This document shows positions 1 through 64,000 of a stretch of DNA of 64,000 nt, piece by piece (the first letter of the stretch is position 1; the number at the start of each line of letters is the position of its first letter). Origin of the DNA: Neisseriaceae bacterium (lineage in GTDB: Bacteria; Pseudomonadota; Gammaproteobacteria; Burkholderiales; Neisseriaceae). The position numbers were made by a program, and so were the translations under genes. Under the pieces are notes generated by a model that worked only from the letters and a program-made list of their open reading frames with translations, ran no database searches and had not been told where the DNA came from. Location of the stretch: contig CP046107.1 of NCBI GenBank assembly GCA_016864895.1, forward strand, positions 1,371,741-1,435,740, read 5' to 3'.

Positions 1-1176
1 AAAATGTATAACCAAATGGTTAAAGCATTAAAAAAGAATGGAACTGATAGCAAAAAGTATTTAAAAATACAGAATGATATTGCTAATGAATTATATAAAG
101 TCAGATTTACGACAAAACAAATTGAGGCGTTGTGCCAAAGGTTACGTGATAAGGTAGATTTAGTTCGTCAATATGAGGTTGAAATTTTAAATTTGTGTGT
201 TGACCATATTAATATGAACAGAGCTTACGTTATAGAGAATTTTAAAGGACGTTTTACCGACTTAAATTGGGTTGATGAAGAAATTGCTAAGAGAAACAGT
301 TGGGCAGAAGAGCTATCTCGATTCCAGCATAATATTTTAGAATTACAAAATCAATTGATTGCTATTGAAGATGAAACAATGTTGTCTATCGATGAATTAA
401 AAGCGATTAGTCGAGATTTAGCTAAAAGTGAAAGAGAAACTAATGATGCTAAAGAAGAGATGATTCAAGCTAATTTAAGGCTAGTAATTTCGATTGCCAA
501 AAAATATACTAATCGAGGGTTACAGTTTCTAGATTTGATTCAAGAAGGTAATATTGGTTTGATGAAAGCGGTTGATAAATTTGAATATCGTCGTGGATAC
601 AAATTCTCTACTTATGCGACTTGGTGGATTCGTCAGGCGATTACACGCTCTATTGCAGATCAGGCAAGAACAATTCGTATTCCTGTACATATGATTGAGA
701 CAATTAATAAAATGAATCGTTTGTCTAGGCAATATTTACAGAAAACAGGTAATGACCCAGATTCAGCAACTTTGGCTGAGATGATGGAGATGCCTGAAGA
801 AAAAATACGTAAAATCATGAAAATTGCTAAGGAGCCAATTTCAATGGAAACGCCTATTGGCGATGATGATGATTCGCATATTGGTGATTTTATTGGTGAT
901 ACAAATACAGTTGCACCATCTGAGGCCGCAATGTATTCAAGTTTAAGAGAGGTGACGAGAGAAATCTTATCTAGCTTGACACCTAGAGAAGCGAAAGTTT
1001 TGCGCATGCGTTTCGGAATTGAAATGAATACTGACCATACCTTGGAGGAGGTGGGAAGGCAATTTGATGTCACACGTGAGCGAATTAGACAAATTGAAGC
1101 CAAAGCATTACGTAAGCTGCGGCACCCTACTCGTAGTGAATTATTGCGTGGTTTTTTAGATTGTAAAGATGATTAA
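1..1176 (+). CDS. rpoD: RNA polymerase primary sigma factor (sigma-70), 3' part
   Basis: Directs RNA polymerase to housekeeping promoters. The frame is already open at base 1, so the N-terminal part lies outside the window; about 391 of the usual 600-650 residues are here. Part of the non-conserved region is followed by region 2 near 460-690 ([13 protein letters not shown], then the promoter-melting segment [13 protein letters not shown]), region 3 near 690-930 and region 4 near 950-1160. Region 4 carries the -35-binding helix-turn-helix ([19 protein letters not shown]). The stop is followed directly by a good terminator. Region 2 and 4 identity is unmistakable. Confidence 0.97.
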
Positions 1177-1191
1177 AATTTTTGAAATAGA

Positions 1192-1219
1192 AAAAAGACT
1201 CTTTAAGAGTCTTTTTTTT
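1192..1219 (+). terminator. Rho-independent terminator of rpoD
   Basis: Ten-base stem AAAAAGACTC / GAGTCTTTTT around a 5-nt loop (TTTAA), running straight into a T tract, 15 bases after the rpoD stop. Confidence 0.9.
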
Positions 1220-1503
1220 ACTGTTTTTTGAAGATTGTGATATGAAAACGAAAACTGTATCCACTATAAATTTTTTATTCATAGTGTAAACTATAACAGT
1301 GATCGTTAAATAATGGGAATAAATGTGCTAAAGAATTGCTAAAATCTTTAGCGAGTGAATGTGTTATGTAATTTAGAACATCAATTTTAATAATTGAAAA
1401 TATTACGAACTCTATTTGTAACATCTCCTGTTAGGATAATTTTTCAGAAATTTTATCTTCTAAATTATACTATGATCAATTTTATATAATTATTCAACTT
1501 TAA

Positions 1504-1734
1504 TCATAGAAAAATACCAAAAGGAGTGGATCTTGTAGTCATTCTATTGGTATATTTTTCAATACTTAATTCTTTCTTTTTGTTCATTCTTGTTAAATTT
1601 TTATTCAATTCATGATACAAGTCAAAACTGGATATCAATAAAGATTCTTTTAGGATTGCTTCATTCATTGAAGATAGTTTGAAATCACAATGTCCCGTTT
1701 CATAATTTTTGGGTAGAATCGGTGTGCTCAACAT
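1504..1734 (-). pseudogene. lantibiotic dehydratase (LanB-type) N-terminal fragment
   Basis: A 76-residue open stretch whose C-terminal part reads KYTNRMTTRSTPFGIF. This resembles the conserved N-terminal LanB motif (K-Y-x-x-R-M-x-T-R-x-T-P-F-G-x-F) of enzymes that glutamylate and eliminate Ser/Thr in class I lanthipeptide precursors. The preceding segment (ILKESLLISSFDLYHEL) also fits the family. LanB proteins have about 1000 residues; here the frame stops right after the motif and I could not follow the rest on either strand, so this is a remnant. It faces away from an adjacent LanFEG-like ABC operon, which supports the assignment. Family assignment by motif only. Confidence 0.6.
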
Positions 1735-1818
1735 ATAATAGGATGCTACAATAGGATGAAGGGGTATATATTTTTTCCATAGCGTTTTTGTTTATTAAGT
1801 TACTGAGGTTATATTTTC

Positions 1819-2511
1819 ATGGGTAGTAATTTATTAATTGATACAAAAAATATTGAAAAGTCTTTCAATGGTAAAAAAGTTCTTAAAGATATTTCAATAA
1901 ATGTACCAAAGCAGTCTTGCTATAGTTTGTTGGGAATAAATGGTGCTGGTAAATCTACTTTAATGAAAATAATCACAGGTATTATAGTTAAATACACAGG
2001 TAGAGTAAATTATAATGGGGTGCCTTTTAAACGAGAGTTTCTAAGAAATATTGGTTCTCTAATTGAAGGGCCTTCATTTTATGATAACTTAACTGCTATA
2101 GAAAATTTAAAGATTATTTGTTTGCAAGAAAATATTAATTTCTCCAGAATTCCTAAAGTATTAGATGATGTTGGTTTAGCAAGTAGTAATAGAGATAAGG
2201 CTAAAAATTATTCTTTAGGGATGAAACAAAGGTTAGGCCTGGCTATTGCACTAATTAAGGAACCTCAATTATTAGTTTTAGACGAACCTTTTAATGGATT
2301 AGATCCCTATGGTGTTGAAGAAATTAAATCCTTCTTAAAACATCTAATTAAATCTGGTAGAACTATTATTATTTCCAGTCATATTTTATCAGAACTAGAA
2401 AATATTACTGATAAGGTTGGCATCATCCATCATGGACAAATTGTATATGAGCAGGAGTTCAGTTCTATCGATGATTTAAAGCAAATATTTTTTAATTACA
2501 CAAAAACCTAA
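1819..2511 (+). CDS. lantibiotic-immunity ABC transporter ATPase (LanF-type)
   Basis: Cytosolic ATPase of a bacteriocin-protection ABC exporter, 230 residues. Walker A is GINGAGKST (residues 39-47), the signature is YSLGMKQRLGL, and Walker B is LLVLDEPFNGLD. The Q-loop glutamine is replaced by glutamate (SLIEGPSF, E83), the E-loop described as typical of LanF proteins such as NisF and NukF. It is followed after 10 bases by two hydrophobic permease genes, the LanFEG order. LanFEG expels lanthipeptides from the producer's membrane. The three genes look intact although the surrounding biosynthetic genes are broken. A general ABC-2 ATPase is the alternative. Confidence 0.8.
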   Translation: MGSNLLIDTKNIEKSFNGKKVLKDISINVPKQSCYSLLGINGAGKSTLMKIITGIIVKYTGRVNYNGVPFKREFLRNIGSLIEGPSFYDNLTAIENLKIICLQENINFSRIPKVLDDVGLASSNRDKAKNYSLGMKQRLGLAIALIKEPQLLVLDEPFNGLDPYGVEEIKSFLKHLIKSGRTIIISSHILSELENITDKVGIIHHGQIVYEQEFSSIDDLKQIFFNYTKT

Positions 2512-2521
2512 CTGTTCTTTT

Positions 2522-3313
2522 ATGAAACAATTAATACAGATTGAATTTCTTAAAACAAAAAGATCTTTTGTTAGATATATATATCTAGCTACTCCTTTTA
2601 TTTTATTATTATTTACTTTACTATCAATTCTACATGCCAATGATTCTAATGGTTTATATGAAAGTGATGGAATTATAATTCCTGTTAGACAAGCCTCTTT
2701 CTTTAATCTATGGCCATTGATTATTTCACATTCAATTATCATAATTGGTACTTATTTTAATTTAAATATTGATAAAAAAAGCAGGTACTTAGAATCTTGC
2801 TTATCTAATAATTGGAATTTGATTACTAATTTTATAGCAAAATCTATTGTATTAACTTTTTATTTTGCACTTAGTACCTTGATTTTTAGCATGATTACAA
2901 TTTATTCGGTCTATATAACGACAGGACAAGTATCTAATTTTCGTATAATTATTGAGACTGCTGGTTTAATATTTTTTTCACAAATATGTTTGATACAGAT
3001 TAATATAACTTTATTAAGATACTTCAATGTTATTATTGTTTTTATATTATATCTTATTTTGATTATAGTTTCAGTTTATACTGTGCTATCTGACCTGTTT
3101 TGGCTGGTTCCTCATGGATATGGGTTAAAAATAGCTATGATTATGATGGGGATACATCCTAATGGGATACCATTGGAAATCAATGATATTCATTACAGTC
3201 AGATTGGAGATATGTATTCTTTATACTTGACTATGATGGGGTCATTTATTTTTTTTCTTATAGCTTTTGCTATTAATATAGCAACTCTACATTATAAAAA
3301 ACAATTTTTATGA
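2522..3313 (+). CDS. ABC-2 permease, lantibiotic immunity (LanE-type)
   Basis: A 263-residue integral membrane protein with about six hydrophobic segments, starting MKQLIQIEFLKTKRS, the short basic N-terminus followed by a membrane helix seen in LanE/LanG and other ABC-2 permeases. Only weak sequence motifs exist in this family, so the call rests on size, topology and position directly behind the LanF-like ATPase. Its stop overlaps the next permease gene by 4 bases (ATGA), implying translational coupling and a heterodimeric membrane domain. Substrate (a lanthipeptide) is inferred from context. Confidence 0.7.
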   Translation: MKQLIQIEFLKTKRSFVRYIYLATPFILLLFTLLSILHANDSNGLYESDGIIIPVRQASFFNLWPLIISHSIIIIGTYFNLNIDKKSRYLESCLSNNWNLITNFIAKSIVLTFYFALSTLIFSMITIYSVYITTGQVSNFRIIIETAGLIFFSQICLIQINITLLRYFNVIIVFILYLILIIVSVYTVLSDLFWLVPHGYGLKIAMIMMGIHPNGIPLEINDIHYSQIGDMYSLYLTMMGSFIFFLIAFAINIATLHYKKQFL

Positions 3314-4005
3314 AAAACTTTATCGTAAGCTTCATATTTAAAATCAATAAAACATGGATAGTTCCCGTTATCTTGTTAACAAATATTTCTTTTTCCTGTT
3401 TTATGCTCTGGTATTTTTCCTATCAAAAGAAATTTATTTTTAGAGAAACAATAGACTTTTATACTTACAATAATGTATTAGTGGAAATGCTTCTTGCTTT
3501 TTTAATTGGTCGCTATTTTCAGATTGAAGAAGATTCAGATAGTTATAATAAATTATTACAAATCCCTAATAGATCGAAATGGTTTTTTTCTATTACCTTG
3601 TGTTTTTTATTTATATTTATTTTAAGTGTACTATCTAGCTATTTAATATTTTTTATATTTAATGGCATTATTAGTTACACTACCTCTATAACTTTACTAA
3701 TCTTAACGATACTATTCAATATTATTTATATTCCTTGTTTTTCATATGTTGCCATTAGATTTAATAGTGCTATAAGCATTTTCTTGTCTTTTATACTGCT
3801 TTCTTTTATTCTTTGCTATGGATTAAATACACCAGTAGGAGAAATTAGACAATATATTCCATTTTTATATTCATTTCTCGGTTTAAAAATATATCTTGAA
3901 AATAATTATTCAGAGTTGCTTATACTAGTTGGATTTTATACATTGTTCGTTGGTGTTATTTTTTATGTTATTAGTAAATGGTATAGTAACTGGGATGGTA
4001 AATGA
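3310..4005 (+). CDS. ABC-2 permease, lantibiotic immunity (LanG-type)
   Basis: A 231-residue membrane protein with about six hydrophobic helices and very AT-rich codon use. It overlaps the upstream permease by 4 bases and closes the three-gene transporter operon; size and order match LanG. It probably pairs with the previous permease and the E-loop ATPase to form the immunity pump. No motif separates it from other ABC-2 permeases, so the specific role is context-based. Confidence 0.65.
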   Translation: MKNFIVSFIFKINKTWIVPVILLTNISFSCFMLWYFSYQKKFIFRETIDFYTYNNVLVEMLLAFLIGRYFQIEEDSDSYNKLLQIPNRSKWFFSITLCFLFIFILSVLSSYLIFFIFNGIISYTTSITLLILTILFNIIYIPCFSYVAIRFNSAISIFLSFILLSFILCYGLNTPVGEIRQYIPFLYSFLGLKIYLENNYSELLILVGFYTLFVGVIFYVISKWYSNWDGK

Positions 4006-4857
4006 TTAAATAATATGTCAAATATAGTAATTTATACGCACTATTAAAACTAGTTGAATCTTTCGCAAGACAAGAATTATTGTTGTGTATTATTGGTTAC
4101 TTAATGCTAGGACTAGTTCCACCTGTCATGCATTAATTCCCAACTAATTGAGAGTCTTTTTGGGAGAGTATTTATATAAATATAATTTTTCTAATTTCCA
4201 TTTATGTAGGAATGAGTTTCATACATGATTCATTACTATCAATTATTTTCTTTGTTACTAATACCCTACAAGATAAAGTTAATGCTGGATTTCAGGATAA
4301 AATAAATTGGCCTGTGTCAACATATCCAAACTTAGAGATAGAGAGAAACAAGACATTAGAGATAAAATGGTACTTAGTCAGAATTTAATTTGAGTGCGTG
4401 GATAGCATGGCTATGCTGACAAAGAAATTTTAAAAAAGCAATGTTGGATATTTCCTTTAACCAATAATACGATAGTGGGATTATATTATCCCAACACCAA
4501 TACTGAAGAAGTTCAACAATATTTTATACACAAATATTGCGAGTATTCAACAAAGATTGAGATTCTCTAGGGGTATAGGTTACAACTTTCTCCTATTGTT
4601 GTGTTTATTGGGTGTACTGACTATCATTTGTTAGTAAGTATTTCCACAAATTTCTTTAATATTTTTAATTTGTTATAGTAATTTCTTTGTTTATAATCCA
4701 AAAAAAACTTCGAAAAATGACTTTTTTAACGTTTGTACAATAAATTTGATTTACTAGGCGATTCTAGTATACGTGTTATATATTTATAATATAAATAATG
4801 TATAATGCTCAATCGAAGCTAATAAATCTGTGAACAAGACAAAGGAAGGATAATGTT
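4006..4857 (+). other. decayed intergenic stretch
   Basis: No intact gene. Short readable pieces in changing frames suggest at least one dead coding sequence; the longest is listed separately (4421-4678). Near the right end the sequence TATAATGC at 4801-4808, about 57 bases before the next start codon, could be the -10 box for the zeta-toxin module. The -35 region is weak. Confidence 0.4.
4421..4678 (+). pseudogene. unrecognised decayed coding sequence
   Basis: A coding-like frame of 49 codons (contains FPLTNNTIVGLYYPNTNT) ends in TAG at 4568-4570 and then continues in the same frame for another 35 codons (GYRLQLSPIVVFIGCTDY). It has no start codon of its own. The composition looks protein-like, but I do not recognise the family. 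Confidence 0.3.
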
Positions 4858-5073
4858 ATGGCTACGATTATGGAAAGGGATGTCTTAATAGAAGCAGCTA
4901 GTTATACTGCCGCAGTTATTAGAAGATTTCCTATCCAAACAGATGAAACGAAAAGATTAGCAAAAGAAGCAGGAGAGATGGAATATAATTATTTATATTC
5001 TAAAGCTGAAGATTTGGATTTTTACAAAGAAGTAGAAATACTTAGAAAGATGAGAGTTCCTTATGACAAATAA
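4858..5073 (+). CDS. small protein upstream of zeta toxin, candidate antitoxin
   Basis: A 71-residue, charged, probably helical protein starting MATIMERDVLIEA, with a purine-rich ribosome site (AAGGAAGGA) just upstream. Its end overlaps the start of the zeta-toxin gene by 11 bases, the coupled layout normal for a toxin-antitoxin pair with the antitoxin first. It shows no helix-turn-helix, so it is more like a small epsilon-type neutraliser than the two-domain PezA. I see no direct family motif; the antitoxin role is inferred from position and size. Confidence 0.55.
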   Translation: MATIMERDVLIEAASYTAAVIRRFPIQTDETKRLAKEAGEMEYNYLYSKAEDLDFYKEVEILRKMRVPYDK

Positions 5074-5836
5074 AAAAGATATTACTGATTTTTTGGAAGA
5101 AGAATTAGATAAGATATCAAGAGAAATTTTAGAAGACAGTCAATATAATAAAATAAAATCTCAAACAAATCCTAAAGTCACCGTTTTAGGAGGGTTAGCT
5201 GGTTCTGGTAAATCAAATTATGTTCCCACATTAGAAAATACTTATGTAATTATCGGTGATAATTATAGAATGAGGCACCCCAGATTTGCAGAGATTAAAG
5301 AAGAATATGGTGATGATTGGGTGTTTAAAACTAATGATTTTGCTAAAGCGATGATTAAAAAAATATCTGAACAAGTAGTCAAAGACAAAAAAAACGTCGT
5401 TATTGAGGGTACTTTAAAAGATTATGAGGCTTCGGCCAATAGATTAAAACAATTCAAGGAAGCGGGTTATGAGACACATGCTCATATAGTTTTGTGTCAT
5501 AAGGATGTTGCTAAAGCAAGTACTGTTGATCGTTATCACAAAATGAAAGAATCTGGTTTGCCTGGTAGAGTGGTAATTAATGAGAAATTTCAAGAAATGT
5601 TAAATGGTTTAGCAAAAACAGCAGATAAAATTAAAGAATCTGGATTAGTCAAAAGTTTTACTATGTCAACTAGAAGAGATCTGAATCAGCTCATTATGAT
5701 TTATAAAGCTGATGATGCAAGAAGGCCTAGTGAAGTTATCAATGAAGAAATATCTAGACAACTTAGCCCTAAAGAACAAGAATTTGTCGAAAGGATAAGT
5801 GCGTGCCAAAGAACAAATGAAAGAAGACAAAGTTGA
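5063..5836 (+). CDS. zeta toxin family kinase
   Basis: A 257-residue P-loop protein. Zeta/PezT toxins phosphorylate UDP-N-acetylglucosamine and poison peptidoglycan synthesis. Walker A is GLAGSGKS (residues 44-51). It is followed by the zeta-like substrate motif IGDNYRMRHPRF (D66, R69) and a strand with acidic residue VVIEGT, in the usual order of the zeta fold. The gene is coupled to the small protein upstream. The frame is intact with a complete catalytic core, so it may be active; the module sits alone between two lanthipeptide-locus remnants and looks like an insertion. Other nucleic-acid or nucleotide kinases of this clan are the main alternative. Confidence 0.8.
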   Translation: MTNKKDITDFLEEELDKISREILEDSQYNKIKSQTNPKVTVLGGLAGSGKSNYVPTLENTYVIIGDNYRMRHPRFAEIKEEYGDDWVFKTNDFAKAMIKKISEQVVKDKKNVVIEGTLKDYEASANRLKQFKEAGYETHAHIVLCHKDVAKASTVDRYHKMKESGLPGRVVINEKFQEMLNGLAKTADKIKESGLVKSFTMSTRRDLNQLIMIYKADDARRPSEVINEEISRQLSPKEQEFVERISACQRTNERRQS

Positions 5837-6348
5837 TCTGGCAAAAAATGAATTATTCCATCAATGATTTTTTTGTTTCAAAAAAATTTGGAGATAAAGA
5901 AGTGAATTAATGTTGTTGATGTAAAAATATTTATTTGTAAAATACTAACTTTATTTGTTGTATTTCCATATAAATTTTAATGTTAAGTTAAGAGTAATTT
6001 TTAGTGGAAAAAAGTTGATGAACCTAAATTAGGGTCAGGAGTTTATTTTTTAGAAAATGATTTAAAATTTAGTCATACTCGGAATAGCTCACACTCAAAA
6101 TTATTCATTCATAGGATTTCAGAGAATTGTTATTTTAGTTCTTTGAATCCTTTCTATTATTGATCGTTAATCTAAAATTTATGATGTCTACCATAATCTT
6201 GAATGACTTGTAAGAAACATATAAAAATTTGCCTTGGGGGTAAATCACCAATTTTTTCTAGATACTTAGAATGACAGTAATCAAGGTTTACATTAACCTA
6301 TAATGATGAAAAAAGAAATTTTTTAACTTACAAACCGATAGAAATAGT
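5837..6348 (+). other. decayed intergenic stretch
   Basis: No intact gene. A start-less frame at 6005-6163 reads as protein (contains LGSGVYFLENDLKFSHTRNS and ISENCYFSSLNPF) but I cannot name it. The rest is AT-rich with no obvious terminator for the toxin operon. Confidence 0.35.
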
Positions 6349-8063
6349 ATGAAAAATATTTTTCATTTAATTAAGTTTATATATGATAGTATTTCATATA
6401 GGGAAAAATTAATCTTTTGGCTATCGCTAATTGTCAATAGCGTATCATCGTTTACACCAACATTAATTTTATATTTGACAGCTTTAATTATTGGAAAACT
6501 TTCTCATCAAGATTTTAATAATCTATATTTATTTTCCTTTCTATTTGTTTTTATTAGCTTGTTTGCTAATACATTGGCTAGTATCAATAATTTCATCTCA
6601 GATACATTAAACGATATTATTTGGTCAACAGTAAAAACTAATATATTTGAGTCTGTATCTTTACCTTATAGGTTATCGATATTTGAAGATAAAGAAAAAA
6701 GAAAACAATTAACTATGTCCTTACTTTTTGGGGATGAAGTAGACAGCTCTATACCATCATTGATGGCAGTCATATTTGGGTTTATTCATTTATTGCCTTT
6801 GGTTATTTTGATTTCTACGTCTATTTGGTGGGCACCTTTTATTATTCTCGCGTCTTTAGTTCCATTTGTATACATTAGTGTTGTTTCCCAAAAGCAAACG
6901 TGGGATGTAATGGATAAGCATGAAAATGAATTTAGTAGTATGCGTATTTATGAAAGAGTGTTAACTCAACCTGAATTTGCAAAAGAAATAAGAATTTTTA
7001 AAATGCAAAATAAAATGATATATAAATGGATACATTCATTTAAGTCTTATTTCTAAGAGGTTACTTCAATTAGAAAAAAAATATTATTTATTTATTGTTA
7101 ATCTCATTATTTTCTTTTGGGGTGCTTATTTTACCAATATTTTTCATGCTCAATCTATATATGAATAATTTGATAGATATAGAAAAAGCAACGCTCATTT
7201 TAAGTGGTATTTATGCATTAAAAGATGGGGTTTTTGTCATCATTATGAATTATAGTGAAGCATTAGGGATAGCTTATAAAGTTAGACCGTTTATGGAGCT
7301 AGTAAATAATCAGGAAAGTAATACTCCTGTTATAAAGAATCAAACTATTGATAATGATATTTTAGTTTCCTTAGAAAATATTAGTTTTTCATATAATGAT
7401 TTAGATAGAGATTCGATTAATAATTTTAATTTCAAAATCCTTAATAACCAATCCATAGCAATTGTTGGAAATAATGGGGCAGGAAAATCTACTTTAATAA
7501 AATTACTATGTGGTTTTTATCAGCCAACAGGAGGACAATTTTTATGGAATAAGAAGATTAAATATCCTAAAATATTGGCAATGTTTCAAGATTTCTCTAA
7601 ATTTCCACTATCTGTTGCTGATAATTTGATACTTGACAATGCAGCGTATGAAAATATCGATAGTTTTTTAACAAGAGTTGATTTAGACTTTTTGTCGGGA
7701 AAACTAGATGATGTCTTATCTTTTGAGATTTCTGGACATGATTTATCGATAGGGCAATGGCAGAAATTATCATTAGCTAGAGTTCTACTTCATGCAGAAA
7801 AAGCAGATTTATTAATTTTTGATGAACCGAACTCTGCATTAGATCCTCAATCAGAGGCGAATATAATTGATCTTATATTGGAAGAATCAAAGAAAAAAAC
7901 TTCTATTATTATTAGCCACCGAATGTCAGTCTGTAAATTTGTTGATGATGTGATAGTGATGGACAATGGACAAATTATTGAGTATGGAAACCATGAACAT
8001 TTAATGGCTAAGAAGGGTAAGTATTATAAAATGTTTTCTGAACAAGCAAGATTTTATTTATGA
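6349..8063 (+). pseudogene. ABC exporter, LanT-type, split by a frame disruption
   Basis: Two consecutive frames together make one ABC exporter of about 570 residues, the size of NisT/SpaT lanthipeptide exporters. The first part (6349-7056) holds membrane helices of the N-terminal transmembrane domain. The second (7095-8063, from a TTG) holds the last helices and a full ATPase: Walker A VGNNGAGKST, signature LSIGQWQKLSLAR, Walker B LLIFDEPNSALD. There is no N-terminal C39 peptidase domain, as expected for class I LanT. The break lies around 7050-7095, where the first frame stops and no single frame is open. The LanFEG genes upstream support a lanthipeptide link. It is probably non-functional as one polypeptide. 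Confidence 0.7.
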
Positions 8064-9128
8064 ATTTTTTTAGTTGAATATTAATATTAGAAATAGATAA
8101 ATAGATTTATTGTTTTTAAAGAACATGTTATTTAATTATTTGATAACTAGATTCCCATTCATTTCTGGAAAAAACTACTATTCCATTAACGTTATCTCTA
8201 GTTTTCTTGAATATCTTTCACCAAAAGCACTTGTATTGTTCCCCCCTATTTCTGAGTCAGAAAATTTTTATGTTGTGGTTTTTCTTGTGTATATCCAATT
8301 AACCAAGAAAATAAAGAAGAAACATTATATTCATCAATATCTTTCGAATGAAATTTAGTTTTTTTAAACATTAAATTTTAGGGAACAAAACCTAGAATTT
8401 CCCTATTATCATTTCATATTGGTATTACTGTTTTCTAAAAATTCTATTTATCTCTATCTACAATGAATATCCTGACTTACAGTTATGCAATTTTTTGTGT
8501 CAGTGTAAAAGTTTACTGAACAAGTACAGCGTTTGAATTTTTTTTTATTAATAAGTTTCAAAAAATATCAATGGATGAATATAGTTTAGGTATACCAAAA
8601 TACAGGCGCTAATTAGAGAATTCTGGAAATTACAAAATTTAGGAGTGGGGGCATTCAACACCATTGAACAAAGAATTCTTAATTGGTCAAAAATAATTTT
8701 ATTTCTTTCCACGAATAAAAGCGAGAAATAAAGTAATCATGCTTAGACACTTGAGAATAGGCAATATTAGATAAATTGCCTTCACCAAATCTCTACTTAA
8801 ATTAGAGAAAAATCATACGGTTACGTATGTTGTAATAGATTTACAGGTAAATTAAAATGTCTAAACAAGACTAAAAATTAAATCATTCTGTCCTAGACTC
8901 ATCATGGTTAAATTTAGTTGTTTCCATTCAATACGGGAGTCAAGAGAACTGTCAATGCAATTGACTTCTACTTTGTTGCTTGTGGATTTAAGTAGGAGAA
9001 AATGATAAACATACTAAGGATTTTTACATTTATTTTTAAAGATTAATAATTATTTAAGTACAATTTCAGATCTTACTCCTTTGAAAAAAAAATAACCTGT
9101 GATAGAATACAAGTCTTTTCAAAGAAAA
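8064..9128. other. gene-poor stretch before the tRNA gene
   Basis: About 1 kb without a convincing gene. On the minus strand, 8120-8370 gives protein-like pieces in two frames (for example IDEYNVSSLFSWLIGYTQ and GGNNTSAFGERYS), so a decayed minus-strand gene is likely, but I do not recognise it. The plus-strand frame at 8110-8358 looks like its shadow. The region ends with the tRNA promoter. Confidence 0.35.
9081..9108 (+). promoter_or_regulatory. sigma-70-like promoter of the tRNA gene
   Basis: TTGAAA (9081-9086) and TAGAAT (9103-9108) separated by 16 bases, 20 bases upstream of the tRNA 5' end. Confidence 0.55.
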
Positions 9129-9204
<76 letters not shown>

Positions 9205-9336
9205 GTGTTAATAATAGATTTAACTCTTTTCTAAAATAATGTTGTTCTACATTTATTCTATTTTTTTTGTAAATTTTTTTTATGTTTATTTTGGCTCTAC
9301 TAGTTTGCCTTTTCTATTTCTAACATAGTGTCTTAG

Positions 9337-9819
9337 TGTCTTGTCATTTTCTCGCTTCCATGTTATAAAATTTTCTTTAATGATGAATTAGTAGCAAATT
9401 GTTTTCAAAAACATAAATTCTATAATTTTCTAAAGAGATATAATATTAACTGGAAGGATTATCTTTCTGCAAAATTATTACCAGATGATGGTCTATTTAT
9501 TATAGTTAGAAATACATTGTTTATAATTGAAATTAAATTTCAAAGTGTATCTGGCTCTACTGATGAAAAATTGCAGACTTGTGATTCTAAGAGGAAGCAA
9601 TATACAAAGCTTGTTCACAAAATAGGGTGGTGTGCTGGATATTTATATATTTTAAATTCTGAGTGGTTTGATAAGCCTAGATACAAAGATGTATTAGATT
9701 ATATTTAAAGCGTGGGATGTAGTTATCATTTTGGAGAGGTTCCTTTGTCTTGGTTTGGATTGCCCCATCAAAACCAGAATAGCTTATCAAAATTAAAGCT
9801 ATTTATCCCAATTAAGTAA
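9337..9819 (+). pseudogene. type II restriction endonuclease remnant, PD-(D/E)XK fold
   Basis: An open frame from 9337 without a start codon contains LLPDDGLFIIVRN followed by LFIIEIKFQ, the P-D ... E-x-K catalytic pattern of PD-(D/E)XK nucleases. The longest ATG-started piece is 9517-9708. It ends at TAA (9706-9708), but the same frame continues as coding-like sequence (SVGCSYHFGEVPLSWFGLP) to TAA at 9817, so the first stop is a nonsense mutation. The 5' end is missing and no methyltransferase gene is near. The exact restriction family is not recognised. Likely dead relic of a restriction-modification system. Confidence 0.65.
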
Positions 9820-9850
9820 TATTTCAATTGATATTTGAAAGGAGTCAGAT

Positions 9851-10192
9851 ATGAAAGAAAGAATTATAATACCGAGTAATCGTGATGATTATGAATATCC
9901 AGAATACTTTCAAGAAAAAGATGAAAGTTATCCAGATTATCAAATTAGATTAAGAAAACAAAAAGAAGAAGTATATAGTTCATTGCCTATAAATACAGAA
10001 GAAAGCGACAATAGAGTAGATGAGATAGTAAGTCATTTAGATCATGTGGACAGTATTCGTATGGCATATGAGCCTTTGTATAGAGAAGCTAGAGAAGCAA
10101 AGATGTATCATCGTCCCATAGAAGAAGTAAAAGAAAAGTACAGAAAAGCTGGGTTGGATTGGGATGAATTGGTAGGTAGTAAATGGGAATAA
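9851..10192 (+). CDS. hypothetical protein paired with zeta toxin, candidate antitoxin
   Basis: A 113-residue, strongly charged, mostly helical protein starting MKERIIIPSNRDDY, with a good ribosome site (GAAAGGAG, 7 bases upstream). The last 10 bases overlap the start of the large zeta-family gene, so the two are co-translated like a toxin-antitoxin pair. It has no recognisable DNA-binding motif and no similarity I can see to the 71-residue protein at 4858. Function unproven; the antitoxin role is inferred from gene order. Confidence 0.5.
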   Translation: MKERIIIPSNRDDYEYPEYFQEKDESYPDYQIRLRKQKEEVYSSLPINTEESDNRVDEIVSHLDHVDSIRMAYEPLYREAREAKMYHRPIEEVKEKYRKAGLDWDELVGSKWE

Positions 10193-11382
10193 AAATTAAT
10201 AAAAGAGGTTTCCCAAATGATAAGAACCTTGATAAAACGGAAGATAGGATTATTAAACAAGTTGAAGCCAACCCAGCTAAATATTTAGCTGATTATGACG
10301 AACTCCCTGATTTGAAAGATTATAACGGAAGGTATGTTAATTCAGATCAATTCAAAGAATTGTTTAGTGAATTTACGCAAAGTAAAGCCAGTAGAGCTTA
10401 TTATAATAATGCTGTACATAATTCGGCAGCTTGTTTATCTTCATTAAAATACGATGAGGTCCTAGCCAAAGATGATGGAAATAAAAATAAAGTTGTCATT
10501 GTTACAGGTATTCCAGGGGCAGGTAAAACAAAAAGTATTGATGAGGAAATTGATAAAAAGAATGTTAAATTGATTTTTGAAGGCCAATTATCCAATCCAG
10601 AAAATGGAGGTTTTGATAAAATCCAAAAAGCGTTGGATAAGGGGTATAAAGTCAAAATTGTAGTTGCACATCGGCCACCAGAGCAAGCATTGGATAATAT
10701 CTATCACCGTATTAGAACCTATGGACGTGGTGCTTCTATTGCAGCTATGGCAAATATTCAAGGCAATCTACCAGATGGATTAAATAAAATAAATAAAAGA
10801 TTTCCCAATCAAACTCAATTGGTTATAAAAAAATTAGATGGTTGGGATATGTCCACTCAAATAAAGGGTTGGGATAAATTAGAACAATTAAAAGAATTTG
10901 GGAATAGTAAAGAAATTAGAGATAAATTAAGTGATAAGCTTGTTAAAGATTATTTAGATGGAAAAATTGATGACAAGATATTTTTAAGTATTGCACCAGG
11001 AGGAAAGCATTTTTACATGCTTAAGGACGTTGGTAAGTGGGATAAAAAAGGGTGCTATACAATTAATCCAGAGTTTAGAGAGTTAGCTAGTGTTGAGTCT
11101 CTAAATTCATCTAGTAACGAAATGAAAGTGGCCTTATCCGATTCTTTTCAGGTCAATAAAGCTGAAAAAGAATATCAAAATTTATACAATAAACTTAGTA
11201 ATTTAGAGAAAAATAATTTTCTAGGATATGAAAAAGAGGTTAAAGATTTAACAAAGGATTTATCTCCTAATTTAAAAACAAAAGCATTACTTAATTTCTA
11301 TACAGAACAGCGAAAGCAAATAGAGAGTAAAGATAATACTATTGTCATGGAGCGTAGTCCTCAAACGGGAATGGAACGATAA
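10183..11382 (+). CDS. zeta-toxin-like P-loop protein with N- and C-terminal extensions
   Basis: A 399-residue protein. About 100 residues precede a P-loop VTGIPGAGKTKS (Walker A G109-T116, K115). The next strand carries FEGQL (E133), then a long zeta-like region (VVAHRPPEQALDNIYHRIRTYG) with several arginines and a 90-residue charged tail. The D-x-x-R substrate motif that normally follows Walker A in zeta toxins is not visible, so the substrate may differ or the kinase may be atypical. Coupled to the 113-residue gene upstream by a 10-base overlap; inside the tRNA-integrated segment. Zeta clan membership is likely; toxicity is inferred. Confidence 0.65.
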   Translation: MGIKINKRGFPNDKNLDKTEDRIIKQVEANPAKYLADYDELPDLKDYNGRYVNSDQFKELFSEFTQSKASRAYYNNAVHNSAACLSSLKYDEVLAKDDGNKNKVVIVTGIPGAGKTKSIDEEIDKKNVKLIFEGQLSNPENGGFDKIQKALDKGYKVKIVVAHRPPEQALDNIYHRIRTYGRGASIAAMANIQGNLPDGLNKINKRFPNQTQLVIKKLDGWDMSTQIKGWDKLEQLKEFGNSKEIRDKLSDKLVKDYLDGKIDDKIFLSIAPGGKHFYMLKDVGKWDKKGCYTINPEFRELASVESLNSSSNEMKVALSDSFQVNKAEKEYQNLYNKLSNLEKNNFLGYEKEVKDLTKDLSPNLKTKALLNFYTEQRKQIESKDNTIVMERSPQTGMER

Positions 11383-11465
11383 TGTATTTGAAAGAGATAA
11401 ATATGGAGACAAAGATTTTCCCAGATAATTTGGTAGAGATTTTTAATGCAAAGCTAGAAGAATAA
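11382..11465 (+). CDS. 27-residue ORF overlapping the zeta-like stop
   Basis: ATG at 11382 overlaps the previous TAA by one base; the peptide begins MYLKEINMETKIF and ends at TAA 11463. It may be a short coupled peptide, the N-terminus of a truncated gene, or chance. Confidence 0.2.
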   Translation: MYLKEINMETKIFPDNLVEIFNAKLEE

Positions 11466-11489
11466 TTTAAACATACTAGTAGAATTACC

Positions 11490-11630
11490 ATGAATGATAA
11501 AAAAGAAATTATAGAATTGTTTCCTGATGGGAAAGTGGTTGTTATTTGTAATAAAGATGGGAATACTATTAATGAAATCACAGCCTATATAGAACATGGA
11601 TATGAGAAGATTTATTGTCATGACAACTAA
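11490..11630 (+). CDS. 46-residue small protein before a truncated P-loop gene
   Basis: ATG 11490 to TAA 11628. The peptide (starts MNDKKEIIELFPDGK) overlaps the start of the next P-loop fragment by 11 bases, the same coupling seen at 5063. It may be the small partner, or the C-terminal piece of the partner, in a third zeta-type module. Not recognised by motif; the downstream partner is broken. Confidence 0.35.
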   Translation: MNDKKEIIELFPDGKVVVICNKDGNTINEITAYIEHGYEKIYCHDN

Positions 11631-11715
11631 ACCTATCGCTATATTTTTTATGGGGGCTAGTGGCTCTGGAAAGTCATCTATTAGAGATAGTATTGTTAAT
11701 AGTTTACTTGTTTAA
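11620..11715 (+). pseudogene. truncated zeta-type P-loop gene, N-terminal fragment
   Basis: ATG 11620 begins MTTKPIAIFFMGASGSGKSS, a clear Walker A (GASGSGKS), and stops after 31 codons at TAA 11713. After it the sequence switches to a minus-strand pseudogene, so the rest is deleted rather than frame-shifted. Very likely the N-terminus of a zeta/AAA-like kinase of a third module. Confidence 0.5.
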
Positions 11716-12049
11716 GGGGTAAAACGGTAAATATTTTTTTAGCTCATCAATATGTTCATATAAATCATCTGATATGATTTTATCCCAATGGATCTATACC
11801 CTCTCTTCTAGAAAATTTAGCGGCGGGTATAACATCAGAATCTCCAGCGAATAATATAATTTTTGAAATTTGTTTTTTTAAAGCAAGCGAACAAATGTCT
11901 AATCCCATTTTCATATCAACACCTTTTTGCTTATATTCAAGATATACATCATTTTCTGTTAGTTGGTCAAAAGTTATTTTCTTGTTAAATAAATCTTTTA
12001 ATTTATTTGTAGAAATCTTCCAATCTATGTTTATAAAGCTAAATTGATT
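11716..12049 (-). pseudogene. NYN-domain (LabA/DUF88-like) protein remnant
   Basis: Read on the minus strand from 12049: a start-less frame of about 89 codons contains YKQKGVDMKMGLDICSLAL and ILFAGDSDVIPAAKF. These match the conserved K-G-V-D...D and G-D-S-D...P motifs of NYN-domain (PIN-like) nucleases. The frame stops at 11780-11782, but a shifted frame continues with ISDDLYEHIDELKKYLP, the usual family C-terminus, so one indel has killed it. The N-terminus is cut off at the 48-bp tRNA-end repeat. Family call is by motif; cargo role unknown. Confidence 0.65.
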
Positions 12050-12097
12050 GGACTCATAATCCCTTGGTCGTAGGTTCGATTCCTACCAGACCCACCA
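12050..12097 (+). repeat. att-like direct repeat, copy 2 (displaced tRNA 3' end)
   Basis: Matches 9157-9204 at 47 of 48 positions, including the CCA. It lacks the 5' half of a tRNA, so it is not a second gene. It marks the right end of the 9205-12097 segment and the left end of whatever entered with the recombinase at 12166. Confidence 0.85.
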
Positions 12098-12165
12098 TTT
12101 TTGAGAAAGTGTAGGGTGTTTTTATTCTTAAGTTTATTTTGCAATTTTTTCTCTTTCTACATTAT

Positions 12166-12725
12166 CTATTTATTTACTTTTACTTTTAAATCTTGAAATC
12201 GAAATGGTGATTTTTTAATTCCTAATAATTTTCCGGCTTTATCTAGTCCGAGTCTAAAGACCGGATAACTTAGTAGATAGTGATTTTTTGTAAATAAAAA
12301 TATCCATGTGTGTTGACCTTTATAGATATAATTCATTTTACAACATCCTGAAGAGAACTAATCAATTTAATTCGTATTTGTTGTCCCTGTTTTATTCTAT
12401 TTCGCCCATAATTCACCATTTTCAATATCAGGTAACATTATTTCGAATTAGTTTTTTAGCTTATTCATAAAATTTTCAGAAACTTTTATCTGTCATAGGA
12501 ACATCACGTCCAGTTTTTTAAAACCTGTAACTGGGCGACAAGAATTTCTTTATCTGTCTAACCTACTCTCAAACTTTATTATAGGATTGTCTTGTTTTCT
12601 GTTGGCTCTTATTTTGTTGGTTTATTTTCTTTAATTTAAGTATGTTTGAATATTAATGCGTTGAATATCGTTTATTGTTGTAGGTGTGTTAATAAAGAAT
12701 TCTAAAATTTTCTCTAAATTTATGT
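12166..12725 (-). pseudogene. tyrosine recombinase (phage-type integrase) remnant
   Basis: Pieces in several minus-strand frames follow integrase order. Core-binding domain: ILEFFINTPTTINDIQRIN and later TNKIRANR. Linker: PVTGFKK and TGRDVPMTDKSF. Catalytic domain: IENGELWAK, KTGQQIRIKLISSLQDVV, and finally YPVFRLGLDKAGKLLGI with PFRFQDLKVKVNK, where integrases normally have F-x-x-R-D-L-R-x-K. The gene is broken by multiple frameshifts and stops and seems to have lost the first catalytic arginine segment. It lies 69 bases from the second tRNA-end repeat, where an integrase gene of a tRNA-targeting element is expected. Confidence 0.75.
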
Positions 12726-13116
12726 CTATTTATATCTCAAAAAATGAATCAGTAGAATGTATTATGATCAGTCATAAAACTTTAGTCACATGGGTTAAAT
12801 ACAATACATATTCGTAAGGTTGATTAATTTAAGAGATCAGCCATGGTTATAAATTATAAAAGTTAGAACTTGGGATGTTTATCTGATAGACTTTTAAGAG
12901 TGTTTTAGAAAATTCAGTGGGTAAAAAGTGACTTCTTTATAATACATGTCACTTATTTTAGTGAAGAGCAATAACAATCAATACAATATTTAGAAAAACT
13001 TCAATCACTATCTTTTAGTCAGAGTAAGAAGTGGATAGGGTAATAACAAGAGAAGTATCTGTGAACTAAATTTATAGGTTATACTCAGAGATATTTTGAT
13101 CTCGTGAGAAAAAAAC
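12726..13116. other. intergenic stretch before the GHKL-nuclease gene
   Basis: AT-rich DNA between the integrase remnant and the ATPase gene. I see no gene and no clear promoter; it presumably holds the promoter of the downstream gene. Confidence 0.4.
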
Positions 13117-15147
13117 ATGGAAACGAATTTAGAAGGATTGCTTAATGACTTAAAACTGCCAAAAAACAAAGCGTTAATCCCGTTATTTGAAGCTATTGCA
13201 AACAGTTTGGATGCTATTGATGAATGCGAGGATGGATGTGAGAATCACCAAATTATAATTAATTTTTTAGCAAATAATGATCTAATCACTACGCCGAGTG
13301 AAAATAATCGTTTTTCTATAATTGATGGTTTTTCTGTATCAGATACAGGTATGGGGTTAAATGCAAAAAACTATCAAGCTTTTAATGAGGCCTATACAAG
13401 GAGGAAAATTGACCTAGGAGGCAAAGGTGTTGGTCGATTCATGTATTTGAAAGTATTTGATAAAGTTGAAGTCGAAAGCTACTACAAGGAAGATAATCAA
13501 TATTTACTTAGAAAATTTAAGTTTAACAGGCAAGGAATTAGTCGAGAACCTTTGGATTATAATTGCAAGATTAATACAAGAAAAACTACTATTACTATTA
13601 ATAGAATTAAGGATGAGTATCGAAACTATTGGCAGAAAGAATTAGCAGTGTTTGCTGAAGAAATTATTCAACACTTTTTTATAAGATTCATTTTTAATAA
13701 ATATCCAAAAATATTCCTTAAGCATTTTAAAGGTGGATCAATAGAATTAACAGAAGAATTCAAGGAAAATTTATTGTTTCAAACTAGTGAAAGAAATTTT
13801 GACTTTGATAATTATTCTTTTTCAATATTGATTCACAAACAACAAAAATATACAAAGCAAGAATATACTTTTTGTGCCAGTGGCCGTGAAGTAGAAAAAC
13901 ATGAACTAAAATCATTGTTACCTTATTTCCCTGAAAAATTTACTGATAATCAAGGAGCTGATTATTACGTAAAAATTTATATTTCGGGGAAATATTTTGA
14001 TGATCGAGTTGAGAGAGAGAGAATAGATATATTATTTAAAGCAGCTGATGATAATGATACCACTTGCATTAATAGAGATGATTTTGAGAATAAATTAAGG
14101 ATGGAGCTCTTAAATGAATTTCAAGAACAATTAAAAGATATCAATGAGTCTAAAATAAAAAGAATTCAAGAATTTGTCAAAAATGAAGCTCCTGAATATA
14201 TATTTCTTTTACATGAAAAATATAGAACACGGCTAGAAAATGAAACATCGCCCTATGCAGATAATACAAAATTAGAGATACAGTTGCTACACATTAGAAG
14301 ATCTATTGAAGATACGGTTCGAGAAAAAGGAAAAAATATTGAAGCTAAAATGGATACAGTCGCTTATGAAGAATACAAAAAGGAGCTCGATGAATATATT
14401 GAAAATATTAATGATATAGGTAAAGCTGATTTAGCAAGGTATGTGGTTCATAGAAAAATAATTATTGATTTATTTGAAAAAAATCTTAAAATAAGAAAGT
14501 CGGGGAATAAGGACGGGGATTCCTACCAATTGGAAAGCGTATTGCATAATATGATATTTCCTATGGGGAAAACTTCTAGGGATATCTTCTTGGAACAACA
14601 AAATCTATGGATGATAGATGAACGTTTAAGTTTTCATTCTATTTTAACTTCCAATAAAAAATTGAAAACTATAGAAGGTTTGAACAGTGCATCTGATAAG
14701 GCGCCTGATATATTGATTAATTTTTATGATTCCCGAGTAGGGCTTTCTGAAGTATCTGAAAGCGGTACTAATCAGAGTGGATCTATTGTTATTATAGAAT
14801 TCAAAAGACCAGGTCGTGATGATTATAAACATCAAGATTCCTCAAGGAATCCGTGTCTTCAACTTGTTCAATACATATTGCAAATTAGGGATGGCAAGGA
14901 GGTAAGTATAGATGGAAGGCCAATTAAAATGGACAATCTTAGGTTTTATGCCTTTTTGATTGCAGATATTACGCCATCTTTAGAGTATATTTTAAAGATT
15001 GACTATAAGAAGATGACAGATAATGGTGGTTACTACAGATACATCGATAACATTAACACTTATATTGAAGTTATTTCTTATGACAAGCTATTAGAGGATG
15101 CAAAAAAGAGAAATGATATTTTATTTAAAAAGTTAGGGCTCAAATAG
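13117..15147 (+). CDS. GHKL ATPase fused to PD-(D/E)XK nuclease, candidate defence protein
   Basis: An intact 676-residue protein. N-terminal GHKL (Hsp90/MutL/MORC-type) ATPase: N box EAIANSLDA (N29), G1 box DTGMG (D76, G78), G2 box GGKGVGR (101-107). A mixed middle with a charged helical stretch near 340-440 follows. The C-terminal domain carries APDILINF (P530, D531) and VIIEFKRPGR (E561, K563), a PD-(D/E)XK nuclease core. MutL/MORC-type ATPases joined to or beside restriction-type nucleases are known from bacterial conflict systems. It stands alone next to an integrase remnant in a tRNA hotspot. Proposed action: ATP-gated DNA cleavage against invading DNA. The domains are seen; the role is inferred. 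Confidence 0.8.
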   Translation: METNLEGLLNDLKLPKNKALIPLFEAIANSLDAIDECEDGCENHQIIINFLANNDLITTPSENNRFSIIDGFSVSDTGMGLNAKNYQAFNEAYTRRKIDLGGKGVGRFMYLKVFDKVEVESYYKEDNQYLLRKFKFNRQGISREPLDYNCKINTRKTTITINRIKDEYRNYWQKELAVFAEEIIQHFFIRFIFNKYPKIFLKHFKGGSIELTEEFKENLLFQTSERNFDFDNYSFSILIHKQQKYTKQEYTFCASGREVEKHELKSLLPYFPEKFTDNQGADYYVKIYISGKYFDDRVERERIDILFKAADDNDTTCINRDDFENKLRMELLNEFQEQLKDINESKIKRIQEFVKNEAPEYIFLLHEKYRTRLENETSPYADNTKLEIQLLHIRRSIEDTVREKGKNIEAKMDTVAYEEYKKELDEYIENINDIGKADLARYVVHRKIIIDLFEKNLKIRKSGNKDGDSYQLESVLHNMIFPMGKTSRDIFLEQQNLWMIDERLSFHSILTSNKKLKTIEGLNSASDKAPDILINFYDSRVGLSEVSESGTNQSGSIVIIEFKRPGRDDYKHQDSSRNPCLQLVQYILQIRDGKEVSIDGRPIKMDNLRFYAFLIADITPSLEYILKIDYKKMTDNGGYYRYIDNINTYIEVISYDKLLEDAKKRNDILFKKLGLK

Positions 15148-16556
15148 AATTGTAATCTAATCAAAACGTTGGTATCCTCCTTTACCTAGAAAAGGGGGGG
15201 GTAATGTAGTGGTAGTTACTTAGAATGTTACCAAGCCTACTTTTTAATTAAAGAAGTAATAAAGGGTAATTAAATTATACTTAGTAGATTGCAACTAGTT
15301 GTAAATAAATGAGGCTATATGTGCAATTTACAGCAAGGTAAAATGAAATCAAGCTTAACAATCATGTGATTGCTTCTGCGGGGAAGTAGTCTCGTTATTA
15401 ATAATAATTTTGTCAGAATATAAATTGTCACAGGAAACGGAATAAGAATCCTGAAAGTGTGGGATATCTAACTGATACCATATTAAGAATTAAATCTAGG
15501 AAAATGTCTACAAAAAGAGTTGATTGAAAGAAAACTATTTGGTTTACTGAAGTATGGTATGGCTATGTATGTTGATAAATGATAAAAATTTAAGTAAACA
15601 GATTAATGACTTAATAGGGATATCGGAAGGATGTATCATATAGATGTAGGGCTGGTTAAGGGGATAGGTAACCCAGAACTGTTGACACATAATTTGGTAG
15701 ATTTTTTGTCAAATGATATCGTCAACTTTGAGATAAGAATTATTTACAGCGTCTCTTAGCTCAATCTTTCAAACTGTATGAGTTTCACTCTTTTTTTATA
15801 ATTCAATAAAATAACTTAATTTATTATCCTCTTTATGTGTTTGCGTGGTGCTGCTTTAAAACTTAAAACTTTTTACCCATGAGATGACTTACTAAAATTT
15901 TGGTTCATATTATTAGTTTGAATTTTTAATTTCTTAGGATTGTTTACTCTCCTAAGTCACAGATTATTCTATCTAAATATGGAACATACCCTTCTTTTTT
16001 TTATCTTAACATTTCAAGATTAATCGCTGTTGATTTATAACCTTTGTCCTGTATGCTCTCACTTTGAGCTTACATATAATCAGTTGTTTGAATTTAGCTG
16101 TACTTGGTAATTTTTATCCCAACCTTCATGATATACATATGATTGAAGGAGCAATTAAGTCATCAGATACTGCTAATTTTTCTTAACAAAATAAGCATAT
16201 TGATAAAGGAATTGATTTTTTTAATAGTAATTATAGTAATGGTGATCATTTAAAAGAACTGTAACTACTGATGGTTGAATTGTTGCAACATGACAAAGAA
16301 TTAAATAAGGCACTTAACCATGTATTAAACACCTTAGAAAAACCTGATTAATTAAATGAATAATATTGTAAAAAAATAACAGGTTGATGAATAAAGATTG
16401 TTAATCAAATTGGCTGATAATTATATTTGATGAAAATGAATACGGGTATCTGGAATGCAATTTTTTATCCAGTTTCCGGTACGATAGGTTCCAAAAGTGT
16501 TTTCGATAAGTAGAAATTTGTTAAAATGAAAAACTTTAAAACTTCAAGATAAGTGT
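15148..16556. other. 1.4 kb decayed stretch upstream of smc
   Basis: No intact gene. It includes a run of eight G (15194-15201) shortly after the GHKL-nuclease gene and a readable dead frame at 16088-16351. Other short frames (such as one containing GLVKGIGNPELLTHNLVDF near 15630-15760) look protein-like but are unrecognised. The right boundary of the inserted DNA is probably here; I found no third copy of the tRNA repeat. Confidence 0.4.
16088..16351 (+). pseudogene. unrecognised decayed coding sequence upstream of smc
   Basis: One continuous frame begins around LNLAVLGNFYPNLHDIHMIE. It is interrupted by two TAA codons without frameshift and ends HDKELNKALNHVLNTLEKPD before TAA 16349. The even amino-acid composition across both stops argues for a gene killed by nonsense mutations. 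Family unknown. Confidence 0.35.
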
Positions 16557-19500
16557 ATGCGCCTTAGTCAAATTAAGCTTTCTGGATTTAAATCTTTCCC
16601 TGACAATATTAATATTTCTGTACAGGGTAATATTGTGGCAGTGGTAGGCCCTAATGGTTGTGGGAAAAGTAATTTAATTGACGCTGTTCGTTGGGTGTTG
16701 GGTGAATCTTCTGCCAAACATTTACGTGGTGAAAATATGCAGGATGTGCTTTTCAATGGTACCAATAATAGAAAAATGGTGTCTAGATCTTCTGTGGAAT
16801 TAGTGTTTGATAATTCCAAATATTCTTTAAAGGGGGCATGGGGTCAGTATACAGAAATTTCAGTTAAGCGCATTCTTACTAGACAAGGGGATTCTAGCTA
16901 CTGGATTAATAATCATAAAGTTCGAAAAAAAGATATTACTGATTTATTCTTAGGAACGGGGTTGGGGGCTAGGGGATATGCAGTGATTGAGCAAGGAATG
17001 ATTTCCGAAATTATTGAGGCAAAACCAGAGTCTTTAAGAGCTTATATTGATGAAGTAGCAGGCATTTCAAAATATAAAGAACAAAGAAAAGAAACAGAGA
17101 ATCGTTTAAAATTAACTCAAGAAAATTTAGGAAGAATTAGTGATTTAAAGCAGGAGCTATGGAACCAATGTCAAAAACTTGGTACTCAAGCTAAAAAAGC
17201 TCAAAAATATCAGAGGATTGAATCTGAATTAAAATATATTCAAAATATGTTAGTAGCCTCTCAGTTACGTATTACTTTGGGAAAGTTAGAAGGTTATCAA
17301 CAGAAACAGAATCAAGAAAAGGAAAAACTACTCAAAATAGAGCAATCCATTAAATCAATAAAAGAAGATAATTATCAGATTCAGTTACAAGAGTATGATA
17401 TACAATCAAAAATAGATGATATACATCAGAAAATATCAAAAATAAATGAAGAGGTTATTGGTTTACAGACAGCATTAAAATTTAAAGAAAAAGAATTATT
17501 TCGTATTCAAACAGAGAAAAAAAATATTCATTTGGAGTTGCAAGAATTAAACAAAACCATACAAGACAACGAGTCTAGTTTATCCCAATTCAATATTCTC
17601 TTAGAAGAAAAAGAGTTAATATTTGAAAACTTGGTCAGTGAATTAAGTCAATTATACACCCATTTGAGCAAGATTGAACAACATTTCGAGCAACAAGAGA
17701 TTCTATATAATGGGGTAAAATCAGAAATTCGTCATAATAAACATACTTTACAGGCAAGGAATGAGTCTCTTCAAAGAAATTTTCTTGAAATACAAAAACT
17801 AACAGAACAATTACAACGCCAAGAGCAAAAAACACAAGAGAAAGTATTATTGGATTTAACTGAATATGAAACTAAGTTGAAAATATTATTAGAATCTTTG
17901 ACAGAAAAGACAGAACATATAGATCGTCTAGACAAAGAATACTTGAATTTACAAGTCAGTATAAAAGAAAATAATGAGCAGATTCATAAACATAATGATG
18001 AATTAATTGCTTTGGACGTGGAATTAAATATTTTGAACCAACGTCTGCAAAGGATTAAAGAAAAACATAATGGTTTTTGGAATCAATTTCCCGAATTACC
18101 ATCATCACCGTTGTGTGAACTTTTGACAATAAGGGATAAATGGGAAAAGGCTTTGAGTATTTATTTAGGTGAACGATTACTTGCTCGAGTATGTGTAATA
18201 ATTCCCTTTATCCCAACTGAAATAAAAAACCCTGCTGTTTGGATTAATCAATTACCACCTGAAATGTCCACCTCGGTTACAGAAGACTCGATAATACAAT
18301 ATGTTGCTTGTAATGATGAAATAATGCCATTGATCAAGTTGTGGTTAGGAAAGGTTAGATGTGTTAACTCATTAGAAGAAGGATTACGAAAACAGTCTTT
18401 ACTACGAGAGGGCGAATTATTTTTAACACCCGATGGAATCGTAGTTGATAAGTATGCTGTATATTTAGAAGGTGAAAATCAAGAAGACTTAGTTTTAAAT
18501 TTGCAGAATCACTTAAGTGTATTGAATCCTAAAAAAGAGAAATTAGTACAGGTCATTACTCGTTATAAGCAACAATTGTTTGAACTCAAAAAGAAACAAG
18601 AGTCTTTATTAGCAGAGAAAAATCAAGTCCAATATCAAAAAGAATACATTCAAGATCAACTGACTAAAACCAAACAAGTGATCGTAGAAAGTAAAGCTAA
18701 AAATGAATTACAACAGCAGTTTCTAAAGGATGTACAAGCTGAAATACACAATTTAAAAAAACAAAAAGAATTATTACAAGCCAGACAAAAGGAATTAGAA
18801 TCAGAAGTAAGTCATGTTGAAAGCATTTTAAATCAAGATAATATCAGAATTATCCAGATTGAAAAAGACTATTTATATTTAAAAAAGTCTATTAAGGATG
18901 GGCAACAAGATTTGTTAATATGCGAAAAAAACAAAAATCAGCTAGAGTTAGAATTGACGAACCTAAAAAATTGTATTGGAAATGTTAGTAAAAATTTAAA
19001 TTCGGCCAGACAAAAAACCATTGCTCTTACCCAAAAAAATGAACAATTGCAGGTCGAGGATACTTTATCCATTGATGATTATCAAAAAAGAATTATACAA
19101 TTATCTGATAATAAACAAAGGATCGATGTAATATTGGCTTCTCTAGAAGAAGAGCTCCAAATGTTACGTACTCAAAAGAATGCAATGCAATCATCTTTGG
19201 CGCAAAAAGAAATCATGAAAAGTGTTATGGAACGTGATATACATGCCTATGAGTTAAAAATTCAACAACAAACAATTTATAAAAATCAATACATGGAGAC
19301 CTTGCAGGCAAAAAAACTGAATGTATCTGAGTTAGTGGCATTAGATGATCAAAATGATTATAATGTGCAGGAGTTATCCGATAAGGTCTCTTTACTAACG
19401 GAGCAGTTAAAAGCACTTGGTACAGTTAATTTAAGGGCTGTAGGTGAGCTAACAGAATTAGAAGAGCGTTATCATTTGTATCGTGATCAATACGAAGATG

Positions 19501-20027
19501 TCGCATCTTCAGTAACCCTTTTGCAAGAAGCAATTAAAAAGATTGATGCTGAAACTGAAGTTTTGTTTAAAGAAACTTTAGAGAAAGTTAATGCTTATAT
19601 GAGTGATTTTTTTCCTAAGCTTTTAGGAGGAGGAGAGGCTCGATTAGATTTGACTTCTGATAATCTATTGGATACAGGTTTACGTTTAATGGTAAGGCCA
19701 ATAGGTAAGAAAAATCTTACTATTCATTTGCTTTCAGGAGGTGAGAAAGCCTTAACAGCTTTGAGTTTAGTATTTTCATTATTTAGTCTAAATCCAGCAC
19801 CATTCTGTTTGTTAGATGAAGTAGACGCCCCTTTGGATGATGTAAATATTCAAAAATTTAGTGCCTTAGTGAAAGAAATGTCAAAAACAGTGCAATTTTT
19901 ATTTATTTCACATAACCCATTAACAATGGAGATGGCAGAGCAACTTATAGGGGTTACCATGCAAGAGAAGGGGGTATCAAGAATAGTTTCGGTGAATATG
20001 AACGATGGTTTTTCAATAAAACAATAA
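16557..20027 (+). CDS. smc: chromosome segregation protein SMC
   Basis: Structural-maintenance-of-chromosomes ATPase, 1156 residues, close to the family norm of 1150-1190. It organises and segregates the nucleoid. The N-terminal head has Walker A GPNGCGKS (31-38). Long coiled-coil arms rich in E/K/Q flank a hinge near residues 490-680. The C-terminal head has the signature LLSGGEKALTALSL (about 1059) and Walker B FCLLDEVDAPLDD. The frame is intact. No scpA/scpB genes are adjacent. The first core gene after the accessory block, followed 27 bases later by the fabG-like gene. Confidence 0.96.
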   Translation: MRLSQIKLSGFKSFPDNINISVQGNIVAVVGPNGCGKSNLIDAVRWVLGESSAKHLRGENMQDVLFNGTNNRKMVSRSSVELVFDNSKYSLKGAWGQYTEISVKRILTRQGDSSYWINNHKVRKKDITDLFLGTGLGARGYAVIEQGMISEIIEAKPESLRAYIDEVAGISKYKEQRKETENRLKLTQENLGRISDLKQELWNQCQKLGTQAKKAQKYQRIESELKYIQNMLVASQLRITLGKLEGYQQKQNQEKEKLLKIEQSIKSIKEDNYQIQLQEYDIQSKIDDIHQKISKINEEVIGLQTALKFKEKELFRIQTEKKNIHLELQELNKTIQDNESSLSQFNILLEEKELIFENLVSELSQLYTHLSKIEQHFEQQEILYNGVKSEIRHNKHTLQARNESLQRNFLEIQKLTEQLQRQEQKTQEKVLLDLTEYETKLKILLESLTEKTEHIDRLDKEYLNLQVSIKENNEQIHKHNDELIALDVELNILNQRLQRIKEKHNGFWNQFPELPSSPLCELLTIRDKWEKALSIYLGERLLARVCVIIPFIPTEIKNPAVWINQLPPEMSTSVTEDSIIQYVACNDEIMPLIKLWLGKVRCVNSLEEGLRKQSLLREGELFLTPDGIVVDKYAVYLEGENQEDLVLNLQNHLSVLNPKKEKLVQVITRYKQQLFELKKKQESLLAEKNQVQYQKEYIQDQLTKTKQVIVESKAKNELQQQFLKDVQAEIHNLKKQKELLQARQKELESEVSHVESILNQDNIRIIQIEKDYLYLKKSIKDGQQDLLICEKNKNQLELELTNLKNCIGNVSKNLNSARQKTIALTQKNEQLQVEDTLSIDDYQKRIIQLSDNKQRIDVILASLEEELQMLRTQKNAMQSSLAQKEIMKSVMERDIHAYELKIQQQTIYKNQYMETLQAKKLNVSELVALDDQNDYNVQELSDKVSLLTEQLKALGTVNLRAVGELTELEERYHLYRDQYEDVASSVTLLQEAIKKIDAETEVLFKETLEKVNAYMSDFFPKLLGGGEARLDLTSDNLLDTGLRLMVRPIGKKNLTIHLLSGGEKALTALSLVFSLFSLNPAPFCLLDEVDAPLDDVNIQKFSALVKEMSKTVQFLFISHNPLTMEMAEQLIGVTMQEKGVSRIVSVNMNDGFSIKQ

Positions 20028-20054
20028 TTATATATTGGAAAGGAATGAGATTAT

Positions 20055-21434
20055 ATGGTAGATAAATATGTAAATTGGGTAAGTTCAGGAACAGGAAAGA
20101 AAATCGCTAAAAAATTAGGGTTACCTCAGCCTGTTAAATTAAAGCATTATGCTCCAGAAAAAGTTAATGTGGGGTTGAATGTGTTGGTGGGCGGATTTAA
20201 AAATACACCTGTTTTAGAAACATTGCATAAAATTGTTTCAGATTTGCCCATTAATACTTTTGTTTTAGAAAATAACCAAGTTTATCGTAAGGGCTTAGGT
20301 GGGAATATGCCCATTCATGATGATAAGATGAAATTTCACAGTTTGATTTTTGATGCAAGTGGCATACAGAATACACAGGATTTACAATCGGTACGTGATT
20401 TTTTTAATCCATTTTTTAGGAAAATCAATGAGTGTGGACGTATTATTGTACTAGCACATAACCCTGATATGTGCCAAGATATTGAATCTGCTATGTCTAA
20501 CCGTTCATTGGTTGGATTTATTAAGTCATTGGGTAAAGAGGTTCGTCGTGGTATTGCTGTACAAATTGTGTATGTTACTCCGGACAGTGTGAACAATTTA
20601 CAAAGTACAATCGAATTTTTACTTTCTTATAAATCAGCTTATGTTTCAGGGCAAGTGATAAAAGTACACAAAGCACAAGTCGTTCAAGTAGACAGAAATA
20701 AACCTTTACTGAATAAGTTAGCTCTTGTGACCGGTGCGAGTCGGGGAATTGGTAAATCTATCGCCGAGGTTTTAGCAAGAGATGGTGCTAAGGTTGTATT
20801 ATTGGACATTGACTCACAAAGAACTGCATTGGAAGAGTTGGCGAAGAAGTTAGATGGTCTATGTATTACCCTTGATATTACAGCAGACAATGCCCCACAA
20901 GTATTATCTGATTTTGGTAAGGAACATGGGGGATGGGACATTATAGTGCATAATGCGGGAATTACAAAAGATAAGATGTTTGTCAATATGACAGCTGAAA
21001 TATGGAATCAGGTTATCCATGTGAATTTAACATCACAGCAAAGAATTAATGCCCTGTTATTGAAAGAAAAGGCCATCAATCCAAATGGTCGAATTATTTG
21101 TGTATCTTCCATTGCGGGGATTGCAGGTAATGCAGGACAAACAAATTATGCTACTTCTAAGGCAGGTGTTATTGGAATGGTAGAGTATACAGCAAAACAC
21201 TTGTTAACTGATGGCATCACAATCAATGCCGTGGCACCAGGATTTATAGAGACTGATATGACTGCGAAAATTCCATTTGTTATTCGTGAGACTGGACGTC
21301 GTTTAAATGCAATGAGTCAAGGTGGACTACCTATAGATGTGGCAGAAACAATTGCGTGGTATGCTAATCCTGCATCCTCAGGTTTAAATGGTAACATTGT
21401 ACGTGTTTGTGGATTAATGATGTTAGGTGCTTAA
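20055..21434 (+). CDS. fabG: 3-oxoacyl-ACP reductase-like SDR with long N-terminal extension
   Basis: A 459-residue short-chain dehydrogenase. The C-terminal 240 residues hold the NAD(P)-binding motif VTGASRGIGKS (about 223-233), an NAG motif (HNAGIT), catalytic serine (CVSSIAG) and Y-x-x-x-K (Y365, K369). About 215 N-terminal residues form the extension typical of the roughly 450-residue FabG-like reductases found in many proteobacteria. It presumably reduces 3-oxoacyl thioesters in fatty acid metabolism. This form is usually a second reductase beside the 245-residue FabG, so the symbol is a family label. It ends before a bidirectional terminator. Confidence 0.85.
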   Translation: MVDKYVNWVSSGTGKKIAKKLGLPQPVKLKHYAPEKVNVGLNVLVGGFKNTPVLETLHKIVSDLPINTFVLENNQVYRKGLGGNMPIHDDKMKFHSLIFDASGIQNTQDLQSVRDFFNPFFRKINECGRIIVLAHNPDMCQDIESAMSNRSLVGFIKSLGKEVRRGIAVQIVYVTPDSVNNLQSTIEFLLSYKSAYVSGQVIKVHKAQVVQVDRNKPLLNKLALVTGASRGIGKSIAEVLARDGAKVVLLDIDSQRTALEELAKKLDGLCITLDITADNAPQVLSDFGKEHGGWDIIVHNAGITKDKMFVNMTAEIWNQVIHVNLTSQQRINALLLKEKAINPNGRIICVSSIAGIAGNAGQTNYATSKAGVIGMVEYTAKHLLTDGITINAVAPGFIETDMTAKIPFVIRETGRRLNAMSQGGLPIDVAETIAWYANPASSGLNGNIVRVCGLMMLGA

Positions 21435-21451
21435 TTAATATAATATTTTTG

Positions 21452-21485
21452 AAAGCCTAGTCTTTATACTAGGCTTTTTTTTTTA
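21452..21485. terminator. bidirectional terminator between fabG-like gene and trkA
   Basis: Perfect 10-bp stem AAAGCCTAGT/ACTAGGCTTT with a 6-nt loop, followed by a T tract on the plus strand. It lies between convergent genes and can serve the fabG-like gene and possibly trkA. Confidence 0.85.
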
Positions 21486-22904
21486 GAAAAACTTCCATTT
21501 GACTTGCAGGAGTTTCTCTAATTCTGGTACAGCCTGCCTTCTAAATACAAAAAATATAATATGGTCACTTTCTTTTAAGTCATGTTTGTGATCTGTAATA
21601 AATTCGCCGTTACTGATAATCGCAGCTACATCAATACCATAAGGCCAGCTAATTTGTGACGGTTTACGACCAATAATCTTAGAATTCTTTTTATCCCCAT
21701 GAATAATAACTTCTAGTATTTCTGCTTCGCCGCGACGCATTGGATGAACAGTAACAACATCTCCTCTGCGGATATGAGATAATATAGAGCCAATAGTAGT
21801 TAAGTGAGGTGATATAACAATATCAATTGTATGGCCAACTAAAATATCGACATAAATAGAACGATTAATAATGGTAGCGACTCGTTTAGCACCTAATTTT
21901 TTAGCAATAAGGCTAGACATAATGTTGTCTTCGTCATCATTAGTCAATGCAAAAAACATATCAATTTCTTTAACATTTTCATCGATTAATATGTTTTCAT
22001 CAGTTACAGAACCGCGAAATACAAGTGAGGTATCTAAGTTTTCTGCTAGAAATTCTGCTCTAGATTCATTCTTTTCAATGATTTTGGTTTGAAAATAAGG
22101 TTCTGTCGTTTGGGCTAGTCGATAGCCAATATTACCACCACCAGCAATCATTACTTTTTTATTTTCAGTTTCATCTGGTCTGAAAATTTTCATTAAATCT
22201 TTTACATATTCTTTAAGTGTGATGAAATAGACTTCGTCTCCTGAAATAATTTTTGTTTTTGGGGTAGGAATAATTAATGCTTCATTCCGATAAATAGCAC
22301 AAATTTTAAAATTAATTTCTTGAGAAATAATATCAACAAAGTCTGAAAATTGTTTACCGACTAATGGGCAACTATTTTCTACTTTAGTAACAATCATTTG
22401 AACTTCTAGATTTTCTCCTAGACCTTCGGCAAAATTAATAACTTGCAGTGCACCTGGAATTAATAGTAGTTGAAATAGTTGGTCAGTTACAATTTGTTCA
22501 GGGCAAATAGATTCATTAACGCCAAACAAATCCAATGGTGTCATTTGGGTTTCATTCCCATTAAGTACTGATTTAAAATGATATTCTACAATTTCACTTT
22601 GGCGAATGCGTGCGATAATGTTAGGGATATTAAAAATTTCTTTGGCCATTTTACTAGAAACTAAATTGGTGTCATCCTCTCCTGTGACAGCGATCAGAAG
22701 TTCGGTATCTTGAGCCCCTGCGTTCTTCAAAACTGTTGGAGAAGAAACACTCCCTAGGATGGTTTGAATATCCAGACTTTGACTTAATTTTTGAAGTGAA
22801 GCTTCATTTTTATCAATGACTGTAATTTCATAATTAGAATAATTGGCTAAATTATAAGCAACTGTTTCACCAACAGTTCCACCACCTAAAATTAATATTT
22901 TCAT
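21483..22904 (-). CDS. trkA: Trk potassium uptake regulator TrkA
   Basis: A peripheral membrane NAD(H)-binding subunit that gates TrkH/TrkG potassium channels; 473 residues, normal for the two-unit form. Two tandem RCK units are visible: the N-terminal Rossmann motif ILGGGTVGETVAYNLA with E/D-rich strands, and a second copy IAGGGNIGYRLAQ near residue 232, each followed by a TrkA-C domain (for example PLVGKQFSDF). Its start is 21 bases from the end of the heptose kinase gene, so the minus-strand genes lapA-lapB-pyrF-hldA-trkA form one run. Confidence 0.94.
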   Translation of the reverse strand: MKILILGGGTVGETVAYNLANYSNYEITVIDKNEASLQKLSQSLDIQTILGSVSSPTVLKNAGAQDTELLIAVTGEDDTNLVSSKMAKEIFNIPNIIARIRQSEIVEYHFKSVLNGNETQMTPLDLFGVNESICPEQIVTDQLFQLLLIPGALQVINFAEGLGENLEVQMIVTKVENSCPLVGKQFSDFVDIISQEINFKICAIYRNEALIIPTPKTKIISGDEVYFITLKEYVKDLMKIFRPDETENKKVMIAGGGNIGYRLAQTTEPYFQTKIIEKNESRAEFLAENLDTSLVFRGSVTDENILIDENVKEIDMFFALTNDDEDNIMSSLIAKKLGAKRVATIINRSIYVDILVGHTIDIVISPHLTTIGSILSHIRRGDVVTVHPMRRGEAEILEVIIHGDKKNSKIIGRKPSQISWPYGIDVAAIISNGEFITDHKHDLKESDHIIFFVFRRQAVPELEKLLQVKWKFF

Positions 22905-22924
22905 AAACTAATTATCCTGATTAA

Positions 22925-23899
22925 TTATGTGAGTTTTTCAATTAGTTCCTGTGAACTACATGTTGCAGTACCTACTTTGGCAACGACAATTCCTGCAGCT
23001 GTATTAGCTATTTTCATTAATTGTTGATTATCTAGATTTGAACTTAAAGATAATGCTGCAACTGCAATAACTGTATCGCCAGCGCCTGAAACGTCAAATA
23101 CTTCTTTAGCAACAGTAGATTGGTGGACAACCCGATCTTCTTGATAAAGACTTAATCCTTCCTCACTACGTGTTAATAATAGAGAATCAATATTCAAATA
23201 TTTTCTAATTTTTTGTGCTTTTTCAGTTAATTCATTTTCATTATCCCACATGCCCACTACTGCACGTAATTCTTGACGATTTGGTGTTAACATATTCGCG
23301 TATTGGTATTTTGTGTAATCGCTACCTTTCGGATCGACTAATATCGGTATATTATGGGCGTTAGCAATCTGGATAAGTTCAGCAACGTGTTGTAATGAAC
23401 CCTTATCATAGTCTGATAGAATGACAATATCATATTCTTTAATGGATTGTTCAAATCGACTTTTTAATTGTAATACGCTATTTATATTCGGGCTATTTTC
23501 GAAATCAATTCTAATTAACTGTTGATTTCTAGCGATGACACGTAACTTGATTGTAGTATCAATAGAAGGATCTTTGACAAATGATGTGTTTATATTTTCT
23601 GTTCTTAAGATAGATTCTAATTCACTGGCAGTGTAGTCATTTCCTGTGATCGCAAGCAAAGATGCTTGACCATTTAAACTAGCTATATTTCTTGCGACGT
23701 TGGCAGCACCACCTGCCCTTAAATCTGTCATTTCTATCTTGGCAATTGGCACAGGGGCTTCTGGTGAAATTCTACTTGTATCGCCAAACCAGTATTTGTC
23801 CAACATGACATCACCCACAATCAGGACTTTAACATCCGTGAATTTTTGTACTAATTGTTTCCAGTTGGTAGTTCCTGGTTGGGTTAATTGTGTATTCAT
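22925..23899 (-). CDS. hldA: D-glycero-beta-D-manno-heptose-7-phosphate kinase
   Basis: PfkB-family sugar kinase of ADP-heptose synthesis for the LPS inner core; 324 residues. Motifs: VGDVMLDKYWFGDTSRISPEAPVPI at the substrate side, split here as GDVMLDKYWFG and RISPEAPVP, then the catalytic loop VSGAGDTV. The enterobacterial HldE carries a second, nucleotidyltransferase domain; it is absent here, matching species with separate hldA and hldC. Overlaps pyrF by 4 bases, indicating coupled translation. Consistent with waaF nearby, the cell makes heptose-containing LPS. Confidence 0.93.
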   Translation of the reverse strand: MNTQLTQPGTTNWKQLVQKFTDVKVLIVGDVMLDKYWFGDTSRISPEAPVPIAKIEMTDLRAGGAANVARNIASLNGQASLLAITGNDYTASELESILRTENINTSFVKDPSIDTTIKLRVIARNQQLIRIDFENSPNINSVLQLKSRFEQSIKEYDIVILSDYDKGSLQHVAELIQIANAHNIPILVDPKGSDYTKYQYANMLTPNRQELRAVVGMWDNENELTEKAQKIRKYLNIDSLLLTRSEEGLSLYQEDRVVHQSTVAKEVFDVSGAGDTVIAVAALSLSSNLDNQQLMKIANTAAGIVVAKVGTATCSSQELIEKLT

Positions 23900-24666
23900 A
23901 TTTTTACTATATTATTACCAATCGGAGATTGTTGTTTGATTATTTGGTAGGTTAAATTGATATCATAGATGATATCAAGAGGATTTTTCGCTTGGGTAAT
24001 AGAACGGCCAATAACCATATAATCAGTTCCAACTTGAATTGCTTCTTTTGGGGTCATAATTCTTTTTTGATCATACTTATTTGAGTTTATTAGACGAATG
24101 CCAGGTGTTACAGTCACAAAAGCCCCCCCTAGTTGATTTTTTATTTGCTTAACTTCATGAGCAGAGCACACAACACCATCTAACCCAGATTTTTGAGCTA
24201 GTGATGCCAAATGTAATATTTTTTCATTGATCGGTTGATGAGTACCTAATTCTTTTAAATCTGATTCGTCCATACTGGTTAGGATAGTGACACCTATTAA
24301 TAAAGGTTTATGTTGTAAATTGGCTAGACCATTGGCGGCAGCTTCCATCATCTTTGTTCCCCCACTGGTGTGTACATTAACCATCCATATACCCATGTCG
24401 GCTGCAACCTGGCATGCACGTTGAACTGTATTAGGAATATCATGGTATTTTAGATCCAGAAAAACTTTAAAACCCTGAGTAACAAGTGATTCAACAAATT
24501 TTCTACCAGTTGTGGTAAATAGTTCATTTCCAATTTTTATTTTACAAGCGTTAGGATTAAGTTGTTGGATAAAGGGGGTGGCATGTTTCTCACTAGGGAA
24601 GTCCAGAGCGACAATAATAGGGGAATCAAATTCAGCTTTCAAGTTATGAAATTGTAAATAGTCCAT
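23896..24666 (-). CDS. pyrF: orotidine 5'-phosphate decarboxylase
   Basis: Last step of UMP synthesis (OMP to UMP). 256 residues, slightly longer than the usual 230-245. Contains the family strand VALDFPS at the N-terminus, the catalytic cluster FLDLKYHDIPNT (D-x-K-x-x-D) and the phosphate-binding ends GIRL and GTDYMVIGRSI. Lies 4 bases after lapB; the lapA-lapB-pyrF order is common in proteobacteria. Confidence 0.96.
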   Translation of the reverse strand: MDYLQFHNLKAEFDSPIIVALDFPSEKHATPFIQQLNPNACKIKIGNELFTTTGRKFVESLVTQGFKVFLDLKYHDIPNTVQRACQVAADMGIWMVNVHTSGGTKMMEAAANGLANLQHKPLLIGVTILTSMDESDLKELGTHQPINEKILHLASLAQKSGLDGVVCSAHEVKQIKNQLGGAFVTVTPGIRLINSNKYDQKRIMTPKEAIQVGTDYMVIGRSITQAKNPLDIIYDINLTYQIIKQQSPIGNNIVKI

Positions 24667-24670
24667 GTAA

Positions 24671-25867
24671 CTACACCTCTATTCTATTGGGCGTAAAAGT
24701 TTCCCATTTGCCACAAGCAGGACAACGCCAAAAAAATACTTGTGATTTAAAATGGCATTGCTTGCATTGATACATAAAAGATTTGCTAATCTGATTTGAA
24801 AGTATTTTTTTTATAATATTAGCATCTTTTTTTAGGGTAGGATCGCCCTCAAACATAGCAATATCGGTGAGAAGATATATTTTCTCTAGATTGGGATTAA
24901 TTCGAATAAGGTTGGCAGTAATTTCATTCGCTTTTTTTAAGTTCCATATGAGTAATGCTTTCTCATAAATCAGATTGGTTAAATTAAGTTGGGGAAATGT
25001 ATTCATGTAACCAATTAATAAATTTAATCCTTCTTCTGCTTTATGCATGGCATCATAAGCATCATAAATTTTTTCTCCCACCATGGTAAGGTAAGCATAA
25101 TTTTGATTTTCAATAGCGGTATAGGCTTCTATAGCATTAGCGTAATTACCTCGTTTAAATTCTATATCACCTAGAATAATATTAGTTCGGGTGCATTTTT
25201 TATTGATATCTAATGCTTTTTTAGCATAAGTGTGTGCTTGATCCAGATGAGATTCAATCAGTGCTTTTTGAGCTAATTCACAGTAAAATTGAGCTAAATC
25301 AAATTGTTGTGAAATTCCATCTTGGGGGAATTTAGATACCATTTCAATGGCTTTTTCCCAATCTCTGTCTTGTTGGTATATATCGAGTAATATTTGACTA
25401 GCTTGTTGTTTAAAAGTACTGTTTAATAAGTCTTCAAATTGTTTTTCCGCACGATTGACTAAACCCGCGGCTTGATAATCTTGACCTAATTCAAATTGAA
25501 TTTTCTGTAATTTTGTTTCAGGGATATTAGGTAGAGAGAGAAGTTTTTGATGCAAAGCGATGGCTTTGTCGTTTTCCCCTCTTTTACGAAAGAGTTTTCC
25601 TAAAGTTAAGCCCAGTTCGTAAGAACGGATTTGTTGACCTTTTTCATGTTGTTCGTCGATAATACTTTGTAGTGTTTCCGCTGCAATATTAGTTTTATTA
25701 TCAATAATAGCATCCAAGCTTTTATAAAATTTCATAGGGATAGATTTAGCTTGTTTTAATACAGCTCTCATATCAATACGAGCAGCTAGCCAGCCCATAC
25801 TGAAAAATATAGGCAATAAAATGATCGGTATGAGCCAGATAAAAGTATTATTTTCTATTATGTCCAT
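24671..25867 (-). CDS. lapB: LPS assembly protein LapB (YciM)
   Basis: An inner-membrane-anchored TPR protein that regulates LPS synthesis by promoting LpxC degradation by FtsH. 398 residues, the family's usual length. One N-terminal membrane helix (FIWLIPIILLPIFFSMGWLA), a run of TPR-like helix pairs to about residue 350, and a C-terminal rubredoxin-type metal site CKQC ... CPAC near 372-390. Directly downstream of lapA with 6 bases between, the standard pair. Confidence 0.95.
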   Translation of the reverse strand: MDIIENNTFIWLIPIILLPIFFSMGWLAARIDMRAVLKQAKSIPMKFYKSLDAIIDNKTNIAAETLQSIIDEQHEKGQQIRSYELGLTLGKLFRKRGENDKAIALHQKLLSLPNIPETKLQKIQFELGQDYQAAGLVNRAEKQFEDLLNSTFKQQASQILLDIYQQDRDWEKAIEMVSKFPQDGISQQFDLAQFYCELAQKALIESHLDQAHTYAKKALDINKKCTRTNIILGDIEFKRGNYANAIEAYTAIENQNYAYLTMVGEKIYDAYDAMHKAEEGLNLLIGYMNTFPQLNLTNLIYEKALLIWNLKKANEITANLIRINPNLEKIYLLTDIAMFEGDPTLKKDANIIKKILSNQISKSFMYQCKQCHFKSQVFFWRCPACGKWETFTPNRIEV

Positions 25868-25873
25868 AAATTA

Positions 25874-26200
25874 TTAGTTATTTTCTTCTAGTATTATATT
25901 TTCTTTTACCACTACTGTTGTTGGTTGTGTATCCATCAATTTTGAAACGATCTCTCGAGAATTTTTTAACTCTTTTTTAAGACCAGTTAATTGTTTCCTT
26001 AGATATAAAATTCTGGATAAGATTGATAGAACTCCTAAGAAGGCACCAATAACAAAACAAATGAATAACAATAAAATTAAAGGTAACTCATAGGAGTGGT
26101 TAAATGGAACTTGAAAATTGACAGTTTGAGTATTGGCGTATGAAATGATAAACAATACTATAAATAAAGCGAATAGTACTGTGAATTTGATTATTTTCAT
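25874..26200 (-). CDS. lapA: LPS assembly protein LapA (DUF1049)
   Basis: A 108-residue inner membrane protein with two membrane helices (residues 5-22 and about 40-65) and a short coiled cytosolic tail. Contains the family segment NTQTVNFQVPF between the helices. Works with LapB in LPS control. First gene of the minus-strand run reaching trkA; a divergent promoter region separates it from ilvE. Confidence 0.9.
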   Translation of the reverse strand: MKIIKFTVLFALFIVLFIISYANTQTVNFQVPFNHSYELPLILLLFICFVIGAFLGVLSILSRILYLRKQLTGLKKELKNSREIVSKLMDTQPTTVVVKENIILEENN

Positions 26201-26359
26201 TAATCTTTCCTTATTAAGTGACTGGTTTTTTTAAGTGATAAATTGTATTATGAACAAATTAAAATATGTCTATTATTTTAATTCAAAATTTAGAAAAATC
26301 ATATCTAAACCTAGATTAACTTTAAATTTTTAAAGTATTTGATGAATTGGAGTACAATT

Positions 26360-27283
26360 ATGTCTATGGAAGATCGAAACGGCTATATTTGGTATAACGG
26401 GGAGTTGGTGGAATGGAGGTCAGCTCAAACACATGTTCTAACACATTCTTTGCATTATGGTATGGGAGTGTTTGAGGGGGTGAGAGCGTATCAAACAGAT
26501 AAAGGTGCTGCCATTTTTAGATTAGACGATCATACTAATCGTCTATTTAATTCTGCAAAAATTACTAGAATGAATATAGGTTACTCCCGAGAAGAAATTA
26601 ATCAAGCACATAAAGATGTAGTTAAAGCAAACAAATATAGTTCTTGCTATTTTAGGCCATTAGCGTTTTATGGTGCTTCTAGGCTTGGTATTTTACCAGA
26701 TGAGAGTTCTGTTCAAGTTATTGTTTCTGCATGGGAGTGGGGTGCGTATCTGGGAGATGAAGCTTTAGAAAACGGGATTACTGCTAAAATTTCTAGCTTT
26801 TGTCGTATGCATGTCAATTCTATGATGTGTAAAGCCAAAGCAACCGGAAACTATCTGAATTCTATTTATGCTAAGAAGGAGGCAGTTAGAGAAGGTTATG
26901 ATGAGGCAATTTTATTGGATCCTCAAGGCTATATAGCCGAAGGTTCTGGGGAAAATATATTCTTAGTTAGTAATGGTAAGCTTTACACACCTTCGTTAGT
27001 ATCTGCTTTGGATGGTATTACGAGGAACACAGTGATTCGTTTAATACAAGACTTGGGACTTGAGCTGATTGAAAAAGATATTACTCGAGATGAGCTATAC
27101 CTTGCTGATGAGATTTTTTTTACTGGTACTGCTGCAGAAATTACGCCTGTGAGTCAGTTGGACGGTATTACTGTTGGTAATGGCAAACGTGGTTCTATCA
27201 CCCAGCAATTACAGGAAGCTTTTTTCGATGTGGTAGCAGGGAAAAATGAGAAATATCAACATTGGTTAACCTATGTTGACTAA
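26360..27283 (+). CDS. ilvE: branched-chain amino acid aminotransferase
   Basis: PLP class IV aminotransferase, last step of Ile, Leu and Val synthesis. Typical motifs: HYGMGVFEGVRAY, the lysine-containing KAKATGNYLNS segment, DEAILLDPQGYIAEGSGENIF and FFTGTAAEITPV. I chose ATG 26360 because GGAG at 26349-26352 is correctly placed for it; the more upstream ATG at 26339 has no ribosome site. 307 residues, the usual size. Converges on waaF with one base between the stops. Confidence 0.95.
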   Translation: MSMEDRNGYIWYNGELVEWRSAQTHVLTHSLHYGMGVFEGVRAYQTDKGAAIFRLDDHTNRLFNSAKITRMNIGYSREEINQAHKDVVKANKYSSCYFRPLAFYGASRLGILPDESSVQVIVSAWEWGAYLGDEALENGITAKISSFCRMHVNSMMCKAKATGNYLNSIYAKKEAVREGYDEAILLDPQGYIAEGSGENIFLVSNGKLYTPSLVSALDGITRNTVIRLIQDLGLELIEKDITRDELYLADEIFFTGTAAEITPVSQLDGITVGNGKRGSITQQLQEAFFDVVAGKNEKYQHWLTYVD

Positions 27284-27284
27284 A

Positions 27285-28328
27285 CTAGCCATTAGACAAT
27301 ATTATTTTTATTAATTCTTGATGAACATGTTGTGGTTGGATATCAATAAGACTATGATGGTAGCCTTCTGGGCTATCATTTGCATGCCTAATTGGGATAT
27401 AGCCATCAATTAATCTGATTATTTTTGCACTATTGGAAAGAGGTGGCGTGAACTTAGGGCTTGTGGGACCGTAGAGTGCAACTAGTGGTTTGTTCACGGC
27501 TGCAGCAATATGCATCAAGCCTGAGTCATTAGAAACAATACCCTGGCTCAAAGACATAATATCAGCAACTTCATTTAATTTTGTATTTCCTGCTAAGTTA
27601 ATGCATTGAGATTTTTTATTGATTTGGGTTTTTATTTTGTTAGCAATCGGCCTATCTCTATGACTTCCTAAAATACAAATTCTATAACCATCTTGTATGA
27701 GTAAATTACTCAGATTAGCGTAGTGGTAATGAGGCCAACATTTAGCTGGCCCATATTCAGCACCGGGACATATGGCGATAAAAGGCAGATCACTAGAAAA
27801 ACCATAAGTTGAATTTAGTTTTTTAGTGGTTTTTTCGATATCTGTGTCAGAGACTGATAAACGAGGATAAGGTATTTTTAATTGTTCTGTTTGTGGTTGT
27901 TTTTTTTTAGGGAATGCTAAAGCATTATAACGCATGACCATCATAGGATATCTTTCTTTATCTAGGATGCGTAAGTCATTGAGTAAACCATAACGAAATT
28001 CGCCCCTCCAGCCAGTTCGGATTGGTATTTTGGCAAAAAAAGGGATTAAAGCGGATTTAAAGGAGTTTGGTAAAATAATCGCTTGCTCATATTTTGAATT
28101 TAAGTCAGAAGCTATTTTTTTACGAGCTGTAATACAAAGTTGTCCATGTGTTAATGGCATATGGATGATTTTATTGATTTGAGGCATTTTGGTCAAAATA
28201 TCCTGACACCAAGCGGGAGCCAATACATCAATGTTACTGTCAGGATACATATTTTTTAAATTTTGCAGGAGGCTATTTGATATCATCATGTCGCCTACCC
28301 ATGAGGGTCCGATAACTAGTATATTCAT
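27285..28328 (-). CDS. waaF: ADP-heptose:LPS heptosyltransferase II
   Basis: GT9 glycosyltransferase adding the second heptose to the LPS inner core. The protein begins MNILVIGPSWVGDMM, the standard WaaF N-terminus, so I take ATG 28328; an ATG 8 codons upstream is possible and neither has a clear ribosome site. Other motifs: CPGAEYGPAKCWP and SNDSGLMHIAAAVNKPLVALYG near the C-terminus. 347 residues, normal. Fits with hldA. Confidence 0.94.
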   Translation of the reverse strand: MNILVIGPSWVGDMMISNSLLQNLKNMYPDSNIDVLAPAWCQDILTKMPQINKIIHMPLTHGQLCITARKKIASDLNSKYEQAIILPNSFKSALIPFFAKIPIRTGWRGEFRYGLLNDLRILDKERYPMMVMRYNALAFPKKKQPQTEQLKIPYPRLSVSDTDIEKTTKKLNSTYGFSSDLPFIAICPGAEYGPAKCWPHYHYANLSNLLIQDGYRICILGSHRDRPIANKIKTQINKKSQCINLAGNTKLNEVADIMSLSQGIVSNDSGLMHIAAAVNKPLVALYGPTSPKFTPPLSNSAKIIRLIDGYIPIRHANDSPEGYHHSLIDIQPQHVHQELIKIILSNG

Positions 28329-28678
28329 AATTATGTTGTTTGATACTGTCATGATTTTGGCCAGGTGAAAATAAACTATATCCAGTATTCTATATCCATA
28401 TACTTAGAGATTTGACACACTTCAATTATATTCACCAGATTCTTGCGCCATCTTAATGCTGTATAACATAGTTTGTCCAGTGGCAAAGATCATCAACCAG
28501 TGTAATTGTGTTATTTTTTAATGACATCACTTTTTTGAGTGAATTCTTGTGAATCCGGTTCATATTTGCAAAGTTAATATTGGATTATGAAAGAAAATAG
28601 TTAAAAAATAGTTTTTTATTATACAATTACCTGATTGAATACAAATATGATGATAAGAAATGAGCAGATAGGCAGGTT
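28329..28678. other. divergent intergenic region waaF-gmk
   Basis: About 350 bases between divergent genes. Presumably carries both promoters; AT-rich candidates are present but none is convincing. No gene or hairpin seen. Confidence 0.5.
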
Positions 28679-29290
28679 ATGATATTAAGAAAAAAGGGCT
28701 TATTATTTGTGGTTTCAGCACCTTCAGGTGCAGGTAAAACTTCACTTTTAAAAAGTATTTTAGAAGAAGATCCTGGTTTAAGTGTAGCAGTTTCACAAAC
28801 ATCAAGACTTCCTAGAGAGGGTGAAGTTAATGGAAGTAGTTATTATTTTACTTCAAAAGCTGAATTTGAAAATTTAATCGAAGAAGACAGCTTTCTTGAA
28901 TATGCTTTGGTTCATGAAAATTATTACGGAACGAGTAAAGCAGAAGTGGAAAATAAATTAAAACAAGGAAAGCATGTTATCTTGGAAATAGATGTTCAAG
29001 GTGCAGAGCAAATTAAAAGGAAACACCATGAGGCTGTATTGATTTTTATCCTTCCACCTTCATTAGCAGTCTTGAGAGAACGCTTAGAAAATAGGAAAAC
29101 TGATAGCCAAGAAGTAATTGAATTGAGAATTAAAAATGCAAGAGTAGAATTAGAACAGTCTGTTAATTTTGATTATTTAGTTATAAACGATAATTTTGAA
29201 ATGGCAAAGTCTGATTTACAGTGTATTTTTAGAGCAGAAGAGTTGGCGGTTTATAGAAATCAGGATATATTAAACGATATTTTATATTAA
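28679..29290 (+). CDS. gmk: guanylate kinase
   Basis: Phosphorylates GMP to GDP. 203 residues. P-loop VSAPSGAGKTSLL at residues 11-23, GMP-binding TSRLPREGEVNGSSYYF, and the conserved LEIDVQGAEQIK. First gene of the gmk-rpoZ-spoT operon, 18 bases before rpoZ. The link to GTP/ppGpp metabolism through spoT is a common arrangement. Confidence 0.97.
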   Translation: MILRKKGLLFVVSAPSGAGKTSLLKSILEEDPGLSVAVSQTSRLPREGEVNGSSYYFTSKAEFENLIEEDSFLEYALVHENYYGTSKAEVENKLKQGKHVILEIDVQGAEQIKRKHHEAVLIFILPPSLAVLRERLENRKTDSQEVIELRIKNARVELEQSVNFDYLVINDNFEMAKSDLQCIFRAEELAVYRNQDILNDILY

Positions 29291-29308
29291 CTTAAAAGGA
29301 TTATAATA

Positions 29309-29509
29309 ATGGCAAGAATTACCATAGAAGATTGTGTTGTACGCATTCCTAATCATTTTGAATTAACTTTAGTGGCAGCTTGTCGTGCCAGGCAGTTGGC
29401 TAATGGTGCAACACCGTTAGTGCAGGATGTTAAGAATAAGCCAACTGTAACAGCTTTGCGTGAAATTGCATCAGGTGAAATAACTGCAAGTATACTGAAG
29501 AAAAAATAA
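29309..29509 (+). CDS. rpoZ: RNA polymerase omega subunit
   Basis: 66 residues. Starts [19 protein letters not shown] and contains the family core [13 protein letters not shown] and [11 protein letters not shown]. Supports RNA polymerase assembly and forms part of a ppGpp-binding site in proteobacteria. Ends 2 bases before spoT. Confidence 0.97.
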
Positions 29510-29511
29510 CC

Positions 29512-31680
29512 ATGTCAGGTATGCCTGCGTTATTAGCTGATTATGATGAAGTTACTTTAAAAAGTCTTAATATTCTTTTTAATGAGGTTTCTTATTTAAA
29601 CGATGAAGAAAAGAATCGTTTGGGGGAGGCGTGTGCTTTTGCTCATCAAGCACATCATGGTCAATATAGAAAAAGTGGAGAACCTTATATTACCCACCCA
29701 ATTACTGTTGCTACAGAAATTGCTACCTGGGGAGAGGATGTTACTACCTTAATGGCGGCAGTGTTGCATGATGTAATAGAAGATACAGATACATCATTTT
29801 CCGAATTGGAATCTTTCTTTGGCGTAGAGGTAGCACAAGTAGTTGATGGTGTCTCTAAATTGGAGAAATTAGCAGGCAAAGACTTCATGGAACTTCAGGC
29901 TGAAAGTTTTAGAAAAATGCTTTTAGCGGTGGTTAAAGACTTGCGTGTGTTAGTTGTGAAGTTAGCCGACAGGTTACATAATATGCGAACTTTGGATGTG
30001 ATGAGGCCAGAAAAGCAAAAAAGGATAGCCAAAGAAACTTTAGAAATTTATGCTGAGTTAGCTAATAGGATCGGGATGAACCCTGTTTATCAAGAACTAC
30101 AAGATTTATCATTTAAGTATTTACATCCTCGTCGTTATGATGTGATTAACCGAGCTTTAACGGGATGGCGTCACGAACGAGGAGAAATGATAGAAAAAGT
30201 AATACGTGATTTTTGTTTACAATTAGTTGCGTATAATGTTGAGGCTACAGTTAAAGGCAATGAAAAAAATCTGTATGGGATTTTTAAAAAAATGCGCGAG
30301 CAAAATTTAGCTTTTTCTCAAGTGATGGATATGTATGGTTTTGTAGTTTTAGTCAACGGTGTTTCTGATAGTTATCGAACTTTAGGTGCCTTACACAATT
30401 TGTATAAACCTAAACCTGGTTCTTTTAAAGACTATATAGCAATTCCCAAGAATAATGGTTTTCAGAGTCTACAGACTACATTAATCAGTCCTTTTGGGTT
30501 ACCTATTGAAGTACAAATAAGAACCTATGAGATGGATAAATTGTCTGAGACTGGGCGTTCAAATGTTAAATTATTTAGATTGAGGAAAACAACCAGCGAG
30601 AATTCAGCAGATATTAGAACTAAGCAATGGTTTGAAACAATTAAAGATTTTCAAGAAGAAAGTGATAGCGCAGTAGAATTTTATGAAGATGTCAAGAAAG
30701 ATTTATTTCCTGATGAATTATATGTTTTTACACCTAAAGGAAAGATAATTGTTTTACCTAAGAAATCTACGCTGGTAGATTTTGCTTATGCCATACATAC
30801 TGATATTGGTCATCATTGCACAGGGGCAAAAGTTAATGGTATTTCAGTTCCTTTACGTTATCAATTACAATCTGGTGATATTGTTGATATTAAAACTAAT
30901 CCAAAGGGTAGCCCTAATCCATTATGGTTAAGTTTTGTAGTCAGTGGGCGGGCAAGGAGTGCTATTCGTAGTAAATTGAAAAATATGAATCGTGAAGATG
31001 CAATTAGCCTGGGTGAGAAATTATTACAAAAAGTTTTGGTGGATATTTTACCAGAAGATGTTATTTTTTCAGAATGCCTGAAGGATAAATATATTGAATA
31101 TCTACGTGGTAAAAATATGGCATTTGCAGATATATTATATGAAGTGGGGATGGGGAAAACTTTGCCCATTAAGGTAGCTATGGACATAGCAGAATTAGTG
31201 GGACGTTGTAAGGGTCAGGAAGTTAAACTTAGTCCCATTACTATTGCAGGAATTTCTTCACGAAAGGTTAGTTTTGCTAATTGTTGTTATCCAATCCCAG
31301 GGGATGATATGAAAGCAGTTTTAGTTAGAAATGAAGGACTGATTGTTCATAGGAAAGAATGTTCTAATTTACAAAAATATCCTACTGAAAATCAACTAGA
31401 TGCTATTTGGGAAGATTTATCTACTACTAAAAAATTTAAGGTTAAAATAGGAATTAAAGCAAGAGAGGCGCAAGGGTTATTGGCTCAAATTGTTAATTGT
31501 ATTTCTTCGAGTCAAGTTAATATTGAGTTTATAGACATGCCATCTTCTGAGGAAGGTGTCTACGATGGTCATATTAAATTTGTTTTCAGATTAGAAATTC
31601 AAGAAGGACTACCGGTATTAAGTAATGTGATTAAATCAATCGAAAAGATACCACAGGTGATTAGTGTGAAACGAGAATAA
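29512..31680 (+). CDS. spoT: SpoT-type (p)ppGpp hydrolase with degraded synthetase domain
   Basis: RelA/SpoT homologue of 722 residues with HD hydrolase, synthetase, TGS and C-terminal ACT domains. The hydrolase looks intact: YRKSGEPYITHP, LHDVIEDT (H86, D87) and VKLADRLHNMRT. The synthetase does not. The substrate-binding GREKH appears as GNEKN (249-253, Arg to Asn), N-G-Y-Q-S-L-H-T appears as NGFQSLQT (315-322, Tyr to Phe and His to Gln), and the usual A-E-x-G-x-A-A-H-W is SETGRSNVKLF. It is therefore probably a hydrolase-only SpoT, with synthesis left to a RelA elsewhere. Third gene of the gmk-rpoZ operon. Confidence 0.93.
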   Translation: MSGMPALLADYDEVTLKSLNILFNEVSYLNDEEKNRLGEACAFAHQAHHGQYRKSGEPYITHPITVATEIATWGEDVTTLMAAVLHDVIEDTDTSFSELESFFGVEVAQVVDGVSKLEKLAGKDFMELQAESFRKMLLAVVKDLRVLVVKLADRLHNMRTLDVMRPEKQKRIAKETLEIYAELANRIGMNPVYQELQDLSFKYLHPRRYDVINRALTGWRHERGEMIEKVIRDFCLQLVAYNVEATVKGNEKNLYGIFKKMREQNLAFSQVMDMYGFVVLVNGVSDSYRTLGALHNLYKPKPGSFKDYIAIPKNNGFQSLQTTLISPFGLPIEVQIRTYEMDKLSETGRSNVKLFRLRKTTSENSADIRTKQWFETIKDFQEESDSAVEFYEDVKKDLFPDELYVFTPKGKIIVLPKKSTLVDFAYAIHTDIGHHCTGAKVNGISVPLRYQLQSGDIVDIKTNPKGSPNPLWLSFVVSGRARSAIRSKLKNMNREDAISLGEKLLQKVLVDILPEDVIFSECLKDKYIEYLRGKNMAFADILYEVGMGKTLPIKVAMDIAELVGRCKGQEVKLSPITIAGISSRKVSFANCCYPIPGDDMKAVLVRNEGLIVHRKECSNLQKYPTENQLDAIWEDLSTTKKFKVKIGIKAREAQGLLAQIVNCISSSQVNIEFIDMPSSEEGVYDGHIKFVFRLEIQEGLPVLSNVIKSIEKIPQVISVKRE

Positions 31681-31706
31681 TTTATGTTATAAACAAGGCT
31701 AATTTT

Positions 31707-32162
31707 ATGATAAAAAATGTTAATAATAGAGGATTCACACTGATAGAAATAATAGTCGTATTGATTGTATTAGCTGTTATTGCAACATGGGGGATTGCCT
31801 CCTTTCAAAAGTATACCCAACGAGCGAAACTGATGGCAGCAAAAAGTGCAATGTTGGAGAATGCTAATTATCTGGAAAATTTTTATAGTAAGTACTATCG
31901 TTATAATAATCGAGCAGAATCTGGTAGTACTTGTTTATGGCCAGTCTTACCTAAAACTAAAATACCTGGGTTTAACATTGCATTTAGCACTTCAGCACCA
32001 GTAAGTTGTCAAACACAATCCTATATAATATACGCAATACCGGATGAGCAATCTCAAAATAAGCGAAGTAGTTATCTTAAAATGGATGAAAATAAAAACA
32101 TCGCACTTTGTGTTTCCCAAGGGACAGGGAACAAAGATATGGATGAATGTGATGTTTTTTAA
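31707..32162 (+). CDS. type IV pilin-like protein (minor pilin / ComP-PilX-like)
   Basis: 151 residues with a class III prepilin leader: short basic leader ending in glycine, then FTLIEIIVVLIVLAVIATWG (G9/F10 cleavage, Glu at mature position 5). The globular part has four cysteines (two near CLWPV and SCQTQ, two near ALCVSQ and DECDVF), as in minor pilins with disulfide loops. Such subunits act in type IV pili, DNA uptake or secretion. It stands alone between spoT and ybeD; no assembly genes are near. Which minor pilin it is cannot be told from the sequence. Confidence 0.8.
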   Translation: MIKNVNNRGFTLIEIIVVLIVLAVIATWGIASFQKYTQRAKLMAAKSAMLENANYLENFYSKYYRYNNRAESGSTCLWPVLPKTKIPGFNIAFSTSAPVSCQTQSYIIYAIPDEQSQNKRSSYLKMDENKNIALCVSQGTGNKDMDECDVF

Positions 32163-32195
32163 GTATTATAGTAGTATTATAGTAGGACGAAGTAT

Positions 32196-32519
32196 ATGAG
32201 TGATAGGACAGAAGAGATTACTGTAGAAGAAAGTGAATCAGAGTTAAAAATGGCCTCACAGGAGGAATCTCTAATAGAGTTTCCTTGTCGCTTTCCTATT
32301 AAGGTCATAGGTATTAGGCATGAGGATTTTTCCAATCAGTTATTAGAAATTATTCAACTGCATGATCCTAAATTGACTTTGGTAGATGTTAAGGTTAGAG
32401 AGAGTAGGAAAGGAAATTATTTGGGTGCAACAGTGACTGTGAATGCTGAAAGTAAAGCACAACTAGATGCTATCTATCTATCCCTAACAGGACATCCTTT
32501 GGTGAAAGTGGTTATTTAA
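32196..32519 (+). CDS. YbeD/DUF493 family protein
   Basis: 107 residues. Contains FPCRFPIKVIGI and a small ferredoxin-like fold with VTVNAESKAQLDAIY, the DUF493 pattern. Its stop shares a base with the lipB start (TAATG), the standard ybeD-lipB-lipA operon. A regulatory (ACT-like) role is suspected in the family; biochemical function is unknown. Confidence 0.9.
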   Translation: MSDRTEEITVEESESELKMASQEESLIEFPCRFPIKVIGIRHEDFSNQLLEIIQLHDPKLTLVDVKVRESRKGNYLGATVTVNAESKAQLDAIYLSLTGHPLVKVVI

Positions 32520-33118
32520 TGAAAATTAAATATCTGGGGCGGCAAAAATATGAGCCCGTTTACCGGGCGATGTGTGATTTTACAGATAGTAGAACCTCTG
32601 ATACTGAGGATGAGCTTTGGGTATTAGAGCATTTTCCAGTTTTTACGCTGGGAAAAGCAGGAAAGATGGAACATTTATTGCGTGAAACTGATATTCCTGT
32701 GGTAAGAACAGATAGAGGCGGACAAATTACCTATCATGGTCCGGGGCAATTAGTTGTCTATACGATGATTGATTTTATGCGTAAAGCTATTTCAGTTCAT
32801 GAATTAATTAACCGTATAGAGATGTCTGTTGTGAAAACCTTGCAAAACTATGCTATTGTTGCCAATAAGGATGATGCAAGACCCGGTGTGTATGTTGGTG
32901 AGCAAAAAATAGCATCTTTAGGATTGAGGATAAGAAATAATGGCACTTATCATGGTTTGAGCTTGAATGTTGATATGGATTTGAATCCATTTGACTACAT
33001 TAATCCTTGTGGTTATAACGGGTTAAAGATGACACAAATAAAAGATTTATTAGTGACTTGCCCACCGATGGGTGAAGTAGCTAAAAAGTTAGTACAATAT
33101 TTACAAATTATTTTATAG
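32519..33118 (+). CDS. lipB: octanoyl-[acyl-carrier protein]:protein transferase
   Basis: Transfers octanoate from ACP to lipoyl domains. 199 residues. Motifs: [18 protein letters not shown], the catalytic lysine in [11 protein letters not shown], and catalytic cysteine in [12 protein letters not shown]. Translationally coupled to the gene before it and 14 bases ahead of lipA, which inserts the sulfurs. Confidence 0.96.
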
Positions 33119-33132
33119 TTGGAAGGGAAACA

Positions 33133-34077
33133 ATGAATTCAGATAAGAGGGGTATTAAATTAAAGGGAGCTGATAAAGTTGCTAGAATCCCTATTAAGAT
33201 TGTTCCTCTTGAGGAAAAATTAGAAAAACCTGAATGGATTCGTGCTAAATTTCCTACGGGAAAAAAGTATATAGAAATTAAAAATATTCTAAGAGAACAA
33301 AAGCTTTTTACAGTCTGTGAAGAAGCTAGTTGTCCCAATATTGGAGAATGTTTTAGTAAAGGCACAGCTACCTTTATGATTATGGGTGATATTTGTACTA
33401 GACGTTGTCCTTTTTGTGATGTTGGGCATGGTAGACCTAATCCACTTGATCCAGAGGAACCCAAACATTTAGCCCATTCTGTTGAAGTCATGAAATTAAA
33501 TTACGTTGTGATTACTTCAGTAGATAGAGATGATTTGCGAGATGGAGGTGCTCAGCATTTTGTTGATTGTATTACCGAGATTCGACAAGCACGGCCAGAA
33601 ACAAAGATTGAAATTTTAGTACCTGATTTTAGAGGCAGACTGGATAAAGCGTTAGATGTTTTATCTGTAACACCACCTGATGTAATGAACCATAATTTGG
33701 AAACTGCACCTCGTTTGTATAAGCAGGCAAGACCAGGAGCAGATTATTATCATTCTTTAAATCTACTGAAAGAATATAAACGTAAGAATCCTAATATTTT
33801 AACTAAATCGGGTATTATGGTCGGTTTGGGTGAGACAGATGAAGAAGTGATTCAAGTGATGCATGACTTACGTGCACATGATGTGGATATGATTACTATC
33901 GGTCAGTACCTACAGCCTTCCGTAAGTCATTTACCTGTGTTGCGTTATGTACCACCAGCACAATTTAAAGAATTTGAAACGATTGCTTATCAACTAGGAT
34001 TTAAGCATGCAGCTATTGGTGCCATGGTGCGTTCCAGTTATCACGCCGATATTCAAGCAGGAGCCTCTGGTCTATAG
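33133..34077 (+). CDS. lipA: lipoyl synthase
   Basis: Radical-SAM enzyme that inserts two sulfurs into the octanoyl chain. 314 residues. The auxiliary cluster motif [12 protein letters not shown] and the radical-SAM motif [10 protein letters not shown] (C-x3-C-x2-C) are both complete; the C-terminal RSSYHAD serine motif is present. The operon with lipB implies endogenous lipoate synthesis. Confidence 0.97.
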
Positions 34078-34098
34078 GATAAAGGAAAATAGAGAATT

Positions 34099-35460
34099 AT
34101 GTTAAAGAATTTATCAGATCGTTTAGGCAATATTGTTAAAACCATTCGTGGCAATGCAAGGTTAACTGAAGATAACATTACAGATGCGTTGAGAGAAGTA
34201 AGAATTGCTTTGCTCGAGGCAGATGTTGCTTTGCCTGTGGTTAAACAGTTTATGAATAATGTGAAAGAAAGAGCCTTAGGTAAGGAGGTGGTTGGGAGTT
34301 TAACGCCAAGTCAAGCTTTTATTGGAGTAGTAAGTGATGTCTTAACTGAAATTATGGGGCAAGAGAATAGTTCTTTGAATCTATCCGCAGTCCCACCAGC
34401 GGTTATTTTGATGGCTGGATTGCAGGGAGCTGGCAAAACTACTACAGTTGGTAAATTGGCTAATTTATTAAAAAATAAAAATAAGAGTAAATATAAAATT
34501 TTAGTTGTATCTGCCGACGTTTATCGACCAGCTGCAATAGAGCAGTTAAAGTTATTAGCCGATCAAGTGGGCGTAGATTCTTATCCATCAGATCCATTAC
34601 AATCGCCTGAAGAAATTGTGGCACAAGCTTTGGATTATGCTAAAAAACATTTCTATGATATTTTGATGGTAGATACAGCAGGTCGTTTAGCTATTGATGA
34701 AGAGATGATGTCTGAAATTAAAAAGTTGCATCAAATATTGCATCCAGTTGAAACACTATTTGTTGTGGATTCTATGTTGGGGCAAGATGCGGTTAATACA
34801 GCAAAATCTTTTGATGAGGTCTTAGAATTAACTGGGGTTATTTTAACCAAAATGGATGGTGATACCCGAGGTGGTGCCGCTTTGTCAGTTAGACACGTTA
34901 TCGGAAAGCCAATTAAATTTATAGGGGTGGGTGAAAAGATTAATGGATTAGAGGCCTTCCATCCTGATAGGTTAGCCGATAGAATTTTGGGGATGGGTGA
35001 TGTGTTGAGCTTGATTGAAGATGTGCAACAAAGCATCGATCAGGCTGAAACAGAAAAAATGGTTAAAAAGTTGCGTAAAGGGCAAGGTTTTGACTTAAAT
35101 GATTTCCAAGTTCAATTGAAACAAATGAAAAATATGGGCGGTGTAGAAGCCATTCTTTCAAAATTAGGTGGTATGGGTGATATTGCCCAAAAAATACCAG
35201 AGGGTATGGCAGAAAAAGCTATGTCACAAACAGAGGCGATTATTAACTCTATGACACCTAAAGAAAGAGCTAATCCTCTGATTTTAAAAGCTAGCCGTAA
35301 ACGTAGAATCGCCCAAGGTTCAGGTACAAGCGTACAAGAAGTCAATAAATTATTAAAGCAATTTGATCAAATGCAGAAAATGATGAAGCAGTTCGGAAAA
35401 GGTGGCGTGGGTAAAATAATGCGTATGGCTAAGAGTATGAAGGGCGTGTTACCCAGATAG
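34099..35460 (+). CDS. ffh: signal recognition particle GTPase Ffh
   Basis: Binds signal sequences and 4.5S RNA for co-translational membrane targeting. 453 residues with N domain, G domain (P-loop GLQGAGKTTTVGKLA, DTAGR, TKMDGDTRGG) and methionine-rich M domain (KQFDQMQKMMKQ, GKIMRMAKSMKG). The RNA-binding RIAQGSGT is intact. Normal length. Confidence 0.97.
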   Translation: MLKNLSDRLGNIVKTIRGNARLTEDNITDALREVRIALLEADVALPVVKQFMNNVKERALGKEVVGSLTPSQAFIGVVSDVLTEIMGQENSSLNLSAVPPAVILMAGLQGAGKTTTVGKLANLLKNKNKSKYKILVVSADVYRPAAIEQLKLLADQVGVDSYPSDPLQSPEEIVAQALDYAKKHFYDILMVDTAGRLAIDEEMMSEIKKLHQILHPVETLFVVDSMLGQDAVNTAKSFDEVLELTGVILTKMDGDTRGGAALSVRHVIGKPIKFIGVGEKINGLEAFHPDRLADRILGMGDVLSLIEDVQQSIDQAETEKMVKKLRKGQGFDLNDFQVQLKQMKNMGGVEAILSKLGGMGDIAQKIPEGMAEKAMSQTEAIINSMTPKERANPLILKASRKRRIAQGSGTSVQEVNKLLKQFDQMQKMMKQFGKGGVGKIMRMAKSMKGVLPR

Positions 35461-35882
35461 TTTTTAGAATTTATTTAAGTTTATAAAGTATACAGTATAG
35501 ATATTTGGGGGGGGATTTTACACTTTTGGTATGTGCCTGTTAGGAATATATGACTGGTAAAGAGTGATAAATTCTACTAGTAAATTAATGAAAATTTAAG
35601 CACCATATTTGTATTGGTGAACATAAGTTAAGTAAGTAGTATTTTATGATTATGGTTAGGTAGCAGAAGTTGAATTAGTAAAAACTAGCTATTGTCTGGG
35701 ATCAGTTTTTTCATAATATTTATCACTAATCCCAATTATTATTGCAAGCTATTTTAGTTTTGGCTTTAGCATGAATCAGTATCAGGATTAGATAAAAATT
35801 TAGTTCTATAGCAGATAATTTTTTTTGTATGCACTATTGATGCATAGTGAATCTAAATTAGTACATGAAATGGATGTATCTC
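35461..35882. other. intergenic region ffh-ubiD
   Basis: About 420 bases with no gene. Contains a run of eight G (35507-35514) in otherwise AT-rich DNA. No terminator hairpin with a T tract was found. Confidence 0.5.
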
Positions 35883-37364
35883 ATGAAATATCAAGATTTA
35901 AGAGAGTTTATTATAAGACTTGAAGATCAAAATAAATTAAAAAGAATTTCAAAACCTATTTCAACTTATTTAGAAATGACTGAAATTTCCGATCGAGTGC
36001 TCAGAAAGGGCGGGCCTGCATTATACTTTGAAAACCCGGTAGGTAAAGACCAAAAAGGGTATGCTTATCCCGTTTTGACTAATCTATTTGGTACTGTCGA
36101 ACGGGTAGCTATGGGAATGGGTGAGGATGATATCACCCAATTAAGAGAAGTAGGTCGAATATTATCTGAACTACGTGAGCCCAATCCCCCTAAGGGATTA
36201 AAAGATGCGTTTTCTATGTTGCCTCTGGTTAAAGAAATCTGGAGTATGACACCACATCTTATTAAAAAAGCACCTTGTCAAGAGGTTGTGTATGAAGGTG
36301 ATGAAGTTGATTTAATGTGTTTGCCTATACAATATTGTTGGCCAGAAGATGTAGCACCTTTGATTACCTGGGGATTAACTGTTACCAGAGGCCCTCATCA
36401 AAAAAGACAGAATTTGGGGATTTATCGTCAGCAATTATTAGGAAAAAATAAATTAATTATGCGTTGGTTAGCACATCGGGGGGGTGCACTGGATTATCAA
36501 GCTTATCAAAAGCTTAATCCGGGAAAGCCTTATCCAGTATCTGTAGTATTAGGTTGCGATCCAGCGACCATATTGGGTGCTGTAACACCAGTGCCAGATA
36601 GTCTGTCTGAGTATCAATTTGCTGGCTTATTAAGGGGCAAAAGGACGGAATTAGTACAGTGTATTGGTAATGATTTACAAGTACCTGCAAGAGCTGAAAT
36701 TGTTTTAGAAGGTGTAATTTATCCAGATGAAATAGCATTAGAAGGGCCTTATGGAGATCATACAGGATACTATAATGAACAAGATTACTTTCCTGTGTTT
36801 ACCGTACAAAGAATGACTCAGCGAAAAAATGCGATTTATCATAGTACTTATACGGGCAAACCACCCGATGAGCCGGCTATTTTAGCTGTGGCACTTAATG
36901 AAGTTTTTGTTCCCTTGTTACAAAAACAATTTCCTGAAATAGTAGATTTCTATTTACCATCGGAAGGATGTTCTTATCGTATGGCACTAGTGAGTATTAA
37001 AAAACAATATATCGGTCATGCTAAGCGAGTGATGATGGGATGTTGGAGTTATTTACGCCAATTTATGTATACTAAATATATCGTAGTAGTTGATCATGAT
37101 ATTAATGTGAGAGACTGGAAAGAAGTTATTTGGGCCATTACTACACGGATGGATCCGGTACGGGATACCACACTAATAGAAAATACGCCGATTGATTATT
37201 TGGATTTTGCTAGCCCAGTTAGTGGTTTAGGGGGGAAGATGGGGTTGGATGCAACGAATAAATGGTTAGGGGAGACCAATAGAGAGTGGGGGCGTATGAT
37301 ACAAAAAGATCCACAAGTGGTTAAAAAAATTGATGAAATATGGCAAGATTTGGGGTTAAATTAA
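35883..37364 (+). CDS. ubiD: 3-octaprenyl-4-hydroxybenzoate carboxy-lyase
   Basis: Prenylated-FMN-dependent decarboxylase of ubiquinone synthesis. I take ATG 35883 ([10 protein letters not shown] is the usual family start); ATG 35865 would add six residues. 493 residues, typical. Conserved segments include [11 protein letters not shown], the glutamate-rich [23 protein letters not shown] and [15 protein letters not shown]. The partner flavin prenyltransferase gene is not in the window. Confidence 0.95.
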
Positions 37365-37391
37365 GCAATTATTTTAATTTCTTTAATATTA

Positions 37392-38414
37392 TTACTTTTT
37401 TCGAGCGAGTAGCATACAGTCACCATAACTAAAAAAACGATATTGATGTGAAATAGCATGTTGATAAATGGTTCTTATTTCATTAAGTCCAGAAAAGGCA
37501 CTGACTAATATTAGAAGGGTTGATTTTGGTAAATGAAAATTAGTAAAGAGGCGATCAACAATTTTAAATTGATAACCAGGTTTAATAAAAATATCAGTAT
37601 CGCCTTGGAGTATTTCGATTTTTCCAGATTGACCACTACTTTCCAAGGCTCTTAAGGATGTTGTGCCAACAGCACAAATAGATTGTTGATTGTCTATTGC
37701 TTCATTGAGTATTGTTTGTGATTCTTTGGGAATTGAAAACCATTCTGAGTGCATATGATGCTTATTAATATCTTGTACTCGTACAGGTTGAAAAGTACCT
37801 GCACCTACATGTAATGTAATCTCGACTATTTTAACGCCTTGATCTTTTAGTTTTTTTAAGATGTGTTCAGTGAAATGTAAACCAGCAGTTGGTGCAGCAA
37901 CAGCACCTATATTTTTAGCAAAAACAGTTTGATAACGATTTTCATCTTCTAGATTGGCTTTTCTTGCGATATATGGTGGTAAGGGAAGGTCGCCTATATC
38001 TTCTAAAATATCCCAAAGGGTATTTTGAGGATCAAATCTTAGGTGAAATAAATTATCATAGCGGTTAATAACATTAGCTGTTATGTCATTGTCAAAATTT
38101 AGTTGTTGACCTATGTGGGGACTATTAGATGCTTTAATTAGACAATAAGCCTCATGAATATTAATAACACGTTCCACCAATACTTCAATGCGCCCCCCAG
38201 ACTTTTTTTTACCTTTTAAACGAGCTTTAATCACTTTAGTGTTATTGATTACCAATACATCATCTTTTTTAAAATAATGCATAATTTGATCGAACTGACT
38301 GTTAATAATAGATGAGTTTTGATGGATGAGTAATTTACTAGATCCTCTTTTTTGAGGGGGATATTGAGCAATCAGCTCCTGCGGTAAGGTAAAGTCAAAT
38401 TCATCAATATTCAT
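37392..38414 (-). CDS. queA: S-adenosylmethionine:tRNA ribosyltransferase-isomerase
   Basis: Makes epoxyqueuosine in the tRNA queuosine pathway. 340 residues. Begins MNIDEFDFTLPQELIAQYP, with RLKGKKKSGGRIEVL, GAVAAPTAGLHFTEHIL and LHVGAGTFQPV motifs, all family hallmarks. Convergent with ubiD; divergent from aroQ. Confidence 0.97.
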   Translation of the reverse strand: MNIDEFDFTLPQELIAQYPPQKRGSSKLLIHQNSSIINSQFDQIMHYFKKDDVLVINNTKVIKARLKGKKKSGGRIEVLVERVINIHEAYCLIKASNSPHIGQQLNFDNDITANVINRYDNLFHLRFDPQNTLWDILEDIGDLPLPPYIARKANLEDENRYQTVFAKNIGAVAAPTAGLHFTEHILKKLKDQGVKIVEITLHVGAGTFQPVRVQDINKHHMHSEWFSIPKESQTILNEAIDNQQSICAVGTTSLRALESSGQSGKIEILQGDTDIFIKPGYQFKIVDRLFTNFHLPKSTLLILVSAFSGLNEIRTIYQHAISHQYRFFSYGDCMLLARKK

Positions 38415-38597
38415 AGGGATTAGAAAACAGAAATTATAAAAATGTTTTTGTAGATTTAATAAGGATTACAAGTTATGTGATCATCAGGTTTTACATTCAA
38501 ATATGTTCATATTATTTTAGTGAGCTTAATATTTTACTAGACATTTAGGGTTATTTTAAGCGAAAATGGCGTTATTTAGTTAAATTTATTGTTAAAG

Positions 38598-39038
38598 ATG
38601 AAAAAAATTTTAATCATCAATGGCCCTAATTTAAATTTATTAGGTTCCCGTGAACCAGAAGTGTATGGATCAGATACTTTAGATTCAATTAACCAAAAAT
38701 TATCTGATTTAGTAGTTAACTTGTCAGTAGATTTAACTTTTTTTCAAAGTAATGCTGAGCATGAGATTATAAATCAAATTCATGCGGCTCAAGGTAAGCA
38801 ACAATTTATTATTATTAACCCAGGCGCTTTTACTCATACAAGTATCGCTATTCGAGATGCTTTATTGGGGGTAAGTATTCCTTTTATTGAGGTACATTTA
38901 TCAAATATCTATAGGCGAGAATCTTTTAGAAAACATTCTTATCTTTCGGATGTTGCATTAGGGGTGATTTCTGGATTAGGTCAGGATGGTTACAGGTATG
39001 CCTTGGACTATGCGATAAAAATGATTACAAAAGATTAA
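38598..39038 (+). CDS. aroQ: 3-dehydroquinate dehydratase, type II
   Basis: Third step of the shikimate pathway. 146 residues from ATG 38598 ([16 protein letters not shown] is the classical N-terminus; the TTG three codons upstream is less likely). Active-site features: [27 protein letters not shown]. Lies 20 bases before accB, an arrangement common in proteobacteria. Confidence 0.96.
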
Positions 39039-39058
39039 AGTTGTAGCAAAGGACAAAA

Positions 39059-39529
39059 ATGGATTTGCGTAAAATTAAAAAATTAATTGATTTAGTAGAA
39101 AAATCAGGTATTGCTGAAATTGAAATCACAGAGGGTGAGGAGAGTGTGAGAATATCAAGACAGCAAGTTACTTATGTGAATTCTCAACCCCCTGTGCAAT
39201 ACCAGGCACCTGCTCAAACGCCTGTTGTTGCTAATATAGATACTTTTGTTGATAGTGATTTGCAAGATGATACTAAATTACCAGAATATAAGGAAGAGGA
39301 TATCTTTAAATCACCTATGGTAGGTGTTTTTTATGTTGCACCAAGTCCTAATTCAAAACCATTTGTAGAGGTAGGACAAAGAGTAAACCAAGGTGATATC
39401 CTTTGTATTATAGAAGCAATGAAATTGATGAATGAAATTGAAGCTGAAAAATCAGGGGTGGTCACTAAAGTTTTAGTTCAAAACGGGGAGCCTGTAGAAT
39501 ATGGTGAACCGTTATTTATCATCTCTTAA
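39059..39529 (+). CDS. accB: biotin carboxyl carrier protein of acetyl-CoA carboxylase
   Basis: 156 residues. N-terminal helix, then a flexible Pro/Ala-rich linker near residues 43-60, and the C-terminal biotinyl domain with the attachment site EAMKLMNE (K122). Accepts biotin and shuttles CO2 in malonyl-CoA synthesis. The operon continues with accC. The biotin synthesis genes bioF/bioD/bioA occur later in the window. Confidence 0.97.
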
Positions 39530-39545
39530 TGAATTGAGTTAGGTT

Positions 39546-40898
39546 ATGTTTAATAAAATATTAGTTGCGAATCGAGGCGAAATCGCTTTGCGTGTCTTAA
39601 GAGCCTGTCGATTGTTGGGTATTCATTCTGTAATGGTTCATTCTGAGGCAGATAGTGATGCTATCTACGTTAAATTAGCTCATGAGTCGGTATGTATAGG
39701 ACCTTCACCATCCTCTAAAAGTTATTTAAACATTCCTGGTATTATCGCGGCAGCAGAAGTGACTAGTTCGGATGCCATTCATCCAGGATATGGATTTTTA
39801 TCTGAAAATGCAGATTTTTGTGAACAGGTAGAAAAATCTGGGTTTACTTTTATTGGCCCAGATGCAGATACTATTCGCTTGATGGGAGATAAGGTTTCTG
39901 CCAAAAAAGCAATGTTGGATGTTGGTGTGCCTTGTGTTCCAGGTTCTGATGGGGTGTTACCCAATGATCCTGATGAAATTATTAGAATAGGTAAAGAAGT
40001 TGGTTATCCTGTTATTATTAAAGCATCTGGTGGTGGTGGTGGACGTGGAATGCGCGTTGTTAGGGGGGAAGAAGATTTATTGAAGAGTGTTGAAATGACC
40101 AAAACAGAAGCGATGATTGCTTTTGGGAATCCAGAAGTTTATATGGAAAGATATCTAGAAAATCCTAGACATATAGAAATTCAAGTGATCTCTGATCAGT
40201 ATGGTAATACTATTCATTTGGGAGAGCGTGATTGTTCTATGCAGAGGCGCCATCAAAAAATTATTGAGGAAGCACCAGCACCAGGTATTACTAAAAAACA
40301 AAGAGATAAAATAGGTGCAACATGTGTAGAAGCTTGTAACAAGATAGGTTACAGAGGTTTAGGTACTTTCGAATTTTTATATGAGAATGGTGAGTTTTTC
40401 TTTATCGAGATGAATACTCGAGTTCAAGTAGAACATCCTGTAACTGAATTAATTACTGGGATTGATATTGTTAAAGAACAGATCTTGATTGCAGCAGGAG
40501 AAAAATTATCTTATCAGCAAGACGATATCATTTTTCGAGGCCATGCCATAGAATGTCGTATTAATGCAGAGAACCCTTACAATTTTAGACCAAGTCCAGG
40601 TTTAATAGAAAGTTATAATGTTCCAGGTGGCCCTGGGGTGAGGGTAGATACGCATTTATATCAAGGCTATAGAATTCCTTCACATTATGATAGTTTAATT
40701 GCTAAATTGTGTAGTGTAGGTGATGATAGGGCTATTGCTATTGCCCGTATGAATGTTGCGCTATCTGAATTTATGATAGAAGGAATTAATACTAATATAC
40801 CTTTGCATAGGGATTTACTATCTAACTCAAAATTTGTACAAGGTCAGCAGTCTATTCATTATTTGGAAAGATGGTTGGCTGAACGTAAGGAATCTTAA
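39546..40898 (+). CDS. accC: acetyl-CoA carboxylase, biotin carboxylase subunit
   Basis: ATP-grasp enzyme that carboxylates biotin on AccB. 450 residues. Motifs: [20 protein letters not shown] at the N-terminus, glycine-rich ATP loop [12 protein letters not shown], the catalytic [13 protein letters not shown] and RINAENP. Its last base is shared with the prmA start (TAATG), so prmA is coupled. Confidence 0.98.
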
Positions 40899-41800
40899 TG
40901 TCTCTACAAGAATTAAAAATAATCTTAGGTTCAGAAAAGGCGGAGGAATTAGCAGATGCACTTTTACAAAGAGGTGCTTTAAGTGTTGGTATTGAAGATG
41001 CTTATGCTAACACGAATGAAGAACAAGCCTTGTTTGATGAACCGGGAGAAATGATACCAGGGCAGACAATCCAACTCTGGGATAATAGCTTAGTGTTATC
41101 TTTATTTGAGGATAGTGTATCGGTAGAAATACTGGCTACAGAATTATTACAGGAGCTACGTATTTCCGAAAAAATGATGCAAATAAGGACAATAGAAGAC
41201 CAAGATTGGGTAAGATTAAACCAGTCTCAATTTGACGCTATCCCTGTATCTGAGCGGTTGTGGATTGTTCCTTCTTGGATAGAGAAGGTAGATTCGGCTG
41301 AATGTGTGATTCATCTAGATCCTGGCTTGGCTTTTGGTACAGGATCTCACCCTACAACCTATTTATGTTTGTCATGGTTAGATAAAAATTTGTCTAAAAA
41401 TCAATCGGTTTTAGACTATGGGTGTGGTTCTGGTATTTTAGCTATTGTTGCAAAAAAATTAGGTGCAGAACTTGTGGTTGGGGTTGATATTGATGCACAG
41501 GCTATTTTGGCCAGTAATGAAAATGCAAAAAAGAATGGCGTTAAAATAGACTTTTTTTTACCTAAAGATTTTAAACAAGAACAAACCTTTGATGTAGTTG
41601 TTGCCAATATTTTAGCCAATCCTTTGCGATTATTAGCGAGTATGTTAGCTAATTATGTTCATTTAGGAGGTAGGCTTGTATTGTCTGGTATTTTAAAGTC
41701 ACAACAGGAAGAAATTATACAAATTTATCAAGAGTGGTTTGACATTGGCGTGTATCAAGAAAAGGAAGGCTGGATTTGTTTGGTGGGGGTAAAGAAGTAA
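40898..41800 (+). CDS. prmA: ribosomal protein L11 methyltransferase
   Basis: 300 residues. N-terminal L11-recognition domain, then the SAM-binding core: HLDPGLAFGTGSHPTT, LDYGCGSGILAIVAKKLGA, DIDAQAILASNENAKKN and VVANILANPLRLLA. Trimethylates L11. Translationally coupled to accC, a pairing also seen in other proteobacteria. Confidence 0.96.
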   Translation: MSLQELKIILGSEKAEELADALLQRGALSVGIEDAYANTNEEQALFDEPGEMIPGQTIQLWDNSLVLSLFEDSVSVEILATELLQELRISEKMMQIRTIEDQDWVRLNQSQFDAIPVSERLWIVPSWIEKVDSAECVIHLDPGLAFGTGSHPTTYLCLSWLDKNLSKNQSVLDYGCGSGILAIVAKKLGAELVVGVDIDAQAILASNENAKKNGVKIDFFLPKDFKQEQTFDVVVANILANPLRLLASMLANYVHLGGRLVLSGILKSQQEEIIQIYQEWFDIGVYQEKEGWICLVGVKK

Positions 41801-41909
41801 AACGGCCTATTAATTTTGTTGAAAACTTTCATTTGTAAATTGATTTTTTAATGATAAATTGACTAATTTATGCTATTTTCATAGTCAAAATACGACAGCT
41901 GAGATCACA

Positions 41910-43211
41910 ATGACTGTATCTGAATTTTTTGGCCAGGATTTTGTAAAGGTTTTTAGAGAAGCCGGTCCTTATATTAATAATTTGAAGGGTAAAACTGTAG
42001 TTATTGGTATTAATAGTTATGTTGTTGAGGAGTATTATTTAATAAGTCTGCTCCAGGATATTAACTTATTAAACAGCTTAGGAATGAGACTGGTTATTGT
42101 CTTTGGTGTATATAAGCAGATAGAGGAAGAATATCAACCTGATATAGGTAGTTCTATTAATAAAGAACAAATGCAAACTATTAAGGAGTTAGTTGGTCGG
42201 GTACGGATCGATATTGAGTCGTATTTAAGTATTGGTTATGGCAATCTATCTGTATCGAGAAGTGAGGTCAATGTACTAGGTGCCAACTATATTTCAGCTA
42301 AATCCAAAGGTGTTATTGGTGGTCAAGATAGTGAACATTTAGGAGAAGTTAGAAAAATTAATCTTGGATTAATGAAAGACCATTTGGAACAAAGAAATAT
42401 TATTTTAGTCAATCCGTTAGGATACTCAGTTAGCGGAATGAGTTATTATATTCCAATGAGTGAAATGGCAACTGAGATAGCTATTTCTCTACAAGCAGAA
42501 AAGTTAGTTTTCATTACAAGGGCAAATGGTATTGTTAATGTGCAAGGGGAGATTTTGAATAATTTAACTTTAAATGAAGCACAAAGAGTAATGCAAGAGA
42601 CAAAGCAACATACTGATATTATTAAAATATCACATTCTATTAATAGAGCATTATCTTCTAATCAGGTAAAGAGAGTTCAATTAATCTCCGGTTTGGAGCA
42701 AGGCAGTTTGTTATCAGAATTATTTACTAGAGATGGTGTAGGAACTTCAATGTCATATTCATCTTTTACCAATATTAGGTCAGCAAATAGTACAGATATT
42801 CCTACACTTTTACAGATTATTAATCCTTTAGTAAAGAGAGGATATTTATTACCCAGATCCAGAAGTTATTTTGAGGCACATATTAATGAGTTTTTTGTGA
42901 TTGAGTATGATGAAGTGATTTATGGCTGTGTACAGTTCAGATCATATGAGGGACATAGTGCAGAGTTAGCTTGTTTGTCTGTACTCGAATCAGCCCGAGA
43001 TCAAGGTTATGGTGAGAAACTATTGGCCAGAGTACAAGAAGAAGCTAAAATCAAATATAAGACTAAATTATTTGCTTTGACCACGCAAGCAGGTGATTGG
43101 TTTAAAGAACGAGGATTTGTGGAGGTTTCTTCCAAGGAACTACCAGAAGTACGATGGTTAGAGTATCATTCCTCTAAACGGCAATCAAAAATTTTTTTGA
43201 AAACATTATAA
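41910..43211 (+). CDS. argA: amino-acid N-acetyltransferase (N-acetylglutamate synthase)
   Basis: First committed step of arginine synthesis. About 433 residues: an N-terminal amino-acid-kinase-like domain (VVIGINSYVVEE, NPLGYSVSGMSYYIP, KLVFITRANGI) and a C-terminal GNAT domain (AELACLSVLESARDQGYGEKLL). I choose ATG 41910 because MTVSEFFGQDFVKVFREAGPYI is the standard N-terminus; the open frame extends upstream only from a TTG. The kinase-like domain normally mediates arginine feedback. Confidence 0.94.
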   Translation: MTVSEFFGQDFVKVFREAGPYINNLKGKTVVIGINSYVVEEYYLISLLQDINLLNSLGMRLVIVFGVYKQIEEEYQPDIGSSINKEQMQTIKELVGRVRIDIESYLSIGYGNLSVSRSEVNVLGANYISAKSKGVIGGQDSEHLGEVRKINLGLMKDHLEQRNIILVNPLGYSVSGMSYYIPMSEMATEIAISLQAEKLVFITRANGIVNVQGEILNNLTLNEAQRVMQETKQHTDIIKISHSINRALSSNQVKRVQLISGLEQGSLLSELFTRDGVGTSMSYSSFTNIRSANSTDIPTLLQIINPLVKRGYLLPRSRSYFEAHINEFFVIEYDEVIYGCVQFRSYEGHSAELACLSVLESARDQGYGEKLLARVQEEAKIKYKTKLFALTTQAGDWFKERGFVEVSSKELPEVRWLEYHSSKRQSKIFLKTL

Positions 43212-43215
43212 CATT

Positions 43216-45504
43216 ATGCAATATTTGCCTTTATTATGCCTGGGTATAATAGGGGCGTTTTTTATACCTGAATATCTTATATCATTTAAACTGTTTTTAG
43301 TTTTTATATTGATTTTATTGATAATTTTATCATTTTTTTATCAATCATTTAGATGGTTGTTATTTATACTACTGGGGTTTTTTTATGCTTTGTTTCGTAT
43401 TGAGGTTAATCTACAATCAAGAGTAAATGATGGGGATAGTTTACTAGTAGGTGTGCCTCTGTCCATTGAAGTAATCAGTATTCCTGAAAAAAATACCAAT
43501 TATCGTCAGTTCTATGCCAAAGTTTTAGATCAAGATAAACCATATGATAAGTTACTAGTTAAGGACTTTACACGACAAGATTGGCCACTAGGCAGTCGTT
43601 GGCATATTGAAGCAAAAATCCATTCTTCCATTGGTCGAGTGAATTTAGTTGGTTTTAATAATGAGGTATGGTCATTAGCCAATGGCATAGATGGTTATGC
43701 AAATATTCAAAAGGTTAAAGAAAAATTACCTGATCCTTTTTTTGATAATGCATGGCTACAACATGGGGTTAATAGAATCAGGCTCATAGGACTTAAGAGA
43801 ATAGAAAATTATTATCCTCAATACCCCAATGGTAGTGCTTTAGTTGCTTCTTTATCGTTAGGGTATCGAAACTATTTATCAGATGATAATTGGGATGATT
43901 TTAAATCTTTAGGACTTTCTCATTTAATTAGCATTTCAGGTTTACATGTAGGGATTGTTGCTTTTTTATGTAGTTTATTGATATTGTTGATAATCAGATT
44001 ATTAATTTTTTCAAGAAATTACCATTTTTTACCTTCAAATCCATTACGGTGGATTACTGTATTGAGTTTTTTTGGGGCATTTTTTTATGCCTTGTTGTCA
44101 GGTTTTTCAGTGTCAGCTCAAAGAAGTATTACTATGCTTGGAATAATCGCCTATTGTATTGTTTCACGAAGATATTTTTCTGCTTGGCAAATTTGGTGGT
44201 TGGCACTAACGGCTGTTTTATTTTTCGATCCGATGAGTGTACTATCAATCGGATTTTGGTTATCTTTTCTATTGGTAGCTAGCTTATTATTGGTTTCTTA
44301 CAGTTCTTACACTAAGAAATATCAAACTTATCTCAGGCATTTCTTAAAAGCAGAATATGCAACAACTATGGCATCTATCATTCCAGTCATGGTATTTTTT
44401 AATACTGTGCCAATTTACAGTTTTTTAATTAATTTGGTAGCTATTCCATGGTTTTCATTTGTATTAACACCTTTGTCTCTAGTAAGTATTTTATTGCCTT
44501 TTGAATTTTTTTTACAGATGACAATAACTTTATCAGAATACACGATGCAGTTATTACATTTTTTATCTGCTTATATGAGTGTGATAACGATACCCAAATT
44601 ACCTATTGCTTTGATAATATTAGGTTCAATTGCAATATTCCTATTAATTATTCCTAGGGGGTTAAATTTAAGGCTGTGGGCATGTATTATATTATTAGGA
44701 ATTTTTACATTTCAACCCAGAAAAATTTTACCCAATGAGGTAGAAATTACGGTATTTGATGTAGGACAAGGGTTATCTTTACTAATACAAACACGTGAAC
44801 ATCAACTACTATACGATACCGGTGAACGATATATGTACCAAGATTTGGTGCGTAACTTGTATGCTAAGAGTATCAATAAACTAGATTTTTTAATATTATC
44901 TCATCATGATAGTGATCATGATGGTGCTTGGCGAGATTTGAGTCACTCTTTGTTGATAAAATCCATTTTTGCAGGTCAACCTGAAAATTATAGAGATTCT
45001 GGTGTAGCACAAATAGCTTTTTGTAAGGCATCTTACGCATGGGATTGGGATGGAGTACATTTTGAGTTTTTAACACCATATACACAACAGGATAAAGTAT
45101 CAAAAAATGATAGGAGTTGTGTGCTAAGAGTTGTTACTAATAATCAAGCAATATTAATTACTGCTGATTTAACATATAAAGGAGAAAAAGCACTTATCAG
45201 TCAATATGGAGATAATTTATATTCTAGCGTATTGGTTTTAGGTCATCATGGAAGTGAAACGTCGAACAGCGAATTATTATTAGATACAGTTGAACCTAAA
45301 TTTGCAATTGTATCTTCCGGTTATAGGAATCGTTTTAATCATCCTCATCCGAGGGTCATGAAAATTTTAGAAAACAAAAATATACCGGTCTACAGAACAG
45401 ATAGACAGGGTGCCATAAAAATTCTTTTATCAGACAGGATTCTGGTCGAACCAGTGAGAAAGTATAAACCTTTTTGGCAAAAAAAACCAATGGCTGCAGA
45501 ATAA
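43216..45504 (+). CDS. comEC: DNA internalisation competence protein ComEC/Rec2
   Basis: Inner-membrane channel for single-stranded DNA in natural transformation (ComA in Neisseria). 762 residues: an N-terminal soluble OB-like part, the competence domain with SLSLGYRNYLSDDNWDDF and SHLISISGLHVGIVAFL, many membrane helices to about residue 500, and a C-terminal metallo-beta-lactamase-like domain (HHDSDHDG, H563-D569; LGHHGSETSNSELL). Intact and full length, so the competence channel may work. Starts 4 bases after argA. Confidence 0.95.
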   Translation: MQYLPLLCLGIIGAFFIPEYLISFKLFLVFILILLIILSFFYQSFRWLLFILLGFFYALFRIEVNLQSRVNDGDSLLVGVPLSIEVISIPEKNTNYRQFYAKVLDQDKPYDKLLVKDFTRQDWPLGSRWHIEAKIHSSIGRVNLVGFNNEVWSLANGIDGYANIQKVKEKLPDPFFDNAWLQHGVNRIRLIGLKRIENYYPQYPNGSALVASLSLGYRNYLSDDNWDDFKSLGLSHLISISGLHVGIVAFLCSLLILLIIRLLIFSRNYHFLPSNPLRWITVLSFFGAFFYALLSGFSVSAQRSITMLGIIAYCIVSRRYFSAWQIWWLALTAVLFFDPMSVLSIGFWLSFLLVASLLLVSYSSYTKKYQTYLRHFLKAEYATTMASIIPVMVFFNTVPIYSFLINLVAIPWFSFVLTPLSLVSILLPFEFFLQMTITLSEYTMQLLHFLSAYMSVITIPKLPIALIILGSIAIFLLIIPRGLNLRLWACIILLGIFTFQPRKILPNEVEITVFDVGQGLSLLIQTREHQLLYDTGERYMYQDLVRNLYAKSINKLDFLILSHHDSDHDGAWRDLSHSLLIKSIFAGQPENYRDSGVAQIAFCKASYAWDWDGVHFEFLTPYTQQDKVSKNDRSCVLRVVTNNQAILITADLTYKGEKALISQYGDNLYSSVLVLGHHGSETSNSELLLDTVEPKFAIVSSGYRNRFNHPHPRVMKILENKNIPVYRTDRQGAIKILLSDRILVEPVRKYKPFWQKKPMAAE

Positions 45505-45556
45505 TTAAGATAGAATAGTAAATCGGTTAATTTATGATTAAGCGTGAGCATAGGTT

Positions 45557-46276
45557 ATGAATAAGATAGAGTATTGGCTGACAAAAGATTCTATAGGGCG
45601 AGATCTATTTGCCCAAGAATGTGAATTCCTACAAAAGATTGTGAATCGTTTATCAGGGAATGATCATTTCTTGTTGGGATTAGGGCCTGTTAATATATTT
45701 CAATATATTAATTTATATTCCTTACATACAGGTATCTATGTCTCTGAAAGTATGCCATGTGATGTTGTTTCTTCTTATACATATCTTCCTTTTGATGAAA
45801 ATAGTGTTGATATATTAATTTGTCATCATGTATTAGAATTTTCTCAGGCAAAAGATTTATTAATTAGAGACATTAGCCGTATTTTGAAGCCTGGAGGTAA
45901 TCTTGTCGTTTGTTCATTTAACCCACATAGATTATGGCTTATCAATCCAAAATGGGAAGGGGATACGATTTTTTACAAGAGAAATTGTATGAGTATACGT
46001 CAGTTAAGAGAGGAAATCGAAAATAACTCTATGCAAGTTATTGAAGGGCAATTTATGTTTTATACCCCATTGTTTGGAAGTTGTTTTAATAGTGGGCGGA
46101 TTGACTTTTTAGAAAAAGTAGGAAATAGATGGTGGCCCAATTTATCTAGTATTTATGCTTTGGTTGCAAAGAAAAAGGTATCAAAGTTTATAACAAATCC
46201 AGTAGGAAATAAACTACTAGACACTAGACATATTGGGTTGGTTGCCTTAACGAGAAAATCAGATCAACTATCTTAA
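45557..46276 (+). CDS. class I SAM-dependent methyltransferase
   Basis: 239 residues. A methyltransferase-11-type core is visible as LPFDENSVDILICHHVLEF, then ISRILKPGGNLVVCSFNPHRLW. The first glycine motif is poor (LLGLGPVNIF), so the SAM site is atypical at motif I. Substrate unknown; similar proteins in proteobacteria often sit beside rnhA, which is not seen here. Precedes purC by 23 bases. Confidence 0.8.
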   Translation: MNKIEYWLTKDSIGRDLFAQECEFLQKIVNRLSGNDHFLLGLGPVNIFQYINLYSLHTGIYVSESMPCDVVSSYTYLPFDENSVDILICHHVLEFSQAKDLLIRDISRILKPGGNLVVCSFNPHRLWLINPKWEGDTIFYKRNCMSIRQLREEIENNSMQVIEGQFMFYTPLFGSCFNSGRIDFLEKVGNRWWPNLSSIYALVAKKKVSKFITNPVGNKLLDTRHIGLVALTRKSDQLS

Positions 46277-46299
46277 AATAGTAAGTGGAAAGAGAAAAG

Positions 46300-47154
46300 A
46301 TGAATATTGAATTAGAAAAAGTTTATTCAGGGAAAGTGAGAGATTTATATCAAATTGATGAAAAAAGATTATTGATGGTTGCTACAGATAGATTGTCTGC
46401 ATTTGATGTAGTTTTTGATGATATGATTCCGGGGAAAGGGGAAATATTGACACAAATGTCTAATTCATGGTTCAGTTTTTTCCAGGAAGATATACCTAAT
46501 CATTTTACCGGAGAGAGTGTATACAATATCCTATCCGAAGAACAAGCTAAATTATTTGAAAAAAGAGCAGTAGTGATTAAAAAATTAACACCTGTTAAAG
46601 TAGAAGCTGTTGTAAGAGGATACATTGCAGGAGGTGGTTGGAAAGAGTATCAACAAACAGGAATGATTTCAGGTATTCATTTGTCTAAGGGATTAAAGTT
46701 AGCACAAGAATTGCCTGAAGTTATATTTACTCCTTCCACTAAAGCAGAGGTAGGGGATCATGATGAAAGTATTGATTTTCAGACTATGAGTAATCTGATT
46801 GGGGTTGATTTAGCCAAAGAAATTAGCACAAGGTCAGTGCAATTGTATCAAAAAGCTTCTGAATATGCTAAGACTAAAGGTATTATCATTGCTGACACTA
46901 AATTTGAATTTGGTATAGATGAAAATGGTGTGTTGACATTGATGGATGAGGTTTTGACACCAGACTCAAGCCGTTTTTGGGATATTAATACTTATCGAGT
47001 TGGGCAAGAGCCATTGTCATTCGATAAGCAATATATTCGTAATTGGTTAGAATCAATTGATTGGAACAAGAAACCACCGACACCTCAACTACCCAAGGAA
47101 ATCGTTGAACAAACACAAAAGCGTTATCAAAAAATTTATGATTTGTTATTTTAG
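46300..47154 (+). CDS. purC: phosphoribosylaminoimidazole-succinocarboxamide synthase
   Basis: SAICAR synthase of purine synthesis. 284 residues from ATG 46300, which follows the purine-rich ribosome site GGAAAGAG; the GTG at 46285 is less likely. Motifs: YSGKVRDLYQ, MVATDRLSAFDVVFDD, IPGKGEILTQMS, VVRGYIAGGGWKEY, and DTKFEFGID followed by LMDEVLTPDSSRFW. The length matches the longer purC form rather than the 237-residue enterobacterial one. Confidence 0.97.
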   Translation: MNIELEKVYSGKVRDLYQIDEKRLLMVATDRLSAFDVVFDDMIPGKGEILTQMSNSWFSFFQEDIPNHFTGESVYNILSEEQAKLFEKRAVVIKKLTPVKVEAVVRGYIAGGGWKEYQQTGMISGIHLSKGLKLAQELPEVIFTPSTKAEVGDHDESIDFQTMSNLIGVDLAKEISTRSVQLYQKASEYAKTKGIIIADTKFEFGIDENGVLTLMDEVLTPDSSRFWDINTYRVGQEPLSFDKQYIRNWLESIDWNKKPPTPQLPKEIVEQTQKRYQKIYDLLF

Positions 47155-47214
47155 TATGAATATTGCACTTCAACATATTTGAATTGAGTCATTGGGGACT
47201 GGTGCAAATTACTC

Positions 47215-47245
47215 TTGATAAAGAGGTAAAAGTACTCTTTATCAA
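47215..47245. terminator. possible terminator/hairpin after purC
   Basis: Perfect 11-bp inverted repeat TTGATAAAGAG / CTCTTTATCAA around 9 bases, 60 bases after the purC stop. There is no T tract, so it may be a weak terminator or an RNA-stabilising hairpin. Confidence 0.45.
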
Positions 47246-47315
47246 AAGGGTGTTACTCAGTCATTTCTCAAAATAACGGGTATTCAAGACAATATTCAAT
47301 TTTTGAATATCCCCC

Positions 47316-47840
47316 TCACTCGCATTGCCCCTTAACTGCTAAATATTTTTTAGTCAATAGTCCATATGGATCTATGGTTTTCAGATCGTTTATAGTTAGC
47401 ATTGGTGAATTATTCTTGGTACTGGACTCTAATACTACTTGTTTATTCTTATCGCTTGGATTCACCAGTGGCAATTCTTATTTACTCTTCATTTATTTGG
47501 CCCTGATAATACTGTTTGATTATTATCACTTAAACAAAGTAATAGTGAGGTATATTCATCTTTGACTTTATCGGATTCTGATACTACCACTTGAGTATTA
47601 TCACTTACAATTGTTGTTGATAACTTTTTTACAGATTTCACTGCAGTAGACTCTGGCATTACTGTTTGGGTAGTATTACTGACAGCTGGTAGTAGTGACC
47701 CATCGTTAACTTCATTGGACTCTAATATGATACTTGATTACTTATTACCCAAAGCTTGTGCTATAGATTTTGGCCTATATTGAATAGGTACAATTGTAGT
47801 CCCATTCTTACCATCCTTTAGGACAAGGAGGATGTTAATG
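47316..47840 (-). pseudogene. decayed protein with Ser/Asp/Asn-rich repeats
   Basis: On the minus strand, coding-like sequence runs from about 47840 to TGA at 47316, broken by an in-frame TAA and at least one frameshift near 47460-47490. It starts near VLKDGKNGTTIVPIQYRP. It then repeats a short pattern: VSNTTQTVMPES, VSDNTQVVVSES, LSDNNQTVLSGP and SDKNKQVVLESS. It ends DPYGLLTKKYLAVKGQCE. The repeats suggest a surface or secreted protein, but I do not recognise it. The plus-strand frame at 47374-47565 is a shadow. Confidence 0.45.
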
Positions 47841-47899
47841 AAAATATAATTTGACAAGGACTTATACAAAACAGGCCAGAAAAACAATATAAAGCAGAA

Positions 47900-48739
47900 T
47901 TAATCTAAAATATGGCGTTCTATATGTTCTAAAGTTCGACCTAGGAATTGCTCTCCAATAGTTTGGAATTTTAATGGAATATCAGAAACATAAAATTGAT
48001 AATTAGGTAGGGTATTATTATGGTTTAGTAAATTTTTCCGCTCTAGTTCAGAAGCAATGGTTTTGGCCACAGTAGTTGCTGAGTCAATGAGCGTAATTTG
48101 AGGACCTACTTCGAGTTGAATTATTGGTTTTAAAAGGGGATAGTGTGTACATCCTAATATTAGGGTATCAACATTTTCAGCCAAAATAGGTCTTAGGTAT
48201 TCTCTTATGGTTAAACGAGTAATGTCATTGTTTAACCATCCTTCTTCGACTAAGGGAACTAATAAGGAACATGCTTTTGAAATGACTCTTGTATTAGGAT
48301 TATAATTTGCAATAGCTCGTGCATAGGCATTGCTGTTGACTGTTGTAGAAGTCGCAATAACGCCTATTTGGTTGTTACTGGTAACTTTAAGTGCAGCATT
48401 GGCGCCAGCAGATATGACATCAATAACTGGAATATCACACGCTATTTCCTTTACTGTATTAAGTGCAACTGCTGAAATAGTATTACATGCAACGACTAAT
48501 GCCTTCACATCTTTTTGTAAAAGAAAGTCTATTATTTGTTGTGTGAATAATTGTATAGTTTTTTTCGATTTCATCCCATAAGGAACCCGTGCAGTATCAC
48601 CAAAATAGATGATACTTTCATGTGGCATTCTTTCCATTAGTGCTTTGATAACAGTTAGCCCACCAATACCGGAATCGAATACACCAATGGGGTTTTTAGA
48701 GAGAGAAGATATAGTAGTATTAGTATTGTGATTATTCAT
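47900..48739 (-). CDS. murI: glutamate racemase
   Basis: Makes D-glutamate for peptidoglycan. 279 residues. Motifs: GVFDSGIGGLTVI at 19-31, YFGDTARVPYG, first catalytic cysteine in VACNT (C85), second in LGCTHYPLL (about C197). Overlaps the aceK end by 8 bases, so it is translated with it on the minus strand. Confidence 0.96.
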   Translation of the reverse strand: MNNHNTNTTISSLSKNPIGVFDSGIGGLTVIKALMERMPHESIIYFGDTARVPYGMKSKKTIQLFTQQIIDFLLQKDVKALVVACNTISAVALNTVKEIACDIPVIDVISAGANAALKVTSNNQIGVIATSTTVNSNAYARAIANYNPNTRVISKACSLLVPLVEEGWLNNDITRLTIREYLRPILAENVDTLILGCTHYPLLKPIIQLEVGPQITLIDSATTVAKTIASELERKNLLNHNNTLPNYQFYVSDIPLKFQTIGEQFLGRTLEHIERHILD

Positions 48740-50510
48740 GATTTTCTGATTTTTTACTTTCTAAACCTAGTTGTCTGGCATTTAATTTAAATCTCAAGCT
48801 TTCTGGGTAGGGAAAAAAATCTTCTACCACACCAGCTAAGATGTTATCTTTTTTCTTTTGCCAAAACTCTGGCGTTAATAGATCTTTGTGATGTTTCAAA
48901 AAAACTTTTCTTACCTCAGGATCCCCCAATAAAAAAGGGGCAAACTCTTCAGGAAATACATCACCGGGTTGTACAGGATACCAAACTTCATCCGATAGTT
49001 CATATTCGGGATTAGGGGGTGGCGGTATTTTTTTAAAATTACAATTTGTCATGTATTCAATTTCATCATAATCATAAAATATTAGTTTTCCATAACTAGT
49101 AAGGCCAAAATTTTTGTATAACATATCGCCAGGGAAAATATTGGCAGTAGCCAGATCTTTTAAGGTATTGCCGTATTCTATAACTAGATTTTCCTTTTCT
49201 TCTTGGGGTGCTTTTTTCATTTGTATATTTAAAGGTTTTAATCTACGTTCTATATAGACGTGCTTAATAATCAGCAAGTCTTTACAAATTTTTATTTGGG
49301 AGGGTGCTAATTCTTTTAACTCAGTCAGCAACTCTTCACTACATCTACTTAGTGGAATGGCAACATTAGTATACTCTAAAGTATCTGCTAGACGTCCTAC
49401 ACGATCATGTTTTTTAACAAGTTCGTATTTATTTTTTACATACGTTCGGTCAAAATTTTTATTCGGACCGAAATAATCTTTAATGATTTTGAAAACATAA
49501 GGGAATGAAGGTAATGTAAATACGATCATGACCAAACCTTTGATTCCAGGAGCTAAAATGAAATCATCTGATGAATATCTTAGATGTTCTGCAAAATCTC
49601 TGAAAAAAATATTCTTACTTTGTTTTTGTAAGCCAAGCATAGTATAAAAGTCGGTTTTATCTCGCATAGGTAACATGCTTTTAAGGAAATTTACATAACC
49701 AGAAGGAACATCCATATCCACTAGAAAATAGGCACGAGAAAAAGAGAAGAGTCCTGCAATTTGTTTGGGCTCGAAGAGTACAGTGTCAATTACCAATTCA
49801 CCTTTAGAATTATGGATAACTGCAACTGAGAAAGGATATCTTGTGTGTCCATTAATGATTTGACCAAATATATAAGCACACTTGTTACGATAAAAAGGGG
49901 AGTGTAGTATTTTGAAGTGAAGGTTTAGTTCATCTAGTGGCCATTTATCTTTGAGAAAATTTTTAGCGGCTCCAAGTACATTTTCAATATCCTGCTCTAT
50001 ATCTGCAAATGGAATTTTCCAATCAAAATAGTTCAGTACATCTGCTAATATTTGTCTTAATTCATTTTTAGGATAAAAAGTATTAAAAGTACCTGTTTCA
50101 GATTCAATGTATTCAGTAGAAATGGCAGGTTTTAGAAAGATAAGCTTATTATTAAAATAGTTTTTACCGAGTATTTTATTAGAAACGGAGTTAAAAAAAG
50201 TTTCGGCCAGCTCAGGCTGTTTATGATTGATTAGTAGCACTATGTAGGCAAGTTTAGTACCTTTCCACATCTTTTCATTCAAAACGTTTGCTGCAAAATC
50301 TTTTTTTAATTTAGCAACACACTCTAAAACCCTATCATCATACATGCGTATTCTATTTGCAACTAATTTTTGGATTTCTAACCATTCTCCTGCTTCAAAA
50401 AGTTCCTTAGCCTTGGCACTTATTGACCTAAAAAGAGTATAGTGGCGATTAAAGCCGGATAAAATAGTATCAGCGATAGCTTGTGCCTGTTGTGTGCCTA
50501 GATATGACAT
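48732..50510 (-). CDS. aceK: isocitrate dehydrogenase kinase/phosphatase
   Basis: Bifunctional enzyme that phosphorylates and dephosphorylates isocitrate dehydrogenase to divide carbon between the TCA cycle and the glyoxylate shunt. 592 residues, normal. Family segments: LAPGIKGLVMIVFTLPSFPYVFK (seen as GIKGLVMIVFTLP and YVFKIIKD), NIFPGDMLYKNFGLTSYGK and FYDYDEIEYM. No aceA or aceB is nearby. Divergent from grpE. Confidence 0.94.
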   Translation of the reverse strand: MSYLGTQQAQAIADTILSGFNRHYTLFRSISAKAKELFEAGEWLEIQKLVANRIRMYDDRVLECVAKLKKDFAANVLNEKMWKGTKLAYIVLLINHKQPELAETFFNSVSNKILGKNYFNNKLIFLKPAISTEYIESETGTFNTFYPKNELRQILADVLNYFDWKIPFADIEQDIENVLGAAKNFLKDKWPLDELNLHFKILHSPFYRNKCAYIFGQIINGHTRYPFSVAVIHNSKGELVIDTVLFEPKQIAGLFSFSRAYFLVDMDVPSGYVNFLKSMLPMRDKTDFYTMLGLQKQSKNIFFRDFAEHLRYSSDDFILAPGIKGLVMIVFTLPSFPYVFKIIKDYFGPNKNFDRTYVKNKYELVKKHDRVGRLADTLEYTNVAIPLSRCSEELLTELKELAPSQIKICKDLLIIKHVYIERRLKPLNIQMKKAPQEEKENLVIEYGNTLKDLATANIFPGDMLYKNFGLTSYGKLIFYDYDEIEYMTNCNFKKIPPPPNPEYELSDEVWYPVQPGDVFPEEFAPFLLGDPEVRKVFLKHHKDLLTPEFWQKKKDNILAGVVEDFFPYPESLRFKLNARQLGLESKKSENHE

Positions 50511-50592
50511 AGTATTTGAATGATCTTTTGAAATTAACAGTAATTCTAGTGATGATTGATTGTATCAAAAATAAATAAACGAAAGGGCAGAA

Positions 50593-50620
50593 CTTGAAAA
50601 TAAAAAAATAGACCTTATAT
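50593..50620 (+). promoter_or_regulatory. sigma-32-like heat-shock promoter of grpE
   Basis: CTTGAAA (50593-50599) is an exact sigma-32 -35 box. After 13 bases CCTTATAT (50613-50620) matches the CCCCATNT -10 box at most positions. It lies 46 bases upstream of grpE, as expected for a chaperone operon. Read by eye; not tested. Confidence 0.6.
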
Positions 50621-50665
50621 CTTGATCGAGTTACAGAGTTGTATTTTTATTAAGGGAAATTATTT

Positions 50666-51289
50666 ATGAGTAAAGAAAATAAACAAGATGTAGATTGGGA
50701 AAGAGCAGGTCTTGAGGCTAATGAGCTAGATGTAGAAAGCAATAATGAAAGTTTAAAAAATAACCAAGAGCAAGTGACTCACTCTTTTATAGATGAGGAA
50801 GAAGAGCCACAGCAACAGATTAACGAATTAAATAGTCAAATCATTAAACTCAATGAACAGATTTTAGATTTGCAACAACAAATAAAAGATGAGGAAATAA
50901 GATCTTTGGCAAATATTCAGAATTTGCAACGCAGGCATAAGAATGAGTTAGATGATGCTTATAAATATGCATCAACTAGGTTTGCAAAAGAGATGTTACC
51001 TATTAAAGATTATTTAGAGATGGCTTTGATGGATGAAAGCAATCATTTTGAAACTCTTCAAAAAGGGGTTGAGTTAACCTTAAAACAGTTAGATTCAGCT
51101 TTTGAATCTGTTTTTATTAAAGAAATTAATTCATTGGGTGAGGTATTTGATCCTAATAAACATAATGCTGTGGGTACAGAGAAATCTGAAGAGGAACCTA
51201 ATACAGTTATTAAAGTTTTACAAAAAGGTTATGAAATGAATGATAGAGTTCTAAGACCTGCCATGGTGATTGTTGCTTCTGCAGAATAA
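50666..51289 (+). CDS. grpE: nucleotide exchange factor GrpE
   Basis: DnaK co-chaperone. 207 residues with an acidic, disordered N-terminus, a long coiled-coil dimerisation helix (about 45-105) and the C-terminal beta domain ending VLQKGYEMNDRVLRPAMVIVA. Contains NLQRRHKNELDDAYKYA. Followed by dnaK after 95 bases; a sigma-32-like promoter lies upstream. Confidence 0.95.
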   Translation: MSKENKQDVDWERAGLEANELDVESNNESLKNNQEQVTHSFIDEEEEPQQQINELNSQIIKLNEQILDLQQQIKDEEIRSLANIQNLQRRHKNELDDAYKYASTRFAKEMLPIKDYLEMALMDESNHFETLQKGVELTLKQLDSAFESVFIKEINSLGEVFDPNKHNAVGTEKSEEEPNTVIKVLQKGYEMNDRVLRPAMVIVASAE

Positions 51290-51384
51290 TTTTTCGATTG
51301 ACTATTGAAAAAAATCACCTTAGACCAAACCTTAGTAACAAGTACAAATAAAAATATTTTAAATTTAAATTTTGGGAGTGAATT

Positions 51385-53334
51385 ATGGCTAAAGTAATAG
51401 GTATTGACTTGGGAACAACCAACTCATGTTTGGCAGTTTCTGAAAATGGACAAACAAAAATTATTGAGAATGCTGAAGGTGCGAGAACCACCCCTTCTAT
51501 AATCGGTTATGTAGATGGTGGTGAAATTTTAGTTGGAGCACCAGCAAAAAGACAAGCTGTGACCAATGCTAAAAACACAATTTATGCAGTTAAACGTTTG
51601 ATTGGTCGTAAATTTGATGATAAAGAAGTACAAAGGGATATCGAATCTGTGCCTTATGAAATTATCAAGGCAAGCAATACAGATGCTTGGGTAAAAGCAC
51701 AAGGTAAAGAATTGTCCCCTCCTCAAGTATCAGCTGAAATTTTAAGAAAATTGAAAAAATCAGCAGAGGATTATTTTGGGCATCCAGTAACTGAAGCAGT
51801 TATTACTGTTCCAGCTTATTTTAATGACAGTCAACGTCAGGCAACCAAAGATGCAGGTAAAATTGCAGGATTAGAAGTTAAACGTATTATTAATGAACCA
51901 ACTGCGGCAGCTTTAGCTTTTGGTATGGATAAGAGTGGTACTGGTGATTCTAAGATTGCTGTATATGATTTAGGTGGTGGTACATTTGATGTTTCCATTA
52001 TTGAAATTGCAGATGTAGATGGTGAAAAACAATTTGAGGTTTTAGCTACTAACGGGGATACATTCTTGGGAGGTGAAGATTTTGATCAACGTTTGATAGA
52101 CTATATTAGTTCTGAGTATAGAAAAGATACTGGTATCGACTTAAAGCAGGATGTTATGGCTTTGCAGAGACTAAAAGAAGCAGCAGAAAAAGCTAAGATT
52201 GAGTTGTCCAGTGCACAACAAACAAGTATTAGTCTGCCTTATATCACATCCGATGCGAGTGGACCTAAACACTTAGAGATGAATATTACGCGTGCTAAAT
52301 TTGAGAGTTTGGTTGATGATTTGATTCAAAGAACAATTGAACCATGTAAAATTGCATTGAAAGATGCAAATCTGAGTTTAAGTGATATTGATGATGTCAT
52401 TTTGGTTGGTGGTCAGACACGTATGCCAAAAGTTCAAGAAACAGTGAAAGATTTCTTTGGTAAAGAGCCACGTAAAGACGTTAATCCTGATGAGGCGGTG
52501 GCAGCTGGTGCTGCTATTCAAGGTGCAGTGTTGTCAGGTGATAGGACAGACGTGTTATTATTGGATGTAACACCTCTGTCATTGGGAATTGAAACGTTGG
52601 GTGGTGTCATGACTAAGTTAATTGAGAAGAATACTACTATTCCAACTAAGCACTCTCAAGTTTTCTCGACAGCTGAAGATAATCAAAATGCAGTTACTAT
52701 TCACGTATTACAAGGTGAAAGAGAAAGAGCTTCTGCTAACAAGAGTTTAGGTCAGTTTAACTTAACTGATATTCCACCTGCTCCTCGTGGTATGCCTCAA
52801 ATTGAAGTAACTTTTGATATTGATGCGAATGGTATTTTGCATGTTTCTGCCAAGGATAAAGGAACAGGTAAAGAAAATAAAATTACTATTCAAGCTTCTA
52901 GTGGGTTATCCGATGAAGAAATTGATCGTATGATTAAGGATGCACAAGCCAATGCTGAAGAAGACAGAAAATTAACAGAAGTTATTCAATCACGTAATCA
53001 GGCAGAGGCATTAATTTATTCAGTTAAAAAATCTTTAGCTGATTATGGTAGTGAAGTGGATACTGCAGAAGTAGAAAAAATTCAAACAGCTATTAATGCT
53101 GCAGAAGAAGCGGTCAAATCAGAAGATAAAGCACGTATTGATAGTGCAAAAGAAGAATTAGCGCGTGTTAGTCAAAAATTAGGTGAAATTATGTATGCTA
53201 AAGCACAGCAGGAAAGTGCTGCTGCTAGTAACGCAAGTGCTAATAATTCTCAATCATCTTCTGGTTCAAATTCTTCTAGTGGTGATGACAATGTGGTCGA
53301 TGCTGATTTTGAAGAAGTAGATGATAAAAAATAG
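51385..53334 (+). CDS. dnaK: molecular chaperone DnaK (Hsp70)
   Basis: 649 residues. The ATPase domain begins [15 protein letters not shown], with [15 protein letters not shown] and [14 protein letters not shown]. Substrate-binding domain from about residue 390 ([20 protein letters not shown]), helical lid, then a low-complexity Ser/Asn tail and the EEVDDKK end. Intact. No dnaJ follows; a terminator does. Confidence 0.98.
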
Positions 53335-53352
53335 AATTAAATTTTGGTGAAT

Positions 53353-53385
53353 AAAAAGAGACGCCGATAGGCGTCTCTTTTTATT
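53353..53385 (+). terminator. Rho-independent terminator of dnaK
   Basis: Perfect 13-bp stem AAAAAGAGACGCC/GGCGTCTCTTTTT with a GATA tetraloop and T tract, 19 bases after the dnaK stop. Confidence 0.93.
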
Positions 53386-53427
53386 TGATAAATACTTTAT
53401 TTTAATTAGATTTCTATTTTAAAAAAT

Positions 53428-53444
53428 ATGATAATTGTTATCAT
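53428..53444. promoter_or_regulatory. candidate Fur box upstream of bfrA
   Basis: ATGATAATTGTTATCAT is a perfect palindrome with 7-base arms and close to the core of the consensus GATAATGATAATCATTATC. It lies about 180 bases upstream of the bacterioferritin pair. Confidence 0.6.
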
Positions 53445-53624
53445 TCAATAAAATTTAATTAAATCAAGTATTTAATATAAAAAATAAATTGATTAATGGT
53501 ATATATTGGGATATCCTTATCCACAGTAATTAATTGTTACTTTAAGAGTGAAGTATTGGATAAAAAGATGAAAAAGTCTTCTAGATGGGGAAACAAGGAA
53601 TAATTATTTGATAGGAGGATATCA

Positions 53625-54092
53625 GTGAAAGGAAATCAAAAAGTAGTAGATTGCTTAAATAAATTGTTAGCAGGGGAATTAATGGCAAGAGATCAGTATT
53701 TTATACATTCTGAGATGTATAGGGACTGGGGTTATGAAAAACTTTATACTAAAATTCACCATGAAATGAGCGATGAAGCAGAACATGCTCGCCAGTTTAT
53801 TGCCCGTATTCTCTTATTGCAAGGAACGCCTAAAGTGGTACCGGAAGCTTTGCATATTGGACATGATGTACCTAGTATGTTAAGAGCAGATTTGGATATT
53901 GAGTTAAAGGTTAGAGAGAATCTCAAAAAAGGTATTACACTTTGTGAGCAAGAGAACGATTTTATTACCAGAGAAATTTTAGTTCAACAATTACTAGATA
54001 CAGAAGAAGATCATGCTTACTGGTTAGAACAACAATTAAGATTGATTGATGAAATGGGCTTAAAAAATTATTTACAAAGCAATATCAAATAG
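53625..54092 (+). CDS. bfrA: bacterioferritin, ferroxidase-type subunit
   Basis: Iron storage. 155 residues from a GTG start 7 bases after an AGGAGG ribosome site. All ferroxidase ligands I can place are present: E18, E51, H54, a glutamate near 93, E127 and H130. The position of the heme-ligand Met52 is alanine (DEAEHARQ), so this subunit should oxidise iron but not bind heme by the usual Met pair. The next gene has the reverse pattern. Tandem bfr pairs of this kind occur in Neisseria and some pseudomonads. Confidence 0.92.
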   Translation: MKGNQKVVDCLNKLLAGELMARDQYFIHSEMYRDWGYEKLYTKIHHEMSDEAEHARQFIARILLLQGTPKVVPEALHIGHDVPSMLRADLDIELKVRENLKKGITLCEQENDFITREILVQQLLDTEEDHAYWLEQQLRLIDEMGLKNYLQSNIK

Positions 54093-54100
54093 GGGGTTAA

Positions 54101-54565
54101 ATGAAAATTTCAAGGGAAATATTAACTGCTTTAAATGCCAATGTTGGGGTTGATTTAGTTGCAATCAATCAATACTTTTTACATGCAAGAATGCTGAAAC
54201 ATTTGGGTTATGAGTCATTAGGTTCTAAGGTGTATCATCGTTCTATTACAGTAATGAAAATGTCTGATGATTTAATACAAAGAATATTTTTATTAGAAGG
54301 ATTACCAAATTTACAAAAGTTAGGCAAGTTATTCATAGGTCAAAGTGTCGAAGAAATTTTACAGTGTGATTTGAAACTGGAAGAGGAAATACGTTCTACT
54401 TTGCAAGAAACAATATTATTATGTGAAAAAGAACAAGATTTTGTTTCTAGGAAGATACTGGTTGGGCATTTAGATAAAAGTGAAGAATATATTGATGATT
54501 TAACAACAGAAATTAATCTTTTGAAAGATCTTGGGTTACAAAATTATTTACAGAAAATTATATAG
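54101..54565 (+). CDS. bfrB: bacterioferritin, heme-binding-type subunit without ferroxidase site
   Basis: 154 residues, 8 bases after bfrA. The fold and C-terminus (LKDLGLQNYLQ) are typical. The heme ligand M52 is kept (TVMKMSDD). The ferroxidase ligands are changed: residue 18 is Asp, 51 Val, 54 Met, 127 Ser and 130 Tyr; E94 remains. It should therefore carry heme but not oxidise iron, complementing BfrA in mixed 24-mers. Confidence 0.92.
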   Translation: MKISREILTALNANVGVDLVAINQYFLHARMLKHLGYESLGSKVYHRSITVMKMSDDLIQRIFLLEGLPNLQKLGKLFIGQSVEEILQCDLKLEEEIRSTLQETILLCEKEQDFVSRKILVGHLDKSEEYIDDLTTEINLLKDLGLQNYLQKII

Positions 54566-54718
54566 ATAAAAGTACTATTCATTAGTGGGTTTTTGATAGT
54601 ATTAATTTTTAGTAATTTTTTAACTAGTTGTATTGTTTTTACAGAATTTTCTACAAAAGATAACCATATCCAGTGGGGTAATCAAAATCAATTAACGATA
54701 GAGTGTTGTGGTCTATAA
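54566..54718 (+). pseudogene. small lipoprotein-like ORF with ATA instead of ATG
   Basis: Directly after bfrB a 50-codon frame reads (I)KVLFISGFLIVLIFSNFLTSC and ends ECCGL before TAA 54716. It has a perfect lipoprotein signal layout: Lys, hydrophobic stretch, lipobox L-T-S-C with Cys at 22. The position where a start is expected is ATA; the only other start is a TTG inside the signal. Probably a lost start codon, possibly a rare start. Function unknown. Confidence 0.4.
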
Positions 54719-55067
54719 ATTCGTAAAATACTCTTAACTATTTATCATTTGTAAGTACTTGTTATTTCTTATTGCAATCAAATTTATTCAAGTATATCAA
54801 ATTTCTACCTTACTGTTTAGGTTATTAATAAATTTTTTGTGTGTTCATTTTCGGTGAAATAAAGACAATGGCAATCATCAAGGGCTATGATTATCTTTTT
54901 GTGATGTTTTAGAATCAATCAATTTTTATTTCTAGTTAATAGGAAGAATATCTCCGCTGTAGTATTTTTTCTTTTTAAGGCTATTAAAATTATCTTGTGT
55001 TAATCGTTATGACGGCTTAGCATTTTATCATTTTATTAGACAGAATTCTATTCTATAAGGACGGTAT
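54719..55067. other. intergenic region before bioF
   Basis: About 350 AT-rich bases with no gene. A ribosome site (AAGGACGG) lies just before bioF. No promoter elements I would defend. Confidence 0.5.
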
Positions 55068-56210
55068 ATGGCATTCTACCAGGGTTTAGCAGATAAATTG
55101 GAAATATTAGAGTTATCTGGCAATAAAAGACGATTATTGAATATTTGTCAAGACAATGAAACTAATAACTCATTGATTAATTTATCTGGGAATGATTATT
55201 TAGGGCTTGCTAATTCTTTTGAGCTGCAGGAGGAATTTATTAGTACATTAGACTGTCGAATCCCTTTATATTCTAGTAGTTCATCTCGGTTATTAACTGG
55301 TAATAATACATGGTTTTTAGAGTTGGAGTCCTATCTATGTGAGTTATTCAGGGCACCTTCAGCCTTAGTATTTAGTAGTGGGTTTCATATGAATACTGGT
55401 ATTATTCCTGCCATCAGTGATATGGATACTATTATATTTTCTGATGAATTCAATCATGCCAGTATTATTGATGGTATTCGTTTATCTAGAAAAGGAAAGT
55501 TAATCAAGTACAAGCACAATGATCTTGTACAACTAGAACAGTTGATTGAACAGTATCAGTGTGATTTTTCAACTGTATTGGTTGTGACAGAAAGTATTTT
55601 CAGTATGGATGGTGATGAGTGTAACTTAAAAGAATTAACAGCAATTAAAAAGCGATACCCTAAAGTCATTCTTTATGTTGATGAAGCGCATGCAATAGGT
55701 GTACGTGGAAAAAATGGTTTAGGATGTGCAGAAGAATATGAATGCATTGATAATATTGATTTTTTGGTAGGAACTTTTGGAAAGGCACTTTATTCTGTTG
55801 GTGGTTATTTAATTTGCCAGTCAATTGTTAAAGATTATTTAATCAACCATATGAGATCTTTTATTTTTACCACGGCTTTACCTCCTATTAATATTGCTTG
55901 GAGTCATTTTATTCTTGAAAAAATACCTAAATTAGACAAAGAAAGAGAATACTTAAGTTATATTGCTCAATTGCTTAGAGATGGACTAGAAAAAAAAGGT
56001 TATCCACAAGTGTCCGATTCTCATATTGTGCCTGTAATTATTGGCAATAATTATAAAGTACTAGAAAAATCTGAAACACTTGTAAGATCTGGTTTTTATG
56101 TTTTGCCAATACGCTTTCCGACAGTACCAAAAGGAACAGAAAGATTAAGAATTTCCCTAAATACGAACGTAACCGAGCAGAATATTTATCAATTACTGAA
56201 TATCTTGTAA
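55068..56210 (+). CDS. bioF: 8-amino-7-oxononanoate synthase
   Basis: PLP enzyme of biotin synthesis that condenses pimeloyl thioester with alanine. 380 residues. Features: LINLSGNDYLGLAN, SSSSRLLTGNN, FSDEFNHASIIDGIRLS, YVDEAHAIGVRGKNGLG and the PLP lysine in GTFGKALYSVGG. Converges with bioD and bioA on the minus strand, so the biotin genes are in two facing units. bioB and bioC are absent from the window. Confidence 0.95.
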   Translation: MAFYQGLADKLEILELSGNKRRLLNICQDNETNNSLINLSGNDYLGLANSFELQEEFISTLDCRIPLYSSSSSRLLTGNNTWFLELESYLCELFRAPSALVFSSGFHMNTGIIPAISDMDTIIFSDEFNHASIIDGIRLSRKGKLIKYKHNDLVQLEQLIEQYQCDFSTVLVVTESIFSMDGDECNLKELTAIKKRYPKVILYVDEAHAIGVRGKNGLGCAEEYECIDNIDFLVGTFGKALYSVGGYLICQSIVKDYLINHMRSFIFTTALPPINIAWSHFILEKIPKLDKEREYLSYIAQLLRDGLEKKGYPQVSDSHIVPVIIGNNYKVLEKSETLVRSGFYVLPIRFPTVPKGTERLRISLNTNVTEQNIYQLLNIL

Positions 56211-56239
56211 GGGTTAGTGAGAAATTATATTTATTTTCT

Positions 56240-56896
56240 CTAGATGTTAATACTTTCGTAATTGGGAATATCAATCCATGTGGTATTGGGAAAATACTTA
56301 CTTAAATATCTTTGCAAGTATTGTATGGTGTCATTCTCGATGACACTATTAGTATTAGATGAGTGGTGGTTGTAGGCTATGGCATATAGACTGATGTTTT
56401 CTGTTTGAAATAAATGTAAGTTTAGAAGAGTATGATTAAGACTACCTAATTTTCCATTGGTAACCAAAATAATAGGATATTGATTTTTTTTGATGTAATC
56501 TAAAGTTAAATAATCTTCGGTGAAAGGAACCATTATTCCCCCAGCACCTTCTATTAATACAATATCGTATTCTTGTTTGAGCTTTTTAGTGGCTGAGTTT
56601 AATTTTTCAAAATTAATAGGGCGTTTGTCTATTTTTGCAGCTAAATGAGGAGAGGCAGGATAACTATATATTTCCGGCATCGTGGTTTTTGACAGATCAA
56701 CTGGCTGTAGTGGAATGTTCATTAATTTTCGGTGTGTTAGGACATCTTCAGAAAACTTTTGATTACCCGTTTGTACCAATTTTTGTGTAATAACGTTTTG
56801 ACCCGAAAACAAAAGATTTTTGGCAATTAATCCAGTTGCAATTGTTTTTCCTATGTTCGTATCAATGCCAGTGATAAAATAAATTCCATGTTGCAT
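56240..56896 (-). CDS. bioD: dethiobiotin synthetase
   Basis: 218 residues. ATP-dependent ring closure of DAPA to dethiobiotin. P-loop GIDTNIGKTIATG near the N-terminus, catalytic lysine in KLVQTG, and VLIEGAGGIMVPF. Lies 6 bases after bioA in the same direction. Confidence 0.94.
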   Translation of the reverse strand: MQHGIYFITGIDTNIGKTIATGLIAKNLLFSGQNVITQKLVQTGNQKFSEDVLTHRKLMNIPLQPVDLSKTTMPEIYSYPASPHLAAKIDKRPINFEKLNSATKKLKQEYDIVLIEGAGGIMVPFTEDYLTLDYIKKNQYPIILVTNGKLGSLNHTLLNLHLFQTENISLYAIAYNHHSSNTNSVIENDTIQYLQRYLSKYFPNTTWIDIPNYESINI

Positions 56897-56902
56897 TTTC
56901 TA

Positions 56903-58201
56903 TTACTCTTGAATAATTAAATCTTTTGTGGTTATTTGCTTAATAATATTAAGTATATTTTTAGCTAAAAAAGTTAGTTCTTCATCAGTGATAATGTAAG
57001 GAGGCATTGTATATATTAAATTCCTAAAAGGTCGTATCCAAATATTAGCATTAATAATTTTTTCTTGTAAGTGAATGAGGTTAACTGGATATTCTAATTC
57101 TATAACACCAATCGCACCTAAAATTCTTACTTCTTTAACAAAAGGTAAATTAAGAGCAGGAGCTAGTTCTTTATTCAATATTTTCTCAATACGTTGAATA
57201 TTGTTTTGCCAATTTTGTGAAAGGAGTAATTGGGTTGAAGTATAAGCAACGTGACAGGCTAAAGGATTAGCCATAAATGTAGGGCCATGCATTAGAGCAC
57301 CAGCCTCACTATTACAAATATTTTCTGCAATTTCTCGTGTAGTTAAGGTGGCAGAAAGAGTTATATAACCACCCGTTAAGCCTTTGCCTATGCACATAAT
57401 GTCTGGTTCTACCTTTGCATGTTCCCATGCGAATAATTGACCTGTTCTTGCAAAACCAGTAGCAATTTCATCAAATATTAGTAAAATATGATATTCATTA
57501 CATAGTTTTCTTAACTCTTTTAAATATTGGGGATGATAAAAATACATTCCACCAGCACCTTGCACAATGGGCTCTATGATAAACCCAGCTAAGTGATGAT
57601 GGTATTTTTCAAAAAAAGATTGTACAGGTTTAATATCTTCAGCATCCCATGTATGGTTGAATTTTGATTGAGGTTGAGGTAGAAAATAGCGTTGAGGTAA
57701 GAAATCATTAAAAAGTGAATGCATTCCAGTGTTAGGGTCACATACGGACATTGCATTCCAAGTGTCTCCATGATATCCACTTTTAATGGTGGCAAAATTA
57801 TTTTTCGTTAGATTTTGCTTTCCTCTCCAATATTGAATAGCCATTTTAAGTGCAATTTCAACAGCCACTGAACCAGAGTCGGCATAAAAAATAATGTCAA
57901 GAGAGGGTGGTGTAATTTGGAGTAATAACTTTCCTAGTTTAATGCCAGCCTCGTGGGTTAATCCACCAAACATAATATGGGACATTTTTTTTAGTTGTTC
58001 TATAGCAGCTTGATTAAGATTGGGGTGATTATAACCATGTATAGCACACCACCATGAAGACATACCATCAATTAATTGCTTTCCAGACTCAAGTTCTATA
58101 ATACAACCATATGCCTTTTTAACCATATAAGTAGGAATTGGATGTATGATTGAACTATATGGATGCCATAAATGTAACTGATCAAATAAGTGTTGGTTCA
58201 T
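56903..58201 (-). CDS. bioA: adenosylmethionine-8-amino-7-oxononanoate aminotransferase
   Basis: 432 residues, PLP class III aminotransferase using SAM as amino donor. Features: [25 protein letters not shown] (the aromatic substrate motif), [35 protein letters not shown] lysine in [11 protein letters not shown], and [13 protein letters not shown]. First gene of the bioA-bioD unit. Confidence 0.96.
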
Positions 58202-58382
58202 GAAATTATATACGCAGAAAATTGATCATGTTACTATATTTAACAATAATTACAAGTGATTAGTGTTCAAAAAATAAGGATATAGACACAAAGATAGGAA
58301 AAAATCAGTAGAACAACGAGGAGTTAGCTAAGTTTTCAGAACGTAAATAAAAACGAAAGCCAATTATTCAAATTGACGGTTG

Positions 58383-58556
58383 TTACGATTTTTTTATTGT
58401 ATATTCGTCGATGTATTTTCTAGCAGTTGCAACGCAACACCCACAGTTTTGACCTATACTCAACTCTTGTTGCAAGCCATTTATAGTAGTGATCCCATTT
58501 TTGATACTTTCTTTTAACTGGTGATCAGTAATTTGGCTACATAAACAGATTACCAT
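58383..58556 (-). CDS. bfd: bacterioferritin-associated ferredoxin
   Basis: A 57-residue protein too short for usual ORF cut-offs. Starts MVICLCSQITDHQLKESI and contains IGQNCGCCVATARKYI. Cysteines at 4, 6, 38 and 41 give C-x-C-x31-C-x2-C, the [2Fe-2S] pattern of Bfd. Bfd reduces heme in bacterioferritin to release iron, fitting the bfrAB genes 4 kb away. A long, perfect Fur-type palindrome is 15 bases upstream of its start, so iron limitation should induce it. Confidence 0.9.
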   Translation of the reverse strand: MVICLCSQITDHQLKESIKNGITTINGLQQELSIGQNCGCCVATARKYIDEYTIKKS

Positions 58557-58570
58557 AATTATCTTAAATA

Positions 58571-58601
58571 AATATTAATGATATCAATTATCATTAATAT
58601 T
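58571..58601. promoter_or_regulatory. Fur box between bfd and a divergent lipoprotein gene
   Basis: A perfect 13-base inverted repeat (AATATTAATGATA / TATCATTAATATT) around 5 bases. It contains ATGATA...TATCAT, the Fur core. It lies upstream of bfd on the minus strand and of the lipoprotein gene at 58817 on the plus strand. Confidence 0.75.
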
Positions 58602-58816
58602 TAAAAAAATGTCAATGAAAATTGTGAAGACAATACTTGATTTTGTACATGAAAAGGTGTGAGAAAAAAATAGAATGTGGTAACAAATAGCACAAAAACA
58701 GTAAAATTTATGTATTAGGTTTGTATTCAATATTTTAATAATAATATTAAAATGCTAGAATGAGGGAGCGATGTGTAAATTTTATAAGTATTTTATTACC
58801 TAAGGGAGATTTGGCA

Positions 58817-59047
58817 ATGAAAAAAGTATTATTTTTAACTTTGGTGACTATTTCTTTAGCTGCATGTTCTGGTGGAAAAAATACAAAAATTGGCGATATA
58901 AGTAAAATGGAGCTTGGTGAAATTGAAACAGTAACTAAGTCTTTGACGCCGGAACAAGCTAGGAAAGTGACACAAGCGATTGCTGATTGTCAGGCTGATG
59001 CCGTAGCTGAGGTTTGTAATAAAAAAATCAAAGAAGTTATTAAATAA
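58817..59047 (+). CDS. small lipoprotein, copy 1
   Basis: 76 residues from ATG 58817, preceded by a GGGAG ribosome site; the open frame upstream is not part of it. Signal peptide with lipobox LAAC (Cys17), then SGGKN and a charged helical part with KSLTPEQARK and two cysteines (C58, C67) that may form a disulfide. Half of the residues are identical to the lipoprotein at 59734. Family not recognised. May be iron-regulated through the palindrome upstream. Confidence 0.8.
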   Translation: MKKVLFLTLVTISLAACSGGKNTKIGDISKMELGEIETVTKSLTPEQARKVTQAIADCQADAVAEVCNKKIKEVIK

Positions 59048-59733
59048 ATACGTATTAATATTGTACATGACGTGTTACCTTAAATAGTTGTTCATGTGTT
59101 TTCAATGAACTGTGTTTGAAGGGGGATGGTTCGCTGTGTACGGGGTTATTTATTCGGCTGGGGTGGCTTAGGGGGTGGTTTGTGTGCTAGTTTGGGATGG
59201 TTTGATTGACCTTGTGACGGGATGAATTGAGATTGAATAATATATTATTTTAACCTTATTTAGTTTCGTTTTAAGTATTCAGATTGTGTAGGCTGGAGAT
59301 ATAAGGATAATTATCAATCTTGGTGTTCTTTATTGTGTTATGTAATAGTGTATTCGCAAATTTGATCAGCTGTGAAACAACCATAATAATGGGATTATCA
59401 GTAACGGTTTAGTAACAGGAATTATCTAAAGTGAGCTAGTGGAATTAAATACACCAGTTATTCACATCCTTTTGGATGGGACTGAAACTGTTTGTATGAC
59501 ATGACGATGTGCTTTGATGAACAAAATAATATATGATTATTGGATGTAGGATCACTTTACAGTAGGTAGAAGTCGCTGATATTATCATAGTTTTTAAAGT
59601 TGATTATGGGTAGTTATCGAATCAATTCTAGAATTAGGGTTGTGACAAAGGAATAGGAATAATATATCTAAGTGATGTCTGTGTGTAATTTTTTTAAGCT
59701 TTATTTGCAATAAAATTGTTGATTGGAATATTC
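59048..59733. other. intergenic region between the two lipoprotein genes
   Basis: About 690 bases without a gene. It has a G-rich patch (59121-59178, runs of 4-5 G) unlike the AT-rich surroundings. The last 60 bases resemble the leader of lipoprotein copy 1 (GTGTGTAATTTTTTTAAG against ATGTGTAAATTTTATAAG), so the duplication included upstream DNA. Confidence 0.45.
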
Positions 59734-59964
59734 ATGAAAAAAAAAGTAGTGTTAGGGTTGTTATTAGTTGCTTTTACCTCATGTTCTGGGGAAAAGAACT
59801 TGAAAATTCGTGATGTTGGTAAGATGGATTTGGATGGGATCGTTAAAGTAATGAAATCGTTGACGCCAGAGCAAGCTCAGAAATTAGGTGAGGCGGTTGG
59901 GCAATGTCAAGCCAACTCAGAGGCTCAAGTGTGTGACGCAACTATTAAGAAAGTTATTAGATAA
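59734..59964 (+). CDS. small lipoprotein, copy 2
   Basis: 76 residues from ATG 59734. Lipobox FTSC with Cys17, and cysteines 58 and 67 at the same positions as in copy 1. Identical to copy 1 at 38 of 76 positions without gaps, including KSLTPEQA and KMxL. A diverged tandem duplicate; function unknown. Confidence 0.8.
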   Translation: MKKKVVLGLLLVAFTSCSGEKNLKIRDVGKMDLDGIVKVMKSLTPEQAQKLGEAVGQCQANSEAQVCDATIKKVIR

Positions 59965-60748
59965 ACTTGGTTTTGTATATAGGCATTCATAGAAATATAC
60001 TTTACTGATTGTATTGTGTTAGTCACTTTAGTTGTATGGTATAAGTTTGTTTTTCATGAACTTTATTGCGTGCTTGTTGCTGTGTTAGTCAGTTTTTTTT
60101 ATTTTTTATCTTGTTGTTGCAATACTTTACAACTGACTGTATTTCATTGTGTTTCTGACTCTATTTGTAGATTATATTAAGGTAATTAAGTTAGTGTTAA
60201 CTTTGTTTCAAACAGAAGTATTTAATGTTATTGGGTTCAATATTTTAAATGTTTTAGGACTTTATTCATTATATTGTATTTTAAAAAAATTTTATTTTTT
60301 TTCACCATGTCTGATTCTACATTTAGTGATTGTGTTGTGTTCGGTCATGAATCCCCTTAGTTTTTTAACAAAACGTTCTGTAAGCCTGTATTCAGAGCAA
60401 TAACTTAGATGGAATATGGATAGTAGTTAGTTCGAAGCACTGACTACAAAGAAATAAAAGTCTATCTCATCTATAATATAAAGAATGAGGGGGAAGTGTG
60501 ACCAAAATTAATCATTTTACTTCTCGTTCTGAAACTTGTAGTCGATCACGAACTAGATAGATGAAGTGTAAGACACTAATCTTTTCCAGTTAGTTATATT
60601 TGTGATAATTGTTTTATCAGGTTCTGCTGTAAGACTCGTTTTCTTTAAGGCAGAAATTAGTGTGAGATATAGTAAGTATGAATCTAGTTTTTATGTTATA
60701 TTCTAGAGTAATTTTCAGTTAAAAAGATTAGTGTAGGAAAGGATAAGC
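59965..60748. other. intergenic region before dapD
   Basis: About 780 bases. A hydrophobic frame at 60149-60403 is low-complexity and has no convincing start, so I do not call it a gene. The right half holds the structured element at 60429-60554. Confidence 0.45.
60429..60554. ncRNA. candidate structured RNA or small inverted-repeat element upstream of dapD
   Basis: Outer arms AGTTCG...GACTACAA (60429-60449) pair with TTGTAGTC...CGAACT (60536-60554), 14 bp interrupted by an internal loop. Inside, GAATGA...GAAGT (60483-60497) pairs with ACTTC-TCGTTC (60519-60529). The loop sequence TCATCTAT (60467-60474) is also complementary to ATAGATGA just downstream (60557-60564), allowing an alternative fold. 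About 195 bases before dapD. Could be a leader, a small RNA or a MITE-like element. Not a riboswitch I recognise. Confidence 0.4.
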
Positions 60749-61567
60749 ATGTCACTTCAAAATATTATTGAACTAGGATTTGAAAATAGATCGGAGATTT
60801 CTCCTGATGATGTCAAACCAGAACTAAAGGAGGCAGTTCTTGAAGTGATTGAGTTATTAGATAAAGGTAAGTTGAGAACAGCAGAAAAACTTGATCAGAA
60901 ATGGGTTGTTAATGAATGGGTTAAAAAAGCTGTCTTATTGTCATTCAGAATTCGTGATAATGAAGTTAGTTCGGATGGTGTGAATCACTATTTTGACAAG
61001 GTGGATACCAAATTTTCACAATGGGATAAAAAATGTTTTTCCCAAGGAGGATTTAGAGTAGTCCCTAATGCAGTTGTAAGAAAAGGCTCATACATTGGTA
61101 AAAATGTGGTTTTGATGCCCTCTTATGTAAATATTGGTGCTTATGTAGATGAAGGTACAATGGTGGATACATGGGCAACGGTAGGTTCTTGTGCTCAAAT
61201 TGGTAAAAATGTACATTTATCAGGAGGTGTAGGTATTGGAGGAGTATTGGAGCCATTGCAAGCATCACCAACTATTATTGAAGATAATTGTTTTATTGGG
61301 GCTCGTTCTGAAATTGTGGAAGGTGTGATCGTAGAAGAAGGTAGCGTAATTTCTATGGGGGTATATATTGGACAGTCCACTAAGATATATGATCGTGAAA
61401 CTAAAGAAATTACTTATGGACGGATCCCGGCGGGTTCAGTTGTTGTTGCTGGTAATTTGCCAAGTACAGATGGAATGTATAGCTTATATTGTGCTGTGAT
61501 TGTTAAAAAAGTAGATGCTAAGACTTTATCTAAAGTAGGTATCAACGAATTGCTAAGAGAAGTTTAA
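60749..61567 (+). CDS. dapD: tetrahydrodipicolinate N-succinyltransferase
   Basis: Lysine and diaminopimelate synthesis, succinylase branch. 272 residues. N-terminal helical domain, then a left-handed beta-helix of hexapeptide repeats ([52 protein letters not shown]) and a C-terminal strand region. Intact; ribosome site AGGAAAGGA upstream. Monocistronic, with a terminator further downstream. Confidence 0.97.
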
Positions 61568-61871
61568 GTTTTTTCGATTGGTTTTTACAGAATATAAAAA
61601 TAGCCATTGTATATTCTTTGTGGGTAGTGGCATCATCCCAGCTTTTGGATTTATTGTCTTTTAATCATTCAGATTAATATAACTTATTGATTAGCTGATG
61701 GGATTGTCGTTTTAAGATCTTGCAAAAAAGTGTGATAATATCGGATGGAGCGTTGTAGAGAAGAATATAATTTAGAATAAATCCTTATCAAGATGATATA
61801 TGATGTACAAAACTGGAGGAATGATATCAAAAGATATGTATCGAATTGAATGTTAAAATGAAAGCGATATG

Positions 61872-61918
61872 ATTGCATAACAAAAAACCGCGATTAAGTC
61901 GTGGTTTTTTTATGCAAT
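61872..61918. terminator. bidirectional terminator dapD / small secreted protein
   Basis: Stem AAAAACCGCGA/TCGTGGTTTTT (one G-T pair) with loop TTAAG, extended by ATTGCATA/TATGCAAT, with an A tract on the left and a T tract on the right. Sits between convergent genes. Confidence 0.8.
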
Positions 61919-61927
61919 GGAATATAA

Positions 61928-62287
61928 TTAATTAGTTTTTAATATTTTTTTTTCACAGAATTGACTAATTTCACTCCCAACGGCCTCTATGTTTTTTATA
62001 TACTCTTGCTCACTTCTAGCATTTTTAGCGATATTAAACATTTTTTTAACGTAAGTTTTATTCAAACTTGTATTTTCAGCCACACAAGTACAGTAACTAT
62101 CAATAATTTTTTTAGTGGCAGCATCTACTTTGGAATTCGATTTAGTAAGTTCCATTTTACAATTCTGCGCAATAGCCTGTTGTTGAGATTTGAGTGTTTC
62201 CGAAAACTCGGCTTCATTGATAGGCTCTGCAATACTGTTAAAAGTGGACAAAACTATAATAGTACTCAATAATAATGACTTCTTCAT
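61928..62287 (-). CDS. small secreted protein with four cysteines
   Basis: 119 residues from ATG 62287, which has AAGGAG 7 bases upstream; the longer open frame lacks a ribosome site. Signal peptide MKKSLLLSTIIVLSTFNSIA, cleavage likely before EPINEAEF. The mature part is helical and Lys/Glu-rich with cysteines in AQNCKM, SYCTCVAE and QFCEKK. Periplasmic location expected; family not recognised. 41 bases downstream of the purA stop on the same strand. Confidence 0.7.
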   Translation of the reverse strand: MKKSLLLSTIIVLSTFNSIAEPINEAEFSETLKSQQQAIAQNCKMELTKSNSKVDAATKKIIDSYCTCVAENTSLNKTYVKKMFNIAKNARSEQEYIKNIEAVGSEISQFCEKKILKTN

Positions 62288-62328
62288 ACATGTCTCCTTA
62301 TGATTCAATAATCGTTTACTCCTGTAGT

Positions 62329-63660
<1,332 letters not shown>

Positions 63661-63738
63661 TTAAATTACCCATTGGTTATTAATAAATTCGATTTTATAA
63701 TCACATGTAATTCTCTAATGAATTTCATTATTAGTATT

Positions 63739-64000
63739 TCAATGATAACTTGTTTTTTGGTTATTTTTTAATTCTTCAGTCATTTCTTTTGCTGGTTCAT
63801 AATCACGAACAGGGATTTTAATATCATTATTATCAATTTTTTCATCTCGGATGGTGTTTAAAAAATATTTAAAATCAAGATGTAGTACTGTTGCAGATCT
63901 TGCTTTCTTAGAATAGTGTTCGAGATTGGCACAGCGATCTTCTTCTAGGAAGTTAGAGCATGCGTTTACATAAACTCTATACGATAATCTTGTGTGGTAA
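63739..64000 (-). CDS. unidentified protein, C-terminal part cut by the window edge
   Basis: A minus-strand frame open from base 63999 to TGA at 63739, 86 codons with no start inside the window. It contains RVYVNACSNFLEEDRCANLEH and ends near EMTEELKNNQKTSYH. In many betaproteobacteria the gene before purA is hisZ, but this sequence does not look like the HisZ C-terminus to me. Family unknown; coding is likely because the frame is unbroken and charged in a regular way. Confidence 0.5.
   Translation of the reverse strand, partial: YHTRLSYRVYVNACSNFLEEDRCANLEHYSKKARSATVLHLDFKYFLNTIRDEKIDNNDIKIPVRDYEPAKEMTEELKNNQKTSYH

Follow-up and report, generated by a model that had tools for sequence, protein, structure and literature searches.

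A GHKL ATPase-PD-(D/E)XK nuclease gene of a Neisseriaceae bacterium: a divergent member of the paraMORC3/GHKL-type Shedu family with a probable role in anti-phage defence

The locus

The window, a stretch of 64,000 nucleotides of contig CP046107.1 from a Neisseriaceae bacterium, has between rpoD and smc a variable stretch that harbours the gene studied here. Its landmarks are the following:

9129..9204, + strand: tRNA-Met (CAT), upstream edge of the variable region; single copy in the sister species G001
12050..12097, + strand: att-like copy, 48 nt long, of the 3' half of tRNA-Met (9157-9204); the gene starts 1.0 kb further on
13117..15147, + strand: intact coding sequence of 676 aa with the order GHKL ATPase, middle (S5-like) domain, helical linker and PD-(D/E)XK nuclease (open reading frame; 111-member full-length alignment; AlphaFold2 pLDDT 90.3)

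The gene starts with ATG and runs over 676 codons with no internal stop. Its G+C content (0.30) and codon-position pattern are like those of its neighbours, and the next gene downstream, at 16557, is smc. A preliminary description of this DNA placed the gene in a tRNA hotspot. The 3' half of tRNA-Met is indeed duplicated nearby, but the gene lies outside the repeat-bounded segment: the two repeats are 2.9 kb apart and enclose a zeta-toxin operon (9851-11382) together with debris. Carriage of the gene as cargo between the repeats is ruled out by its position beyond the second one. A second, tandem insertion that left no recognisable right end is possible. The sister species has one tRNA-Met followed by about 3.2 kb to the smc region, and the gene is absent there. 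A second smc match in that assembly (L164, G001:C9:18677-19291) contains in-frame stops, and its smc looks broken or misassembled.

An integrase remnant had also been claimed beside the gene. It is not recovered: none of the 45 six-frame fragments of at least 36 aa from the gaps 8064-9850, 11383-13107 and 15148-16556 matches an integrase in Pfam, or in PHROGs for the fragments selected for that search. The minus-strand ORFs 9164-9313 and 12034-12156 are spurious, being translations of the tRNA 3' end (e.g., 'GRNRTYDQGIM'). The segment between the tRNA repeats has att-like boundaries and no detectable integrase.

The neighbours are decayed, as first described. The flanks carry NYN, PD-(D/E)XK and zeta P-loop fragments, as well as a doubtful YoeB-like fragment at 15610, for which plasmids hold no relative. 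The NYN-domain protein fragment (11783-12082, minus strand; Pfam E 4e-6, phrog_5783 E 7e-31) overlaps the duplicated tRNA segment. The truncated PD-(D/E)XK protein at 9337-9708 is a weak match and probably a dead restriction enzyme; over 107 aa it has 69% identity with a stretch of N. gonorrhoeae that carries no annotation. The zeta P-loop fragment (11466-11722) is a weak match too. The region also holds a complete zeta gene coding for 257 aa (5063-5836; Pfam E 2.5e-33), while in the zeta operon a 399-aa zeta-like gene follows an overlapping 113-aa ORF, possibly its antitoxin, with relatives on Neisseria and Moraxella plasmids.

Gene fragments on both sides could suggest that the gene is itself an inactive relic decaying like its surroundings. 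Its 676 stop-free codons and the conservation of every invariant residue of the family, detailed below, make this reading next to negligible. It is plausible that such intactness, already pointed out in the preliminary description, reflects selection. From the end of the zeta gene at 11382 to smc at 16557, no methyltransferase, helicase or partner ORF adjoins the gene. The earlier account of a protein acting without partners agrees with this and with the varied neighbours found in relatives (see below).

Domains and active sites

The protein is divided into four parts, whose coordinates and main motifs are:

13117..13611, + strand: N-terminal GHKL ATPase domain, residues ~1-165 (invariant motifs; Foldseek matches to Hsp90, GyrB and SMCHD1; best profile match MLH1, E 0.0085)
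13189..13203, + strand: GHKL motif I, E25 to N29 (both invariant in 111 sequences; in Vibrio homologues the residue aligned with E25 is E27)
13342..13356, + strand: GHKL motif II, D76-x-G78-x-G80 (invariant)
13417..13437, + strand: GHKL motif III/ATP lid, G101-G-K-G104-V-G106-R107 (G101, G104, G106 and R107 invariant)
13612..14046, + strand: middle/S5-like transducer domain, residues ~166-310, with invariant R302 (Foldseek alignments over ~440 columns; MLH1 profile positions 208-314)
14074..14490, + strand: helical linker, residues ~320-458, including a long helix 417-458 (DSSP on the AlphaFold2 model)
14509..15144, + strand: C-terminal PD-(D/E)XK nuclease domain, residues ~465-676 (hhalign to SduA, E 9.7e-6; SduA_C Pfam matches in relatives; Foldseek matches to NucC, McrC and Shedu)
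14533..14535, + strand: E473, first acid of the E-D-ExK site (invariant)
14602..14625, + strand: NLWMIDER family signature, residues 496-503 (W498, D501 and R503 invariant), used as a search pattern
14707..14709, + strand: D531, second acid of the nuclease site (invariant)
14797..14805, + strand: E561-F-K563, ExK of the nuclease (invariant; aligned with the ExK of Shedu)

Conservation was assessed in two alignments, one of the window protein with nine homologues from plasmids and one phage, the other with 110 homologues found in species genomes and in viral contigs, giving 111 full-length sequences. Neither alignment has any variation at E25, N29, D76, G78, G80, G101, G104, G106, R107 and R302 of the ATPase and middle part, nor at E473, H477, W498, D501, R503, D531, E561 and K563 of the nuclease part. 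The motifs are not due to chance, because they are invariant across sequences down to 23% identity. By homology, the motif I residues would provide the general base and the Mg ligand. The reading frame and the motifs first listed (N29, D76-x-G78, GGKGVGR, P530-D531 and E561-x-K563) are all present, and their catalytic residues are invariant in the homologues. E473, accompanied by H477, is an additional invariant acid of the nuclease that completes the E-D-ExK site.

Predicted structure and relation of the nuclease to Shedu

The AlphaFold2 model computed from the 111-member alignment has a mean pLDDT of 90.3 and a pTM of 0.77. Foldseek comparison with the PDB retrieves the ATPase modules of Hsp90/HtpG, TRAP1, GRP94, GyrB and SMCHD1 with E-values of ~1e-10 to 1e-13, and the Hsp90 and SMCHD1 matches extend over ~440 columns that encompass both the GHKL and the middle domains. 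In the profile search against the PDB the best match is MLH1, at positions 208-314 of the profile. This match and the combination of a GHKL ATPase with a nuclease resemble the architecture of MutL, and could point to a housekeeping or repair protein, such as a mismatch or topology factor, with no part in defence. The nuclease, however, is of the PD-(D/E)XK type and not of the MutL C-terminal type.

Modelled separately, the nuclease domain reaches a pLDDT of 88.3. Foldseek ranks 1 to 8 are all PD-(D/E)XK nucleases (NucC, McrC and Shedu, the latter with 8ti9 at rank 8), at weak E-values of 0.004 to 0.11, and the assignment for this reason relies on sequence evidence too. The profile of the nuclease aligns with that of Shedu SduA in hhalign with an E-value of 9.7e-6 and a probability of 83%, ExK on ExK, for a remote similarity of 19% identity over 146 columns. 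SduA_C is the commonest Pfam match among relatives: 9 of 92 hit it, the best at an E-value of 1.7e-4, and HsdR N-terminal families come next. Models and profile comparison thus place a PD-(D/E)XK nuclease around residues 473-563, as expected from the preliminary description.

The window protein alone gives nothing above threshold in Pfam, SduA_C included, nor in NCBIfam, PADLOC or PHROGs, and PF14082 finds no match in the gene's own genome even at an E-value of 10. The family was assigned through alignment-based comparison only.

Among the fold matches of the nuclease the nearest is NucC, which acts as an effector in CBASS and breaks down the chromosome of the host. The likeness raises the possibility of an abortive infection effector, in which the ATPase would sense infection and the nuclease attack host DNA or RNA so that the cell is killed or arrested. 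The many toxin genes of the region fit such a role. The likeness to NucC is nevertheless weak and at the level of the fold only, and the behaviour of a related protein, presented below, speaks for another outcome.

Homologues and their distribution

Searches with tblastn find homologues in 57 plasmid records, 50 of them at 80% coverage or more, and in one phage genome. One signature pattern identifies 448 encoding places in a species-level genome collection. In viral contigs, a scan with the single sequence finds no relative and two patterns drawn from the alignment find 42 loci. Among the pattern matches listed, nearly all are full length and have the architecture of the window protein. The homologue of phage vB_RanS_PJN03 (ON245412.1, 2485-4509) is encoded beside an integrase; its annotation as N-acetylmuramoyl-L-alanine amidase appears to be wrong. 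Three homologues from viral contigs (L132, L134 and L136) have shorter open frames of ~590-620 aa and form the deepest branches of the midpoint-rooted tree; they may represent a compact subfamily.

The distribution is patchy. In the host family 6 of 83 genomes are positive at an E-value of 1e-20, several of these matches being remote, and 228 Vibrio genomes contain three full-length members. Such sporadic occurrence is at odds with a housekeeping or repair function, as are the presence of homologues on plasmids and viral contigs and the absence of the gene from the sister species, the corresponding site included. Taken with the type of the nuclease, these observations leave a repair role highly improbable.

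The named rows of the tree (111 sequences) are mostly Bacteroidota (32) and Pseudomonadota (24), in line with the published description of paraMORC3 (see below). The window protein groups with homologues of Azotobacter, Methylibium, Rhodocyclaceae and Syntrophobacter with an SH-aLRT support of 100. This five-member clade is set apart from the Vibrio-type branch. Within it the window protein has a long end branch and is at most 41% identical to the other members, ~41% being the identity to its nearest relative.

Genomic neighbourhoods of relatives

Genes of defence systems are recurrent neighbours of the homologues. The closest relative in the tree, from Azotobacter, is encoded directly 3' of KwaB of a Kiwa system. 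Relatives on plasmids adjoin a type I restriction-modification set together with a classical Shedu gene (L009), CBASS-type ThiF, Mov34 and SAVED genes (L008), AbiEi/AbiEii (L007 and L012), SIR2 and an N-6 methylase with XamI (L010), a type I restriction-modification system (L011), or TIR and ABC-three-component genes (L014). At the genome loci, the 140 immediate flanking proteins match 445 PADLOC families at an E-value of 1e-10, compared with 3 families for 36 housekeeping genes of the window used as control, a contrast to be read qualitatively, since the PADLOC models are redundant and the sets are of unequal size and from different organisms. The commonest Pfam domain among these 140 proteins is the type I specificity domain. 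The homologues are found in accessory, defence-rich surroundings and are patchily distributed, rather than residing in the core-genome contexts that would have spoken against the defence reading of the preliminary description.

Relation to paraMORC3, VcSduA and other systems

The paraMORC3 proteins were defined in 2008 by Iyer, Abhiman and Aravind as a combination of GHKL and S5 domains with a C-terminal restriction endonuclease-fold domain carrying E-D-ExK; they are sporadic, occur mainly in Proteobacteria and Bacteroidetes, and some of them are stand-alone genes whose neighbours are not conserved (PMC2292703). The window protein has the intact N-terminal ATP-binding motifs (invariant residues and Hsp90/GyrB/SMCHD1 folds), the S5-like domain after GHKL (~440-column Foldseek alignments and MLH1 profile) and the C-terminal fold with E473, D531 and E561-x-K563, whose top Foldseek matches are PD-(D/E)XK nucleases, though weak. 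Compared through the published description, the two show no material difference. The novelty implied by the first account of the gene does not hold, stand-alone paraMORC3 proteins having been described in 2008 (PMC2292703).

A protein of like architecture was studied experimentally in 2025. VcSduA, encoded in VSP-II of V. cholerae WASA, is a GHKL-DUF4263 protein termed GHKL-type Shedu. It confers protection from Drexlerviridae on E. coli and from X29 on V. cholerae, and this effect is abolished by E27A or K557A (PMC12137116). The authors of that study assign it to Shedu type I-D (PMC12137116). Like the window protein, it is a single protein with an N-terminal GHKL ATPase and a C-terminal PD-(D/E)xK nuclease found in variable genomic regions. 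The counterparts of its E27 and K557 in the window protein are E25 and K563, and the Vibrio homologues L148 and L167 carry exactly E27 and K557. The case that the window family and VcSduA are of one kind is strong but indirect, built on described architecture and residue positions. The Vibrio set has only three full-length members in 228 genomes, and none of them is equated here with VcSduA.

Cultures carrying VcSduA are protected at all tested MOIs, which its authors read as direct restriction with survival of the host (PMC12137116). This is opposed to host killing and renders an abortive infection mechanism quite unlikely for the window protein. The stand-alone anti-phage effector proposed in the preliminary description, in turn, finds support in VcSduA, a demonstrated stand-alone anti-phage nuclease (PMC12137116).

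Other systems are more distant. Shedu SduA of B. cereus (PDB 8ti8/8ti9; Shedu effector 8ps4) is likewise a single-gene defence nuclease whose profile matches that of the nuclease domain, but classical SduA has another N-terminal domain and the sequence similarity is remote. Prokaryotic MORC and paraMORC restriction-modification operons share a GHKL ATPase acting with a restriction-type nuclease; they differ in that they also encode separate nucleases, an SFII helicase and, in many cases, methylases, and no such gene adjoins the window gene.

Proposed function

The window protein is a divergent member of a described and partly tested family, not a new system. We favour, with a probability of about 0.86, the hypothesis of a nuclease of the paraMORC3/GHKL-type Shedu ('type I-D') kind that works as a single protein against phages and possibly against plasmids too. 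Homology makes it very probable that the gene truly serves defence, without being a new kind of system: it belongs to a widespread described family of which one member blocks phages. Direct restriction of phages requiring both active sites would be transferred to it from VcSduA on the same grounds. For the window protein itself we infer a dimeric clamp, a trigger, DNA as substrate and an activity of its own. The GHKL ATPase and the middle domain would build an ATP-gated dimeric clamp on DNA. Some feature of invading DNA would trigger ATP binding and closure of the clamp, and the long helical linker would then move the two C-terminal PD-(D/E)XK domains into cutting position. Phage DNA would be cut and the host cell would survive.

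What separates the window protein from VcSduA is its place in the five-member clade, at a distance from the Vibrio branch; given this separation and the identity of ~41%, its trigger and target may differ from those of VcSduA. That this clade is a functionally separate branch with a trigger of its own, which might be plasmid or conjugative DNA or else the topology of DNA, appears unlikely.

Members of this kind can escape Pfam, NCBIfam and PADLOC 2023, even though the species-level genome collection has relatives at more than 440 places. With the window protein, a small genome of low GC content and a divergent branch of the family join the known range of this recently validated single-gene defence nuclease.
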